Shown here: one piece after another, positions 1-64,000 of the stretch | Layout of the letters: the number at the start of each line of letters is the position of its first letter | Position numbering within the stretch: position 1 is the first letter of the stretch | NCBI GenBank assembly: GCA_014896305.1 | Contig: JADBKQ010000002.1 | Location: forward strand, 129,670 to 193,669 | Direction of reading: 5' to 3' | Origin: Limnochordaceae bacterium | GTDB taxonomy: Bacteria; Bacillota; Limnochordia; Limnochordales; DUMU01 | DNA: 64,000 nt | Notes under the pieces: model-generated | The model's input: the letters and a program-made list of their open reading frames with translations, nothing else | The model's database searches: none | What the model was told of the DNA's origin: nothing | Position numbers and translations under genes: made by a program

Positions 1-2
1 CG

Positions 3-458
3 CAACCGGAGCGGGCCCGGCAACTGGCCGGGATCGCTCTGGGGGAAGTCCGGGCTCTGGCCGCCGCAGACGTGATCGGGGATCTCGTGGAGATTCGTCG
101 TGGGCAAATGGCCCGTTCCGTGTTGCGAACCTCTCCCGAGATGGCCTTCCTCCACCGGCAAATCCTGCGGGGACACCATCTGTTTGCCCAGGCCAACTCG
201 CTGGCCGTGGCTGTTGTCGATGCAGATGAGGCGTTGACGGCCACCGCCCGTCTTCGCTTCCTTCGTCCCGTTCGGGTGGGGGCGGTGGTAGAGGCGGTGG
301 CGCGGGTGAGGCAGGTGCAGGGAGAGCGCTGGTGGGTGGACGTTCTGTCGGCGGTGGGCAGCCAGCCGGTACTGCAGGGAAACTTCGTGCTGGTTGGCCG
401 GGTGCGGCAGAAGGAGGAAAGCCATCACGATGAATCAGGCAACCAGAATCGTACTTGA
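3..458 (+). CDS. fapR: Transcription factor FapR, 5'-truncated by window edge (hotdog ligand-binding domain)
   Basis: Reads open from nt 3; contains RGHHLFAQANSLAVAVVDADEALTATARLRFLRPV typical of FapR; directly upstream of plsX as in Bacillota. Confidence 0.88.
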   Translation, partial: QPERARQLAGIALGEVRALAAADVIGDLVEIRRGQMARSVLRTSPEMAFLHRQILRGHHLFAQANSLAVAVVDADEALTATARLRFLRPVRVGAVVEAVARVRQVQGERWWVDVLSAVGSQPVLQGNFVLVGRVRQKEESHHDESGNQNRT

Positions 459-1563
459 CGCTATGGGAGGGGACCGGGCGCCAGCAGTTCCTGTCCAGGC
501 GGCTTGGCTTGCGGCCGCACGCGGATTGGAGGTAGAACTGGTCGGACCCCAGGAGATACTGGAACAACGACTGCAAGAGGTACGAGCGGCCTCTGCTCAG
601 CTGACCCCGGGGAAGGATGCGGCCGACATCGCCACTCATCTGCAGATCGTGCCCGCTTCCGAGTGGATCACCATGGACGAGCATCCAGTGGAGGCGTTGC
701 GCCGTAAGCCGCAGGCCAGTTTGCTCGTGGCTGCCCGCCGGGTGGCGGCAGACCCTCAAAAGGCGGCGCTCGTATCGGCTGGGAATACCGGGGCAGTGCT
801 GGCGGCTACGTTGTTCACCTGGAAACGTCTGCCTGGAATCGAACGTCCGGCTCTCGGAACCTTCTTGCCCACCGCGCGAGGGGGGCGGACGCTGCTGGTC
901 GACGCCGGCGCCAACGTCGACTGCCGGCCGCTGCAGCTGGTACAGTTTGCAGCCATGGGGTGGGCCTTTGTACAGGCATTGGGGGTGTCACAGCCTGCCG
1001 GGATCGGGCTCTTGAACATCGGCGCCGAGCCCGGCAAGGGTAACGAGGTGGCACAGAAAACCTTCCTCGTCCTGCAGTCCAGTGGCCTTCCCTTTGCGGG
1101 CAACGTAGAGGGAATGGACGTGTGGAGTGGGAAGGTGGCCGTCGTCGTTTGTGACGGGTTCGTGGGGAACGTGCTCATCAAATCGGCCGAGGGGCTGGTG
1201 GATGCTCTGCTTCGAGTGTTGAGCCACGCCGGTCCGGGGCAGGTCCGGACGCCCGCAGATTCGCCGGCGGGGTCTGGCACAGGCCATTGGAGTTCGGTGC
1301 TACAGGCCTTCGATTGGAATGAAATTGGCGGAGCTCCGCTCCTGGGATTGAACGGCGTGGGTATCGTGGCGCACGGGCGTTCCAGCCCGAAAGCCCTCCT
1401 GGCCGCTATGGAGCTGGCCGACAGGTTGGTCCGGGAGGCATTGCCGGCCCGCTTGGGGGAGGCTCTCGACAACCTCCGGCACGGTGCCGATTCGGACGCC
1501 CGCCGGGAATCTCGTGCCGCTGCAGGTGAACAGAGCGTTAAGGGGGATGAGGGATGTCATTGA
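430..1563 (+). CDS. plsX: Phosphate acyltransferase PlsX
   Basis: IVLDAMGGDRAP N-terminus, SAGNTGA, LLNIGAEPGKGN, VVVCDGFVGNV motifs; start ATG 430 after GGAGGAAAG. Confidence 0.95.
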   Translation: MNQATRIVLDAMGGDRAPAVPVQAAWLAAARGLEVELVGPQEILEQRLQEVRAASAQLTPGKDAADIATHLQIVPASEWITMDEHPVEALRRKPQASLLVAARRVAADPQKAALVSAGNTGAVLAATLFTWKRLPGIERPALGTFLPTARGGRTLLVDAGANVDCRPLQLVQFAAMGWAFVQALGVSQPAGIGLLNIGAEPGKGNEVAQKTFLVLQSSGLPFAGNVEGMDVWSGKVAVVVCDGFVGNVLIKSAEGLVDALLRVLSHAGPGQVRTPADSPAGSGTGHWSSVLQAFDWNEIGGAPLLGLNGVGIVAHGRSSPKALLAAMELADRLVREALPARLGEALDNLRHGADSDARRESRAAAGEQSVKGDEGCH

Positions 1564-2747
1564 CCTCCCTGACGGAACAAGAACAAACGGTTGTCCCACA
1601 GGCGGAAGGGACGGAAGATCGCCTGTGCACCTACCCGGTGCACGTCGTCGGCATAGGGGCTGCGGTCCCCTCCGACCGGTTGACCAACCAGGCGCTGGAG
1701 ACCATGGTCGACACCAGCGACGAATGGATTCGCACGCGCACAGGAATCCGGGAACGCCGGATTGCGCCGGCCCCGTTAGCCTCCTCCGACCTGGGCTTTG
1801 CAGCGGCGCGCGTGGCGTTGGAACAAGCCGGGGTGACGCCGGCCGATCTAGACGAGATCATCGTAGCCACCGTTACCCCGGACTATCAATTTCCCAGCAC
1901 GGCCTGCCTGTTGGCCGCCCGTCTGGGCTTGGTAGGCATCCCCGCCTTCGATCTAGCTGCCGGCTGTTCCGGCTTGATGTACGCGATCGAGCAGGCGTGC
2001 CAGGCCATCCGTAGTGGATCACGCCGCACCGTACTGGTCGTGGCGGCTGAGACTCTCTCCCGGGTTGTGAACTTCCATGACCGGCGGACCTGTGTCCTCT
2101 TCGGCGACGGTGCCGCCGCCCTGGTACTGCAACGAGCCAGCCTCCAGGATGAACCGGGCATTCTGGCGACCAACCTGGGGAGCGATGGCCGCGGCGCTCA
2201 CCTGCTGGTCGTTCCGGCGGGAGGGTCGCGGCTGCCGGCTAGCAGCCAGACGATCGCCCAGGGCTTGCATTACCTGCAGATGAGCGGCAGCGAGGTCTTC
2301 AAGTTTGCCGTCCGGGTGATGGAGGAGAGCACCCGCCTGGTCGTGGCCCGCGCCGGCCTGCGAGTAGAAGATATTGATTGTTTCATTCCGCACCAGGCAA
2401 ATGTACGCATTATCCAGGCCGCAGCGGAAAGACTGGGTCTGCCTGCCGAACGGATCATGGTCAACGTAGACCGGTACGGCAACACCTCCGCCGCCTCCAT
2501 CGGCTTGGCGCTGGTCGAAGCCTACCAGCAGGGCCGCCTGCATCCTGGGGATGTGGTGGTTATGACGGGCTTTGGCACGGGACTGACATGGGGCTCCGTG
2601 GCATTGCGCTGGACGGCTCCACCGCCCACCCCAGAACAGGTCCGGACACTCGTCTACCAGGCGACGGCAGCAGATGCCGCCGAGGCTCTGGGCACTCCGC
2701 CCGCCTGTCCGTCGCCATTGCCGGGGGAGTCGAAAAATGGCGTCTGA
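1554..2747 (+). CDS. fabH: 3-oxoacyl-ACP synthase III FabH
   Basis: TSDEWIRTRTGIRERR, LAAGCSGLMYAIEQA (active Cys), IPHQANVRII, YGNTSAASIGLAL. Confidence 0.95.
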   Translation: MSLTSLTEQEQTVVPQAEGTEDRLCTYPVHVVGIGAAVPSDRLTNQALETMVDTSDEWIRTRTGIRERRIAPAPLASSDLGFAAARVALEQAGVTPADLDEIIVATVTPDYQFPSTACLLAARLGLVGIPAFDLAAGCSGLMYAIEQACQAIRSGSRRTVLVVAAETLSRVVNFHDRRTCVLFGDGAAALVLQRASLQDEPGILATNLGSDGRGAHLLVVPAGGSRLPASSQTIAQGLHYLQMSGSEVFKFAVRVMEESTRLVVARAGLRVEDIDCFIPHQANVRIIQAAAERLGLPAERIMVNVDRYGNTSAASIGLALVEAYQQGRLHPGDVVVMTGFGTGLTWGSVALRWTAPPPTPEQVRTLVYQATAADAAEALGTPPACPSPLPGESKNGV

Positions 2748-3684
2748 GGGATGGGTTTGGCTTTTCCCCGGCCAGGGGTCGCAGGTTGCTGGTATGGGCC
2801 AGGCGCTGGCGGCCCGGTCCGGCGCGGCTCGCACGGCTCTGGTTCAGGCGGAGGAGATCACCCACTTGCCTTTGCGCCGCTGGATGTGGGAGGGCGACGA
2901 GGAATCCCTGCGCCCCACGTCTCACACCCAGCCGGCCCTTCTCGCTGTCGAGCTGGCGTACCTGGCATTCGCCCGTGAACGGGGAGCGTCGGCCGTCGCT
3001 GCTGCCGGCCACAGCGTGGGGGAGTATGCCGCCCTGGTGGCTGCAGGGGTCCTGTCGCCAGAACATGCCCTGCGGCTGGTGACCGAGCGCGGTCGGCTGA
3101 TGGAGGAGGCGTTTCCGGAGGATGGGGGTGGGATGATGGCCGTTCTCGGACTGCCGGATGCGCAGGTGGAGCAGATCTGCCAGGAAGCGGCCAGCGAGAC
3201 GGGGGAGCTAGTCGAAGCCGTCAACTACAACTGCCCCGGTCAGGTCGTCATTGCGGGCACGCGGCCGGCGTTGGCCAGGGCACGCCAGTTGGCCCAGGCA
3301 AGAGGGGCCAGGCTCGTGCGCGAGCTGGCCGTCAGTGGACCGTTCCACAGCCGTCTGATGCGGCCGGCGGCAGAGCGGCTGCGGCCGGCTTTGGCGGCGG
3401 TGACCTACGGACAGGCACAAATTCCTGTGATCAGCAACGTGCTGGGGAGGCCCTACTCGCCCACCGACTCGGTGGCCGACCTTCTCTACCAGCAGGTCTG
3501 GAGTCCTGTGCGGTGGGCAGCAGGAATCCAGTTTCTCTTTCAACATGGCTATACCCATTTTGTGGAACTCGGGCCTGGTACCGTGCTGGCGGGTCTGGTG
3601 CGGCGGATCCTGGCTGGGCAGACGTTTACGGTCGTCAGTGGCGACCAGCCGGAGTGGGAGGCGAATCTGTCATGCCAGAGTTGA
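2737..3684 (+). CDS. fabD: Malonyl-CoA:ACP transacylase FabD
   Basis: WLFPGQGSQVAGMG, GHSVGEYAALVAAG, PFHSRLM; overlaps fabH end. Confidence 0.95.
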   Translation: MASEGWVWLFPGQGSQVAGMGQALAARSGAARTALVQAEEITHLPLRRWMWEGDEESLRPTSHTQPALLAVELAYLAFARERGASAVAAAGHSVGEYAALVAAGVLSPEHALRLVTERGRLMEEAFPEDGGGMMAVLGLPDAQVEQICQEAASETGELVEAVNYNCPGQVVIAGTRPALARARQLAQARGARLVRELAVSGPFHSRLMRPAAERLRPALAAVTYGQAQIPVISNVLGRPYSPTDSVADLLYQQVWSPVRWAAGIQFLFQHGYTHFVELGPGTVLAGLVRRILAGQTFTVVSGDQPEWEANLSCQS

Positions 3685-4433
3685 CAGGAGAGGTCGCTTT
3701 GATCACCGGCGCCAGCGGAGGCATCGGGGAGGCGATTGCCCGCCGTCTGGCCGCTGCTGGAGCCAGGCTTGTCTTGCAGGGAAGGCGAGCCGAGCGGCTC
3801 GCGCAGCTAGCCCTCGAGATCCACGAACATTCTTCGGCTGACTACCCAGCTCCACTGGTGTTGACGGGAGAGCTGACCGACCCCTCTACTGCTGCGGCGC
3901 TGGTGAAGCAGATCTTGCAGGAGTACGGACGACTCGATATTCTGGTAAACAATGCGGGCATTCACCGGGACAATCTGCTCTTGCGCATGAAACCGGAGGA
4001 ATGGCAGGATGTCCTGGAGGTCAACCTCCACGCGGTCTTCCGGCTGACTCAGGCGGCCCTGTGGCCCATGCTACGAGCGCGTCACGGCCGTATCGTGCTC
4101 GTCTCCTCCGTCGTGGGGTTGATGGGAAACGCTGGGCAAGCCAACTATGCGGCTTCCAAGGCGGCACTGATCGGTTTGGCCCGAAGCCTGGCGCGGGAGG
4201 TGGCTACCCGGGGGATTACTGTCAATGTGGTCGCCCCTGGCTTCATCCAGGTGGGAATGACGACCGAGCTCACGGCGGGACAGCGCCAGGAGCTCATTGC
4301 CCGGGTACCGATGGAGCGGGAGGGAAGTGCGGAGGAGGTGGCAGAGGCGGTCTGCTTCTTCTGCCAGCCCAATAGTGCCTACATTACGGGTCAGGTGCTG
4401 GCGGTGGACGGCGGCCTTTCCATGGGGCATTAG
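3672..4433 (+). CDS. fabG: 3-oxoacyl-ACP reductase FabG
   Basis: SDR: ALITGASGGIGEAIA, NNAGIHRDNLLLRM, YAASKAALIGL. Confidence 0.95.
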   Translation: MPELTGEVALITGASGGIGEAIARRLAAAGARLVLQGRRAERLAQLALEIHEHSSADYPAPLVLTGELTDPSTAAALVKQILQEYGRLDILVNNAGIHRDNLLLRMKPEEWQDVLEVNLHAVFRLTQAALWPMLRARHGRIVLVSSVVGLMGNAGQANYAASKAALIGLARSLAREVATRGITVNVVAPGFIQVGMTTELTAGQRQELIARVPMEREGSAEEVAEAVCFFCQPNSAYITGQVLAVDGGLSMGH

Positions 4434-4508
4434 ATGAACCTTACTATGACGGATGAAATGAGTACGCCATTTGTCGGATGGACGGGAGCAGAGGAAAGGA
4501 GACCAGCA

Positions 4509-4751
4509 ATGAGTAACGGGGATATTGCAGAACGCGTGAAGAAGATCGTTGTCGACCAACTGCAGGTCGAGGCCGACAAAGTGACCGAGGATGCTTCGTT
4601 TCTAGACGATCTCGGCGCCGACTCGCTCGACATTGTGGAGCTTGTGATGGCCCTGGAAGAAGAGTTCGGTCTGGAGATCTCCGACGAGGACGCCGAAAAG
4701 ATCCGGACTGTCGGTGACGCGATCGGCTATATCCAGTCCCATCTCAGCTGA
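4509..4751 (+). CDS. acpP: Acyl carrier protein
   Basis: [23 protein letters not shown] phosphopantetheine site; position between fabG and fabF. Confidence 0.97.
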
Positions 4752-4839
4752 ATCAGACGGCAGTTTGGGCAGGCCGGAGAAAGAGGACAAACCCAGATCG
4801 TGATTCCTGTTGTCCGGCCTGCCAACGTGGAGGGTGGCC

Positions 4840-6099
4840 ATGGGACGTAAGGTGGTAGTGACAGGCGTTGGGGTCGTCAGCCCGCTGGGCAATACCGTAC
4901 CGCAGCTTTGGGACGCGCTGATTGCCGGCCGGTCGGGGGTAGGCCGCATTACGGCGTTTGACGCCTCGGACTATCCGACCCAGATCGCAGCTGAGGTGAA
5001 AGAGTTCGACCCCAGCCAGTACATGGAGCGCCACGACGCCCGCCGGATGGACCGCTTCACGCAGTTTGCCGTGGCGGCAGCCCGCCTGGCGGTGGAGGAT
5101 GCCGGCCTGGACCTGTCGGACCCGGAGCGGGCAGAGAGCACCGGTGTACTGATCGGCTCCGGGGTGGGCGGGATCGCCGTGATGGAAGAGCAGGTGCAGG
5201 TTCTCCATTCACGGGGGCCCTCCCGGGTGAGCCCCTTTCTTGTTCCCATGATGATTCCTGACATGGCGGCCGGGCAGATCTCGATCTTGTTGGGGGCCCG
5301 AGGGTACAACGCGGCCGTCGTTTCCGCCTGTGCCAGCGGCGCACATGCCCTCGGCGAAGCCTTTCGCCTCATCAAGGACGGTTATTTCGACGCCATGATC
5401 GCGGGCGGCTGCGAAGCCGCGATCACGCCGGTGGGTTTGGCCGGCTTCTGCGCTGCCCGCGCGTTGTCTACCCGCAACGACGACCCCACCCGCGCGAGCC
5501 GCCCGTTCGACAAGGGGCGAGACGGCTTTGTCATGGGAGAAGGGGCGGGGATTCTGATCCTGGAGGCCGAAAGTCAAGCCCGGGCACGCCATGCGCATGT
5601 TTACGCAGAGCTCATCGGATTTGGTGCCAGTGGGGATGCCTATCACATTACACAACCGCCGCCGGACGGTCACGGTGCCGTCGCCGCCATGCGGCGAGCC
5701 TTGCAGGAAGCAGGCGTACCTCCGGATGCAGTGGGATACATCAACGCCCACGGTACCTCCACCCCAGCTAATGACCGCACCGAAACGTTGGCCATCAAGA
5801 CGGTCTTCGGCGAAAGAGCTTATTCAATCCCGGTCTCATCGACGAAATCCATGACGGGACACCTGTTGGGGGCGGCGGGCGGCGTGGAGGCGATTGTGAC
5901 GGTGCTGGCGTTGCAACACCAATGGCTGCCTCCCACCATCAATCTGGATGAGCCCGACCCCGATTGCGACCTGGACTACATCCCCTGGCATGCCCGTCCG
6001 GCTCAGGTGGAGGTGGCACTATCCAACAGCTTCGGCTTTGGCGGCCACAACGCCTGCCTCGCCTTTCGGCGTTATCCGGCGAGTCAGGAGGTGTCCTAA
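4840..6099 (+). CDS. fabF: 3-oxoacyl-ACP synthase II FabF
   Basis: [54 protein letters not shown]. Confidence 0.96.
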
Positions 6100-6112
6100 C
6101 ACGACCGCTGCC

Positions 6113-6856
6113 TTGAGTCCGGGTCGGCTCTCCCGCCTGCGTGAATGGGCGACCCGGGCAGGTTTACCTGCTACGCTGGACTGGTCCTTGCTGGACCAGG
6201 CACTGACCAACCGCTCCGCAGTCAACGAACACCGAGCCCAGGCGGACAACGAACGCCTGGAGTTTCTCGGCGACGCGCTGATCAACCTGGTGGTTGCCGA
6301 GTACTTGTTCCAGGGCCATCCGGACTGGAGTGAGGGAGAGTTGACACCGCGACGGGCTGCTGCCGTTTCGGCCCCTTCATTGGCGTTGGTGGCGCGCCGT
6401 CTGGAGCTGGGACGGCTCTTGCGATTGGGGCGTGGGGAGGCCCAGTCAGGGGTTCGGCAGCTGGACTCGGTTCTGTCGTCCACATTTGAGGCGGTAGCTG
6501 CCGCCGTGTACCTGAGCCTCGGATACGATGCGGCAGGCCGGTTCATCCGCTCCTGCTTGCAACCGGTGCTGGCACAGGCAGACCAGCTTGGCTCAGCCAT
6601 TGGCGGTGAGGAGAACTTCAAGAGCCGCTGGCAAGAATGGGCCCAGCAGCACCTGGGACAAACCCCCACCTACCGGGTGGTGGAGGTGAGCGGTCCACCC
6701 CACCGGCCTTGGTTCAAGGTGGAGACCCTACTGGGGGAGGAGAGCATTGCTTCGGGAGACGGTCCGTCCACCAAATTGGCGGAGCAACGGGCAGCCAGAG
6801 ACGCTTTGAACCGGATGCAAGCTGCTCCCCGCCAGAGCCCTCCGTCCGCACAGTAA
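6113..6856 (+). CDS. rnc: Ribonuclease III (active-site variant)
   Basis: NERLEFLGDALINLVVAEYLF signature plus C-terminal dsRBD (FKSRWQEWAQQHLGQTPTYRVV); TTG start inferred. Confidence 0.9.
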   Translation: MSPGRLSRLREWATRAGLPATLDWSLLDQALTNRSAVNEHRAQADNERLEFLGDALINLVVAEYLFQGHPDWSEGELTPRRAAAVSAPSLALVARRLELGRLLRLGRGEAQSGVRQLDSVLSSTFEAVAAAVYLSLGYDAAGRFIRSCLQPVLAQADQLGSAIGGEENFKSRWQEWAQQHLGQTPTYRVVEVSGPPHRPWFKVETLLGEESIASGDGPSTKLAEQRAARDALNRMQAAPRQSPPSAQ

Positions 6857-6913
6857 GGGAGGACGGAGGGAAAACCGAAAAGGATCCGCCGGCAGCAGGA
6901 GAATGGAAGGCCG

Positions 6914-7615
6914 GTGTCGCATTATTGGCGGGAGCGTTTGGGGGTGATGGCACTGTCTGAGGAGAGTGCAGCTTCATTGGATGTCAATCAGATCGAACAG
7001 GCGCTGTTGCGGCTGCAAGGCGTCGAAGGAGCCCGGGTCGTCACCGACCCTGCCACCGGACAAATCCAGGAGGTGCACCTGCTGGCCCGTGGACAACGGC
7101 CGCCCAAACAGATTGCCCGGGATGTTCAAACCTTGCTTCTGACCCGGTGGGACTATCGTCTGGATCACCGGCGGGTCAGTATTGCCCGCTGGGAAGACGA
7201 AGCGGCGGCAAGCGGCGAGTTGCCGTACCTCGAAGTCCGGCGCGTGCAAGCGTCGCTTGCTCCCAGTGAAGCGACGCTCCTGGTGGAGGTGGGCAATGAG
7301 GTCCAACGGTGGAGCGGCCGCGCTCAGGGTGCCGCTACCCCCGCCAGTCTGATCCGGTTGACCGCGGCGGCCACGTTGGAGGCACTGGCCGGCGAATTTA
7401 GCCGGCACCACTTTCGGGCGTATCTGCGGGAAGCCCGTTCGACGCTGGTGGCGCACCGGCCAGTGATAGTGGTCCTGCTCGACCTGGTCAGTCCTTACGG
7501 TACCTTGACCTTGCTGGGGACGAGCTTCGTGCTGCAACATGAGCTCTGGGCGGCAGCAGGGGCTACGGTGGCAGCGGTCTCGCGCCGCCTGGGGATTGAC
7601 CGCTTAGCCGTTTGA
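6914..7615 (+). CDS. Conserved protein of unknown function
   Basis: Intact ORF between rnc and spoVS; segment VVTDPATGQIQEVHLLARGQRPPKQIARDVQTLLLTRW resembles an uncharacterised family in Gram-positive genomes. Confidence 0.75.
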   Translation: MSHYWRERLGVMALSEESAASLDVNQIEQALLRLQGVEGARVVTDPATGQIQEVHLLARGQRPPKQIARDVQTLLLTRWDYRLDHRRVSIARWEDEAAASGELPYLEVRRVQASLAPSEATLLVEVGNEVQRWSGRAQGAATPASLIRLTAAATLEALAGEFSRHHFRAYLREARSTLVAHRPVIVVLLDLVSPYGTLTLLGTSFVLQHELWAAAGATVAAVSRRLGIDRLAV

Positions 7616-7711
7616 TCCCGGGACTCGCGGAAGAATCGGGGCACATTCTATTTCTGCTGGAATACTCCGCCAGGCAAGCAGCAGACGTCAGGGAAGAAGG
7701 GAAATCAGAGC

Positions 7712-7972
7712 GTGGACGTACTAAGAGTATCTGCCAATTCCAAGCCCAAGGCCGTGGCAGGAGCGTTGTCGGCTGTCTTGCGCGAAAAAGGCGTGGCAGA
7801 GATTCAGGCGGTGGGAGCGGGGGCAGTCAACCAGGCGGTCAAAGCCATTGCCATCACGCGGGGGTTTGTTGCCCCCAACGGGATCGACCTGGTTTGTGTA
7901 CCTGCGTTCGCCGAGATCGATATCGATGGAGAGGAAAGAACCGCCATTCGCTTTATTGTAGGTCCGCGCTAG
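7712..7972 (+). CDS. spoVS: Stage V sporulation protein S
   Basis: 86 aa MDVLRVSANSKPKAVAGALSAVLREKG...AVNQAVKAIAITRGF, near-complete SpoVS pattern. Confidence 0.95.
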   Translation: MDVLRVSANSKPKAVAGALSAVLREKGVAEIQAVGAGAVNQAVKAIAITRGFVAPNGIDLVCVPAFAEIDIDGEERTAIRFIVGPR

Positions 7973-8063
7973 CCCTTCGCAAGTACATCCCGGTGTCGTC
8001 AGGTTGCACGCCACCGTCGCCTCCGGTCTGGTCTATTGGTACAAGACAAGCCATACGCATGGA

Positions 8064-8873
8064 ATGGAGAGTACCAAGAGGCTGGATGGAGTGCCGGGGA
8101 GGCGGTTGTGGTTGGCCAGCCTGGAAGATCCCCTGGAAGCAGCGGTGGTGTTACAGGCGCAAGCAGGCGACGAGAGCGCCCGTGAGACGCTAGTGCAACG
8201 GTTTCTACCGCTTTGCCGGCGTCTGGCCCGTCGCTACCGGCGTCATCACCTGGACGCCGAAGACCTGGTGCAGGAGGCTTGCCTTGGGTTATTGGCCGCC
8301 ATCGATGGCTATGAGCCCGCGTATCAGGTACGGTTCTCATCTTTCGCCTATCTTTGCATTCAACGTCATCTTCTGAATGTACTCAAACAAAGCCGGAGCG
8401 GTCGCGAGCGAGCCGCGCAAGAGGCCATCAGTCTCTTTTTGCCTGCCGGGCCAGACGATGAACAGCATCTTTGGGAGACCCTACCGGTCCAGGCAGATCC
8501 TGCTGATCTCGTGACGGAGCGTTGGGCGGCGGAGGAGATTCGCCAGCGGCTGGGCAGACAGCTCAGCGAGCTGGAGTGGGCGGTGACGCAGTTGTCACTG
8601 GCCGGCTATAGTTCGGGAGAGATGCAGCGCCTGCTCTGCCTGCCGGCGAAAGTCATCGACAACGCCCATACACGTGTCCGCCGCAAACTCTTGCAGATCC
8701 TGCAGCGCTACGGCTCTCTCCTGGCTGAACAGTGGCGGCCAGGGCGGCGCCGCTACGACCTGTGCTACCAGCTGCCCGGCGGCCATACTGTAGCTGGACG
8801 TTCTCCAGCACCTCCTGGACCCTATCCCTGGATTCCCCGTCCCTGTCTGCCCGCGCGCCCGCGGCCATGGTAA
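8064..8873 (+). CDS. RNA polymerase sigma-70-family factor (SigH-like)
   Basis: Region 2: LDAEDLVQEACLGLLAAIDGYEPAYQVRFSSFAYLCIQRHL; region 4-like HTH at C-terminus. Confidence 0.8.
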   Translation: MESTKRLDGVPGRRLWLASLEDPLEAAVVLQAQAGDESARETLVQRFLPLCRRLARRYRRHHLDAEDLVQEACLGLLAAIDGYEPAYQVRFSSFAYLCIQRHLLNVLKQSRSGRERAAQEAISLFLPAGPDDEQHLWETLPVQADPADLVTERWAAEEIRQRLGRQLSELEWAVTQLSLAGYSSGEMQRLLCLPAKVIDNAHTRVRRKLLQILQRYGSLLAEQWRPGRRRYDLCYQLPGGHTVAGRSPAPPGPYPWIPRPCLPARPRPW

Positions 8874-8934
8874 AATAGAAACAGTTTGCCAGCGTCAGGT
8901 TGCCAGGCTGGGCTGGGGGACGGAGCGGTAACGG

Positions 8935-11900
8935 GTGTATCTCAAGCGGCTGGAGCTATACGGGTTCAAGTCTTTTGCCGGGCGCACGGTCTTGCTCTTT
9001 GACCCCGGCTTGACGGCGGTAGTAGGCCCCAACGGGAGTGGCAAAAGTAATCTTGCCGACGCACTCCGCTGGGTGCTGGGCGAGCAGAGTGCCCGTAGTT
9101 TGCGGGGCTCCCGAATGGAGGACGTGATTTTCGGCGGATCGCAGCAGGAGCGCCCCCTGGGCTACGCGGAAGTCGCCATCACCTTCGACAACCAGGACGG
9201 GCGACTCCGGTTTCCCAGTAGCGAAGTCACTCTCCGGCGCCGTCTGTATCGCTCTGGCGAGTCCGAGTATGTATTGGGCGGGAGTATCTGCCGCCTGCGC
9301 GATATTCAAGATTTGCTGCTGGACCAGGGCGTGGCCGGCGGCGCCTTCCTGGTAGGCCAAGGAGAGATCGACGCTCTGGTCAGCGCCCATCCCCAGGAGC
9401 GCCGCCTCATCCTGGAGGATTTGGCTGGCATCGCCCGCTTCCGTCGGCGGCGGCAAGAAGCGGAGGATCAGCTGGCGAAGGCCGACCGGGAGCTGAACCG
9501 GTTAGCTGATCTCCTCGCCGGTCTGACCGCCGAGGTGGAGACAACACGGCCGCAAGTGGAGGCTGGGCTGCTCCGGCTGCGGAAGGAGATCGAACAGGCC
9601 CGGCTGGAGGAAATGCTGTTATCCCGGCGGCAAGAGGGTCTGGAGAGCGCCCGGCACCGGCTGGCCGTACGGCAGCAAGCGGCGGATGACCGCTGCCGGC
9701 AGTGGCAAAGTGCGCTGGATCGGTTGCAGCGGGCGCTTCGGGAAACGAACGAACTCGTTGACCGGCTCCAAGACGAGCAGTCGCAAGAGCAAAGGGAACT
9801 GGGGCGCTGGCACGAGCAGCGAGAACGGCTCAGCCGGGAGCAAGCCCGGTTGGAACAGGAAAGCACCTGGCTCGGCCAGCAGCAGTCTGCGGTGGAGAAG
9901 CAGCAGGCCGAAGGCGTCCAGCAGTTGGCCCGCGCCCGGGAGACCCTGCAGCAACTGGACGAACGCCGTCGCCTGGCGGCGGCGGCCGTACAGCAGGCTT
10001 CCGCGGCCTACCTGCGTCGTCAGGCCCGGCTGGAGGAGGAACGCGCCGCCTGGCTGGCACGTCAGGCCCAGGTGGACCAGCAAGTCAAAGCGGCCGACCA
10101 AGCTCGCCGCCAGCGGGAGGAGTCTCGCCGCCGTGCGGAACGCCTGCAGGAACGGCTGGTGGCGCTGCAAAGCCGCTATGAGCAAGAGCGGGCCAGTAGG
10201 GAAGCGTTACAGAGTAGCTTGGCCCAGTCTCAGCAGGATCTTACGCAAATGGCTGCCGACGTCGAGGAACTGAAACGGACCGCTGCAGAACTGGACGAGC
10301 GTCAGACCGCCTTGCATGCGCAAACGGTGCAGGCCGAGCGAGAGCAGGCTCGACTCCAGGAGCGGCTGCAAAGCCTGCGGACCGACCTGCAAACCCGCGA
10401 GGCTCGCTGGCAAACGTTGTCTGAGTGGGGCAAAGAAGGAGAAGGCTTGCCGCAAGCGGTCCGGGCGGTCCTGGTCAATGGAAAGGGAAGAGATTGGGAG
10501 GTCGTCGGACTCCTGGCTGACCTGCTCAAAGTACCCGGCTCCTTGGCCGTGGCGGTGGAAGTCGCCCTGGGATCGGCCCAACTGGATATTGTGGTACCAA
10601 CTGCGGAAGACGCCCGCCGCGCCATCGAGTACCTGCGCCAGCACCGCTTGGGACGGGCCACCTTCCTGCCCCTGGATGCCCTGCGGGTTCACCCGTTGCC
10701 GCCGGTGGATCGGCAGGTGCTGGAGGGCCTGCCCAGCTCTCACTTCCTCGGGCTGCTCCACGAACGGGTCGACTGCCCCGACCTGGCGCGCAAAGCCTGC
10801 GAGTATCTGTTGGGACGCTGGGCTCTCTTCCCCAATCTGGAAGTGGCGTTGCCCGTCTCTCGCCGCCTGACTGCAGCCGTTCGCTGTGTCACGCTGGCGG
10901 GGGACGTGATCATCCCGGGTGGAGCGGTGTCCGGTGGTAGTGTGGATCAGGATCGACGGCCAGGTAGGGTGCGTCAACACCAACAATTGGCCCAGCTGGA
11001 GAAGGAGATCGAAGTACTCCGTCAGGAGGTGGCGCAAGTCAGTGGGGCTGCTGCGGCAGCGGCGAAGGATTGGGAGCGGCTGGCTGCTGAGGAGCGCGAA
11101 GTAGCCCAGGCCTGCGCGGTGACGGCGGAGCGGGTACGCCAGGCCCAGAAGGCCAGGCGCAGCAAAGAAGACGAGTTTCGTCAGTTACAGGACCGCCTTC
11201 GCCAGCAGGATGCACGTTTGCAGGCCATCGCTGCGGAGCAGGCGCAGGTGGGGGATGAACTGGCCCGCCTGGGAGTTGGCCAGCCGGGTGCTTCTCAGGA
11301 AGCCGCGGGCACCGCCCGTGTGCCCGACAGCGGCTCGACAGAGGAAGAACGAGCCTGGCAGGAGGCCCTGGCGGTGCGGGAACAGGTTCAGCGGCAAGAG
11401 CAACAAGCCCAGGAAGAGCTGCGGACATTGGAGCGAGAGCAGCTGCAGGCGGAAGCCGCCTGGAGGCAACTGGAGCACCAGTTTCGGGAGATCCAGCGAA
11501 GTGTGGAGACGCTCCAGGGGCAGCTGCAGCAGCTGCAGGAAGAGCAGCAGAAACTGAGTCAGCGACGGCAGGTCCAGCAAGCCCGTTGGGCCCAGATCGT
11601 TCAACAGTTGGAAGAGCTGTCGCAAGAACAGCAGCAGCGCGAGCGTCACCTTGAGGAACTGGGCCGGGCCCGCAAAGAAGCGGTTCGGAAACGGCACCAG
11701 TACCAGGAAGAGTCCGCGCGGCTGGAGGCAGCGCTGGCTCGAGAGGAGCGGATTCGCTCCCGTCGGCAGGCGGCGCAGGCGCGCCTGCAGGCAGAGATCC
11801 GGTGGAGCCAGCAGCGTCAACAGCAGACACACGCACGGCTACAATCACTCTTGCATCTGGCGGCCACTGTGGATATGCCCGTGGGGGCGCAGACGGCCTC

Positions 11901-12627
11901 GGTCGGGGAATCCAGCACCCTGGCGACCCCCCGCCTGCCCCTGGGCAGGCTGCGCCAGCAACTTGCCGCCCTGGAAGAGGACCTAGCCGGGAGCCCCCCC
12001 TTACCTACAGGCCTCTTTGCCGAGTATCGTCGCCAGCGAGAGCGGGTCGAGGAGCTGCGCCTGGAGCAAGACGATGTGATCCAAGCCCGCCGGGAGCTAC
12101 AAGAGTGGATGGAGCAGGAAGATCAGGAGGCGGCGCGACGGTTACAGGACAGCTTCCGGCGAGCGCAGGAGTCCTTTGCCCAAACGTTCACCGCCCTGTT
12201 TGGTGGGGGCCAGGCGGAGCTGGCGTGGGTGGGCGACGAGCCTCTCACGGCAGGAGTGGAGATTCATGTACAGCCTCCGGGCAAGCGCCTCCAGAACCTT
12301 TCCCTGCTTTCCGGCGGGGAGAAGGCTTTGACGGCCCTCGCCTTCTTGCTGGGGGTTGCCGCGCTGAAGCCACCGCCGGTTTGCGTTCTGGATGAGGCGG
12401 ACAGCGCCCTCGACGAGGCGAATCTGGCCCGTTTCCTCTCCCTTTTGGAGACCTCGGCGCGGCAAACTCAATTCCTATTGATCACGCATCGCCGCACCAC
12501 CATGGAACGGGCAGGCAGCCTGTATGGCGTAACGATGGATAAGAACGGGGTCTCCCGGGTCTACGCCTACCAGCTGCAGGAGGGAGAACCTCGCCCGGTC
12601 CCGGAGGCGATGGCCCGTTTGTCATGA
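8935..12627 (+). CDS. smc: Chromosome segregation protein SMC
   Basis: GPNGSGKSNLADALRWVLGEQSARSLRG, long coiled coils with hinge, NLSLLSGGEKALTALAFLLGV, VLDEADSALD; GTG start. Confidence 0.97.
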   Translation: MYLKRLELYGFKSFAGRTVLLFDPGLTAVVGPNGSGKSNLADALRWVLGEQSARSLRGSRMEDVIFGGSQQERPLGYAEVAITFDNQDGRLRFPSSEVTLRRRLYRSGESEYVLGGSICRLRDIQDLLLDQGVAGGAFLVGQGEIDALVSAHPQERRLILEDLAGIARFRRRRQEAEDQLAKADRELNRLADLLAGLTAEVETTRPQVEAGLLRLRKEIEQARLEEMLLSRRQEGLESARHRLAVRQQAADDRCRQWQSALDRLQRALRETNELVDRLQDEQSQEQRELGRWHEQRERLSREQARLEQESTWLGQQQSAVEKQQAEGVQQLARARETLQQLDERRRLAAAAVQQASAAYLRRQARLEEERAAWLARQAQVDQQVKAADQARRQREESRRRAERLQERLVALQSRYEQERASREALQSSLAQSQQDLTQMAADVEELKRTAAELDERQTALHAQTVQAEREQARLQERLQSLRTDLQTREARWQTLSEWGKEGEGLPQAVRAVLVNGKGRDWEVVGLLADLLKVPGSLAVAVEVALGSAQLDIVVPTAEDARRAIEYLRQHRLGRATFLPLDALRVHPLPPVDRQVLEGLPSSHFLGLLHERVDCPDLARKACEYLLGRWALFPNLEVALPVSRRLTAAVRCVTLAGDVIIPGGAVSGGSVDQDRRPGRVRQHQQLAQLEKEIEVLRQEVAQVSGAAAAAAKDWERLAAEEREVAQACAVTAERVRQAQKARRSKEDEFRQLQDRLRQQDARLQAIAAEQAQVGDELARLGVGQPGASQEAAGTARVPDSGSTEEERAWQEALAVREQVQRQEQQAQEELRTLEREQLQAEAAWRQLEHQFREIQRSVETLQGQLQQLQEEQQKLSQRRQVQQARWAQIVQQLEELSQEQQQRERHLEELGRARKEAVRKRHQYQEESARLEAALAREERIRSRRQAAQARLQAEIRWSQQRQQQTHARLQSLLHLAATVDMPVGAQTASVGESSTLATPRLPLGRLRQQLAALEEDLAGSPPLPTGLFAEYRRQRERVEELRLEQDDVIQARRELQEWMEQEDQEAARRLQDSFRRAQESFAQTFTALFGGGQAELAWVGDEPLTAGVEIHVQPPGKRLQNLSLLSGGEKALTALAFLLGVAALKPPPVCVLDEADSALDEANLARFLSLLETSARQTQFLLITHRRTTMERAGSLYGVTMDKNGVSRVYAYQLQEGEPRPVPEAMARLS

Positions 12628-12697
12628 GCCATGGCCCAGCCTCAAGGTTTGGGAGATCCCTCTCATAAACAGGGTCAACAGGAGGCAATGCGTACCT

Positions 12698-13780
12698 ATG
12701 CGTTGGTGGGGACGGAAAGTCACGACGGAACTGGAACAGCCGCAGATACCCCTAGTGAAGCCGGCGTCGCCCCTCGCGACGCCTGCCGAGTCCGCCGCTG
12801 CCGGTGGCTCTGCTGAACCTCCCGACCGCCCTGGCAAGTCCTGGCTCGCACGGCTCCGGGCCGGCCTGAACCGCACCCGCCAGGCCATCTTCGCTCCCCT
12901 CGCAGAGCTGGGCCGTCACGGACGCATCGAGCCTGAAGTGTATGACCGCCTGGAGGAGGCGCTCCTGGCCGCGGACGTCGGCGTGACCACTACCGCGGCT
13001 CTCCTCGGCCGGCTCCGCCAGGAGGTGAAGGAGCAGGGCTGTACGCAGACGGAGCAGCTGCTGCCCCTCTTGCGGCAGGCCATCACCGCCGAGTTGGGGG
13101 AGGTTCCGGTCGGCCTCCAGACCGCCGCCCAACCTCCCACTGTCTACCTTTTTGTTGGCGTGAACGGAGCAGGCAAGACCTCAACCATCGGCAAGTTGGC
13201 AGCTCAACTTCGCCGGCAGGGGCAGCGGGTCCTGGTGGGAGCAGCCGATACGTTTCGAGCAGCAGCCATTGACCAGTTGGAGGTTTGGACGCGGCGGGCT
13301 GGTGTCGACCTGATCAAGCACCAGGAGGGGGCCGACCCGGCCGCCGTTGCGTATGACGCGGTTGCAGCAGGCAAAGCCCGCGGTTTTGACTACGTCTTGA
13401 TCGATACGGCCGGGCGTCTGCAGAACAAGGAGAATCTCATGAAAGAGCTGAGCAAAATGCGCCGGGTGATTGAACGGGAGAACCAGTCGCCCCCGGCCGA
13501 AACGCTCCTGGTGGTGGATGCCACCACCGGGCAGAACGGGCTGCAGCAGGCGCGCCTATTCACCGAGGCTGCCGGGGTTACAGGCCTGGTCTTGACGAAG
13601 CTGGACAGCAGTGCCAAGGGTGGCATCGTGCTGGCCATCGCCCATGAACTCCACCTTCCGGTGAAGCTGGTGGGAGTGGGTGAAGGGTTGGACGATCTCC
13701 AGCCCTTTTCCCCGCTGGACTTTGCGCAAGCCCTCCTCCCCGACTGGCAGGTTGACAGCGGAGCGGACGGCCCGGTATAA
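12698..13780 (+). CDS. ftsY: Signal recognition particle receptor FtsY
   Basis: GVNGAGKTSTIGKLAAQL, DTFRAAAIDQLEVW, LIDTAGRLQNKENLMKEL, TKLDSSAKGG. Confidence 0.96.
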   Translation: MRWWGRKVTTELEQPQIPLVKPASPLATPAESAAAGGSAEPPDRPGKSWLARLRAGLNRTRQAIFAPLAELGRHGRIEPEVYDRLEEALLAADVGVTTTAALLGRLRQEVKEQGCTQTEQLLPLLRQAITAELGEVPVGLQTAAQPPTVYLFVGVNGAGKTSTIGKLAAQLRRQGQRVLVGAADTFRAAAIDQLEVWTRRAGVDLIKHQEGADPAAVAYDAVAAGKARGFDYVLIDTAGRLQNKENLMKELSKMRRVIERENQSPPAETLLVVDATTGQNGLQQARLFTEAAGVTGLVLTKLDSSAKGGIVLAIAHELHLPVKLVGVGEGLDDLQPFSPLDFAQALLPDWQVDSGADGPV

Positions 13781-13781
13781 T
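13752..13781 (+). promoter_or_regulatory. Sigma-70/A promoter TTGACA-N18-TATAAT inside 3' end of ftsY
   Basis: TTGACA 13752-13757, TATAAT 13776-13781; both hexamers match consensus; upstream of ylxM-ffh. Confidence 0.75.
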
Positions 13782-13827
13782 GCCTCGGCGGCTGTCAAGG
13801 AGATTTGCTTAACAGGCAGGGGCGATC

Positions 13828-14256
13828 GTGGGCACGAACTCCTCACCCGATGAATCCACTCCAGCCTTGCCGGCGGCAGTACGGGCGGCAGCCCTGTTCG
13901 ACTGGTACGGGGAGCTATTGACTCCTCGTCAAAAGGAGGTATTCCGCCTCTATTACGAGGAGGACATGTCGTTGGGGGAGATCGGTCGCGAGCTGGGGAT
14001 CAGTCGCCAGGCAGTGTACGATCTTCTCCATCGCTGCATCGTGGAGCTGGAACGATACGAACAGGCCATCGGCATGGTCCGCCGAACCGAGCTGTACCAG
14101 CATTGGCGCCAGCATCTGGCTTCCTCCCTGGAGACCAGCGGGCGGAGTTCGATAGATGGGCCGGAGGCGGAATCCTTTTTCGACGAGCTTTTCCGCCCCG
14201 GACCTTGGCTGGAACGATCCGAGGACGGTCCATCAGGGAGAGGAAGCTCAGGCTGA
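13828..14256 (+). CDS. ylxM: YlxM/p13-family (UPF0122) DNA-binding protein
   Basis: LLTPRQKEVFRLYYEEDMSLGEIGRELGISRQAVYDLLHR; directly upstream of ffh. Confidence 0.9.
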   Translation: MGTNSSPDESTPALPAAVRAAALFDWYGELLTPRQKEVFRLYYEEDMSLGEIGRELGISRQAVYDLLHRCIVELERYEQAIGMVRRTELYQHWRQHLASSLETSGRSSIDGPEAESFFDELFRPGPWLERSEDGPSGRGSSG

Positions 14257-14335
14257 CGGTCTTCAGGGGTCTAACCCTTCGCACTCGGAGCAGGTGCTGA
14301 TTCGTGGCCCGGGAGAGGGGGGCAGGAGCAGAAAC

Positions 14336-15679
14336 ATGTTTGGCACATTGAGCCAGCGTCTGCAGCAGACGTTTCAACGCCTGCGCAGTCGCGGCCGTCT
14401 GACTGAACAGGACGTCGATGCTGCCTTACGTGAGGTTCGTCTGGCTTTGCTAGAGGCAGACGTTCATTTCCGCGTCGTGAAGGAGTTTATTCAGCGATTG
14501 CGGGAAAGGGCTGTAGGAGAGGAAGTACTCCATAGCCTGACCCCCACTCAGATGGTTATCAAGCTGGTTCACCAGGAGCTAACGCAGCTGATGGGGGGAG
14601 AGGCGGTACGGCTGCAGCTGACCGGGCAACCGACCGTGGTCTTGCTGGTCGGCCTGCAGGGCGCTGGTAAGACGACGGCGGCTGCTAAACTTGCCGGCTG
14701 GCTGCAACGGGATCACCACCGCCCGTTGCTGGTGGCCGCCGATGTGTACCGGCCCGCAGCCATTCGCCAGCTGCAGGTGTTAGGAGAGCAACTGCATGTG
14801 CCCGTCTTCGAGCAAGGGACCGATGTTCCCCCTGTCACGATTGCAACCCAAGGGGTGACCCACGCCCGCTTGCATGGCTACGACGTCGTGCTCATCGACA
14901 CAGCAGGACGTCTGCAAATCGATGAAGCCATGATGGCTGAGGTGCGCGAGATCAAGTCTCAAGTGCAACCCCAGGAGATCCTGCTTGTCGTCGATGCCAT
15001 GACCGGGCAAGAGGCGGTCAACGTCGCCAGCCAGTTCAATGAGGCCTTGCAGCTGACCGGGGTGATCTTGACCAAGCTGGATGGAGACGCCCGGGGTGGG
15101 GCGGCGTTGTCCATCCGCAAAGTGACGGGTGCCCCTATCAAGTTCGTGGGTGTGGGCGAGAAATTGGACGCTTTGGAGCCCTTCTACCCGGATCGCATGG
15201 CCGCCCGCATCCTGGGGATGGGGGATGTTCTCAGCCTCATCGAACGGGCTCAAAGTACCCTGGACCAGAAGGAAGCCCGGGAAGTGGGCGAGCGGCTGGC
15301 CCGTAACAGCTTTACCCTGGAGGACTTTTTGGTACAGATGCAGCAAGTCCGCAGACTGGGCCCCCTTGATCAACTGCTCGGAATGATCCCTGGCTTTGAT
15401 CGCCTGGCGGGTCATCACCCGGAGCTGGGGCAGCAGGGGGAGCAGCAGATGCGCCGGGTGGAGGCGATCATTCGCTCCATGACGCCGCAGGAACGGCGGC
15501 AACCGGGGCTGATCGACGCCAGCCGGAAGCGGCGGATTGCTGCTGGCAGCGGGACGACCGTGCAGGACGTCAACCGCTTGCTCAAAGAGTTTGACCAGGT
15601 CCGCTCCCTCATGAAGCAGGTGAGCGGCCAGGCCAAGAGAAAGGGCGCGGTTCCCAAGGGACTGCGATTTCCTTTCTGA
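14336..15679 (+). CDS. ffh: Signal recognition particle protein Ffh
   Basis: GLQGAGKTTAAAKLAG, DTAGRLQIDEAMM, TKLDGDARGG, C-terminal M domain (RKRRIAAGSGTTVQDVNRLLKEF). Confidence 0.97.
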   Translation: MFGTLSQRLQQTFQRLRSRGRLTEQDVDAALREVRLALLEADVHFRVVKEFIQRLRERAVGEEVLHSLTPTQMVIKLVHQELTQLMGGEAVRLQLTGQPTVVLLVGLQGAGKTTAAAKLAGWLQRDHHRPLLVAADVYRPAAIRQLQVLGEQLHVPVFEQGTDVPPVTIATQGVTHARLHGYDVVLIDTAGRLQIDEAMMAEVREIKSQVQPQEILLVVDAMTGQEAVNVASQFNEALQLTGVILTKLDGDARGGAALSIRKVTGAPIKFVGVGEKLDALEPFYPDRMAARILGMGDVLSLIERAQSTLDQKEAREVGERLARNSFTLEDFLVQMQQVRRLGPLDQLLGMIPGFDRLAGHHPELGQQGEQQMRRVEAIIRSMTPQERRQPGLIDASRKRRIAAGSGTTVQDVNRLLKEFDQVRSLMKQVSGQAKRKGAVPKGLRFPF

Positions 15680-15711
15680 TTCCTGGCAGAGTAGAGGAGG
15701 GAAGTAAGAAG

Positions 15712-16086
15712 ATGGCCTTACGGATTCGACTCAAGCGGTTCGGAGCCAAGAAACAGCCCACCTACCGGCTGGTGATTGCTGACAGCCGTGCCGCCCGTGA
15801 CGGTAAGTTCGTCGAGTCGGTCGGCTTCTACAATCCACTGCCCGAGCCCGCCATCATTCAGGTGGACATGGAGCGGACCCGGGAGTGGCTGCGGCGGGGA
15901 GCTCAGCCTTCGGAGTCGGTTCGCCAGGTGCTCACCCGGGCTGGATTGTGGGAGCAGATCAGCGGGAAGTCCCCGGCGACGCCGGCGGGTGCTGCGGCTG
16001 AGCCGGCGAAGGATGGTGCCACGAGCTCTGCTGCGCAACCGGCGCCGGCCGCCGGATCTGCCAACGGAGCTGCGGAGGGAGCCTGA
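15712..16086 (+). CDS. rpsP: 30S ribosomal protein S16 with Ala/Pro-rich C-terminal tail
   Basis: MALRIRLKRFGAKKQPTYRLVIADSRAARDGKFVESVGFYNP. Confidence 0.97.
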   Translation: MALRIRLKRFGAKKQPTYRLVIADSRAARDGKFVESVGFYNPLPEPAIIQVDMERTREWLRRGAQPSESVRQVLTRAGLWEQISGKSPATPAGAAAEPAKDGATSSAAQPAPAAGSANGAAEGA

Positions 16087-16092
16087 CCTGAG

Positions 16093-16437
16093 ATGAAAGA
16101 ACTCCTAGAGCGGATTGCCACAGGGCTTGTCTCCTCTCCCGAGGAGGTCAAAGTCGAAGAGGAGCGTGAGGGCGACCGGGTGCGGTTGCGGCTGCGAGTA
16201 GCGCCGGCAGATACCGGCAAGGTCATCGGTCGGGGCGGGCAGATCGCGCGGGCGATCCGAACCGTTTTGCGGGCAGCGGCCGTACAGGAAGGGGTCCTGG
16301 TCCGGCTCGATATTGAAGGTGGCGAGGAGCATCCTCACCAAGATCACGAGGATGATCATGAGAATGACCAAGACGACGGTCAGGGCAAAGGCCGCGCCGG
16401 CACGCACTCTGACGATGCCAAGGCGGAGCATGAGTGA
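16093..16437 (+). CDS. khpA: KH-domain RNA-binding protein KhpA-like with His/Asp/Glu-rich tail
   Basis: DTGKVIGRGGQIARAIRTVL KH GxxG motif; between rpsP and rimM. Confidence 0.9.
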   Translation: MKELLERIATGLVSSPEEVKVEEEREGDRVRLRLRVAPADTGKVIGRGGQIARAIRTVLRAAAVQEGVLVRLDIEGGEEHPHQDHEDDHENDQDDGQGKGRAGTHSDDAKAEHE

Positions 16438-17080
16438 GCTGAGCCCAGCCTTCGCTTCGGATATCCCTATCCGAGGGGAAGCGGTGCCGCCGGCCGAACC
16501 CTTGCCGGAATGGGTCAACGTGGCTCAAGTGACCGCGCCGCAGGGGTTGCGGGGGCAGGTCAAGGTGACCCTGCTTACCGGGATGCCGGAACGCTTCGAG
16601 AAGCCCCAGACTGTCCGACTCTATCCGCCTCTGCCAGGGCAGCCCTCCGAACTTCTTTTCCAACTTGTGCGCTGGCAAGGCGAGCGAGGGGTCGGCCGTT
16701 TGGCCGGAGTGAGCGGTCGCGACCAGGCGGAACGAATGCGTGGCCGGTACCTGCAGGTCCCCAGGCAGCAGTGTCCGCCTTTACCGGAGGGTCAATTCTA
16801 CCTGTTTCAGCTCATCGGCATGAACGTCTGGAGCGAGCACGGAGATTACCTGGGCCGGTTGGAGGAGGTCCTGGCTGCAGGAGGGAACGACGTGTATCTG
16901 GTGCGCCACCCCGGGTCGGGCCGGGCACTGCTGGTGCCCGCCATCCGCCAGGTCGTCCGGGAGGTCGATGTCGAAGGGCGGCAGATGCGGGTGCAACTGT
17001 TGCCCGGGATGATGCCGGAGTCAGAGACGGGGCATCCGGAGACGGGAAGAGGCAAAGGCGATGCGTCCGTTCACGATTGA
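16430..17080 (+). CDS. rimM: 16S rRNA processing protein RimM
   Basis: VNVAQVTAPQGLRGQVKVTLLT, PRC-barrel VYLVRHPGSGRALLVPAIRQVVREVDVEGRQMRVQLLPGM. Confidence 0.93.
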   Translation: MSELSPAFASDIPIRGEAVPPAEPLPEWVNVAQVTAPQGLRGQVKVTLLTGMPERFEKPQTVRLYPPLPGQPSELLFQLVRWQGERGVGRLAGVSGRDQAERMRGRYLQVPRQQCPPLPEGQFYLFQLIGMNVWSEHGDYLGRLEEVLAAGGNDVYLVRHPGSGRALLVPAIRQVVREVDVEGRQMRVQLLPGMMPESETGHPETGRGKGDASVHD

Positions 17081-17867
17081 CGTGGTCACGCTCTTTCCCG
17101 AGATGCTGGAGCCGGCTCTGTCCGTGAGCATGATTGGGCGGGCCCGTGCCGCAGGCTACATCCGGGTGGAATTGTGGGGGGTGCGCCAGTACGGGGTGGG
17201 CCGCCATCGGTTGACGGATGACGTCCCCTACGGGGGCGGCATCGGCATGGTCATGCGCCCGGAGCCATTCTTTCGGGCCGTAGGAGCAATCCGCCGGGCG
17301 CGGGAAGCGGAAGGGCTGGCCCCCGACCGGATCATTCTTCTCGCCGCTCAGGGGCGAACCTTAACGCAGGCGGTCGTCGAGGAGCTCAGTCGCCTGCAGC
17401 ACTTGGTGCTGCTTTGTGGACACTACGAAGGGGTCGACGATCGTGTACGACAGGTACTGGCGGACGATGAGATCTCGCTGGGGGATTTTGTCCTCACCGG
17501 CGGCGAGATTCCGGCCCTGGCCCTCATCGACAGCGTAGCCCGCCTGCAGCCTGGTGTGCTGCCGGAGGGTGCCGCTGAGGAAGAATCCTTCCGTTGGGGG
17601 TTGCTGGAGTATCCTCAGTATACGCGGCCTTCCGTATATGCCGGGATGAGTGTGCCGGCGGTTCTCAAGCATGGGAATGCGGCTCGCATTCGAGCTTGGC
17701 GACGCCAGGCAGCCTTGCGCCGGACCCTACAGCGCCGGCCCGAGCTTTTGGCTGCCTTTCGTCGCTCACCAGCCTGGCAGGTAGATCCGGAGTGGGCTGG
17801 CCTCTGGGAGCAGGTACAGAGGGAGGAGTCGGACAGCGGGACAGATTCGACAGCAGATGAGAACTGA
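17061..17867 (+). CDS. trmD: tRNA (guanine-N1)-methyltransferase TrmD
   Basis: DVVTLFPEMLEP, DDVPYGGGIGMVM, LLCGHYEGVDDRV, SLGDFVLTGGEIPAL. Confidence 0.97.
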   Translation: MRPFTIDVVTLFPEMLEPALSVSMIGRARAAGYIRVELWGVRQYGVGRHRLTDDVPYGGGIGMVMRPEPFFRAVGAIRRAREAEGLAPDRIILLAAQGRTLTQAVVEELSRLQHLVLLCGHYEGVDDRVRQVLADDEISLGDFVLTGGEIPALALIDSVARLQPGVLPEGAAEEESFRWGLLEYPQYTRPSVYAGMSVPAVLKHGNAARIRAWRRQAALRRTLQRRPELLAAFRRSPAWQVDPEWAGLWEQVQREESDSGTDSTADEN

Positions 17868-17883
17868 ACGGAGGTGAGTGAGC

Positions 17884-18267
17884 ATGGACCTGATTCAGGC
17901 AGTGGAACAGGGTCAGCTCCGGACCGACCGGGCCGGGTTCCGTCCGGGCGACACCGTGAAGGTGTACTGGCAGATCAGTGAGGGTGGCCGTCAGCGCATC
18001 CAGGTGTTCGAAGGGGTGGTCATCGGCCGCTCCGGGACGGGTCTGCGCGAGACCTTCACGGTCCGCAAGGTCTCCCAGGGTGTAGGGGTGGAGCGGGTTT
18101 TTCCTCTGCACTCTCCCCTTATCGACCATATCGAAGTGGTGCGACAAGGTCGGGTACGACGCGCCAAGTTGTACTACTTGCGAGGCTTGATGGGGAAGGC
18201 CGCCCGGATCGGCGAGCGGCGGCAAAATACGGCTGGCGAGCAAGAGACGAGTGCGAAGAAGGAATGA
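17884..18267 (+). CDS. rplS: 50S ribosomal protein L19
   Basis: [44 protein letters not shown]...[13 protein letters not shown]. Confidence 0.97.
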
Positions 18268-18277
18268 AGCAGAAGGG

Positions 18278-18307
18278 AGAGGAAGCTGCGCCACAGCAGG
18301 TTCCTCT
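18278..18307 (+). other. Intergenic RNA hairpin between rplS and lepB (no U-tract)
   Basis: AGAGGAAGCTGC / GCAGGTTCCTCT, 12-position stem with one mismatch and 6-nt loop. Confidence 0.55.
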
Positions 18308-18373
18308 CTCCTGCATTTCAGCTGCTGGCGGGACTCACAAATAGCGAGGGCAGCTACACGGGGAGGGATTGGC

Positions 18374-18961
18374 TTGGGTCGGGCGGAGTGGCTGGAGTAT
18401 GTCCAGGCTTTGGGCATCGCCGTCGTATTGGCGTTCATCATTATCGTCTTCGTGGCCCAGGCGTTCGTTGTCCAAGGAAGCTCGATGGAACCAACCTTGC
18501 ATGACAGCGAGCGGGTCCTGGTAGACAAGATGACCTACCGCTTCCGGGACCCGCAACGGGGCGAGATCGTTGTGTTTAAGTACCCGCTGGACCCGTCACA
18601 CCGGTTCATCAAGCGTATCATTGGAGTGCCAGGAGACCGGGTATACATCCAGGGGGGTCTCGTCTACGTCAACGGAGTACCTTTGACGGAAACCTATATC
18701 AAAGCCAAACCGGATCGCGATTGGGGGCCCGAGGTGACCGTACCGTCCGACCGCTACTTCGTGTTGGGAGATAACCGAAATAACAGCGAGGATAGCCGCT
18801 ATCCGGACGTGGGGTTCGTCCCCCGCAGCTACCTGGTAGGAAGAGCTCTGTTCATCTTTTGGCCTTTGAACCGAATGGCGTGGCTTCATACGCCTGCCCT
18901 TACTGAGCAGATACAAGGAGGGAAACAGGGATTCCAGAAACTTCCTTCACACGCTGGTTAA
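18374..18961 (+). CDS. lepB: Type I signal peptidase
   Basis: VQGSSMEPTLHDSERVLVDK (Ser), FKYPLDPSHRFIKRIIGVPGD (Lys), VLGDNRNNSEDSR; N-terminal TM helix; TTG start inferred. Confidence 0.93.
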   Translation: MGRAEWLEYVQALGIAVVLAFIIIVFVAQAFVVQGSSMEPTLHDSERVLVDKMTYRFRDPQRGEIVVFKYPLDPSHRFIKRIIGVPGDRVYIQGGLVYVNGVPLTETYIKAKPDRDWGPEVTVPSDRYFVLGDNRNNSEDSRYPDVGFVPRSYLVGRALFIFWPLNRMAWLHTPALTEQIQGGKQGFQKLPSHAG

Positions 18962-19749
18962 GACAGGCTCAAGCCATCGTCGAGGTGGCGGACGCGCGCG
19001 CACCGTTCACCACCCGCCACCAGCGGCTGGCGCAACTGGTGGCCGGACGACCGCGGTTTTTGCTATTGACCCGGAGCGATCTGGCCGATCCCCTCGTCAC
19101 CCAGGCCTGGCTGCGGGCTCTTACGCAGCAGGGGGAAAAGGTCGTTGCGATATGTCTGATGGATGCTCAGGAGCGTCGCGTTCTCTTGAACCGCCTGGAG
19201 GAGTTCACCCATGCCCTGCCGTCGCGCCTGGTGCGACTGGTCGTTACCGGGTTGCCCAACGTAGGGAAATCGTTTCTCATCAATCAATGGCTGGGCCGGC
19301 GGCGTCTGGCCACGGCCAACCGGCCGGGGGTCACCACCGCCCCCACCTGGGTACGGGTGACGCCCCACATCGCTGTGCTGGACACTCCGGGAGTGTTCGA
19401 ACCGTCGCCTCGCTCTGCAAAATCCCTCTACATATTGGCTGCCCTGGGGATCTTGCCTCCGGAGCGTTACGAGGAGGAAGAGGTGGCCGCCTGGCTGCTG
19501 CACACGCTTTGGCAGCAAGAAAGGGTGCGCCAGCTCGTACGGGAGCGATGGCACGTCCCTGCTACCCAGCAAGTTGAGGCAGTAGCACTCCCTCAGTTGG
19601 AATCCCTCGCGGTGGGTCGCCGCCTCTTGCGGGCGGGTGGACGACCGGATACTGCCCGGGCCGCCCGGCAGCTCCTGACAGAGTTCCGTCAGGGGCTGTG
19701 GGGAAGAGTGACGCTGGAAATGCCCCCGGCGCCCAGCAGCGCTGACTGA
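18931..19749 (+). CDS. rbgA: Ribosome biogenesis GTPase RbgA/YlqF-like; putative ATT start
   Basis: Circularly permuted GTPase: VTGLPNVGKSFLINQWLG, ANRPGVTTAPTWVRV, LDTPGVF. Conserved N-terminus RQAQAIVEVADARAP requires initiation upstream of GTG 18985; AAGGAGG lies 9 nt before ATT 18931. Confidence 0.85.
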   Translation: MPETSFTRWLRQAQAIVEVADARAPFTTRHQRLAQLVAGRPRFLLLTRSDLADPLVTQAWLRALTQQGEKVVAICLMDAQERRVLLNRLEEFTHALPSRLVRLVVTGLPNVGKSFLINQWLGRRRLATANRPGVTTAPTWVRVTPHIAVLDTPGVFEPSPRSAKSLYILAALGILPPERYEEEEVAAWLLHTLWQQERVRQLVRERWHVPATQQVEAVALPQLESLAVGRRLLRAGGRPDTARAARQLLTEFRQGLWGRVTLEMPPAPSSAD

Positions 19750-19940
19750 GTGCCCGTCGTTCGACGTTTTCTCTCGACTTACACAATATGCTACTTTAGG
19801 TAATTATAAGAGTTCTTGGCAGGAAAAGGGATATGGCGATTGTCGCCGAAATATCGCCGAGCGGATCGGAACGATGGGGACTTAGAAACACTTCTTGGTA
19901 AGAGCAAGGATTATATCATGGATCCAAGGAGGGGTCGTTC

Positions 19941-20756
19941 GTGGGGGAAACGCAATCATTGGCTGCGCTCCGTCAGTGGGTACAGGAGTTGGGGGCTACG
20001 GAGGATGAATGGGACGAACTGGCCGCCGATCCGCGTCCGGAAGTGCAGCAGTTGGCGGCAAAGCTGGATGAGGATTACCAGCGAATCACCCGGGAATGGC
20101 ACCGGCTGCAGGCTATGGCAAGGGAAGAGGAAATGTTGCGCCAGGAGGGGTACCAGCTGGTCGCCGGCATCGACGAGGCGGGCCGGGGACCATTGGCCGG
20201 CCCTGTGGTCGCCGCCGCGGTGGTCTTTCCGCCGAATGTGTGGATACCCGGAGTGCGGGACTCCAAGACCCTCAGCCCGCAGCAACGCGAATTCCTGTTC
20301 CCCCTCATCCAGCGCCGGGCCCTGGCCGTCGGCGTGGGCGTCGTAGACCAAGACGAGATCGATCGCACCGATATTCTGCGAGCCACCCTGCAGGCGATGC
20401 AGCAAGCGGTGGCGCAGCTGGGATTGACTCCCGATTATTGCCTCATCGATGGGCTGCAAAGCCCGGTGTTGCCCTGTCCCAGCCATTGCCTCGTCGGAGG
20501 GGATGGCTGCTGTTTTTCCATCGCAGCGGCCAGCATCGTGGCAAAAGTGCACCGGGACCGGCTGATGGCGGAGATGGATCGACGGTACCCGGGGTATGGG
20601 TTTGCAGAGAACAAAGGTTACCCAACGCCAGCCCATAGGAAAGCTTTGGCGGCCCTGGGGCCTTCGCCCATTCATCGGCGTTCTTTCCACGGCGTGAAGG
20701 AGCCGGCGGGCGATCTTCCCCCGGCGACCGCGGAGGCCAGGGATGCCCGCGCCTGA
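19941..20756 (+). CDS. rnhB: Ribonuclease HII
   Basis: VAGIDEAGRGPLAGPVVAAAVV, RDSKTLSPQQRE, AAASIVAKVHRDRLM. Confidence 0.97.
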   Translation: MGETQSLAALRQWVQELGATEDEWDELAADPRPEVQQLAAKLDEDYQRITREWHRLQAMAREEEMLRQEGYQLVAGIDEAGRGPLAGPVVAAAVVFPPNVWIPGVRDSKTLSPQQREFLFPLIQRRALAVGVGVVDQDEIDRTDILRATLQAMQQAVAQLGLTPDYCLIDGLQSPVLPCPSHCLVGGDGCCFSIAAASIVAKVHRDRLMAEMDRRYPGYGFAENKGYPTPAHRKALAALGPSPIHRRSFHGVKEPAGDLPPATAEARDARA

Positions 20757-21237
20757 TCAGACGGTTCGCCCTGGCACATCAGGGGAATTCCTCGCCGCAG
20801 GGTCCGCCCCGCCCAGCTCACTCCCGGCAGGCCAGGCAGCCCGCCAGATCGGCCGGTGGGCGGAAGACCAGGCCTGCCAGGAGGCGCTGGCTCGGGGTTG
20901 GCGGGTGTTGGACCGCAACTGGCGTTGCCGCTGGGGTGAACTTGACCTGGTCGTTTGGGACGGCTCCCAACTGGTCTTGGTAGAAGTGAAGTGTCGCCGT
21001 GGAAGTCAACGCTGGGGAGGGGCGGCGGCTGCGGTGGACCGCCGCAAGCAACAACGGCTGATCCGCCTGGCCCGGGCGTACTTGCAGGAGCAGGCTCGGC
21101 GTCATAACCTGGACCCGGCCCGGGTGTCGGTTCGGTTTGATGTCTACCTGGTCGAAGCCGCGGATCAGACCGTGGGCACGGCTGGCGTCAACGTCGTAGG
21201 GCGGTGGCTTGCCGGCGCTTTCTACTCCGTGTCGTAG
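20743..21237 (+). CDS. yraN: UPF0102 (YraN-like) endonuclease-fold protein
   Basis: GRWAEDQACQEALARGWRVLDRNWRCRWGELDLVVWDGSQLVLVEVKCR. Confidence 0.93.
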   Translation: MPAPDQTVRPGTSGEFLAAGSAPPSSLPAGQAARQIGRWAEDQACQEALARGWRVLDRNWRCRWGELDLVVWDGSQLVLVEVKCRRGSQRWGGAAAAVDRRKQQRLIRLARAYLQEQARRHNLDPARVSVRFDVYLVEAADQTVGTAGVNVVGRWLAGAFYSVS

Positions 21238-22895
21238 ACCGTTTCCTGCGTCTCGGCAGCCGGGGCGGGACCCGGCTGCCATCCTGCACAAAGCTCCACC
21301 GCCTCCGCAGCGTCCTCTGCCTGGATCTTCTCATGGTCCTGCAAGTCTGCAATGGTTCGGGCCACGGTCAGGCGGCGAAAGGCCTGGCGGCGGGTGAGAC
21401 CGTAGTGCCCGCGAGCCCGGTGAAGCAGGTCAGCCGCCTCAGGACTCAGTCCCAGCAGATGAGCTTCTCCTGGCTGCAGCGAGCGGTTGCAGCGGCCTAT
21501 TCCCAGACGGGCATACTGCCGTTGCCTGGCCAGATGGATCTGAGCCCTCATGGTCTGGCTGGTCACCACCGGTTCCATCTCCGGTGGGACCAGCGAGCGG
21601 CCCATGTCGGCGACGTCAGCGTTGCTGGCCGCAGCCGTCGTTGGCAGGGTGCGGGTCACCGCGATCTTCAGGTCGATCCGATCCAGGAACGGCCCTGACA
21701 AGGCCCGCAGGTACTGCCGGCGCTGCCGCTCCGAACAGCGGCAGGGCCGGGTCGCATCTCCCAGGTACCCGCAAGGACAGGGGTTCATAGCCGCCACCAG
21801 CGTGAACCCGGCGGGGAAGGTGAGGGAACGACCCCAGCGGGCCAGCCGGGTGAACCCTTCCTCCAGCGGCACTCGCAAAGCTTCCAGTACCTCCGGCCGA
21901 AAGTGAGGCAGCTCATCCAAGAAAAGGACGCCACTGTGAGCGAGACTCACCTCCCCCGGGCGCAAAGGCGAGCCGCCCCCGATCATCCCCGCCATGGTGC
22001 AGGACGGGTGAGGAGCTCGCCAGGGCCGGTGCTGCAATAAGCCGTGGGGTAGGGCGCCGGCCACGCTGTACACCTGGCTGACCACCAGGGCTTCCGTCGG
22101 TGTCAGCGCGGGTAGTAAGCCGGCAGCTCTTCGCCCCAGCATGGTCTTGCCGCTTCCCGGCGGGCCGATGAGAAGCAGATGGTGGCCGCCTGCGACGGCT
22201 ACCTGCAAGGCGCGCTTGGCCTCTTCGCAACCTTGCACGTCAGCGACGTCCAGGCCGGTGTCTCCTGCAGGGGTTGTAAGCGAATCGGTGCTATCAGTGA
22301 GGAGGGAACTCCCCTCCTCCCGACCCGGGAGACCCTGGCTCAGGCCGGCGTCCGAGCGGAACCATTCCTCTACAGGTCGAGCGCGAGCTCCTTGACGAAG
22401 GAGGAGCGCCGCTTCGGCCAGGGTGGCGGCGGGCAGCAGCTGCAAGCCGCTCACCGCCTGTACCTCGCCCCAGCCGGAACGGGCGGCCAGAAGCGGATAG
22501 CCGGCCTGTCTGGCCGCGATCGCGATGGGAAGCAACCCCGGCACTGGCTGAATTCGTCCGTCCAGTCCCAACTCGCCCGCTGCCACCCAATGGGACAACG
22601 AGTCTGCCGGTATGGCGCCGATCGCCGCCAGAATTCCCAGAGCGATGGGGAGGTCCAACGCGACCCCAGTCTTGGGCAGGTCGGCTGGAGCCAGGTTCAC
22701 GGTCAGCCGTTCTAGAGGAAACGCAAAGCCGCTGTTTTGAATGGCTGAACGGACCCGGTTGCGGCTCTCCCGCACGGCCATGCCGGGCAAGCCGACGACG
22801 TCAAAGGTAGGCAGTCCTGCTCCCAGGTCGACCTGGACATCGATGAAGTGGCACTCCACCCCCAGAACAATGCCTCCGAGCAATCGGCAAACCAT
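21222..22895 (-). CDS. comM: YifB/ComM-family Mg-chelatase-like AAA+ ATPase
   Basis: Minus strand; GVECHFIDVQVDLGAGLPTFDVVGLPG, GPPGSGKTMLGRRAAGLLP, PHPSCTMAGMIGGGSPLRPGEVSLAHSGVLFLDEL, AAMNPCPCGYLGD; SD GGAGGTGCACCC before ATG. Confidence 0.95.
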   Translation of the reverse strand: MVCRLLGGIVLGVECHFIDVQVDLGAGLPTFDVVGLPGMAVRESRNRVRSAIQNSGFAFPLERLTVNLAPADLPKTGVALDLPIALGILAAIGAIPADSLSHWVAAGELGLDGRIQPVPGLLPIAIAARQAGYPLLAARSGWGEVQAVSGLQLLPAATLAEAALLLRQGARARPVEEWFRSDAGLSQGLPGREEGSSLLTDSTDSLTTPAGDTGLDVADVQGCEEAKRALQVAVAGGHHLLLIGPPGSGKTMLGRRAAGLLPALTPTEALVVSQVYSVAGALPHGLLQHRPWRAPHPSCTMAGMIGGGSPLRPGEVSLAHSGVLFLDELPHFRPEVLEALRVPLEEGFTRLARWGRSLTFPAGFTLVAAMNPCPCGYLGDATRPCRCSERQRRQYLRALSGPFLDRIDLKIAVTRTLPTTAAASNADVADMGRSLVPPEMEPVVTSQTMRAQIHLARQRQYARLGIGRCNRSLQPGEAHLLGLSPEAADLLHRARGHYGLTRRQAFRRLTVARTIADLQDHEKIQAEDAAEAVELCAGWQPGPAPAAETQETVYDTE

Positions 22896-23088
22896 GGGTG
22901 CACCTCCTTGCCGCCGCCAACCGGGACGAATGCGTCTCTGATCTTTCGGTTGCTGGGAGGAATCTCCGTCCCCCTCACGAATTATACCATATGATACCAT
23001 TGATGGGACTCGATTACACAGTCGAATAGCCGCGGGCGACAGGGGGAGAAGCTAGGGTGGAAGCTGGACAACGGAAAGAGGGCCCGCA

Positions 23089-23337
23089 ATGGAAATCAAG
23101 CGCGGCGCAATCTGGATGTTCACCTGCCCAGTGTGCCAGACCGACACTCCCCATACGGTGCGGGGTAACCATGGCGATGTATACGGCGTCATCTGCAACC
23201 ACTGCCACACTGGCTCGCTCGTGCGGGAGGATCATCTCACGCTCTACCAGGCGCAGTGGGAGGAAGAGCTCCGTCAGATCCTGGACAGCCTCAATCACTG
23301 GCCGGGAGAAGATCATGATGGCCACTCTTCCACCTGA
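23089..23337 (+). CDS. Small putative zinc-ribbon protein, function unknown
   Basis: 82 aa with two CxxC knuckles (CPVC ... CNHC); fills comM-dprA gap. Confidence 0.6.
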   Translation: MEIKRGAIWMFTCPVCQTDTPHTVRGNHGDVYGVICNHCHTGSLVREDHLTLYQAQWEEELRQILDSLNHWPGEDHDGHSST

Positions 23338-23438
23338 GCCGATCGTGCTGCTGACACCGAGCCAGACGAGCCCCTCTCGTCTTCGCCACGAGCGTTGCCG
23401 CCGCGCCTTCTCCCGCGGCTGGGAAGGGAGCAGAGGTT

Positions 23439-24608
23439 GTGCAGCCGCAGGAGAGATTGTGCTGGATCCAGTGGAACCAGATTCCTCAGATAGGTGCTCG
23501 CCGGATCGGGCGGCTGCTACAGGTGTTTGGCTCACTCGCCGCCGCGTGGCAGGCCCCCCTGGGGGAGCTGGCTGAGGTCCTGGGGGAGCAGCTGGCCGCG
23601 CATGTCTGCCGGCTCCGCTCCCGCTGTCATGGCGACGACCAGTTGGAACGGGCCGAGCGGATGGGAGTCGAGATTCTCACCTGGCAGGATCCGGAGTACC
23701 CCTTGCTGTTACGGGAGATTGCCGACCCGCCGCCCGTTCTTTACCGGGCCGGTGTGCCTGCACCCGAAGATGTTCTGGCGGTGGCGGTGGTCGGCACCCG
23801 CCGGGCCAGCGAAGCTGGGCGCCGCCTGGCTGGCCAGATTGCAGCCGGCCTGGTGGAAAGGGGAGTGGTGGTCGTCAGTGGACTCGCTCTGGGAATCGAT
23901 GGCCATGCGCACGCCGCAGCCCTGAAGGCCGGTGGTCGTAGCCTGGCCGTCCTCGGCTGCGGGTTGGACCTGTTCTATCCTCCTGAACACGCTCAGCTTC
24001 AGCAAGAACTGGCACGACACGGATGTCTCTACTCTCCCTATCCGTTGGGGACGCCGCCTTACGGCCCTAACTTCATAGCGCGCAACCGGATCATCAGCGG
24101 GCTCGCGTGGGGTACGGTGGTCGTGGAAGCCGGTAGCAAAAGTGGTGCCATGGTAACTGCCGCCTTTGCCTGCCAACAGAACCGGGATGTGTGTGCGGTC
24201 CCGGGAGACCCGGGGCGTATCGGTTCCCAAGGCTGCAACCGGCTGATCCGGGAGGGGGCTGCCGCCGTCACCAGCGCTGAAGAGGTGATCCAAGAGCTAA
24301 ACCTTGCTCGCCTGTTTCGCTGGCATGGCTCTCCTGCCGTGCGAGCGGCGAGGAGGCAACAGGCGGGTAGCAGGGAAGGAGGGGCGGCTCGGCCGGCTCT
24401 TCCTGCACCACCCCCACCTGATCTGCCAGGAGTTTCTCCGCAGGTAGCCCAGGCGGTGTATGAAGCTCTCATTGAGCAAGAGCTGACCTTTGACCAACTC
24501 CTGTCCCGCTGTGGTGCGGCTGGCGGCGGTCTGCGGCGAGCCCTGGTCGAAATGGAACTGCGCGGTGTCGTCATACGAGTGGAGGGCGGGAGGTACCGTT
24601 GGGCGTAG
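23439..24608 (+). CDS. dprA: DNA-processing protein DprA
   Basis: VAVVGTRRASEAGRRLA, VVSGLALGIDGHAHAAAL, FIARNRIISGLAWGTVVVEAGSKSGAMVTA. Confidence 0.96.
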   Translation: MQPQERLCWIQWNQIPQIGARRIGRLLQVFGSLAAAWQAPLGELAEVLGEQLAAHVCRLRSRCHGDDQLERAERMGVEILTWQDPEYPLLLREIADPPPVLYRAGVPAPEDVLAVAVVGTRRASEAGRRLAGQIAAGLVERGVVVVSGLALGIDGHAHAAALKAGGRSLAVLGCGLDLFYPPEHAQLQQELARHGCLYSPYPLGTPPYGPNFIARNRIISGLAWGTVVVEAGSKSGAMVTAAFACQQNRDVCAVPGDPGRIGSQGCNRLIREGAAAVTSAEEVIQELNLARLFRWHGSPAVRAARRQQAGSREGGAARPALPAPPPPDLPGVSPQVAQAVYEALIEQELTFDQLLSRCGAAGGGLRRALVEMELRGVVIRVEGGRYRWA

Positions 24609-24634
24609 CGTGGAGTTGCGGTACCGGACCATGT

Positions 24635-24663
24635 TTGCGCCGATCAGTGGCGATCATTATAAT
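24635..24663 (+). promoter_or_regulatory. Predicted promoter for topA
   Basis: TTGCGC 24635-24640, 17-nt spacer, TATAAT 24658-24663; start codon at 24706. Confidence 0.65.
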
Positions 24664-24705
24664 GAAACGGACCTGCGACGCAGGCCGGACAAAGAAGGTG
24701 TAGAT

Positions 24706-27045
24706 GTGCCCAAACTCGTCATCGTCGAGTCACCCGCAAAAGCCAAAACCATTGCCAAAGTCCTGGGGCGAGGATACCGTGTCAAAGCCTCCATGGGGCA
24801 TGTCCGCGACCTGCCGCGCAGCCAGTTTGGAGTGGATGTGGAGCACCGGTTCCAACCGAAGTACATCACCATCCGGGGGAAAGGTCCGATCCTGGCCGAG
24901 CTGCGCCAGGCAGCCCATGAGGCGGAGAAGGTCTACCTGGCGACAGACCCGGATCGGGAGGGAGAAGCGATCTCCTGGCATCTAGCCCAGGTGCTAAACC
25001 TTCCCATGGATGAGTCGAACCGCATCGAATTCCACGAGATCACGCCTCGAGCCATCAAATCGGCACTCCAATCGCCCCGCCCGCTCGATTTTCACCTGAT
25101 CGACGCCCAACAAGCCCGCCGGGTGCTGGATCGGCTCGTGGGTTACAAGTTGAGCCCGCTGTTGTGGGCCAAAGTACGTCCGGGGCTGAGCGCCGGCCGG
25201 GTGCAGTCGGTCGCCGTACGCCTGGTGGTCGACCGGGAGCAGGAGATCGAGGCATTCAAGCCCGAAGAGTATTGGTCGCTGACCGCGGCGCTGGCGACGG
25301 CGGCCCGTGGCCCTCAGTTTGAGGCTACCCTGCTAGAGGTGGATGGCAAGAAAGTGACCATCCATCAGGAAGAGGAAGCGAAGGCCCTGGTGAACCGGTT
25401 GCAGGGCGCTGCTTTCACTGTGACCAAGGTGGTTCGGCGGGAGCGCCGACGTTACCCTGCACCCCCGTTCACCACCAGTACCCTGCAGCAGGAGGCTTCA
25501 CGGCGGCTGGGCTTCACGGCGCGGCGGACGATGAGCGTGGCTCAGCAGCTCTACGAAGGGCTGGAGCTCGGCTCAGGAGGGCCCGTCGGTCTGATCACGT
25601 ACATGCGCACGGACTCCACCCGGATTGCTCCGGAGGCCCAGGCGGAGGCGGCAGAGTTCATCTCTACTACGCTAGGAAGAGAGTACCGGCCGGCGACCCC
25701 GCCCCACTACCGCAACCGGCCGGGTATCCAGGGAGCTCACGAAGCGATTCGGCCGACCTTACTGCACAGGCGACCGGAGGACGTCAAGGAGTTTCTGAAA
25801 CGGGATCAGTACCGCCTCTACCGCCTGATCTGGGAACGTTTCGTGGCCAGCCAGATGAGTCCGGCGGTTTATGACCAGGTGATCGTCGATATCGCAGCAG
25901 ACGGCTGTATCTTCCGGGCGACTGGCATGACACAGAAGTTCCCCGGGTTTACCGCCATCTACGAAGAGACCAGGGAAGAGGCGGACCATACTTCTACCGA
26001 TACGACGAATACGACGAAGCAGGCCAGTACGGGCGACGGTAACTCCCCGGATTCGGAAGCGGGCAGCCAGGCTGATGCCCTGGCTCTGCCGGCGGAGCTG
26101 GCAGAGGTTTCGGAGACGGACTCATCTTCGTTCAAGGAGAAAAAGACACTGCCCCTCCTCGAGGAAGGGCAACCTCTGGTCCTGGTGCGCCTGAAGCCCG
26201 AACAGCACTTTACGCAGCCCCCCCCTCGCTACAGCGAGGCCTCGCTGATCAAGGCCCTGGAGGAAAAGGGGATCGGGAGACCCAGCACCTATGCGCCGAT
26301 TATCGAAACGATCAAGAGCCGCGGTTATGTCGAGCTCATTGATAAGCGCTTTCATCCTACGGAGTTGGGCCGGGTGGTGGTCAACCTTTTGGCGCAGTAC
26401 TTCCCGGACATCGTCGACGTCGGCTTTACCGCCCACATGGAAGAGCAGTTGGATGAGGTAGAGCAAGGAACCCAGCAGTGGCAGGACGTAGTCGAACGTT
26501 TCTACGAACCGTTCGCGCAACGGTTGCAGCAGGCCCAGCAACTCGTGGCCGCGGTGGAGCTGACGCCGGAAGAGACGGATGTGATCTGTGAAAACTGCGG
26601 GCGGCACATGGTGATCAAGCACGGGCGCTTCGGCAAATTCTTGGCTTGCCCGGGCTATCCGGAGTGCCGCAACACCAAGCCCTTATTAAAGGAAATTGGC
26701 GTAGCCTGTCCCCGCTGCGGTCGTCCCCTGGTGGAGCGGCGCTCTCGCCAGGGCCGGCTCTTTTACGGCTGTTCCGGCTATCCGAAGTGCGACTTCACCT
26801 CCTGGGAACGACCGGTCGGGCGTTGCCCTCGCTGTGGTCAGCTCCTGGTGGTCCGGCGGAGTTCAGCGACTGCCTCCTGCAGCGATCCCGAATGCGGCTT
26901 CCGGCAACCCTGGCCAGGGTCGAACGGCCAGACGACGACACCCGTCTCGGAAACCGTGCCGGCGACAGCCACGCCGTCCCTGTCCCAACCCGGTTCCACT
27001 TCTGCCCCGGCAGCAGTGGGCGACCATCATCCGGCCCAGGAATAG
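24706..27045 (+). CDS. topA: DNA topoisomerase I
   Basis: MPKLVIVESPAKAKTIAKVLG, DPDREGEAISWHLAQ, GLITYMRTDSTRI, three C-terminal Cys4 Zn fingers. Confidence 0.97.
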   Translation: MPKLVIVESPAKAKTIAKVLGRGYRVKASMGHVRDLPRSQFGVDVEHRFQPKYITIRGKGPILAELRQAAHEAEKVYLATDPDREGEAISWHLAQVLNLPMDESNRIEFHEITPRAIKSALQSPRPLDFHLIDAQQARRVLDRLVGYKLSPLLWAKVRPGLSAGRVQSVAVRLVVDREQEIEAFKPEEYWSLTAALATAARGPQFEATLLEVDGKKVTIHQEEEAKALVNRLQGAAFTVTKVVRRERRRYPAPPFTTSTLQQEASRRLGFTARRTMSVAQQLYEGLELGSGGPVGLITYMRTDSTRIAPEAQAEAAEFISTTLGREYRPATPPHYRNRPGIQGAHEAIRPTLLHRRPEDVKEFLKRDQYRLYRLIWERFVASQMSPAVYDQVIVDIAADGCIFRATGMTQKFPGFTAIYEETREEADHTSTDTTNTTKQASTGDGNSPDSEAGSQADALALPAELAEVSETDSSSFKEKKTLPLLEEGQPLVLVRLKPEQHFTQPPPRYSEASLIKALEEKGIGRPSTYAPIIETIKSRGYVELIDKRFHPTELGRVVVNLLAQYFPDIVDVGFTAHMEEQLDEVEQGTQQWQDVVERFYEPFAQRLQQAQQLVAAVELTPEETDVICENCGRHMVIKHGRFGKFLACPGYPECRNTKPLLKEIGVACPRCGRPLVERRSRQGRLFYGCSGYPKCDFTSWERPVGRCPRCGQLLVVRRSSATASCSDPECGFRQPWPGSNGQTTTPVSETVPATATPSLSQPGSTSAPAAVGDHHPAQE

Positions 27046-27125
27046 AGGCGGCTGCGATACCACACGGTTGATGCGGACGCTCGCCAGCGGGAATGTCGTA
27101 ACAGCCCGAAGGGGGAGAATCACGG

Positions 27126-28160
27126 ATGAGTAGCTCTCCTGCCAGCCAGCTCTTGCCCGAGCTGGACACCTTTTTGTCCAGCCTGCAGGCGCGCAGCTAC
27201 GCCCCGGGAACCATCGCCGGTTACCGGGCCGATCTGGCTGACTTTTCCGGCTTTCTGCGTCGAAGGCAGGCGGGAAGTTCTCCTGACCAGGTAGACCTGC
27301 CGGCTGAGCTTCCCGACTACCTGGCCTTCTTGTACCAGCGCGGGCTGGCCGCCAGTACGGTCGCGCGTCGGCTGGCCAGCATCCGCAGCTACTTCCGCTT
27401 CCTCGCAGAGCATCACCGCCTGCGCAGCACGGCCACGCGGACCGTTCACAATCCGCGCCGGGAACACCGCTTGCCGCGGGTTCTCTCCGGTCAAACCGTG
27501 GCGCAGCTGCTGGCCTCCATCCAGGCGACTGATCCCCTCTCGTTGCGGGACCGGGCCATGCTGGAGCTGCTATACTCTTCCGGCCTGCGGGTGGGGGAGT
27601 TGGTCACCATTCGCCTGAAGCAACTGGACCGGGAGGCGGCTCTGCTGCGTGTGGTGGGAAAGGGCCAGAAAACCCGCCTGGTGCCCGTGGGTGAACCGGC
27701 ATTGGCGGCGGTAGAACGCTACCTTAAAAGTGGGCGGCCATACCTGGTAGGGAACCGTTGCCCGCGCCCGGCAGGCGAGGACTTTCTGTTTGTCAACCGG
27801 CGAGGGCACGCCCTCACCACGCGCCGGGTCGAGCAGATCGTCCGCACCCGCGTACGGCAGGCAGGATTGGTGGGGATGGTGGGCGTCGGCCGGGTCACCC
27901 CTCACACCCTCCGCCACTCCTTTGCCACGCATCTGCTGGACGGCGGGGCGGACCTGAGGGCGGTTCAGGAGATGCTGGGACATGCGAGCCTGGCGACGAC
28001 CCAGATTTACACCCACGTCTCCCGCGCTCAACTGGAGCGAGTGTACCGGCGGGCGCACCCTCGCGCCTGGGCGCGTCCGGGACGAGCGAGCGACGGGGCC
28101 GGCGTTCCCGGCCAGCGGCGGTTCCGGCTGGTAAAAGCGGCACGAGCAGAGAGGAAGTGA
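27126..28160 (+). CDS. xerC: Tyrosine recombinase XerC-like
   Basis: LLYSSGLRVGELVTIRLKQLD, TPHTLRHSFATHLLDGGADLRAVQEMLGHASLATTQIYTHV. Confidence 0.93.
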   Translation: MSSSPASQLLPELDTFLSSLQARSYAPGTIAGYRADLADFSGFLRRRQAGSSPDQVDLPAELPDYLAFLYQRGLAASTVARRLASIRSYFRFLAEHHRLRSTATRTVHNPRREHRLPRVLSGQTVAQLLASIQATDPLSLRDRAMLELLYSSGLRVGELVTIRLKQLDREAALLRVVGKGQKTRLVPVGEPALAAVERYLKSGRPYLVGNRCPRPAGEDFLFVNRRGHALTTRRVEQIVRTRVRQAGLVGMVGVGRVTPHTLRHSFATHLLDGGADLRAVQEMLGHASLATTQIYTHVSRAQLERVYRRAHPRAWARPGRASDGAGVPGQRRFRLVKAARAERK

Positions 28161-28166
28161 ATACGG

Positions 28167-28712
28167 ATGGCGGATGGGGCCCAGTGGCGAGGCACGACCG
28201 TGGTGGCCGTCCGGCGAGAGGGGCGAGGCGCTGTCGCCGGCGACGGCCAGGTCACGGAAGGTGATCATTTGATCATCAAGGCAACCGCCCGCAAGGTGCG
28301 CCGCATCTATCAGGGGCAGGTCGTCGCCGGTTTTGCGGGCGCCGTGGCGGACGCCTTCACACTGCTGGAGCGGCTCGAACGGTATCTCGGTGAACAGCAC
28401 GGTCAGTTACCCCGTGCCTGTATCGAGCTGGCCAAAGAGTGGAGGACCGATCGGGCCTTGCGCCGGCTGGACGCACTGCTGGTCGCCATGGACTCCGAGC
28501 ACCTGTTCTTGCTCTCGGGCAGTGGCGAAATCATTGAACCCGACGACGGTATCGTTGCCATCGGTTCCGGCGGGCCATATGCCCTGGCTGCTGCCCGTGC
28601 GTTGCTGCGCCGCACTTCGTTGTCGGCACGGGATATCGCAGAGGAGTCGCTACGCATCGCAGCAAGCTTGTGCGTGTACACGAATGACCAGATCATCGTG
28701 GAAGAGGTGTGA
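28167..28712 (+). CDS. hslV: ATP-dependent protease subunit HslV (CodW/ClpQ)
   Basis: [52 protein letters not shown]; adjacent hslU. Confidence 0.95.
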
Positions 28713-28715
28713 CGG

Positions 28716-30134
28716 ATGGCCATGGCAGAACCCGTCTCCCGAACGCCGACGCAAATCGTAGCCGAGCTGGACCGTTTCATCGTGGGTCAGGCCGCAGCCA
28801 AACGAGCAGTCGCCATTGCTCTGCGGAACCGTGTCCGCCGTCAACGGTTGCAGGAACAGTGGCGAGAGGAGGTCTTGCCGAAAAACATCCTGATGATCGG
28901 GCCTACCGGCGTTGGCAAAACGGAGATCGCCCGCCGCCTCGCCAAGCTGGCCGATGCTCCCTTCATCAAAGTGGAAGCGACGAAATTCACCGAAGTGGGC
29001 TATGTCGGTCGCGACGTGGAGGCGATGATCCGGGACCTGGTAGAGATCGCCGTGCAACAAGAGCGGGAGCGCCGCTTGGCTGATGTAGAAAGCAAGACGG
29101 CGGGAGCAGTGGAAAGCCGCCTGTTGAATGCATTGACGCCGCCTCCCGGTCGCACCTCCGCCCCCAACCCGCTGGCAGCCCTATTTGGCTGGGCGGGGGG
29201 ACCGAACCCGGTCGGCAGCCCCACGGCGGAAGGCGGCGAAGCCGATCCCAGCCAGGCGTGGGCTCGCCGGCAGGCCGTCCTCGAGCAGTTGCGGCGGGGA
29301 GAATTGGAGGACCAGGTAGTTGAGATCGAACTTACGGATAACACTCCTCCATTTCTTCAATTGTATAGTGGCAATAACATGGAGGAACTCGGGGTCAATT
29401 TGCAGGACTTGTTCTCGGGTATACTCCCGCCCCGGCGTCAGCGTCGCCGGGTGACGGTGCGGGAAGCGCGGCGTCTGCTCGCCCGGGAGGAAGCCGAAAA
29501 GCTGATCAACATGGACGAAGTTTCCCAGGCCGCCGTGCAGAGGGTAGAGCAAGCGGGGATCGTTTTCATCGACGAGATCGACAAAGTGGCCGGTCGAGAA
29601 AGGGGGCAAGGTCCTGATGTGTCGCGCGAAGGCGTGCAACGGGACCTGCTCCCCATCGTAGAGGGGACGACGGTGCTAACGAAATACGGGCCCGTTCGCA
29701 CGCAGCACATCCTGTTCATTGCGGCGGGCGCTTTTCATGTCTCCTCTCCCTCGGATCTAATCCCGGAGCTGCAAGGCCGCTTCCCCATCCGGGTCGAGCT
29801 GCAAAGCCTTACCAGGCAAGATCTCCAGCGGATTTTGACCGAACCGGAAAACGCCCTTACCCGGCAGTACCAGGCCTTACTGGCCGTGGACGGTGTCCAG
29901 CTGGAGTTTACCCCAGATGGCATCGAGGCGATCGCCCAGGCGGCGGACCAGGCCAATCGGCAGACTGAAGATATCGGCGCCCGCCGGCTCTATACCATCA
30001 TGGAGAAACTCCTCGAAGATGTCTCGTTTCGTGCCCCCGAGGCGGCCGGCCTCGTCCGGGTGGATCGGGCCTTCGTCGCCGAACGGCTGGAGCCGCTGCT
30101 CGCCGATCAGGAGCTGAGTCGCTACATTCTTTGA
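28716..30134 (+). CDS. hslU: HslU/ClpY AAA+ unfoldase
   Basis: [66 protein letters not shown]. Confidence 0.97.
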
Positions 30135-30258
30135 ATTACCGCTCGAGATTTTTCGGTATGACAGCAGGAATCTTGCGTAACGAGACGAATTGATTCGATC
30201 GAACGAGGAGGGGGTTATTCCCAGGAGACGGGAAGGCTCATAACTTCACAAACTGGGC

Positions 30259-30382
30259 GGCAATTGTCTCAGGGCAAACCTGCCGAAAGGCGGGGACGCA
30301 AAGCCACGGGCCTACAGTAGCAAGAGATCGGGCACGACCTTTCCTACCGCGGTCGTGATGCTACCAGGGTAGCCGGGTTGCC
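30259..30382 (+). ncRNA. Cyclic-di-GMP-I (GEMM-I) riboswitch aptamer
   Basis: AGGGCAAACC-TGCCGAAAGGCGGGGACGCAAAGCCACGGGCCTA ... CAGGGTAGCCGGGTTGCC matches the GEMM-I conserved core (GAAA tetraloop, GACGCAAAGCC, GCCGGGUUGCC); P1 GGCAA/TTGCC, P3 GTAGCA..CACGACC/GGTCGTG..TGCTAC. Confidence 0.96.
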
Positions 30383-30401
30383 AAGGGCCGTACGCGTGGA
30401 C

Positions 30402-30440
30402 TGCACTCAGGCCGCCGCGTCGGCTTGGGTGCATTTTGTT
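30402..30440 (+). terminator. Intrinsic terminator, expression platform of the c-di-GMP riboswitch
   Basis: TGCACTCAGGCCG-ccgcgt-CGGCTTGGGTGCA (13 bp, two GU wobbles) followed by TTTTGTT. Confidence 0.85.
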
Positions 30441-30542
30441 ATGTCCTATCAGCCAGGGCCCGTCATTGCCCGAAAGGAATACACCGTCCTGCCGCTCACA
30501 GCCGGAGGGTTGAGCCCCCGGATCGGAAAGGAGGTGAGCCCG

Positions 30543-30995
30543 GTGAGCGACTCGTTCACGGCGGCCAACTCGCTGTTGCAGTTCACCATGAGCGAGCTTT
30601 GGTGGAGGCAGGGGGTGCTGGCGCAAAACCTGGCCAATGTAGAAACCCCCGGGTACAAACGGCAAGATGTCGCCTGGTCCATTCCGGAGGTGGAGTTGGC
30701 GGGGCAGCCAGGCGATCCGTCCTCCGCTGCGCCCGGTCCGTTTCACCTGATGCTGGCCCGTACCCACCCGCGCCATCTGGACGGCACCCCGGCGACGGCG
30801 GAGGGAGTCGAAGCTGCGCCGGCCGGCCGCCTGGTACGGGATACGCGGACTGCCGTCCGCAACGATGGGAACAACGTGGATCTCGAGCGGGAACTGGTGC
30901 TGGTGGCCGAGACGAATCTGTGGTACCAGAGCGTCACCTCGTTGCTGGCCAGCCGATACGGTATGTTCCGGACTGCCCTGGGGACGGGGCGCTAA
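30543..30995 (+). CDS. flgB: Flagellar basal-body rod protein FlgB
   Basis: WWRQGVLAQNLANVETPGYKRQDV; GTG start after AAAGGAGGTGAGC. Confidence 0.94.
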   Translation: MSDSFTAANSLLQFTMSELWWRQGVLAQNLANVETPGYKRQDVAWSIPEVELAGQPGDPSSAAPGPFHLMLARTHPRHLDGTPATAEGVEAAPAGRLVRDTRTAVRNDGNNVDLERELVLVAETNLWYQSVTSLLASRYGMFRTALGTGR

Positions 30996-31073
30996 CGGCG
31001 ACCAGGGAGACGGTTGCCTCCCCTGTCCGGCCGGCCGGCCCCCCCAAACGCGGAGAGAGTGGAGGTGAGAATC

Positions 31074-31535
31074 GTGGGATTGTTTGATGCGTTGGCGATC
31101 AGCGCCTCGGGTCTCACCGCTGAGCGCTTGCGGTTGGACGTGATCGCCACCAACCTGGCCAATGTAGAGACGACCCGTACCGCGACGGGCGGACCCTTTC
31201 GCCGGCGGGAGGTCGTCTTCGCGGCTCAACCGCCGACGTTCCCCGTCGATCTGGCAAACAGTACGGGCAGTAGCGGCACACTCGCACCTGGCCACCCCGC
31301 CCTGGGAGGGGTACAGGTAGCGGCTATCGTGACGGATCCGGCCCCGTTTCGCCTCGTCTACCAACCGGGTCATCCCGATGCGGATGTCAACGGGTATGTG
31401 GCGTATCCCAACATCAACCCGGCCAGCGAGATGGTGGATATGATCGCCGCCAGCCGGGCGTACGAAGCGAACCTGGCGATCTTCCAGAGCACTAAGCAGC
31501 TGGCTGCACGTACCCTGGATCTGCTACGGGCGTGA
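31074..31535 (+). CDS. flgC: Flagellar basal-body rod protein FlgC
   Basis: LFDALAISASGLTAERLRLDVIATNLANVETT, C-terminal SEMVDMIAASRAYEANLAIFQSTKQLAARTLDLLR. Confidence 0.95.
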   Translation: MGLFDALAISASGLTAERLRLDVIATNLANVETTRTATGGPFRRREVVFAAQPPTFPVDLANSTGSSGTLAPGHPALGGVQVAAIVTDPAPFRLVYQPGHPDADVNGYVAYPNINPASEMVDMIAASRAYEANLAIFQSTKQLAARTLDLLRA

Positions 31536-31598
31536 TCCGGGTACCGGAGGCAGCGACAGTATCCTCCCAGAGGAACGTAACATGGACGAGAGGAGGAG

Positions 31599-31946
31599 TT
31601 GTCGGTGTTGAGTGCGGCGTGGTCGACTGCTCTCCATCGCCTGGCCCCGGGCCAACTGATGGAGGATGACGTTGTACCGAGTCCTGCTTTTGAATCGCCT
31701 GGTGCCACTGTCCCTTCGATCTCCTCATTTGGGCAGCTCCTGGACCGGGCCTGGAATCAGGTGCGGGCCAGTCAGCAACAGGCGGATCAAATGGCCATAG
31801 CGGTAGCCAGCGGGCGGATTCAAGGACCCGATCTGGCGACGGCCGTAAACGCGACGCAACAGGCTTCGCTGCTTCTTTCCCTTGTCGTAACGGTGCGTAA
31901 CCGGGCCCTCGAAGCCTACCAGGAAGTCATGCGGATGCCGGTCTAG
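31599..31946 (+). CDS. fliE: Flagellar hook-basal body complex protein FliE
   Basis: C-terminal ASLLLSLVVTVRNRALEAYQEVMRMPV; position between flgC and fliF. Confidence 0.88.
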   Translation: MSVLSAAWSTALHRLAPGQLMEDDVVPSPAFESPGATVPSISSFGQLLDRAWNQVRASQQQADQMAIAVASGRIQGPDLATAVNATQQASLLLSLVVTVRNRALEAYQEVMRMPV

Positions 31947-32075
31947 CCCCGGTAAGTTCGATTTCACCCCTCAGACGAACGGGGTGCAGGCAGAGTTCAG
32001 TGGGAGTCGGTCTCTGAAATCCCCTGGCAGTAGTGGACATGACGAAATAATGGGCGACCTACGGAGGGTAGCAGG

Positions 32076-33779
32076 TTGGAGGTACGGAAGGCGGCAAAAC
32101 AAGGCTGGCAACAGGTTGAGGGGCTCTGGCATCGCCTGCCCCGCCTGGGCCGCGCGGGTCTGGGGATAGGCTTGCTCCTGATTCTGGCGATGCCACTGAT
32201 GCTGCCTCACTGGCTCAAACCGCACTATGCGCCGCTGTTCACCGGCTTGCAGACGTCAGAGGCCGCCCAAATCGTCTCCTTCTTGCAGGAAAAGAAAGTT
32301 CCTTATCAACTGGCCGAAGGCGGCACTGCCATTTTGGTGCCGGACAAGCAAGTCTACGACCTGCGGCTGCAAATCGCTGGCGCTGGGCTACCGGGCGATA
32401 GCGTGGTCGGTTTCGAGTTGCTCAACCAGTCCAACCTGGGGCTCACCGACTTTGAACGCCGGGCCCGCTACAACTGGGCGCTGCAAGGGGAGCTGACCCG
32501 GACCATCGAGAAACTGGACGGAGTGGAAGAAGCTCGGGTACACCTGGTCATCCCGGAGCCTTCCGTTTTCGTCCGCAGCACTCCTTCTCCCTCGGCGTCC
32601 GTCTTCGTACGCTTGACCCCCGGCCACACGCTGGCTCCGGAACAAGTGCGAGCCATCACCACCCTGGTTTCACGCAGTGTGCCCGGACTTAAGGAGTCTG
32701 ACGTCGTGGTGGTGGATCAGGCCGGCCAGGTGCTCACCGACCAGCTGGATTCGGCTCTTTCACCCGTCTCGACCAATGCGGCCGCTCAACGCTACGAACT
32801 CACCCGTCAGGTGGAAAGCGAACTCGAACAGCGCATCCGCACCATGTTGGAACAGGCCTTCGGCCTGGGTCAAACGGTCGTCCGGGTCAGCGCCACCCTC
32901 GACTTCGACCTGCGTGAGCAGCGGGCCGAGCAGTTTGCGCCCGTCAGCGGCAGCGATCGGGGCGTCCTCCGCAGCGAACAACTGCAGGACGAATCCAGTA
33001 CCAGTACTGACAGCACCAACCCGATGGCAGGGGTGCCTGGCATCGCCAGCAACGTGCCGGGATACGCTGCCCTGGCCGCCAGCCCTGCTGGTACGACCAG
33101 CAGCACGAAAAGCAGCAGCATTCGCAATTACGAGGTGAACCGGACCGAGTCCTATTTCTCTCCCGCCCCGGGTACGATCCGCCGCCTGTCCGTCGCCGTT
33201 TTGGTGAACCAGGATATCCCTCCTACGCTGCAGCCGCAGCTGGAGGCGGCCGTAGCCTCGGCCGCCGGCATCGACCGTACGCGCGGCGATCAGTTAACGG
33301 TCGTCTCTGTACCTTTCTTTAACCGCACGGTTCAGCCCCAACCGACGGCGGTTCCGTCGGGCCGGCCCTCCATCTGGTGGTGGGTGGCATTGGCTGCCAC
33401 CTTGCTGGGAGTCCTGCTGACGATGGGCCTGCTCATTCGGGATGTCCGGCAGCGGCGGGCGGTTTCCTTCGGCCAAGAACTGGCGCAGGCCTCGAGCGAG
33501 TTGGTGAAACAGGAGATGCCGCAAGTAGGGGCGGAGAGGGCGGAGGAGGGAGTGACTGGTAAAGCTGAACCGGCCCAGGTTCTTCCTCCGGAGGGGGTCA
33601 CCGATGAGAATCCGGTGGTTCTAGGAGACGAAGAGACAGTTCGACGGCAATTGCAAAAGGTCGTGACTCGCCTGGCCCAAGAAGACCCGGAGGGGTTCAT
33701 CCGGACTTTGCAGGTCTGGCTCTCTGAAGATGAAATGTCCGGTGGAGGCCGGCCTCATCCTAAAGGAGGAGCGTCCTGA
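32076..33779 (+). CDS. fliF: Flagellar MS-ring protein FliF
   Basis: YAPLFTGLQTSEAAQIVSFLQEKKVPYQLAEGGTAILVP, ARVHLVIPEPSVFV, NYEVNRTESYFSPAPGTIRRLSVAVLVN. Confidence 0.96.
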   Translation: MEVRKAAKQGWQQVEGLWHRLPRLGRAGLGIGLLLILAMPLMLPHWLKPHYAPLFTGLQTSEAAQIVSFLQEKKVPYQLAEGGTAILVPDKQVYDLRLQIAGAGLPGDSVVGFELLNQSNLGLTDFERRARYNWALQGELTRTIEKLDGVEEARVHLVIPEPSVFVRSTPSPSASVFVRLTPGHTLAPEQVRAITTLVSRSVPGLKESDVVVVDQAGQVLTDQLDSALSPVSTNAAAQRYELTRQVESELEQRIRTMLEQAFGLGQTVVRVSATLDFDLREQRAEQFAPVSGSDRGVLRSEQLQDESSTSTDSTNPMAGVPGIASNVPGYAALAASPAGTTSSTKSSSIRNYEVNRTESYFSPAPGTIRRLSVAVLVNQDIPPTLQPQLEAAVASAAGIDRTRGDQLTVVSVPFFNRTVQPQPTAVPSGRPSIWWWVALAATLLGVLLTMGLLIRDVRQRRAVSFGQELAQASSELVKQEMPQVGAERAEEGVTGKAEPAQVLPPEGVTDENPVVLGDEETVRRQLQKVVTRLAQEDPEGFIRTLQVWLSEDEMSGGGRPHPKGGAS

Positions 33780-34807
33780 TGCCAAGTCCACGCTGGCGCA
33801 CCCGGATTCGCCCGCACACACCCCGTCGCAAGGCGGCGGTGGTCCTTCTGATGATCGGCCCCGAAGCTGGCAGCACCATCCTGCCCAAGTTGAGGGAAGA
33901 TGACGTAGAACTGCTGACCCAGGAGGTCGCCGGGTTGGGAGAGGTCACTCCGGGCGAAAGCCGGCAGGTGCTCGAGGAGTTTCTCCGGTTGTATCAGAGC
34001 CATGCTGGCACCCTGCTCGGCGATTGGACTTCGGTACAGCAGCTACTGGAGCAAAGCTTGGGGCCGGAGCGTGCTGCTGCTCTACTGGAGCGGCTTACCG
34101 GCGGCGTGGGGGGACGTCCCTTCTCGTTCATCCGGCAGATTGACCCTCAGCAGCTGGGTACTTTCTTGGTTCACGAGCATCCTCAAACCATCGCCCTGGT
34201 CCTGGCTTACCTGCGGCCCGAGCAATCGGGAGAGGTCCTGGCCATGCTCCCCGAGGACGTTCAGGCTGAAGTCGTACTGCGCCTGGCCACGCTGGACCGG
34301 GCCTCCCCGGATGTACTGCAAGAAGTGGAGGAGGCGCTGCGCCAGCGCTTCACGGAGGTCAACAGCTCCGAACTGGCTGTGGCCGGGGGCGTGGAGGCGG
34401 CCGCCGCCGTCCTCAACCAGGTCGACGGCAGTACCGAGAAAAGCATCCTGGATGCGTTGTCTGCTCGCCATCCTGAATTGGCCGAGGAGATCAAACGGCG
34501 TCTGTTTGTCTTCGATGACCTGGTTAAGCTGGACAACCGGACCATCCAGCGGATCTTGCGGGAGGTGGACATGAAAGACTTGACGCTGGCGTTGAAAGGT
34601 GCGGCTGAACCGGTGACACAAGCGATCTTCCGCAACATGTCTAAACGAGCCGTGGAGATGGTCAAAGAAGAAATCCAGTACATGGGCCCGGTCAGGGTTC
34701 GCGACGTCGAAGAGGCGCAGGCAAAGGTAGTCGCTGTGGTGCGGCGGCTGGAGGAAGCAGGTGAGATCGTTGTCGCAACCGGCGGAGAAGACGAGGTCAT
34801 CGTCTAG
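33779..34807 (+). CDS. fliG: Flagellar motor switch protein FliG
   Basis: FSFIRQIDPQQLGTFLVHEHPQTIALVLAYL, LFVFDDLVKLDNRTIQRILREVD, EEIQYMGPVRVRDVEEAQ. Confidence 0.96.
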   Translation: MPSPRWRTRIRPHTPRRKAAVVLLMIGPEAGSTILPKLREDDVELLTQEVAGLGEVTPGESRQVLEEFLRLYQSHAGTLLGDWTSVQQLLEQSLGPERAAALLERLTGGVGGRPFSFIRQIDPQQLGTFLVHEHPQTIALVLAYLRPEQSGEVLAMLPEDVQAEVVLRLATLDRASPDVLQEVEEALRQRFTEVNSSELAVAGGVEAAAAVLNQVDGSTEKSILDALSARHPELAEEIKRRLFVFDDLVKLDNRTIQRILREVDMKDLTLALKGAAEPVTQAIFRNMSKRAVEMVKEEIQYMGPVRVRDVEEAQAKVVAVVRRLEEAGEIVVATGGEDEVIV

Positions 34808-34868
34808 TGGACGACCTGTGGGGACGGCCGGAGCGGCTGCACATCCAGCCCATAGGGGGGGCTACGGC

Positions 34869-35873
34869 GTGATCAAAGCAGCGGCCTACGATTGGCAAGA
34901 GCCAGGACCGATCCGCATATCCTCCTTTTCCCTGGCGTCGGAATCACAGGCGACCGGCGTCAACCCGGGCCCGGGGACACCCAAAACGGCATCGTCTGAT
35001 CCCACAGCCACCGCTGCCGACCGCGCTCCCGACACCGTCGCTGCCTCCCCCTGGCTGAACGTGCCCTCTACGACCCTGGCCCATTGGGCTGCCAGCTCCC
35101 ACGCCCGCAGCCTTCCGGCCGACCCACTCTGGCTACTCCAGGCAGCCCGCTTGCTCAACGAAGCCCAGGAAGAAGCAGAGCAGATCCGCCAGCAGGCCCA
35201 GGAGGAGAAAAAAGCCATCCTGGCGTCTGCCCGGCAAGAGGCGGAAGAACTCCGTCGCCAGGCTCAGGAGAAGGGAGAGGCTGAAGGACGCCGTCAGGGT
35301 GAAGAGGCCGTCCGGCGAGAGCTCGCCGATCTATTTGCGGCTGCCCAAAAGGTCAGTGAGGCAGCACTTCGTTTTCAGGAAGAGATCATCCGCTCCAGCC
35401 AGCAAGAGCTGGTTCACCTGGCCCTCGCCATCGCCCACAAGCTCGTCGGAGACGCGCTGGCCGAGCCGGGCCGCCTGGCAGTGCAGGCCCTGCGGGAAGC
35501 GTTGTTGCGGTACCGGCCGGCCAGCCAGACGATTACCGTCCGCGTCAACGTCAAGGACCTGGCCCTGGTCGAAAGCCATCGGGACGAGTTTCTGCGGCTC
35601 TGCCAGGGGACACGGCAGTGGCGAGTGGTAGCCGACGAGCAGGTAGGCGAGGGAGGCTGTCTGATCGAGACCGAGCAGGGCATCATCGACGGGCGTCTAG
35701 AGTCCCGCTTGGGGCTTGTGCAAAATGCCGTGCAGGAGGTGATGAATGGTGAGCCGACCGCCGACGGCAGCGTCGACAGCGGCGTTGACGACCGAGGGGA
35801 GCCCCTCGGTGACACCCGTAGTGCCCCCAGCGGTTCCGTGGCAACGGCTGATGATCGCCGTGCAGCGAGCTGA
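34869..35873 (+). CDS. fliH: Flagellar assembly protein FliH
   Basis: A/E/Q-rich coiled coil, LVHLALAIAHKLVGDAL, VADEQVGEGGCLIETEQGIIDGRLESRL; precedes fliI; start uncertain. Confidence 0.85.
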   Translation: MIKAAAYDWQEPGPIRISSFSLASESQATGVNPGPGTPKTASSDPTATAADRAPDTVAASPWLNVPSTTLAHWAASSHARSLPADPLWLLQAARLLNEAQEEAEQIRQQAQEEKKAILASARQEAEELRRQAQEKGEAEGRRQGEEAVRRELADLFAAAQKVSEAALRFQEEIIRSSQQELVHLALAIAHKLVGDALAEPGRLAVQALREALLRYRPASQTITVRVNVKDLALVESHRDEFLRLCQGTRQWRVVADEQVGEGGCLIETEQGIIDGRLESRLGLVQNAVQEVMNGEPTADGSVDSGVDDRGEPLGDTRSAPSGSVATADDRRAAS

Positions 35874-37179
35874 GGATTTCTCGCTGCAGGGTTCGGTCAC
35901 GCAAATTATCGGCCTGACCGTGGAAGCGGAAGGCCCCAACGTGACGGTGGGGGAGTTGTGCGCGATTCACCGGGTGAATCAGCCTCCGGTTCTGGCGGAG
36001 GTCGTGGGCTTTCGGCAGCGCCGGGTACTGCTGATGCCCCTGGGGGAGCTGACCGGCATTGGTCCAGGAAGCCTTGTGGTCGCTCATCGCCGCCCCCTCA
36101 CGGTGACCGTGGGCCCCTCGCTGTTGGGCCGGGTGCTTACCGGCCTGGGAGAGCCCATGGATGGCAAAGGACCCGTCACAGGGACAGGGGCATACCCACT
36201 TTACCGGGAGCCGCCCGACCCGTTACGTCGTCCCCGTATCCATTCGCCGCTGCCGGTGGGAGTCCGCAGTATCGACGGGCTGCTGACCATCGGAAAGGGG
36301 CAACGGATCGGCATTTTCGCAGGTAGCGGTGTAGGCAAGTCCACCCTTCTGGGCATGATGGCCCGTCACACAGAGGCCGATGTCTCCTGCATAGCACTGA
36401 TTGGCGAGCGCGGGCGGGAAGTGCGGGATTTCCTGGAGCGTGACCTGGGTCCAGAAGGGCTGGCCCGCTCCGTGGTGGTGGTGGCCACCTCCGATCAACC
36501 GGCCCTGGTTCGACTGAAAGGTGCTTTCGTGGCCACAGCGATCGCCGAGTTCTTCCGCGATCAGGGACTCCATGTCCTCCTCATGATGGACTCGGTTACC
36601 CGCTTCGCCATGGCTCAGCGGGAGGTGGGCCTGGCTGCTGGTGAACCGCCCGCTACGCGCGGCTACCCGCCTTCTGTGTTTGCCTTGCTGCCGCGCCTGC
36701 TGGAGCGAGCTGGCACGGCGGAACGTGGGTCCATCACCGGGATCTACACGGTGCTGGTGGACGGGGACGACTTCAATGAACCGATCGCCGACGCGGTTCG
36801 TAGTATTCTCGACGGCCACATCGTGCTCTCCCGTTCCCTGGCTGAACGGGGGCAGTACCCGGCTGTCGATGTGTTGGCCAGCATCTCTCGCGTCATGCCC
36901 GAAGTCGTCACCGGCGAGCATATGCAGGCCTCTCGCCAAGTCAAGCGCTGGCTGGCCACGTATCGGGACGCGGAAGATTTGATCGACATCGGGGCGTACG
37001 AGGCGGGGAGCGATCCTGCCATCGATGAAGCCATACAGCATCGGCCAGAGATTCTGAAGTACGTGATGCAGGGCGTAGACGAGATCACCACCTGGGAGCA
37101 GACCTGCCAGGGCCTTCAGGCTCTCGTTCGTCCCCCGCTGCCGGCGCGAGACGAGATACGGCAGGAGGTGAGACGCTAG
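35746..37179 (+). CDS. fliI: Flagellar export ATPase FliI
   Basis: IGIFAGSGVGKSTLLGMMARH, CIALIGERGREVRDFLE, HIVLSRSLAERGQYPAVDVLASISRVMP; true start may be downstream of 35746. Confidence 0.95.
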   Translation: MVSRPPTAASTAALTTEGSPSVTPVVPPAVPWQRLMIAVQRAEDFSLQGSVTQIIGLTVEAEGPNVTVGELCAIHRVNQPPVLAEVVGFRQRRVLLMPLGELTGIGPGSLVVAHRRPLTVTVGPSLLGRVLTGLGEPMDGKGPVTGTGAYPLYREPPDPLRRPRIHSPLPVGVRSIDGLLTIGKGQRIGIFAGSGVGKSTLLGMMARHTEADVSCIALIGERGREVRDFLERDLGPEGLARSVVVVATSDQPALVRLKGAFVATAIAEFFRDQGLHVLLMMDSVTRFAMAQREVGLAAGEPPATRGYPPSVFALLPRLLERAGTAERGSITGIYTVLVDGDDFNEPIADAVRSILDGHIVLSRSLAERGQYPAVDVLASISRVMPEVVTGEHMQASRQVKRWLATYRDAEDLIDIGAYEAGSDPAIDEAIQHRPEILKYVMQGVDEITTWEQTCQGLQALVRPPLPARDEIRQEVRR

Positions 37180-37638
37180 ATGGCTTTCGCCTTCCGCCTG
37201 CAGAGGCTGCTTCGCCTGCGCCAGCAAGAGGAACGCCTTTGCCAGCTCCACCTGGCCCGGGTTACCCAGGCCTGGCAAGCGGCTCGTCGGGAGCTTACCC
37301 GCCGGCAAACTACCCTGTCTGACCTGGAAGAACGGTTTGCCCAGGCGAGCGCCCGGCTGGACGGCTGGCTCGACCCCGCCAGTCTAGCTTTATTCTCCCG
37401 AAGGCAACATCGTTTGCGCCAGGAGTGTGCAGAGGCGGTCGTACGGGTGAACGAGGCGGCAGCCCGCGTGGCCCAAGCCAGGCAAAAGGTGGTGGCCGCG
37501 GCCCAACGCCGCCGCACCCTGGAGAGGTTGCGAACGAAAGCATGGCTCGCTTACCAACAGGCCGAACTGGCCCAGGAGCACAAGACGCTGGATGAGGTGG
37601 CAACGGTATGGCATTACCGACACCAAGAACTGGGCTGA
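37180..37638 (+). CDS. fliJ: Flagellar FliJ-like coiled-coil protein
   Basis: FAFRLQRLLRLRQQEERLCQLHLARV; follows fliI. Confidence 0.85.
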   Translation: MAFAFRLQRLLRLRQQEERLCQLHLARVTQAWQAARRELTRRQTTLSDLEERFAQASARLDGWLDPASLALFSRRQHRLRQECAEAVVRVNEAAARVAQARQKVVAAAQRRRTLERLRTKAWLAYQQAELAQEHKTLDEVATVWHYRHQELG

Positions 37639-38363
37639 AACAAGGTGTGCCGGGCCCGCAGCCGGTCGTTTCGGCAGGGCCTGCCCCGGCTCGCCGCCGG
37701 CAGCGCTGGCTGGTGTGGGGGCTGGTGGGCGTCGCCTTGTGCGGGTTTGCGCTCGGCCTCTACCTGACTCGCGACCAGCTGCACCCTGGCCAATGGTTCG
37801 CCAACCTACCTTTGATCGGCGGCCCCATCCGGACCTACCAATTAGGACTACAGGAATCGGCACGCCTGGCCGAAGCAGAGAAGGGGATTCAGCAGGAGCG
37901 ACAGCAGGTCCAGCAGGCCAAAGTGCAGCTGCAAGCAGATCGCCAGCAACTCACCCTGGCCCAGCAGGCGTTACAGCGTCAACAGGCCGAGCTTCAGCAG
38001 CAAGCGGCGGATCTCGCGAGGGCCCGCCAGCAACTGGGTGCAGCGGCACAGGCGGCTAATGCGTCCGAACAAGCCCTGCGGATTTACCGGCAGCTACGCC
38101 CCAGCGAACTGGCGGCCATTTTGGATACGCAACCGGCCGACGTGGCGGTGGCGATCCTGGGCCAGTTGCCAGCCGATCAGGCGGCCGCTGCCGTCGCCAA
38201 GCTGCATCCCTTGAAAGCCGCTCGCCTCCTGCAATTGCTGGCGAGTCGGCCTGCAGCCACAGGTACGGCTGCGAGCCCGAGCGGTACACCCGGTACCGCT
38301 ACCCGTGCTTCTGGTGGCCCGGACGCCGTCCCAACCTCTGGCGGTTCCGTCTTCGCCCCATAA
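37608..38363 (+). CDS. MotE/MgtE-N-like membrane-anchored flagellar chaperone candidate
   Basis: One TM helix, Gln-rich coiled coil, C-terminal LRPSELAAILDTQPADVAVAILGQLPADQAAAAVAKLHPLKAARLLQLL; overlaps fliJ. Confidence 0.7.
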   Translation: MALPTPRTGLKQGVPGPQPVVSAGPAPARRRQRWLVWGLVGVALCGFALGLYLTRDQLHPGQWFANLPLIGGPIRTYQLGLQESARLAEAEKGIQQERQQVQQAKVQLQADRQQLTLAQQALQRQQAELQQQAADLARARQQLGAAAQAANASEQALRIYRQLRPSELAAILDTQPADVAVAILGQLPADQAAAAVAKLHPLKAARLLQLLASRPAATGTAASPSGTPGTATRASGGPDAVPTSGGSVFAP

Positions 38364-38421
38364 GGGACGAAGTGTATCGATAAAGGTTCCAATTGCTCAG
38401 CGGAAAGGAGGTGACATCAAA

Positions 38422-41100
38422 GTGTTCACAGCAAGTGCTTCTTCCTCTTCTCCTGCCCCGGCTGGCACTCCTCAGGAGGTGGCTAGCTCCGCCGCGAGCT
38501 GGACCGCGCCGGTGGGCACGCCCAACTCGTCTACGGGCCAAGCGGTGCACCTCACAGGGGGCGTGGAAGACGTGGAAAAGGAGGGTTTCGCCTCCTGCCT
38601 GAGCCGGGCTCAAGCGTCCGCATCCAGCCAGGCTGGCACAGGGTCCGGGGTTACCCGCGAGATCCTGGCCCAGCATGGCAAGGGCTACCCGACAGTGAAG
38701 GAGCCCGCGCCGGCAGGTACGGAGTGCGCTAGGGAGCTGCCTGCGTCCGCGGAATCGGCACTGCCCGATGACGCTCCGGCGGCTTCCGCCTCTACCCCAC
38801 CTCGACCTGGAGTGACCGGAGGAGCTGCCGAACCGCTGCTGGCGGCAGCGGTCGCGATCGCGGCTGCCGGCCTGGTTCAACCCGCCCAACCCCAGCCAAA
38901 TCGGCTGGTTGGCGGGGGGAATCGCCCGCCCGCTGAGCTGAAGGAAAACGCCAGTCTGCCTGTCCTGTCATCCGTTAGCGGGATTGGTTCGTCTCTGGGC
39001 GCTGGCGAAATGAGTTTTCCCTCCCGCCTTGTCACAGGCCTGGCCGCTCCCGTCTGGTCGAAGACAATGGGTGTCGAACAGTGGGCGCACCTAGGGGTGA
39101 ACGGTTTGCCGACAGCCCCTGCGCGTGACCAAGGATCTTCGACGCCCGCTGTTGTCCCGCTGGCTACAGAAACATCGCAGAGACTGCCGCCGGCAGCCTC
39201 GCCGGTTAAACCAGGAGCGACTCCTGGGAGCCCGTTGCCGGCCCGGACGCTCTCTGACGCACCATCGGCCAGGCTGGCGTTGGGAGCGGGCCAGATCTCG
39301 GCAGGCAGAACGGTGCCCGCGTCGGCTACGGTGGACGTGGTGGGGATGGCAGGCACCTTGGCCGGGGAGCCGGCACAAATGAGCGTGCCGGCGGCAGTAG
39401 GCGGCTTTGGCATGCACCTGCCGGTGCAACCGCCGGTAGTGGCTCTGCAGCTGGAGCGGGGGCTAGCGGGTTCACCAGGACCAGGGAACGGGCCGCAGGG
39501 CTTGGCACAGGGCAGTGACCCGGCGAAGGTTCAGAGCGCAACCCAGCACCTGGTTCAGGGCCCGCCTGATCCCATCACTACAGCTGGAGAGCGAGCGCGT
39601 CCGATCAACATGGTTCGAGGCTCGCTGGAAGCAGATCCGATCATCCCGGCTCAGGTTGAGGTGGAGTCGACTCCTGCCAGCTGGGTTAGCGGGGTCCAGA
39701 GACTGCTCTGGCCGGCAGAGACTGTTCCCGCCGGAAACGCCGGGAGTCTGCGACTGCCCGCACGCCTTACTTCTCTAGACACTGAAGGAGGCGACCCGCA
39801 GTTGGCCAAGGCGGTCGAGACGGGTACGCGGGCAAAGGCTGACGCCGCCAAACCGTCTCGGGTCGGGACGTCTGCTTCACGGGGCACCTCGCTGATCCCG
39901 GCCACTGCGGGTGAGAGCCTGGCAGGGCGGAGCAGTCAGGGGCTATCCCGTGGCGAACCCGCCTGGGTTACGTCCACCGCTCCCCAAGAACCTTGCCCTT
40001 CATTGCCAGGGCTAACCCGGGACGCTGAACCCCCGGCGTCAGCCCTCCCGCAGGATTCTACAGAAGCTGCATCTGAACTGGCCCAGCAGGCTCACGCACA
40101 GGGATCGGGAGGCCCGGCCCTGGACGTGGCGACTGCGCCAGAGCCGGCGTCAGCGGCGCGGCCGGAGTCCGTCAGGCTGGGCACTCGTTCGGCCGCCTCT
40201 CCACCCGCCAGCGGTTCCACGAAGGAGCAAGAGAATGCGGCGGACGCCGGCGAGCCGCGGGAGACGGCGGCCCCGGCAGCCGCAGCGACGCCTGCGAATG
40301 ACGTCCCGCCCCCGGTTCACGCGGGTGAACGAAGGGGAGCCGGTCTGCATCCGCTTGGCGTCAGTGAGGCCCCGCCTGCCCTGGTTGGCGACGAGCCTGG
40401 ATCCGAGCAGCAGAACGCAGGAGCGGTGCGGGCCCGGGCACAGGTTACGGATTCTTCGGAACCGCCCGGTCCCGCCGTCCATTCCTCCTCCGTCGCAGAC
40501 GGGAGGTCGGCCTGGCTGCCGGCGTCCGTACCGAACACCGCCGGGAATGGGACGACCGGCACTACAGCGGGCACGGATGGCCCGCGGTACACCAGCTCCT
40601 CTTCGTTAACAGGGTCGGCCCCATGGCCTGCCCCAGCCAACGGAGCGGTACACCGGCTTCAGGTGGGAGTCATGCCGGCGGAGCTTGGACCGGTGCAGGT
40701 GGATGTACGGAGCCGGCACGGTGAACTCTCGGTCCAGCTGGCCAGTGATGAGCCACTGACCCGCCGGGTACTGCAACAGCACCGGCTGGAGCTGCAGGAG
40801 CGCCTGGATCTGAGCGGGTTGCGTGTACAGGACATCACCATCCGACCTCTGGCAGAGAGCGGGTTTGCCACCAGCGGGTTTAACAGCCAGAGTCCGACAG
40901 GGCCTGGAGGGAGCGACGGCAGCAGCCTGGGCCAGCCCGGCATGAACATGGGTCAATTCGCTCAACGGGGACAAAACCCATGGCCCGGTGGAACGCCTGC
41001 TGAGCCGGCGGTAGTGATCCTGCCAACGGCCCGCCCTGGCACAGCCCGGGCTGCTAGACGCCGGATTACGCCAGGAACCGGGCTCAATCTGCTAGCGTGA
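38422..41100 (+). CDS. fliK: Flagellar hook-length control protein FliK (large, low-complexity N-terminus)
   Basis: C-terminal LQVGVMPAELGPVQVDVRSRHGELSVQLASDEPLTRRVLQQHRLELQERL; GTG start after AAAGGAGGTGACATC. Confidence 0.85.
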   Translation: MFTASASSSSPAPAGTPQEVASSAASWTAPVGTPNSSTGQAVHLTGGVEDVEKEGFASCLSRAQASASSQAGTGSGVTREILAQHGKGYPTVKEPAPAGTECARELPASAESALPDDAPAASASTPPRPGVTGGAAEPLLAAAVAIAAAGLVQPAQPQPNRLVGGGNRPPAELKENASLPVLSSVSGIGSSLGAGEMSFPSRLVTGLAAPVWSKTMGVEQWAHLGVNGLPTAPARDQGSSTPAVVPLATETSQRLPPAASPVKPGATPGSPLPARTLSDAPSARLALGAGQISAGRTVPASATVDVVGMAGTLAGEPAQMSVPAAVGGFGMHLPVQPPVVALQLERGLAGSPGPGNGPQGLAQGSDPAKVQSATQHLVQGPPDPITTAGERARPINMVRGSLEADPIIPAQVEVESTPASWVSGVQRLLWPAETVPAGNAGSLRLPARLTSLDTEGGDPQLAKAVETGTRAKADAAKPSRVGTSASRGTSLIPATAGESLAGRSSQGLSRGEPAWVTSTAPQEPCPSLPGLTRDAEPPASALPQDSTEAASELAQQAHAQGSGGPALDVATAPEPASAARPESVRLGTRSAASPPASGSTKEQENAADAGEPRETAAPAAAATPANDVPPPVHAGERRGAGLHPLGVSEAPPALVGDEPGSEQQNAGAVRARAQVTDSSEPPGPAVHSSSVADGRSAWLPASVPNTAGNGTTGTTAGTDGPRYTSSSSLTGSAPWPAPANGAVHRLQVGVMPAELGPVQVDVRSRHGELSVQLASDEPLTRRVLQQHRLELQERLDLSGLRVQDITIRPLAESGFATSGFNSQSPTGPGGSDGSSLGQPGMNMGQFAQRGQNPWPGGTPAEPAVVILPTARPGTARAARRRITPGTGLNLLA

Positions 41101-41122
41101 GGCGACGAAAGGGGGAGAGAAG

Positions 41123-41710
41123 ATGACGAACAACGTCGGTCTTCAACTACTGGGATCCTTGGGGTATGGCCCGGGACTCTTGGACTGGGCGCTACGGGGT
41201 GCGGCGGGAAGCCAGCCACTGGCACCTTATGCTGTCGACACGAGCCAGGCCCGGGTGACGGCCAGCAGCCTGTCTGCAGCCGGCCTGATGTCCACAGTTC
41301 GACCGTCCGGCGGAGGCAGTACCCCGAATGAAACGCCGGTGGGAACGATCGACCCGGCCACGCTGGGCAAGGATGACTTCCTGCGCCTGCTGCTGATCCA
41401 GATTCAATACCAGGACCCCACCAATCCTCTGGATGACCGTGCGTTCCTGGCGCAGATGGCACAGTTCTCGGCGCTGGAACAAACAACCAATGTAGCCAGG
41501 AACCTGGCACAACTGGGCCAGCAACTCCAGGAGGCCCAAAGCCGGCAATTTGCCCTGTCTTTGCTGGGGAAACGGGTTGAGGTACGGGCGTCCGATGGGC
41601 AGGCGGTACAAGGAACGGTGGAGGCTGTCAATTGGGGGCAGGACGGCCCGGAAGTTGTGATTGCCGGTAAACCGTACGGAGTCGAAACGGTCACACGGAC
41701 GCTCTCGTGA
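41123..41710 (+). CDS. flgD: Flagellar hook assembly scaffold FlgD
   Basis: LGKDDFLRLLLIQIQYQDPTNPLDDRAFLAQMAQFSALEQTTN. Confidence 0.95.
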   Translation: MTNNVGLQLLGSLGYGPGLLDWALRGAAGSQPLAPYAVDTSQARVTASSLSAAGLMSTVRPSGGGSTPNETPVGTIDPATLGKDDFLRLLLIQIQYQDPTNPLDDRAFLAQMAQFSALEQTTNVARNLAQLGQQLQEAQSRQFALSLLGKRVEVRASDGQAVQGTVEAVNWGQDGPEVVIAGKPYGVETVTRTLS

Positions 41711-41782
41711 GGAGGTCCGGCTCAAGGTACGCCGGGATCCGGTGACCGCGTTGGCAGTGTTGTAACAGAAAGGAGGGTGAAG

Positions 41783-42244
41783 ATGGATTCGGCCGATCGG
41801 TTGGGGCTGGGGCCTGCGGCAAGGCCCGGACAGCTGGCAGGGGTCGTGGGTCAGGAGCAACGGGAGCAGACCTCTCGTGCCCGTACGGCTGGGACGTCAT
41901 CCCCTGCCTCCTTTGATCAACTGCTGGAGCGCGAGATCGCGGCGCGTTCGGCCGGGGTCTCCTACTCCTCACCCCCACCCGCTGCCGTACAGCTAAAATG
42001 GTCAGCCCACGCCCAGCAGCGGCTGCAGTCCGGGGAGATCCGCTGGGGAGCGGCCCAGGAGCAGCGGTTGGCGGCGGCGGTGGAACAGGTGGCTCGCAAG
42101 GGCGGACGAGAGACGCTGGTGTTGCTCGACGACCTTGCCTTCATCGTCAGCGTCCCTCATCGCACGGTGATTACGGCGATGTCGGGAGCGCGGCGGGTGG
42201 ACAACGTGTTCACCCAGATTGATTCGGCGGTGATCGCCCGTTGA
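41783..42244 (+). CDS. Flagellar operon protein, TIGR02530-like
   Basis: KWSAHAQQRLQSGEIRW...KGGRETLVLLDDLAFIVSVPHRTVITAM; between flgD and flgE. Confidence 0.85.
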   Translation: MDSADRLGLGPAARPGQLAGVVGQEQREQTSRARTAGTSSPASFDQLLEREIAARSAGVSYSSPPPAAVQLKWSAHAQQRLQSGEIRWGAAQEQRLAAAVEQVARKGGRETLVLLDDLAFIVSVPHRTVITAMSGARRVDNVFTQIDSAVIAR

Positions 42245-42516
42245 CGGGTTGACGTCGGGGGCGTTGGAGCACCGCAACGGTATGCACCAGGGTGACGAAG
42301 TCTCCCTGAGCAGGGAAGTGGCTGGACCGCAGGCATGGAGTCGTCAACCAAGGGTGGTGGCGGATGCCGCGGAAGCCCGGGTGGTGGAAAGAGCGAAGCC
42401 ACCCAGCTTCGCCGACCTGGTGAACGTTACCGGATCGCCGGGCCGTATGTCCAGGTGGTGACTGGCTCAGCGATGAACGAGCCCTCACGAGAGGGAAGAA
42501 AGAAGGAGGAGAAGCG

Positions 42517-43743
42517 ATGCTGCGTTCATTGTATTCCGGCCTTTCCGGCCTCAAGGCGCACCAGGTCGATTTGGATGTCATCGCCAATAACGTGGCCAAT
42601 GTCAACACGGCAGGGTTCAAGGCGGGTCGTGTGATCTTTGCCGATCTGCTCAGCCAAACGTTGAAGCAGGCACAAGCGCCCACGGATACGCTGGGCGGGG
42701 TCAACCCAAGTCAGGTGGGAATGGGAGTCAAGGTGGGCGGCATCGACCTGATGATGCAGCAGGGACCGCTACAGCCCACCAGTAATCCGTCCGATCTGGC
42801 CATTCAGGGGGAAGGCTTTTTCGTTCTGGAAGACCCCAATGAGGCCAGACTGCTGTGCCGCACCGGCTCCTTCCAGCTCGATGCCAGTGGGTATCTAGTT
42901 CATCGGGGCTCGGGGCTGCGCTTGGTGGGGTGGGCGGCTAAAGATGGTGTGATCGACCGCGCGGTGTCGCCTTCGGTCCTGAAAATCGACCAGAGCTCGC
43001 AAGCCCCGCGGGCAACCAGCAACATCGTCTACTCCGGCAACCTGGACGCACGGTTGCCGAAGGACCAAACGGTCGGGGTTCCCGTCACGATCTACGATTC
43101 TCTGGGAAAGAGCCATTCCGCTCTGCTCCAGTTCACAATGAAGGATCCGGATAACCGGCTCTGGGAGATGCAGCTGTCGCTGGACGGGACGAATGTTCTC
43201 TCCAGCCCGGTGGAAGTTACCTTTGATACAACTGGAAAGATCTCCTCGCCTGCAACCCCCGTGGAGATTGGCTATGCCGTCGGCGGCGGAGCTGACCCCC
43301 TCAATTTCAAACTAGACCTCAGCCGTTTAACCATGCGGGGGCAGCCGACCAGTGCGGTAGCAGAGAGCCAGGATGGATATGCCGGCGCCGAACTCGAGGA
43401 CGTCTCCGTGGAGGCGGATGGCCGGGTGATCGGCCATTACACCGACGGTCGCCTGCACGAGCTGGGCCAGCTGGCGCTGGCAACGGTCGTCAACCCGGCG
43501 GGGTTGAGCCGGGAAGGCAGCTCCTTGTATCGGACGACGCTCAACTCGGGACCGGTTCAGTATGGACAGGCCGCCAGTGGCAACCGGGGTCAGATTCTCT
43601 CCAGCACGCTGGAGATGTCTAACGTGGACCTGACTGAGGAGTTCTCCAATATGATCGTGGCTCAACGGGGATTCCAGGCGAATACGAAGACCGTTACCAC
43701 CTCGGATCAGATATTGCAGGAAGTCGTCAACCTGATCCGGTAG
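42517..43743 (+). CDS. flgE: Flagellar hook protein FlgE
   Basis: MLRSLYSGLSGLKAHQVDLDVIANNVANVNTAGFKAGRVIFADLLSQT, C-terminal NVDLTEEFSNMIVAQRGFQANTKTVTTSDQILQEVVNL. Confidence 0.96.
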   Translation: MLRSLYSGLSGLKAHQVDLDVIANNVANVNTAGFKAGRVIFADLLSQTLKQAQAPTDTLGGVNPSQVGMGVKVGGIDLMMQQGPLQPTSNPSDLAIQGEGFFVLEDPNEARLLCRTGSFQLDASGYLVHRGSGLRLVGWAAKDGVIDRAVSPSVLKIDQSSQAPRATSNIVYSGNLDARLPKDQTVGVPVTIYDSLGKSHSALLQFTMKDPDNRLWEMQLSLDGTNVLSSPVEVTFDTTGKISSPATPVEIGYAVGGGADPLNFKLDLSRLTMRGQPTSAVAESQDGYAGAELEDVSVEADGRVIGHYTDGRLHELGQLALATVVNPAGLSREGSSLYRTTLNSGPVQYGQAASGNRGQILSSTLEMSNVDLTEEFSNMIVAQRGFQANTKTVTTSDQILQEVVNLIR

Positions 43744-43784
43744 CGGCCGGCTAACCGATTCGTAGCAGCGGGAAGGGGAGTGCG

Positions 43785-44078
43785 ATGATCGAAGCAACAC
43801 GGCTGGACGGCGTCACCATCATGGTGAATGCCGATCTCATCGAGACCGTGGAGGCGGTACCAGATACCGTGATCACTCTGTCCACCGGTCGTCGACTGGT
43901 CGTACGGGAGGCGGTGCGGGAGATCGTGGACCGGGTGGTTCGCTACCAGCAGCGGGTGCATCGCACTCCCCTGGGGCTGCTCCCGCCGGGGACTCCCCCT
44001 GCCACGACCGGAACGGCTGATGAAGTCGGATCGGAGGCCGCTCCTCCGAGTGATCCACCAGGGGAGGAGAAAGGTTGA
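43785..44078 (+). CDS. flbD: FlbD/SwrD family flagellar protein
   Basis: MIEATRLDGVTIMVNADLIETVEAVPDTVITLSTGRRLVVREAVREIVDRVVRY. Confidence 0.92.
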   Translation: MIEATRLDGVTIMVNADLIETVEAVPDTVITLSTGRRLVVREAVREIVDRVVRYQQRVHRTPLGLLPPGTPPATTGTADEVGSEAAPPSDPPGEEKG

Positions 44079-44183
44079 GTGGCCTCACGCCGGCGGGGCG
44101 CACCCAAGATGCCGGAGTCGACCTGAGCGTGGGGAAGGCGGCAGCCGGGTCGGAAGCGGGCTGTTAGCAGTGCCGGGGAACCG

Positions 44184-45059
44184 ATGCAGTTTGGGGGGAT
44201 CGTCGTGGAGTGGAGCGCGATACTGGGATTTCTGGGGGGGCTAGCCCTGGTCGCCGTAGCCATCGGCTTTGGTCCGGATGTCCGTTCGTTCCTGGATTGG
44301 CCTTCGGCGGTCATGGTGTTAGGCGGGGCGATTGGAGGCACCTTGATCCACTCGCCGTTCAGGGAAATCCGCAAGGTTCCCCGGCTGTTTCTCATGGTCT
44401 TCCGCCGCTTTCCCTACGACGCGACCGCCGTGCAGGAACGCATGGTCCGCCTGGCCGAAAAGGCCCGGCGGGAAGGATTGCTCAGCCTGGAGGACGACGC
44501 TGCGGAGGAATCCGACCCCTTCCTGCGCAAGGCCATTGAGCTGGTAGTGGACGGAGTGGAGCCCGAACAGGTGGCCGAGATCCTGGATCAAGACATCCAG
44601 CATCTCCAGGAGCGGCATGCCGCTGGACGGGCTGTCTTTGATGCGATGACCCGGCTAGCGCCGGAATTCGGCATGCTCGGCACATTGGTTGGGCTGATCA
44701 AGATGCTGCGCAAGCTATCCGATCCAACCCATATCGGTCCGGATATGGCTTTGGCGTTGATCACCACGTTTTATGGGGCGATCGTCGGCTACTTTCTCTT
44801 CCAACAGGCCTCCGGGAGACTCAAGGCACGTACAGAAGCGGAGGTCCAGTACCGCCAGGCGGTGATGACAGGAATTCTGGCCTTGCAGGCAGGGGAGAAT
44901 CCACGCCTGATCCGGCAGCGATTGCTGGGCTACGCGCCCTCCCGGGAAGGCTGGCGGCGCAGCTGGTATCCAGCCGCTGAAGTCGGAACTGCGCCTGCTC
45001 CGGGACCGGCATCCCAGACCGTGCGAGAGGCGGTGAGCAGCGGTGGCACCCACAACTAG
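44184..45059 (+). CDS. motA: Flagellar motor stator protein MotA
   Basis: PSAVMVLGGAIGGTLIHSPF, APEFGMLGTLVGLIKMLRKL, ALITTFYGAIVGYFLFQQASGRLKAR. Confidence 0.93.
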   Translation: MQFGGIVVEWSAILGFLGGLALVAVAIGFGPDVRSFLDWPSAVMVLGGAIGGTLIHSPFREIRKVPRLFLMVFRRFPYDATAVQERMVRLAEKARREGLLSLEDDAAEESDPFLRKAIELVVDGVEPEQVAEILDQDIQHLQERHAAGRAVFDAMTRLAPEFGMLGTLVGLIKMLRKLSDPTHIGPDMALALITTFYGAIVGYFLFQQASGRLKARTEAEVQYRQAVMTGILALQAGENPRLIRQRLLGYAPSREGWRRSWYPAAEVGTAPAPGPASQTVREAVSSGGTHN

Positions 45060-45867
45060 AACCAGGCGCGCCGAATCCTTGTCCAGGGAGTCCGCTCCCC
45101 CCCGCCGGGCTCGCATTCCGATTCCGCGTCGTCCAGTCGAGGGTTCCGATGCGAGTGACGCCGACGTCTGGTTGACTACGTACGCCGACCTGATCAGCTT
45201 GATGCTGACGCTCTTCGTGGCATTGTTCGCGTTTGCCAATATCGACCAGCAACGGTTCATGAACGTAATCAGCTCTGTCCAGGGAGCACTGGGGGTACCC
45301 CCTGGTCAGCGTTTGGGGTCCGGCGGGATAGCTATGTCTCCCTGGCTGATGAAGGCGCAACAGGAACGCCAGCAATTGCAGCAAGTGATGGCCCAGCTTC
45401 AGGCCGTGCTCCCGCCGCCCGGCCAAAGCGGGATCTCTGTCGTGCAGGAAGAACGGGGGATCGTTGTGCGTTTTTCGGATCAGGCTCTCTTTGACGTCGG
45501 CCAGGCCGATTTGCGGCCCGAAGCTCAAGAGGTACTCAAGCAGGTGGTCCCGATTCTGCGGCGAATCGACAACCCGATTCGAGCCGAGGGGCATACCGAC
45601 AACCTGCCCATACGGACCTCCCGCTTTCCGACCAACTGGGAGCTTTCCACCGCCCGGGCGTCCATGGTGGTCCGCTTCTTGGCGGAGCAGGGGATAGACG
45701 AGCATCGGCTTTCGGCTGCCGGGTATGGGGAACTGCGGCCGATTGCCAGCAACGCGACCCCCGAGGGACGGGCCCGGAATCGCCGCGTGGATCTCGTGAT
45801 TCTCAGTCAAAGTGAGTCTCATAACGAGCCCAACCCATCGACGCCGAGAGGAAGTGCCGGCACATGA
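45043..45867 (+). CDS. motB: Flagellar motor stator protein MotB
   Basis: DVWLTTYADLISLMLTLFVALFAFANID (stator Asp) and OmpA-like EGHTDNLPI...NWELSTARASMVVRFL. Confidence 0.95.
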   Translation: MAPTTRTRRAESLSRESAPPRRARIPIPRRPVEGSDASDADVWLTTYADLISLMLTLFVALFAFANIDQQRFMNVISSVQGALGVPPGQRLGSGGIAMSPWLMKAQQERQQLQQVMAQLQAVLPPPGQSGISVVQEERGIVVRFSDQALFDVGQADLRPEAQEVLKQVVPILRRIDNPIRAEGHTDNLPIRTSRFPTNWELSTARASMVVRFLAEQGIDEHRLSAAGYGELRPIASNATPEGRARNRRVDLVILSQSESHNEPNPSTPRGSAGT

Positions 45868-46805
45868 AAACAGAGACCGCCCGCACCGCGAGGTCGATCG
45901 CCCAGCGCTGGCAGGCCGAACTCTTGAACGGGTTGCGCCTGCGCGCTCGAGTAGAGTGGCAGTCGGCTCGCACCCTGCGTATCAGTGAGCTGGTTCAGGA
46001 CCTGCCGCCGTTATCCGTGGGGGTGTTGCCGGTGACAGCCCCCGCACCGGTCAACAGCCAGATGGGCGAGAAACCTTTTACGACCAGCGCAGCAATGGCC
46101 ACGACCGCAAGCGGCTGGAGGGCTGCCAGCCGCCCGGCAAACCCGCTTCCGCCCACCCCCTTGCTCATTCTGCCCACGCCTCTGGTGCTGGCGCTGCTGG
46201 ACCGGCGCCTGGGGGGAGCAGGGGAGTGGCCCCGGTACGCCCGAACCCTGAGCGTACTGGAGGAGAAAGCCTTTCAACCGCTGGCAATGCGGCTCATGAG
46301 CTCGCTGTCCCAAACCGGGCTGGCCCCTTCGGTGCAGACCGAGGGGGTGCAGTCGCCGGCAGCGGAGTCGCTAGGGTCGTCGACTCCGGCGGCTGGTCGC
46401 CCCACCCTGGTGGCAGCCCGGGCCTACCTCACCCCCTGGTCTCTCCGCTCCATCGGGGTACTCTCGTTCGAGTGGAGCTGGCAGGGGCGAAGCATGCCCG
46501 TCTTTTGTCTGGTCGAGCCTTTTCAAATCGAAGACGTCAGCGAGGCAGCGCCGGTCCCTGTCACCGTGCAGCTGGCCACCCTCTCACTCACCCTCGGCGA
46601 TCTGCTGGGCCTGGAACGGGGGGACGTCATCTGCCTGCCGCGCTCATTGCAGGATCCAGTCACTGTCTGCGTGCAGGGGACGCCCCGCTGGTGGGCGATG
46701 GCCGGCCAGCGGGAAGGGCGGTTGGCGGTTCAACTATTGAAGGAATGGAACGCACAGGAGGATGAGCAGGATGAGCCACCCGCTGCTGTCTCGAGCGGAG
46801 ATTGA
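45864..46805 (+). CDS. fliM: Flagellar motor switch protein FliM, lacking N-terminal CheY-docking peptide
   Basis: LVLALLDRRLGGAGEW (GGxG-type motif) and C-terminal SpoA-like VTVQLATLSLTLGDLLGLERGDVICL; ATGA overlap with motB fixes the start. Confidence 0.8.
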   Translation: MKTETARTARSIAQRWQAELLNGLRLRARVEWQSARTLRISELVQDLPPLSVGVLPVTAPAPVNSQMGEKPFTTSAAMATTASGWRAASRPANPLPPTPLLILPTPLVLALLDRRLGGAGEWPRYARTLSVLEEKAFQPLAMRLMSSLSQTGLAPSVQTEGVQSPAAESLGSSTPAAGRPTLVAARAYLTPWSLRSIGVLSFEWSWQGRSMPVFCLVEPFQIEDVSEAAPVPVTVQLATLSLTLGDLLGLERGDVICLPRSLQDPVTVCVQGTPRWWAMAGQREGRLAVQLLKEWNAQEDEQDEPPAAVSSGD

Positions 46806-47949
46806 AGCCTTGCTGGGAGAGAAAGCCACCCCACCGGTGGGTGAGGGAGTCAACCCGGCCACCAGCCCGGGAGTACAGGAGGCCGGGACGGGGGTTGCCG
46901 CCTGGCACGAGCTGGTCTCTTTGCTGTGGAGCAATGTGGCCTCGTCCCTCTCCTCGGCCGCCCGACCAGTCTCTTCCCGAATCCGGGAGGAGCGCTTGTT
47001 TGACCAGTCAGTACTGGCGGCGGCCATGGCTGGGCAGCCGTTGGCCGGGATGGACGGCAACGCGCTCGCCTTTCCGATGCAATGCAGCCCGGATTGGCTC
47101 TCTTCGTGGGTCGTGTTGCCGTTCGCGGCTGTAGCCTCCCTGGAGGAACTGGCGGGAGGCGAGTGGGGAGGAGCTGCCCATCCGTATCCTACGGCGCTGG
47201 CCGCGCTGGTGGCCCGGGAGATCCGGTCCGGACTGACTGGCATTCTCGGCCCGGAGGTGACGGTCACGCCAGGACCCCAGGCAGTAGCTCTCTCTGACCT
47301 GCTGCGCACCGCGCTGAAGGATGGCCGCTGCTTGGGCCTGAGCCTCGAGCTGACCTGGAGCAGCACCCTCGTACCGGTGCTCCATCTGTTCTCCGCAGAA
47401 GTGCCTGTCCGCCTCTACCAGCGGTTGGTGCACCACGAGGCGGCGGCCGCGGCAGCGGTCGCCGTCCCCCCAGCCGAGGCGAAGCCAGCCGGCAGCTCGG
47501 CTCAAGCAGGGCCGCACCGCGGAATCGGCTCCGCCAGCCGCACGTTGGGTCCGTTTCCCTCGCAGAGCAGCGTCTGGGCAGAGGGAGCGACGGTTTCAGG
47601 CGGTGAACGGCCGGTAGTCAAGCCCGTGGAGTTGCCGAGCTTTGGCGACCGCCAGCAGCAGGTGGCGGTGGAAGCCGACAACACCCAACTGCTCCTTGAT
47701 GTCCCCATGAACGTCACCATCGAGCTGGGGCACGCTCGCCTGAGCATGCGCGACATTCTTTCGCTGGGCCGAGGGTCCACGATCGAGCTGGACCGGTTGG
47801 TAGGTGAACCGGTCGATGTGCTGGTCAATGGGCGTCTGATCGCCAAGGGCGAAGTGGTCCTGGTCGACGAGGCGTTCGGCGTTCGCATCATCGCTATCGT
47901 GCCACCCGGGGAGCGCTTGCGGGAGGAGATGAGCGCAACTGGATCTTGA
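46771..47949 (+). CDS. fliY: Flagellar motor switch protein FliY/FliN-like
   Basis: N-terminal LLSRAEIEALLGE (CheY-docking-like) and C-terminal SpoA LLLDVPMNVTIELGHARLSMRDILSLGRGSTIELDRLVGEPVDVLVNGRLIAKGEVVLVDEAFGVRII. Confidence 0.9.
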   Translation: MSHPLLSRAEIEALLGEKATPPVGEGVNPATSPGVQEAGTGVAAWHELVSLLWSNVASSLSSAARPVSSRIREERLFDQSVLAAAMAGQPLAGMDGNALAFPMQCSPDWLSSWVVLPFAAVASLEELAGGEWGGAAHPYPTALAALVAREIRSGLTGILGPEVTVTPGPQAVALSDLLRTALKDGRCLGLSLELTWSSTLVPVLHLFSAEVPVRLYQRLVHHEAAAAAAVAVPPAEAKPAGSSAQAGPHRGIGSASRTLGPFPSQSSVWAEGATVSGGERPVVKPVELPSFGDRQQQVAVEADNTQLLLDVPMNVTIELGHARLSMRDILSLGRGSTIELDRLVGEPVDVLVNGRLIAKGEVVLVDEAFGVRIIAIVPPGERLREEMSATGS

Positions 47950-47974
47950 GGCAACCGTCCGCTGGTTTGTCGCT

Positions 47975-48388
47975 TTGCTGGTCGTGATCCCCCTCGCCTA
48001 TGCCGGGGCCCGCCTATACGCCCGGGGCTTGGGCGGGCAGCCGCTGGGGGCGTGGGGACGGCCGGCTGGGCGGATGGGGAAAGCCGGCAGCAGGCGGCGG
48101 GGCTGGTGGGAGCGGCTGGGAATGGGCATGGGCGGGTATTGGGCCGCCTCCCGGGGCGACCTGGAGGTCGAGACCAGTCTGCGCCTGGGTCCTGGCCAGG
48201 CACTGTTTGTGGTCCGTGCCGGAGAGCACCGGTTCTTGATCGGGGTGACAGCGCAGGCCATCCAGTTGATCAGCCAGTTGCCCGCACCTTCGCCGGCCGG
48301 CTCTCGTTCGCAGCCAGCCGGGGTGAGCGCGACGGGTTTGCCCGTCTGGAAACAGGAAAAACAGGAGGAACGGGAACAAACACCATGA
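47975..48388 (+). CDS. fliO: Flagellar biosynthesis protein FliO-like
   Basis: Short protein with hydrophobic N-terminus and LRLGPGQALFVVRAGEHRFLIGVTAQAIQLISQL; between fliY and fliP; start uncertain. Confidence 0.7.
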   Translation: MLVVIPLAYAGARLYARGLGGQPLGAWGRPAGRMGKAGSRRRGWWERLGMGMGGYWAASRGDLEVETSLRLGPGQALFVVRAGEHRFLIGVTAQAIQLISQLPAPSPAGSRSQPAGVSATGLPVWKQEKQEEREQTP

Positions 48389-49281
48389 TGATGGCGGTGG
48401 CAGCCGCCGCCTGGACCTTGCCCAGGCTCCAGGTGAGCGTAGGAGGCTCTCAAGGCGGAGGGGACGCAGTTCTTACTCTGCAGGTGATCGCCTTGTTGAC
48501 GGTGTTGACCCTGGCACCGTCGATTCTGGTGATGCTCACCTCGTTTACCCGTGTCGTGGTCGTACTCTCTTTTGTCCGCAGTGCCTTGGCGACCAACCAG
48601 GTTCCTCCCAACCAGGTTATCGTCGGGTTGGCTTTGTTCTTGACGTTCTTCATCATGACCCCTACCTGGAACGCTGTCTACCAGCAAGCGGTTCAGCCGT
48701 ATCTGGCAGGCCAGCTCACGGAGCAGCAAGCCATCCAGAAGGCCTCTGGCCCCCTGCGCCAGTTTATGCTCCGAGCCACCCGGCAAAAGGACCTGGCTCT
48801 TTTCTGGCAAGGGTCCCCGGTTGCCCCCGGCAACCCCAATGGTCCGGCACAGGCCCGTCCGAGCCTCCCCAGCGGACAAGGCGGCCAGACTCCCGTTATC
48901 CCTTCCACGGTCAGGCCTTTGTCCCAATCGGAATCGCTCGCCCCTGTTTCGCCAGGAACGGCTGGCATGGGAACTGAGACGGCGACCGGTGCGACAGATG
49001 GAGCGCAGGAACCGCTTACCCCTGCGGAAGCCAACGAGGTGCCGATGACAGCCCTAATCCCTGCTTTCTTGATCAGTGAACTGAAGACCGCCTTCCAGTT
49101 GGCCTTCGTCATCTACATTCCGTTTTTGGTGATCGACATGGTGGTGGCCTCCAGCCTGATGTCCATGGGCATGATCATGCTTCCCCCCGTGATGATCTCG
49201 TTGCCATTCAAAATCCTGTTGTTTGTACTAGCAGACGGATGGAATCTGATCGTTGGTTCGTTGCTTCGCAGTTATCAGTGA
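48385..49281 (+). CDS. fliP: Flagellar export gate protein FliP with P/S/T-rich insertion
   Basis: PSILVMLTSFTRVVVVLSFVRSALATNQVPPNQVIVGLALFLTFFIM, LIPAFLISELKTAFQLAFVIYIPFLVIDMVVASSLMSMGM. Confidence 0.95.
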   Translation: MMMAVAAAAWTLPRLQVSVGGSQGGGDAVLTLQVIALLTVLTLAPSILVMLTSFTRVVVVLSFVRSALATNQVPPNQVIVGLALFLTFFIMTPTWNAVYQQAVQPYLAGQLTEQQAIQKASGPLRQFMLRATRQKDLALFWQGSPVAPGNPNGPAQARPSLPSGQGGQTPVIPSTVRPLSQSESLAPVSPGTAGMGTETATGATDGAQEPLTPAEANEVPMTALIPAFLISELKTAFQLAFVIYIPFLVIDMVVASSLMSMGMIMLPPVMISLPFKILLFVLADGWNLIVGSLLRSYQ

Positions 49282-49299
49282 AACAAAGGAGGTAGGGGC

Positions 49300-49569
49300 G
49301 TGTCGGATGAGACCGTGATCACCCTGGCTCGGGAGGCGATCCGCACCGCCCTACTGGTCGGCGGGCCGGTGATCCTGGCCGGGCTGGTAGTAGGGCTCAT
49401 CGTCAGCGTGTTTCAGGCCGTGACGCAGATCCAGGAGCAGACTCTTTCGTTTTTGCCCAAGCTCCTCATCATGGTGATCGTCCTGCTTCTGGCCGGACCC
49501 TGGATGCTGCGCCTCACAGTGGACTTGGCCACCCGCCTGTGGGGTGATTTGCCGTCCTACATTGGCTGA
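49300..49569 (+). CDS. fliQ: Flagellar export gate protein FliQ
   Basis: LLVGGPVILAGLVVGLIVSVFQAVTQIQEQTLSFLPKLL. Confidence 0.96.
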   Translation: MSDETVITLAREAIRTALLVGGPVILAGLVVGLIVSVFQAVTQIQEQTLSFLPKLLIMVIVLLLAGPWMLRLTVDLATRLWGDLPSYIG

Positions 49570-49731
49570 TGTTCTTCGTGCGGGTGGCTGAATGTTTGGG
49601 CCGCGTGGTGATGGTCACCCGGGTGATGGGGTTCACCAGCTCTGACGACGTGGGATTCCAATGAGTGGGTTGATCCAAAGAGGCCAAGGAGATCGGCATG
49701 ACAGCCAAAAGAGCAAGAAGGGGGGAGACCC

Positions 49732-51801
49732 ATGGCCGGACTGGGAACGAGCGGGACGGCTGATCTGTCTGTGCTGGCCACACTCTTTCTGGCCACCTGG
49801 ATGCGGACGATCGGAGTCCTCTTGCCACTACCCCTCTTCCAGGTCCCCGGTCTGCCTCCCACCTGGCGGGGCGGCCTGGCGGCGTTGCTCGGCCTTGCCC
49901 TCGTGCCCACGGCCCAGCAGGCAACGGCGACCCCGCCTGTCGGCCTGCCCCCATTTTCCTGGTCAGCGGCGTCCGATTTGATGGTGCTGGCGCTGGTCCA
50001 ATTGGCCATTGGGCTGGCCATGGGCTTTCTGTTGCGCTTGGCCTTCGTGGCGGTGGAGGTGGCGGGTGTCCTGGTTGATCTTCCACTCGGTTTCGGCATG
50101 GACGCTCTGCTGGATCCTCTCACCGGCTCGGCCAGCCCGCTTTTTGGGCGGTTCTACCTGCTGCTGGCCCTCGTGAGCTTCATGGTCAGCGGCGGCCTGG
50201 ATGCTCTGGTGCGCACTCTGGATGAAAGCTTTCGCTGGCTGCCGCCAGGGGTTTCACCCCAACTATCCTGGGTGGGGCCGTTCTTGGTCCGCGGGCTGGA
50301 CGAGTTTTTCCTCACCGGTCTGCGACTGAGCCTTCCCCTGACGGTCGGGCTCTTCGTGGCGGACGTCGCGGTCGGTTTGCTGGCCCGAGCCACCCCGCAA
50401 CTCAACCTGTTCACCGTTGGCTTCCCCCTCAAAGAAGTCGGCGGTTTGCTGCTGGTCTGGATCACGGTGCCACTGACCGCCGCCGCGATGGGGGCTCTCT
50501 TCCAATTTGGCGGACAAGCCTGGGAGTGGGTCTCCCGTCTGATCCAGGGACTGGTACCTCGTGCAACGCCGGGCTTCGCAGGGGGAACCGCCTGGGGGAT
50601 CGTTGCCAGCAGTGCGATTTGGGCGCGGCCCGAGCCGCTTGCTTACCGGCGTCGCCAGGGGGATGGTCGCAAGCTGAACCGTAAGCGGTTCAACCTGCAA
50701 CTCTTTGCCGAGGAGAAAAGCGAGGCGCCCACCCCTCGTCGCCGGGAGGAGAGCCGGCGGCGGGGTCAAGTGGCCCGTTCCCCGGAATTTGCGGTTGGCA
50801 CGGTCTGCATCGCGGTAGCCGTCGTGGTGCGCTGGCTTGCTCCCTGGATCCGGCAGGCCGCTTTGGCGTTGACGGGACCGGATTGGCAGGCAGCCCTGGA
50901 CGCGGCCGGCCAGGCCGACAGCTTGACCACTGCCAGTCTGCCGCGCCTGGCCGGCCCCTTGTTGCGGAGCGGCGCGATGCTGCTGTGGCCGATCCCCGTC
51001 ACTGCCCTGGTCATCGCCAGCCTCACCTATCTCGCTCAAGCAGGCGGTGTGGTCACTGCGAAAGGGCTGGTGCCCGACCTCAACCGTCTCAACCCCCTGA
51101 CTGGGTTCGCACGCTGGTTCTCTTGGAGATCGCTCCTGGAGTTGGGAAAGTCTCTGATCAAGGCAGCGATTATCGGCTACGCTGCCTATAGCCTGATCGC
51201 CGGCCATCTCAACGAGTTGCCGGGCCTGCTTCGCTCTCCTCCTGGTTCGGCCGTGGGGGCTGTTGCGGGGTGGGTCTATGCACTGTTTGTGCATGTGGGC
51301 CTTGCCATCTTTCTCTTGGGGGTGGGGGACTACGCGTTCAACCGGGTGGAGTTAGAGCGGCAGTTGCGCATGACCCGAGAAGAAGTGAAAGAAGAGCTGC
51401 GGCAGACCGAAGGCGACCCCATGGTGAAGAGCAGGCTGCGCCAGCGTCAACGGCAACTGGCCCGCAGCCGGCAGATGACCGACGTGAAAAAGGCGGACGT
51501 CCTCATCACCAACCCCACCCACGTGGCCGTAGGGTTGCGGTATGATCCGACCGTGATGCGGGCGCCACGAGTGCTGGCCCGGGGGGCGGGGGTCTTTGCG
51601 CAGCGCCTGCGGCAGATCGCGCGGCAGGCCGGGGTGCCGGTCATCGAAAATCCGCCTCTGGCCCGTTCCCTCTACCGGGCCGTACGGGTCGGGCAAGAGA
51701 TACCGGCCGACTTGTACAAGGCGGTGGCCGAGGTATTGGCCTATGTTTACCAGCACTGGCCAGAACGGCGACCGCGGGGGCCGGATTCGCCGGTAAGCTG
51801 A
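49732..51801 (+). CDS. FliR-FlhB fusion export gate protein
   Basis: Single 689-aa ORF: FliR-like half followed by RFNLQLFAEEKSEAPTPRRREESRRRGQVARSPE and FlhB autocleavage site ITNPTHVAVGLRYD. Confidence 0.94.
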   Translation: MAGLGTSGTADLSVLATLFLATWMRTIGVLLPLPLFQVPGLPPTWRGGLAALLGLALVPTAQQATATPPVGLPPFSWSAASDLMVLALVQLAIGLAMGFLLRLAFVAVEVAGVLVDLPLGFGMDALLDPLTGSASPLFGRFYLLLALVSFMVSGGLDALVRTLDESFRWLPPGVSPQLSWVGPFLVRGLDEFFLTGLRLSLPLTVGLFVADVAVGLLARATPQLNLFTVGFPLKEVGGLLLVWITVPLTAAAMGALFQFGGQAWEWVSRLIQGLVPRATPGFAGGTAWGIVASSAIWARPEPLAYRRRQGDGRKLNRKRFNLQLFAEEKSEAPTPRRREESRRRGQVARSPEFAVGTVCIAVAVVVRWLAPWIRQAALALTGPDWQAALDAAGQADSLTTASLPRLAGPLLRSGAMLLWPIPVTALVIASLTYLAQAGGVVTAKGLVPDLNRLNPLTGFARWFSWRSLLELGKSLIKAAIIGYAAYSLIAGHLNELPGLLRSPPGSAVGAVAGWVYALFVHVGLAIFLLGVGDYAFNRVELERQLRMTREEVKEELRQTEGDPMVKSRLRQRQRQLARSRQMTDVKKADVLITNPTHVAVGLRYDPTVMRAPRVLARGAGVFAQRLRQIARQAGVPVIENPPLARSLYRAVRVGQEIPADLYKAVAEVLAYVYQHWPERRPRGPDSPVS

Positions 51802-51881
51802 TTCGCGCGGTAAGACAGAGAGTTACCCCTTGGCCAGGCGGGTTCGACGGCCCGGAGAAAGCAGACAACAAGGAGGGGGAC

Positions 51882-54068
51882 ATGGCTCAATCGTGGCAGA
51901 GTGCCACCGGCACTCACAAGGCAGGAAGCTGGGCAGAAAGGCTTGGCGGGAAACAAACCTGGCTTGGTCTGGCCGATATGGGAGTGATCGGCCTGGTGAT
52001 GCTAGTCGTCATCATGATGGTGCTCCCCCTACCAGCCAGAGTCCTCGACTTTCTGCTGGCGGGTAACATCAGCTTCTCGCTGCTAATTCTGGCTCTCAGC
52101 ATGAACGTCCGCCACGTTTTGGATCTGTCGGCGTTTCCTACGATCCTGCTGGTGGCCACCCTCTTCCGGCTGGCCCTCAATGTCTCCTCGACCCGGCTGA
52201 TTTTGTTGCATGGATATGCCGGCGAAGTGATTAATGCGTTTGGCCACTTTGTCGTAGGTGGCAACTACGTGGTGGGCGCTGTGGTCTTCCTCATCCTGGT
52301 CATCATCCAGTTCGTCGTGATCACCCGCGGGGCTGAACGGGTGGCGGAGGTGGCCGCCCGGTTCACGCTGGACGCGATGCCCGGCAAGCAGATGAGCATC
52401 GACGCGGATCTCAATGCCGGGATCATCGACGAGGATCAGGCCCGCGCCCGCCGGGCAGCAGTGGAGCGAGAGGCAGACTTCTATGGTGCCATGGACGGGG
52501 CGAGCAAGTTCGTCAAGGGGGATGCGATTGCCGGCATCATCATTACGGTGATCAACATTCTGGCGGGATTCGTAGTCGGCCTGCTGCAGCAGGGGCTCAG
52601 CCTGGCCGAGGCATTACAGCGCTATACCCTGCTGACAGTGGGCGACGGGCTGGTGGCCCAGATACCCGCCCTGCTGGTCTCCACTGCTACCGGCGTCATC
52701 GTGACCCGGGCGGCAGCAGAAAACAACCTCGGACGGGAGGTCAGCCGGCAACTGACGGCCGATCCGCAGGTGCTCGCCGTGGCGGCAACCACCCTGGGAT
52801 TGCTGGGATTGGTGCCGGGCCTGCCGAAGCTCTCTTTTTTGACTTTGGCGGGGCTGCTGGGCGGCATCGCTTACGTCCTGCACCGACAGACGCCGCTACC
52901 CGCGGGGGCGACCGGAACCGCCGGGACAGGCCGCGCCAGGACCCTCGCCCCAGCTACCGTCGCCGGAGGAAGTGGGGCAAAGGAAGCTGCGGCCACCGGC
53001 GAACGGTCCTCGGAGGAGAGCGACATTCTCGCACATCTGCAAGTAGATCCCTTCGAGCTCAATTTGGGGTACAGTCTGTTGCCTCTGGTCGACAACAGCA
53101 GCGGCGGCGACCTGCTCACCCGCATCTCGGCCATTCGGCGGCGGCTGGCTTGGGACCTGGGCTTCGTCGTTCCGCCGATCCGCATTCGGGACAGTGTGGA
53201 GCTGCGGCCGAATGAATACCGCTTCCTGCTACGGGGGGTTGAGGTAGCCCGGGGGGAGTTGCTCCTCGACCGGCTGCTGGCGATGAACCCCGGTTCACAG
53301 GAGGCACCGCCTGGCGGCGTTGAAACCAAAGAGCCGGCGTTTGGCCTGCCCGCCTGGTGGGTACGAACAGAGGACCGGGAGAAACTGGAGACTTCTGGTT
53401 TTACGGTCGTCGAACCCGCAGCCGTGCTGGCCACTCACTTGACCGAGACGCTGCGTAGCTGTGCCGGCCAACTGCTCGACCGGCAAGAGATCCGTCGCCT
53501 GCTGGACGCGCTGCGGGAGAATTACCCGGCCGTGGTGGACGAAGTGACCCAGGTAGCCACCCTGGGCGACCTGCAAAAGGTGATGCAGGGCCTGCTGGCG
53601 GAGAACGTCTCCTGCCGCGACCTGGTCACGATCCTGGAGACTGTGGCGGACACCGCCCGTCAAACCAAAGACCCGGTCGCCCTGGTGCAGGCCGTTCGTC
53701 TGGCCCTGCGGCGACAGATCACCCGCGCTTTGTTGACGGAGGATGGGCTGTTACCCGCCATCACGCTCTCGCCCCGGGGTGAGCGTTACCTCCTGGAGAG
53801 CTTACAGGCAGCTCCTGGGGGAGGGCAACTGCCGGCCATAGACCCCCAGGAGCTGCGGCAATTGGCGGAGCGGCTTCGGACCCCCGTGCAGCAGGCAGCG
53901 CAGGAAGGCGTTCAACCGGTACTGCTGGTCTCAGCCGAGCTACGCTATCCGCTGCGGCAATTGTTGGAGCGTAGCTTTCCCCACCTGGCCGTGCTGGCCT
54001 ATTCCGAAGTGGCGCCTGGTATCTCGGTGAAGAGTTATGGAATGGTGGTGTGGCCTGATGAAGGTTAG
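51882..54068 (+). CDS. flhA: Flagellar export protein FlhA
   Basis: FSLLILALSMNVRHVLDLSAFPTILLVATLFRLALNVSSTRLIL, ARFTLDAMPGKQMSIDADLNAGIIDEDQAR, GASKFVKGDAIAGIII. Confidence 0.97.
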   Translation: MAQSWQSATGTHKAGSWAERLGGKQTWLGLADMGVIGLVMLVVIMMVLPLPARVLDFLLAGNISFSLLILALSMNVRHVLDLSAFPTILLVATLFRLALNVSSTRLILLHGYAGEVINAFGHFVVGGNYVVGAVVFLILVIIQFVVITRGAERVAEVAARFTLDAMPGKQMSIDADLNAGIIDEDQARARRAAVEREADFYGAMDGASKFVKGDAIAGIIITVINILAGFVVGLLQQGLSLAEALQRYTLLTVGDGLVAQIPALLVSTATGVIVTRAAAENNLGREVSRQLTADPQVLAVAATTLGLLGLVPGLPKLSFLTLAGLLGGIAYVLHRQTPLPAGATGTAGTGRARTLAPATVAGGSGAKEAAATGERSSEESDILAHLQVDPFELNLGYSLLPLVDNSSGGDLLTRISAIRRRLAWDLGFVVPPIRIRDSVELRPNEYRFLLRGVEVARGELLLDRLLAMNPGSQEAPPGGVETKEPAFGLPAWWVRTEDREKLETSGFTVVEPAAVLATHLTETLRSCAGQLLDRQEIRRLLDALRENYPAVVDEVTQVATLGDLQKVMQGLLAENVSCRDLVTILETVADTARQTKDPVALVQAVRLALRRQITRALLTEDGLLPAITLSPRGERYLLESLQAAPGGGQLPAIDPQELRQLAERLRTPVQQAAQEGVQPVLLVSAELRYPLRQLLERSFPHLAVLAYSEVAPGISVKSYGMVVWPDEG

Positions 54069-55173
54069 AGATTTCGTTGCCGACTCGTTTGCGCAGGCGT
54101 TTGCCCGTATTCGTCAGGAGATGGGGCCAGACGCGTATATTGTTGCCACCCGAACCATCCGTCGGAGTTGGCCCTGGCCTCGCTCGGCTGGCGCCCCAGC
54201 GCGAGTCGTAGTGACTGCCGCCCTGCCGCCGGCGGCAAAAGACCTGGGTTCAAACGTGGCTGGCAGTCCACAGCCCGGCTCCTGGTCACAACGTCCGTCT
54301 CGGCCTGCCGAGGATGCAGCCAATGGTCCCGCATCCATGGTTCAAGCAGAGGCAGGCAGCTTGGAGAAAGAGGTAGAGAAAGAGGACGTTCGACCATCCC
54401 CTGGCCCGGGTTGGCTGGAACGCCTGCAACAGGCAGGTTGGCGAGAGGAGATTATATCCTGGCTCGAGAAGGAATGGCAACGGCAGGCGGCGGTTCTGGA
54501 CCCGGATGACTGGTCTCATTGTGTGCGCCCCTGGCTCAAAGAGGAGTTGATCTCCCGGGTCACCACCAGCCCGCCCTGGCTCGATCTGCCTGACCAGGCG
54601 CTCCTGGTTGTTGCCCTGGGGGCAAAAGGAAGCGGCAAAGAGGGGGTGGGACGCCAGGTAACGGACAGTTATCGACAAATCGTGGGCTGGCGGACCTGCC
54701 CGGTGCAGTTGAGCCTGGGGGATGTGGAGCAGGGGCGCTGGCAGCCTACGGCTCGTTCCCGCAGGCTGCACGACTTGATCTGGGTGGAGCTGCCCGATCT
54801 CGACGCCCTCACGCCCCCGCAGGCGTCCGCCTGGGTGAGGCAGGTCCGATCCTGGCACCCGGATGAGATCCACTGGGTGATTTCTGCGGCCCGGGCAGCC
54901 GAGGCAGATTCCCTGTGGCAGCTGGCGGCTCCGTTCGCACCCACCCACCTGACGGTGACGGACGCACAGCAACCGGGAGACTCCATCTTTGCCTATGAAC
55001 AGGCCTGGAAGACCGGCCTGGCCCTGCGATTTCTGGGGCGCCACCGGCCGGGTGGCACAGGCGAGGAGTCACAGGATCTCGAGATCGTGGACGGGGCAGA
55101 GCTCGTGGAAACGATGATCGCCGAGGTTGAAGCGGGATCGGGCAAGCCATCCGAAATTCGCCGGGAGGTGTAG
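54058..55173 (+). CDS. flhF: FlhF-like protein with degenerate SRP-type GTPase domain
   Basis: N-terminal MKVRDFVADSFAQAFARIRQEMGPDAYIVATRTIRR and residual GTPase region GAKGSGKEGVGR ... PDEIHWVISAA ... THLTVTDAQQPGDSIF; directly after flhA. Confidence 0.78.
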   Translation: MKVRDFVADSFAQAFARIRQEMGPDAYIVATRTIRRSWPWPRSAGAPARVVVTAALPPAAKDLGSNVAGSPQPGSWSQRPSRPAEDAANGPASMVQAEAGSLEKEVEKEDVRPSPGPGWLERLQQAGWREEIISWLEKEWQRQAAVLDPDDWSHCVRPWLKEELISRVTTSPPWLDLPDQALLVVALGAKGSGKEGVGRQVTDSYRQIVGWRTCPVQLSLGDVEQGRWQPTARSRRLHDLIWVELPDLDALTPPQASAWVRQVRSWHPDEIHWVISAARAAEADSLWQLAAPFAPTHLTVTDAQQPGDSIFAYEQAWKTGLALRFLGRHRPGGTGEESQDLEIVDGAELVETMIAEVEAGSGKPSEIRREV

Positions 55174-55178
55174 GTGCC

Positions 55179-55628
55179 ATGAAGTGGGTGAATGTCTTCC
55201 GTCGTCCTCTGCCGAGTATGAGGGCGAGCGAAGAGGGGCCGTCCCAGCGTCGGCTGCACTACCGTCTACCGATCATGCTTCCGTTCGTCTGGCGGCTCAT
55301 ACCTGGCGAAGGAGTGGGCAACGCCAGTGACTACAGCTGGTCCCAGGCGGTAACCCACGACCTGAGCGCCGGAGGCCTCAGCTTTCTTGCCGCCGACCGC
55401 AGCATTGGCGAAAGGCTGCAATTGCGGTTGCCACTGCCGGATGGGGAGGTCTCGGTCACCGGAGAGATCATCCGGTTGCAGCCGCTGGGGGATGCGCCCA
55501 GACCCACCGGTGAGCAGATGGTGGGTATCCGGTTCATTGATTTGTCCCCCCGGGCGGAGCAGCAGATCGTCCGTTACATCTTCCAGGTGGAGTCGAGCCG
55601 ACGCCGGCTGCAGGAAGGGACCGACTGA
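55179..55628 (+). CDS. PilZ-domain (c-di-GMP-binding) protein
   Basis: RLHYR (RxxxR) and DLSAGG (D/NxSxxG) PilZ motifs, GIRFIDLSPRAEQQIVRYIF. Confidence 0.9.
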   Translation: MKWVNVFRRPLPSMRASEEGPSQRRLHYRLPIMLPFVWRLIPGEGVGNASDYSWSQAVTHDLSAGGLSFLAADRSIGERLQLRLPLPDGEVSVTGEIIRLQPLGDAPRPTGEQMVGIRFIDLSPRAEQQIVRYIFQVESSRRRLQEGTD

Positions 55629-55692
55629 CCAGAAGTGCCGATGAACGGCAGGCGCAAGGACGCAGGAGCGAGCGAGAGCGGAGGAGTACACC

Positions 55693-56490
55693 ATGGCCAT
55701 TCAGCGCAGTGAGCTTGCACCGGAAGGGGCCACCAGCGGGCAGGCGGAACAATTGTGGCGCCAGTACAAGAAAACGGGCGACCCGCGCACGCGCGAACGG
55801 CTGGTTTTGGCTGCCACACCGTTGGTCAAGTATTGCGCCGGCCGGATCGCGATCGGCTTGCCTCCCAACGTTGAAATGGACGACTTGATCAGTTATGGGA
55901 TCTTTGGCTTGCTGGACGCCGTGGAGAAATTCGACCCGAAGAAGGGCGTCAAGTTCGAAACGTACGCTATCGCACGCATCCGCGGCGCGATTTTGGACGG
56001 GCTGCGGGCAGCCGATTGGGTGCCCCGCTCCGTGCGGCAGAAGGCGCGGGAGGTGGAACGGGTGGTCGCCCGCCTGGAAAGCCGGTTAGGGCGTCCGGCG
56101 GCAGACGAGGAGGTCGCCCGCGAGTTGGGGGTGGATGTGCAGCGCTATCATCAGATTCTGCAGGACGTCCAGGGAGCAGCCCTCCTGTCGCTTGAAGAGG
56201 GCTGGGTCGACGAGAGTGGCGAGCTGGAATACTCCCTGGCCCAATTGGTGGTCGACCCGTCCAACCAGGATCCGGGGCAGGCACTGGAGTTCGAAGAGGG
56301 ACGACGGCGCCTGGCCGAGGCCATCGAACGGCTTCCGGAAAGAGAACGATTGGTGATCACGCTATATTATTATGAAGGTTTGACGCTCAAGGAGATCGGC
56401 GCCGTGCTGGGGGTCTCAGAATCCCGAGTGTCGCAGATGCACACCAAGGCGATCCTGCGGCTGCGCGGCTATCTGACCGCGCCTGACTGA
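55693..56490 (+). CDS. fliA: RNA polymerase sigma factor FliA/SigD/WhiG family
   Basis: [114 protein letters not shown]. Confidence 0.95.
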
Positions 56491-56511
56491 AGGGGTCACG
56501 ATGCTGGTGCG

Positions 56512-56541
56512 TTCACAAGGAAGCCTGGAGTATGGTATACT
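56512..56541 (+). promoter_or_regulatory. Predicted promoter for rpsB-tsf
   Basis: TTCACA 56512-56517, 18-nt spacer, TATACT 56536-56541; ~118 nt leader to rpsB. Confidence 0.65.
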
Positions 56542-56658
56542 ACGCAACGGTGCGCAATCCACACGTTTCCAGACTGGTTCCAGGTGCCAATGATATGGCC
56601 GTTGGTCCAGACCAGAATGAAGGAACGGCGGAGAAAAACCTGAAGGGGTGTTGATCGA

Positions 56659-57516
56659 ATGGCTGTGGCCACCATGAAGCAACTGTTGGAAGCAGGCGTC
56701 CATTTTGGGCATCAGACCCGGCGTTGGAATCCCAAGATGCGGGAGTACATTTTCACCGAGCGCAACGGGATCTACATCGTTGACCTGCAGAAGACGCTAA
56801 AGAAGCTGGAAGACGCATACAGTTTCGTGCGGGATGCCTCCAAAGAAGGCAAGTCAATTCTCTTTGTGGGCACAAAAAAGCAGGCCCAGGAGACCATTCG
56901 AGATGAAGCGACCCGTTGTGGCATGTTTTACGTCAACGTGCGTTGGGTTGGCGGGCTTTTGACGAATTTTCGCACCATACGGAGTCGAATTGAGCGTTTG
57001 AAAGAGCTCGAGCGCATGGAGCAGGATGGCACCTTTACGGTGCTGCCCAAGAAAGAGGTCGCCAATCTGCAGCAAGAAAAGGAGAAGCTTTCCCGCTTTC
57101 TGTCAGGTATCCGGGAAATGCGGACTCTCCCCGATGTCGTATACGTGGTGGATCCTCGCAAAGAGCATATCGCAGTCACCGAAGCCAGGAAGCTGCATAT
57201 CCCGATCGTGGCCATCGTCGATACGAACTGCGATCCCGATGACGTCGACTACGTGATTCCGGGGAACGACGACGCGATCCGGGCCGTTCGCTTGATTACG
57301 AGCAAGATCGCGGATGCCGTCATCGAAGGTCGCGAGGGCGTGGACGTGGCCTCCCCGACGCCGGGACAAGCGGAGGCCGCGGCGCCAGGAGAAGCGGAGT
57401 CGGAAGAGACGGAGCAATTGCAGGACACCTTGGATTTGGACGACGAGGATCTTGTCGATGTGGATGATGAGTTTGCTACTTCTACCACTGCCCGGCCACT
57501 GTCAGTAAAAGAGTAA
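56659..57516 (+). CDS. rpsB: 30S ribosomal protein S2 (acidic C-terminal tail)
   Basis: [41 protein letters not shown]. Confidence 0.98.
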
Positions 57517-57535
57517 CACAGGGGGTCGGTCCCGT

Positions 57536-57557
57536 CCCGGCCGGTGTGCCGGCCGGG
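57536..57557 (+). other. Perfect GC hairpin between rpsB and tsf (no U-tract)
   Basis: CCCGGCCGG-tgtg-CCGGCCGGG. Confidence 0.6.
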
Positions 57558-57618
57558 ATATTCCTATGCTGGGGTCACGCACAGACTGGGATACCAACTT
57601 AAGGAGGACAAGCAACAG

Positions 57619-58248
57619 ATGGCAGAGGTTACAGCGGCAATGGTGAAGCAGCTGCGGGAGCAGACCGGAGCCGGGATGCTCGATTGCAAGCGCGCCCTGG
57701 AGCAGGCGCAGGGAGACCCCGAGAAGGCGATCACGATTCTACGGGAAAAGGGACTTGCTTCCGCTGCCAAGCGGGCTGGACGGACCGCCAGCGAGGGGGT
57801 CGTGGAAGCCTATGTGCACGGCGATGGGCGTATCGGCGTCCTGGTCGAACTCAACTGCGAAACTGACTTTGTCGCCAATACTGACCAGTTTCGTCAGCTC
57901 GCCCGGGACCTGGCCATGCAGGTAGCCGCGGCGCGGCCCGAGTACTTGTCGAGAGACCAAGTACCGGCCTATGTAGTCGAGCGGGAACTGGAGATTTACC
58001 GGGCCGCGGCCCGCAATGAAGGTAAGCCGGAAGCTGTCATCGACAAGATCGCGCAAGGCCGTCTGAACAAGTTCTATGAGGAAACCTGCCTGCTAGACCA
58101 GCCGTTTATCAAGGAGCCGGAAAAGAGCGTCAAGAGCCTGATCGACGAGGCTATCGCCCGCCTGGGCGAGAACATCGTCGTTCGTCGTTTCGTCCGCTTC
58201 GAGCGAGGCGAGTCAACAGCCGAGGAGGCCGTCAAGCAGAGCGAGTAG
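57619..58248 (+). CDS. tsf: Elongation factor Ts
   Basis: [37 protein letters not shown]. Confidence 0.97.
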
Positions 58249-58311
58249 GAGGCTGGTGGGTACGGTGGATGAATCATGCCGCCAGCAGGCGTAAGGGATG
58301 GGGGGAAGTAG

Positions 58312-59076
58312 GTGTCAGACAGTGCGCAGCCGGCTTCGGCCTCCCCGGCGTATCATCGGGTTGTCTTGAAGCTTTCGGGGCAAGCCCTGGCCGGCCCTTT
58401 GGAGACCGGCTTCGATCTGCAAGTGGTGGGGCATATTGCTGATGCCGTCTGCCAACTGCCGCGGCTGGGAGTGCAGACTACCATTGTGGTGGGCGGAGGC
58501 AACATCTGGCGAGGCAGCGTCGGGGCCGCGATGGGGATGGACCGGGCGACGGCGGATTACATGGGGATGCTGGCCACAGCCATCAACGCCCTGACCTTGC
58601 AGGACGCTCTGGAAAAGCGAGGGGCAGCCACGCGGGTGCAGACGGCCATCGAAATGCGGGCGATTGCTGAACCCTATATTCGCCGGCGGGCCATTCGCCA
58701 TCTGGAGAAGGGGAGAGTGGTGATTTTCGCATGCGGCACTGGCAACCCCTATTTCTCTACGGATACGGCAGCAGTGCTGCGGGCGGCCGAAATCGAAGCG
58801 GATCTGATCCTCATGGCCAAACGGGGCGTAGATGGTGTCTACGATGCTGATCCGCGGACGAATCCCGAGGCGCGTCGTTTCGCCCACCTGGACTATCTCG
58901 ACGTGGTCAAGCTGGGGCTTCACGTGATGGATGCCACCGCCGCCTCTTTGTGCGAGGAAAGCCGGATCCCCATGGTTGTCTTTAGCCTCGATGACCCACA
59001 AAACATTGTGCGGGCTGTATGTGGCGAAAAGATCGGCACCTGGATCGGCCACTCTCGACCTTTGCAGCATTCATAG
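58312..59076 (+). CDS. pyrH: UMP kinase PyrH
   Basis: [66 protein letters not shown]. Confidence 0.97.
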
Positions 59077-59131
59077 TCATAGTCATCCAATGGGGAGCGG
59101 CCACCAAGACGGAGCAGAACGGAGGGAGATC

Positions 59132-59695
59132 ATGGAGGGCGCACGGCAGATTCCGCAGCAGCTGCAACAGCAAAGCAAGCTGGTGATCGAGGACTTCCGC
59201 AAGGAGCTGGCGACGTTGCGGACGGGGCGGGCCAATCCCGCAATGCTGGACCGTGTCGTGGTCGACTACTATGGGAGCCAGACCCCCTTACCCCAGCTAG
59301 CCACCGTCTCAGTGCCCGAGCCTCGTACCCTGTTGATTCAAGCCTGGGACAAGAACGCGGTAAAGGAGATCGAGCGGGCGCTGCTCAAATCCGACCTTGG
59401 CTTAACCCCTGCCGTGGACGGAAATCTGATTCGTTTGACGATCCCGCCCCTCACTGAGGAGCGGCGCAAGGAATTGGTCAAGATAGCCCGCAAGATGGCG
59501 GAAGAACACCGGGTCGCCGTCCGCAACCTGCGGCGTGACGCCAACGAACGCATCAAGAAAGCGGAGAAGGCGGAAGGACTGTCGGAAAACGACGTTCACA
59601 AGCTGCAAGAAGAGGTGCAAAAGGGGACGGATCGGAGCATCGAGCAGATCGACCACCTGTTGGCGGAGAAGGAAAAGGAGATTCTTGAGGTCTAG
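59132..59695 (+). CDS. frr: Ribosome recycling factor
   Basis: EDFRKELATLRTGRANPAMLDRVVVDYYG, IRLTIPPLTEERRKELVK. Confidence 0.97.
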   Translation: MEGARQIPQQLQQQSKLVIEDFRKELATLRTGRANPAMLDRVVVDYYGSQTPLPQLATVSVPEPRTLLIQAWDKNAVKEIERALLKSDLGLTPAVDGNLIRLTIPPLTEERRKELVKIARKMAEEHRVAVRNLRRDANERIKKAEKAEGLSENDVHKLQEEVQKGTDRSIEQIDHLLAEKEKEILEV

Positions 59696-59697
59696 AT

Positions 59698-60441
59698 ATG
59701 GGCGCTGTCAACCACCACCTGGACCCCGCACGTTTGCCCCAGCATGTTGCCATCATTATGGACGGCAACGGTCGCTGGGCGACTGCCCGCGGCCTTCCTC
59801 GCACCGCCGGCCATGAGGCCGGCGCTCGACGATTGGAAGAGATCGCTGAGGTGGCAGGCAACTTGGGAATCCCGTTCTTGACGGTGTTCGCTTTCTCGAC
59901 AGAGAATTGGCAACGCCCGGCGGCGGAAGTGAATGCCCTTTTTCATCTGGCACAGAAGAGCATACTGGCTCAACTGGCGCGGCTTCAGGAGCAAGGGGTG
60001 CAGCTGCGCCTGATGGGATACCGGAAACGCCTGCCGCCTTGGCTGGTAAAGACCTTTGAGGAAGCCGAAGCGGCCACGCGAGACCTCTCCCGGCTGACCT
60101 TGAGCATCGCTTTCGACTATGGGGGTCGGGCCGACCTGGTGCAGGCTATTCGGCGATTGTCCGCACTGGTGACCCGTGGCTCCCTGCGACCGGAGCAGAT
60201 CGATGAGGCGACAGTCGCCCGTTACCTCTGGACCGCCGATCTGCCCGACCCGGATCTGTTGATTCGAACCGGCGGCCAATACAGGGTTTCCAACTTCCTC
60301 CTCTGGAACATTGCGTATACGGAATTGTGGGTGACGGATTGTTTGTGGCCAGACTTCGGTCAACAGCAGTTTCTGGACGCCCTGGCCGACTACGAGCGGC
60401 GGCAACGCCGTTTCGGCGGGATCGAGAGTCCCGTTCCATGA
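59698..60441 (+). CDS. uppS: Isoprenyl transferase (undecaprenyl diphosphate synthase)
   Basis: HVAIIMDGNGRWATARGLPRTAGHEAG, VFAFSTENWQRP, IRTGGQYRVSNFLLWNIAYTELWVTD. Confidence 0.97.
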   Translation: MGAVNHHLDPARLPQHVAIIMDGNGRWATARGLPRTAGHEAGARRLEEIAEVAGNLGIPFLTVFAFSTENWQRPAAEVNALFHLAQKSILAQLARLQEQGVQLRLMGYRKRLPPWLVKTFEEAEAATRDLSRLTLSIAFDYGGRADLVQAIRRLSALVTRGSLRPEQIDEATVARYLWTADLPDPDLLIRTGGQYRVSNFLLWNIAYTELWVTDCLWPDFGQQQFLDALADYERRQRRFGGIESPVP

Positions 60442-61277
60442 AGTATCGGGTGGTGACGGTCCTCATCGGCCTGCCCATCTTCCTGCTTCCTCTGTTGGCC
60501 GGTGGCTGGTGGTGGCGCGCTCTCATGCTCGCGACCGGGCTAGGGTTTGGTTGGGAGCTGGGTCAGCTGGTCGCCCTCCGGGAGCGCCGGCAGGTAACCC
60601 CAGGGGATGAGACCGGTTCGGCGTTACCTCTGCCTCCCTTCGACCCGCGGGCAGGCCTGCAAGGGGCGATAACCGTGGGCAGTACGGTGTTGTCCCTGTT
60701 GTTGTACGGGTTGGAAGGTCTGGCTGTTTTCACCCTGATCCTGGTCCCCCTGGTGGGTTTGCAGGAGCTCTTCGTGCGCCCTACCCGCCCTCTTACGCAA
60801 GGGGGAGCCTGGGTATGGGGGAGCCTGTACCTGGGCGGCCTATGGGGAGTGCTAGCCCTCTTCCGTCTGCAGGCGGGGAGTTTCTGGGCGCTGTGGCCGA
60901 TGCTCACGGTCTGGGGGAGCGATATCTGTGCTTTTCTCGTGGGGCGACGATGGGGACGGCATAAACTGGCACCGGCGGTGAGTCCGGGGAAAAGTTGGGA
61001 AGGCCTGGTGGCCGGTCTAGTAGCCGCCGTCGGCTTCGGAGCCAGCTGGGCTGTTTTCATGCTCGGAGTATCGACGGGACCCGCCATTGGGGGCAGCTTG
61101 CTGATGGGAGTGGCCGGTGTCCTGGGAGACCTCATCGAGTCCAGTATGAAGCGGGAGGCCGGGGTGAAGGATGCCGCCGCTGTCCTGCCGGGGCACGGGG
61201 GATTGCTGGACCGGATGGACAGTCTGTTGACGGCGGGGGCTCTCGCATCTGTGCTATACTGGATCTTTCACCTTTAG
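60438..61277 (+). CDS. cdsA: Phosphatidate cytidylyltransferase
   Basis: Multi-TM; WGSDICAFLVGRRWGRHKLAPAVSPGKSWEGLVAGL, GVLGDLIESSMKREAGVKDAAAVLPGHGGLLDRMDSL. Confidence 0.96.
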   Translation: MKYRVVTVLIGLPIFLLPLLAGGWWWRALMLATGLGFGWELGQLVALRERRQVTPGDETGSALPLPPFDPRAGLQGAITVGSTVLSLLLYGLEGLAVFTLILVPLVGLQELFVRPTRPLTQGGAWVWGSLYLGGLWGVLALFRLQAGSFWALWPMLTVWGSDICAFLVGRRWGRHKLAPAVSPGKSWEGLVAGLVAAVGFGASWAVFMLGVSTGPAIGGSLLMGVAGVLGDLIESSMKREAGVKDAAAVLPGHGGLLDRMDSLLTAGALASVLYWIFHL

Positions 61278-61326
61278 ACCGCCATGCCAGGGCCAACCCG
61301 ATTGGCAGGCAGAAGGCAGGGGGGTC

Positions 61327-62571
61327 TTGCCACAAATGGAGAACCCACCCGTACGTGTGGCTCTGTTGGGATCAACTGGTTCCATCGGCAGGCAGACGCT
61401 GGATGTCATCGAACGGCTCAATCAGTCCGATGGTCCGCATTTCCAGGTGGTCGCGCTGGCTGCTCGCCATCATGTCTCCACCCTGGCGGAACAGGTACGG
61501 CGGTACCGACCGCACCGGCTGGCGGTTACCGATCCGGCTGCCTGGGCCGCCTGGGGACAGAACTCGCCCGACGAGGACATCCCAGCGCTCGGACCTGGTG
61601 ACGAGGCCCTCAGCGAATTGGCGACGGCAGACGATGTCGATCTGGTGGTCGTCAGCGTCGTGGGGGCCGCCGGCCTGAAGCCTACATTGGCGGCTCTGGC
61701 GCAGGGCAAGACCGTTGCGTTGGCGAACAAAGAGACGCTGGTGATCGGCGGTCACCTGGTGGCCGGCCTCTTGCTGGGCAAGGAGAGCTCCGGCGAGGGG
61801 CTGGCGGGCAGTCGTTTGCGCCCCATCGATAGTGAACACAGTGCCATCTGGCAGTCCCTCGGTGGTTGCCAGGGGTGGGACGGAACTCGCCGCGAGCCCG
61901 CGTCGAACGTCATCCGTCGCCTCATTTTGACCGCGTCCGGAGGCCCGTTTCGCCATACACCCTTGGATGAGTTCGACACTCTGACGCCGGAACAAGCGTT
62001 GCGCCACCCCAACTGGAAGATGGGAGCGCGCATCACCGTGGACTCTGCTACCATGATGAATAAAGGGTTCGAAATCATCGAGGCCGCCTGGCTGTTTGGG
62101 GTTTCCCCGGAGCAAGTGCAGGTAGTGATCCACCCGCAGGCTGCCATCCACTCACTGGCGGAAATGGGAGACGGGGCTCTCCTGGCGCAACTGGGACCTG
62201 CGGACATGCGACTTCCGATCGAGTACGCGCTCTGCTTCCCTCGCCGGGGAGTGCGGCTGATCGAGCCCTTGAACCTGGTTCAGCTGGGCAGGTGCGATTT
62301 CGAGGCGGTGGACCCGTCTCGTTATCCTGCCCTGGGTGTGGCTCGAGAGGTGGCCCGCCAGGGTGGTACGTTGCCGGCCGTGCTCAATGCGGCAGATGAA
62401 GAGGCGGTGGCAGCGTTTTTGGCCGGGCGAATCCGCTTCCCAGATATTGCCAGGCTGGTGGAGCAGGCCGTTACTGCCCATCAGAATACGCTCTCTCCCA
62501 GCCTGGAAGAGGTTTTGGCGGCTGACCAGTGGGCCCGCCGCCAGGTGCGAGAACGGCTGAGAAGCGCCTGA
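61327..62571 (+). CDS. dxr: 1-deoxy-D-xylulose 5-phosphate reductoisomerase
   Basis: VALLGSTGSIGRQTLDVIE, ALANKETLVIGG, DSEHSAIWQSL, TASGGPFR, HPNWKMGARITVDSATMMNKGFEIIEA; start TTG 61327 or ATG 61336. Confidence 0.97.
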   Translation: MPQMENPPVRVALLGSTGSIGRQTLDVIERLNQSDGPHFQVVALAARHHVSTLAEQVRRYRPHRLAVTDPAAWAAWGQNSPDEDIPALGPGDEALSELATADDVDLVVVSVVGAAGLKPTLAALAQGKTVALANKETLVIGGHLVAGLLLGKESSGEGLAGSRLRPIDSEHSAIWQSLGGCQGWDGTRREPASNVIRRLILTASGGPFRHTPLDEFDTLTPEQALRHPNWKMGARITVDSATMMNKGFEIIEAAWLFGVSPEQVQVVIHPQAAIHSLAEMGDGALLAQLGPADMRLPIEYALCFPRRGVRLIEPLNLVQLGRCDFEAVDPSRYPALGVAREVARQGGTLPAVLNAADEEAVAAFLAGRIRFPDIARLVEQAVTAHQNTLSPSLEEVLAADQWARRQVRERLRSA

Positions 62572-62668
62572 CCCAGGGGTTCGTTCGACCGGGTTCACAG
62601 GCTGCCCGCACATGAACGATTTCCGGCTGAGCCGGTCGGAGGACCGGGAGAAGGGAAGGAGGGGTCGC

Positions 62669-63775
62669 TTGTTTACTGTGACAGGCGTTCTTGCCTTTAT
62701 TGTGGTCTTTGGAGCCATCGTGCTGGTCCACGAGATCGGCCATTTCCTGGTTGCCAAACTGGTGGGCGTCCGGCCCTTCGAGTTCGGGGTGGGTTTCGGT
62801 CCAGCTTTGGCTCGCAAACGGTGGGGCGAGACCACCTATTACCTGCGGGCTCTGCCCCTGGGTGGATATGTCAAGCTCCTCGGGATGGATCCTTACGAGG
62901 AGGAGTCATCATCTGCTGGCAAGCAACAGCCCCCGGCGGAGCAGGGACAGCCCGCCGCTTCGGTGTCAACGGCAGGAGCGGCGGCGGAAGACGATACCCG
63001 CAGTTTTGCCTATAAGCCCTTGTGGGCACGGATCCTCACGATCGCCGCCGGGCCCCTGATGAATTTCGTCTTTGCCGTCGTGCTCTTTGCCGTCCTGTTT
63101 GCCACCGTGGAGGTGCCTCTCACAATCTACAGTGTGGGCAAGGGCACACCGGCCGAGCGAGCCGGCCTGAAGCCTGGCGATGAGATCGTCTCGATCGCGG
63201 GCATCCCGGTGCGGGAGCCGCGTGAGGTCAACAAGGTGGTCGAGCCCCGGGCAAATCAGCCCTTGCCCGTACAGATCCGCCGAGATGGTCACGAGCTGAC
63301 ATTGACGGTGACCCCGGTCCGCCCTGAGGGCGCAGATGTGGCCCGGATCGGGGTGCAGTTAGGGGGGCAGGCCCGGGTGGGCGGCGTGCGAGCCTTGTGG
63401 GCAGGTGTGCGGGAGACCTACTACAGCACGGTCGGCTTGGTGGCCAGCTTGGGCAAGATGCTAGTCGGGCGGGCGCCCGCGGACATTTCCGGGCCCATCG
63501 GGATCTTCCAGCTGGTCGGGCAAACCGCTCAGCAGGGCGTTCCCTATTTGATTTTCCTGGCGGCCATTCTCAACATCAACCTTGGGTTACTGAACCTCCT
63601 GCCCGTGCCGGTGTTGGACGGCGGCTGGATCGCCATCTTCCTGGTGGAAGCGGTACGGCGGCGACCGCTGCAGCCTGAACACCGGGGGATCGCCCAGATG
63701 GTGGGGATGGCTCTGCTGCTGGCACTTATGATCTTCGCCACCTACAAAGACATCTGGCGGTTGGCTGGGCTATGA
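62669..63775 (+). CDS. rseP: Site-2 protease family membrane metalloprotease RseP/RasP
   Basis: IVLVHEIGHFLVAKLVGV (HExxH), PDZ domain (GTPAERAGLKPGDEIVSIAG), NLGLLNLLPVPVLDGG. Confidence 0.96.
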   Translation: MFTVTGVLAFIVVFGAIVLVHEIGHFLVAKLVGVRPFEFGVGFGPALARKRWGETTYYLRALPLGGYVKLLGMDPYEEESSSAGKQQPPAEQGQPAASVSTAGAAAEDDTRSFAYKPLWARILTIAAGPLMNFVFAVVLFAVLFATVEVPLTIYSVGKGTPAERAGLKPGDEIVSIAGIPVREPREVNKVVEPRANQPLPVQIRRDGHELTLTVTPVRPEGADVARIGVQLGGQARVGGVRALWAGVRETYYSTVGLVASLGKMLVGRAPADISGPIGIFQLVGQTAQQGVPYLIFLAAILNINLGLLNLLPVPVLDGGWIAIFLVEAVRRRPLQPEHRGIAQMVGMALLLALMIFATYKDIWRLAGL

Positions 63776-64000
63776 GCAAACGGGTCATCATTCGCCCCCG
63801 GGAAGGTAACGCACTGGCCATGCTGGTTCAGGCGGGCCTGATCGGGGAGGCCGCCACGGCCTCACTCGCCGGCGGGACAGTGCACCTGGAAGAGATCGAA
63901 GTGGACCCTGGAGTGGGGAGCTGGGTCATCCGCTACGACGCGACCGGAGCGGTTCAGCTTGGTCTGGAAGATCTTACCGCTCGCTGGAGTGCAGCGTTGC
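63772..64000 (+). CDS. Probable PolC N-terminus, 3'-truncated by window edge
   Basis: Open frame from ATG 63772 (ATGA overlap with rseP) to the window end; LEEIEVDPGVGSWVIRYD resembles the PolC N-terminal segment, and polC lies near rseP in many Bacillota. Confidence 0.45.
   Translation, partial: MSKRVIIRPREGNALAMLVQAGLIGEAATASLAGGTVHLEEIEVDPGVGSWVIRYDATGAVQLGLEDLTARWSAAL

Follow-up and report, generated by a model that had tools for sequence, protein, structure and literature searches.

A Limnochordales FlhF with a degenerate GTPase core, retained under selection without FlhG

The gene that follows flhA in the genome of a Limnochordaceae bacterium encodes an FlhF orthologue by descent that has lost its GTPase motifs, lacks the partner gene flhG and is retained under selection. 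Orthology, motif loss, flhG absence, selection and a shift of constraint could all be read from the sequences. FlhF is ordinarily a GTP-driven switch that sets where flagella are built. We consider it reasonably likely that, in the family studied here, this SRP-type GTPase switch has become a nucleotide-independent, FliG-binding assembly factor. It is a variant within an established protein family and does not amount to a new system.

Genomes and flagellar genes

The window, that is, the whole stretch of 64,000 nucleotides that was analyzed, belongs to a genome (G000) that is 92% complete and falls in the same family (f1) as contigs DUMU01000005 and JADBKP010000006 (Limnochordales bin). As the Limnochordales family DUMU01 is reported to have three metagenome genomes (PMC11456536), we take f1 to be GTDB DUMU01. 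Family f1 comprises G000, G001, and G002 in two genera, with G001 and G002 forming the sister genus of the window genome. All three genomes are draft or metagenome-assembled and belong to one clade; the change in FlhF is therefore counted as a single evolutionary event.

The window genome encodes FliF, FliG (33779-34807), FliH, FliI, FliJ, FlgD, FlgE, FlhA, and FlhB, as well as CheW-domain proteins; a distal operon has genes similar to FlgK/FliD/FliS. Cultures of the related Geochorda, which carries flagellar genes, were nevertheless immotile (PMC11456536). At 49732-51801, FliR and FlhB are fused in a single frame, an arrangement also present in the second genus of f1; NCBIfam has a class for such fusions. 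The gene at the FliM position of the main flagellar operon (45864-46802) is likewise eroding in f1: Pfam FliM (PF02154) scored 28 bits in G002 and 22 bits in G001 and gave no match in the window, with FliMN_C intact. The genome also encodes a complete second FliM (74.7 bits) and a CheC-type FliY at G000:C56 (L155:4743-7267), adjoining fliD/fliS-like genes.

The gene downstream of flhA encodes FlhF

The locus contains the following features.

51882..54068, + strand: flhA, intact, upstream of flhF
54058..55173, + strand: flhF with a degenerate GTPase core, 371 aa, defined by frame, synteny, profile matches, and motif comparison
55174..55178, + strand: flhF-pilZ junction of 5 bases, the site of flhG in relatives
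55179..55628, + strand: PilZ-domain protein, 149 aa, missing the PilZNR part that relatives have at the N-terminus
55693..56490, + strand: flagellar sigma factor, FliA/WhiG-type

The coordinates, start codon, and frame of flhF are exact (371 codons), and the 3' end of flhA shares 11 bp with the flhF start codon region. Across the order (f2-f4), the gene order is flhA-flhF-flhG-pilZ-sigma-rpsB-tsf-pyrH. The window has the same order minus flhG, and its flhF lies directly 3' of flhA in this conserved flagellar operon, as is characteristic of FlhF orthologues. The N-terminal ~60 residues are also characteristic, forming a beta-alpha-beta-beta unit like the FliG-interacting domain (FID). The PilZ protein that follows is 149 aa long vs 218-248 aa in relatives; the N-terminal region that it lacks is the PilZNR domain in f4 relatives.

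Profile comparisons gave the same identification. A three-member f1 profile aligned over its full length with the order's intact FlhFs (hhalign, probability 99.9, E 5e-35). The NCBIfam FlhF model (TIGR03499) matched the window protein with an E-value of 1e-11 and 45 bits, which does not reach the equivalog cut-off of 174 bits; the sister-genus proteins scored 70-72 bits. Pfam SRP54 gave no match to the window protein. Structure prediction, a check proposed in an earlier sequence-only reading of this DNA, recovered an NG fold. The two best PDB matches of the sister-genus model (pLDDT 81) were FlhF NG structures, and the window model (pLDDT 62.5; ~85 for the N-terminal 30 residues) matched SRP-type NG domains (FtsY/SRP54) with probability 1.00. 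According to these models, the NG fold is present in the window protein, with lower confidence than in the sister genus.

A different protein in place of FlhF is ruled out by the synteny, the full-length profile match, and the fold. A frameshift or sequencing artefact is likewise ruled out, as the frame is open in three genomes of two genera and the neighbours, Ffh, and FtsY are intact. Ffh and FtsY, which the sequence-only reading had used as intact controls, are the sole PF00448 matches genome-wide; the window genome therefore has no second FlhF. With both controls intact, no SRP54 match, and only 45 bits to the FlhF model, the claim that the loss of the GTPase core is specific to this protein was supported.

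The GTPase motifs were lost in steps

The degenerate motifs map as follows.

54619..54645, + strand: eroded P-loop (G1), GAKGSGKEG, residues 188-196
54688..54762, + strand: position of the G2/insertion-box segment, now deleted or no longer recognisable
54778..54804, + strand: eroded G3, IWVELPDLD for LIDTAGRS, residues 241-249
54955..54972, + strand: eroded G4, VTDAQQ for TKLDE (VTDAQQPG, residues 300-307)

We compared the motifs of the three f1 members with those of 18 intact FlhFs of the same class. The SRP-type GTPase motifs (G1 GxxGxGK[ST]T, G3 DTAGR, and G4 TKxD) are missing from the window protein, which has lost the P-loop Thr/Ser, the Asp and Gly of G3, and the entire G4. All three replacements had been pointed out in the sequence-only reading, and each is present at the residues given above. 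That reading had overlooked the insertion box (DTYR..A..QLRTYA), which carries G2. This segment belongs to GTP-dependent NG homodimers. It is present in 18/18 comparison FlhFs and absent in 3/3 f1 members, with a mere scrap remaining at its former position in the window protein. The comparison FlhFs carry GPTGVGKTT (GPSGVGKTS in f6), DT[YFQ]R..A..(Q)L, DT[ATP]G, and [TS]KxDE, and FlhF is intact in all of the remaining 11 genomes of the order.

The sister genus shows a milder state. G001 and G002 keep their P-loops (GPKAAGKST and GPPGAGKTT, respectively), with DTPALG and DTPGLS at G3 and TRVEE and TRMDE at G4. The erosion of G1 and G3 predicted from the window alone thus stands for the window protein, but the sister genus keeps GKS/GKT; G4 is altered in all three members. 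Because G001 and G002 retain the P-loop while the insertion box and flhG are gone in all three genomes, the loss of the insertion box and flhG is family-wide, and the decay of the P-loop and G3 is a later step confined to the window genus.

flhG is absent from the family

In f2, f3, and f4, flhF is followed by a gene for a protein with DQAxxLR and KGGVGK, and FlhG was seen fully or partly in 11/11 other genomes of the order (partly in G009 owing to contig ends). In the window, no flhG with an N-terminal DQAxxLR lies directly 3' of flhF, in agreement with the sequence-only reading: only 5 bp separate the flhF stop from the pilZ start. flhG is cleanly absent at this position in all three f1 genomes, and the search for a copy elsewhere found no FlhG with DQAxxLR in any of them.

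Two other families also lack flhG at the locus. In f5 (G015, G016) and f6 (G017), FlhF keeps every GTPase motif and the insertion box (loci L069, L075, and L076), and no DQAxxLR match was found elsewhere in these genomes. Families f5 and f6 represent a second kind of exception to flhF-flhG pairing. In G032 (f10), neither flhF nor flhG follows flhA. In the FlhA tree, f1 forms one clade (100/100) separate from f5 and f6; flhG was therefore lost more than once, and its loss alone does not bring GTPase loss. A general rule that FlhG loss causes GTPase decay is ruled out by f5 and f6.

The best FlhG match in each f1 genome is a protein of ~400 residues with a PilZNR domain and a MinD/FlhG-type ATPase (319-326 bits), which lacks DQAxxLR.

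L093 (G000:C1:136484-137281): PilZNR-MinD paralogue, beside parA-parB in the window genome

This paralogue occurs across the class, alongside true FlhG in relatives and at the same parA-adjacent position, and is apparently absent from f2. Given this co-occurrence, the shared position, and the missing DQAxxLR, it is a separate, older gene. A relocated FlhG was not found. The proposal that the FlhF GTPase and FlhG were lost together holds within one clade, but not as a rule (f5 and f6), nor as one step, as the sister genus still has its P-loop and DTP..L; moreover, the FlhG-like PilZNR-MinD protein persists beside parAB in the window genome.

Selection is retained and constraint has shifted

FlhF identity within f1 is 0.38, where FlhA identity is 0.69-0.70. 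On the window branch, omega = 1 was rejected in a three-taxon branch test (2dlnL 24.5 for the whole gene and 11.8 for the G part), and pairwise tests in f1 likewise rejected it. Omega was 0.20 on the window branch vs 0.08 in the sister genus (2dlnL 11.7), values to be taken as rough, given the saturation at synonymous sites. The rejection of omega = 1 extends to the window branch, so flhF in the window is not a pseudogene; the dN/dS check proposed in the sequence-only reading gave the selection it had expected.

Two regions of the protein stand out.

54058..54228, + strand: FID-like domain, residues 1-57, beta-alpha-beta-beta in the model, the best conserved part in f1
54412..54582, + strand: tryptophan-rich N-domain helices, residues 119-175, with unusually high conservation in f1

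FID identity exceeds G identity by 0.23-0.27 in all three f1 pairs; the same difference averages 0.00 across 153 intact-FlhF pairs of the class and never exceeds 0.14. For the N helices, the difference from G is +0.06 to +0.22 in f1 pairs vs <=0.00 in intact pairs; ordinarily less conserved than G, they are more conserved than G in f1. By these comparisons, constraint has shifted towards the FID-like N-terminus and the N helices.

Discussion

The f1 FlhF is best read as a nucleotide-independent assembly factor because the FID and N parts are kept, an insertion-box dimer is impossible, and FlhG is absent. Its N-terminal domain would bind FliG, and the protein would help FliG/FliF to nucleate the basal body. 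FlhF would then bind no nucleotide, neither dimerising with GTP nor needing a reset by FlhG, and flagella would be unplaced or positioned via another cue. In Shewanella putrefaciens, FliG is bound by a beta-alpha-beta-beta domain (FID) that comprises the first 44-60 residues of FlhF; residues 1-60 suffice for this binding, and the NG domain is the part that attaches to the polar landmark (PMC11236974). In P. aeruginosa, flagella are still made with an FlhF lacking G, at non-polar sites and in ~65% of cells; two observations from that species speak against the present reading, namely that motility was not restored in the FlhF-BN strain and that the FlhF-FliG interaction is reportedly regulated by GTP binding (PMC12713375). 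FlhF in f1, whose members are uncultured, is probably a fixed assembly aid that has shed the GTP machinery and FlhG and kept the part known to hold the rotor protein FliG. We see an even chance that, throughout the family, the FlhF switch has naturally turned into a scaffold or chaperone for FliG that works without GTP and FlhG, its Trp-rich N domain having come under new constraint. The sequence-only reading had proposed a GTP-independent scaffold; retention under selection is borne out, and GTP independence is what we infer as the best reading.

Other explanations were weighed. The f1 FlhF might still use nucleotide (GTP/ATP), though in a simpler way than SRP-type GTPases do; the window species would then be a further-decayed outlier or a weak binder. 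The P-loops and DTPAL/DTPGL of the sister genus fit this, as do the matches of G002 to SRP54 and small-GTPase models, but we think it unlikely given that the insertion box is gone in all three members, that G4 has changed from TKxD to TRVE/TRMD in the sister genus, and that the window protein has no P-loop Thr/Ser, G3 Asp and Gly, or G4. Mere decay of flhF after the loss of flhG, with its role gone, is quite improbable: the frame is open in 3/3 genomes, omega = 1 is rejected for the G part as well, the FID and N helices are well conserved, and in two other families the GTPase stayed intact after flhG was lost. The fast divergence of FlhF relative to FlhA and the higher omega on the window branch would agree with decay.

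The PilZNR-MinD paralogue beside parAB could instead have taken the role of FlhG, regulating FlhF via a different interface. In each f1 genome it ranks first among the FlhG matches, and it has a PilZNR domain, the part missing from the window pilZ product. Its co-occurrence with true FlhG in relatives, where it is also parA-adjacent, and its lack of DQAxxLR leave this explanation a very slim chance.

None of the papers searched describes a natural pseudo-GTPase (GTPase-less) FlhF. When the f1 profile was searched against 398 sampled genomes of the phylum, no similar FlhF appeared outside the family (best outside score 88 bits vs 528-554 for members), and the top outside matches with readable motifs were ordinary FlhFs. 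If the assembly-factor reading is true, the assembly role and the spatial GTPase role of FlhF are separable by evolution, and basal-body nucleation needs only the FID plus N, the GTPase cycle serving placement and counting. In a lineage that discarded the GTPase and FlhG but keeps the FliG-binding part of FlhF under selection, nature would have carried out a separation-of-function experiment. Successive stages can be seen across the class: intact FlhF with FlhG, intact FlhF without FlhG, insertion box lost with the P-loop kept, and all motifs lost.

The FlhG DQAxxLR helix stimulates hydrolysis and converts the FlhF dimer to the monomer, and flhF and flhG are described as a consistent pair (PMC12826062); the f1 case contrasts with this view of FlhF as a GTP-controlled switch in constant pairing. 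Compared with the FlhFs of Bacillus subtilis (2px0/2px3) and S. putrefaciens (8r9r), the window protein shares the locus after flhA, the FID-like N-terminus, the linker, the N helices, and a Rossmann-like G domain whose strands follow the same order; it differs in lacking the insertion box/G2, in its decayed G1, G3, and G4, and in the absence of its FlhG partner. Within Limnochordia, f5 and f6 resemble the window in lacking flhG beside flhF but, unlike it, still have the insertion box together with every GTPase motif. The engineered P. aeruginosa FlhF-BN (PMC12713375) likewise keeps the B and N parts and has no working G domain. However, FlhF-BN is an artificial truncation, whereas the f1 FlhF is natural and family-wide and keeps a G-domain-like fold from which the motifs are gone.
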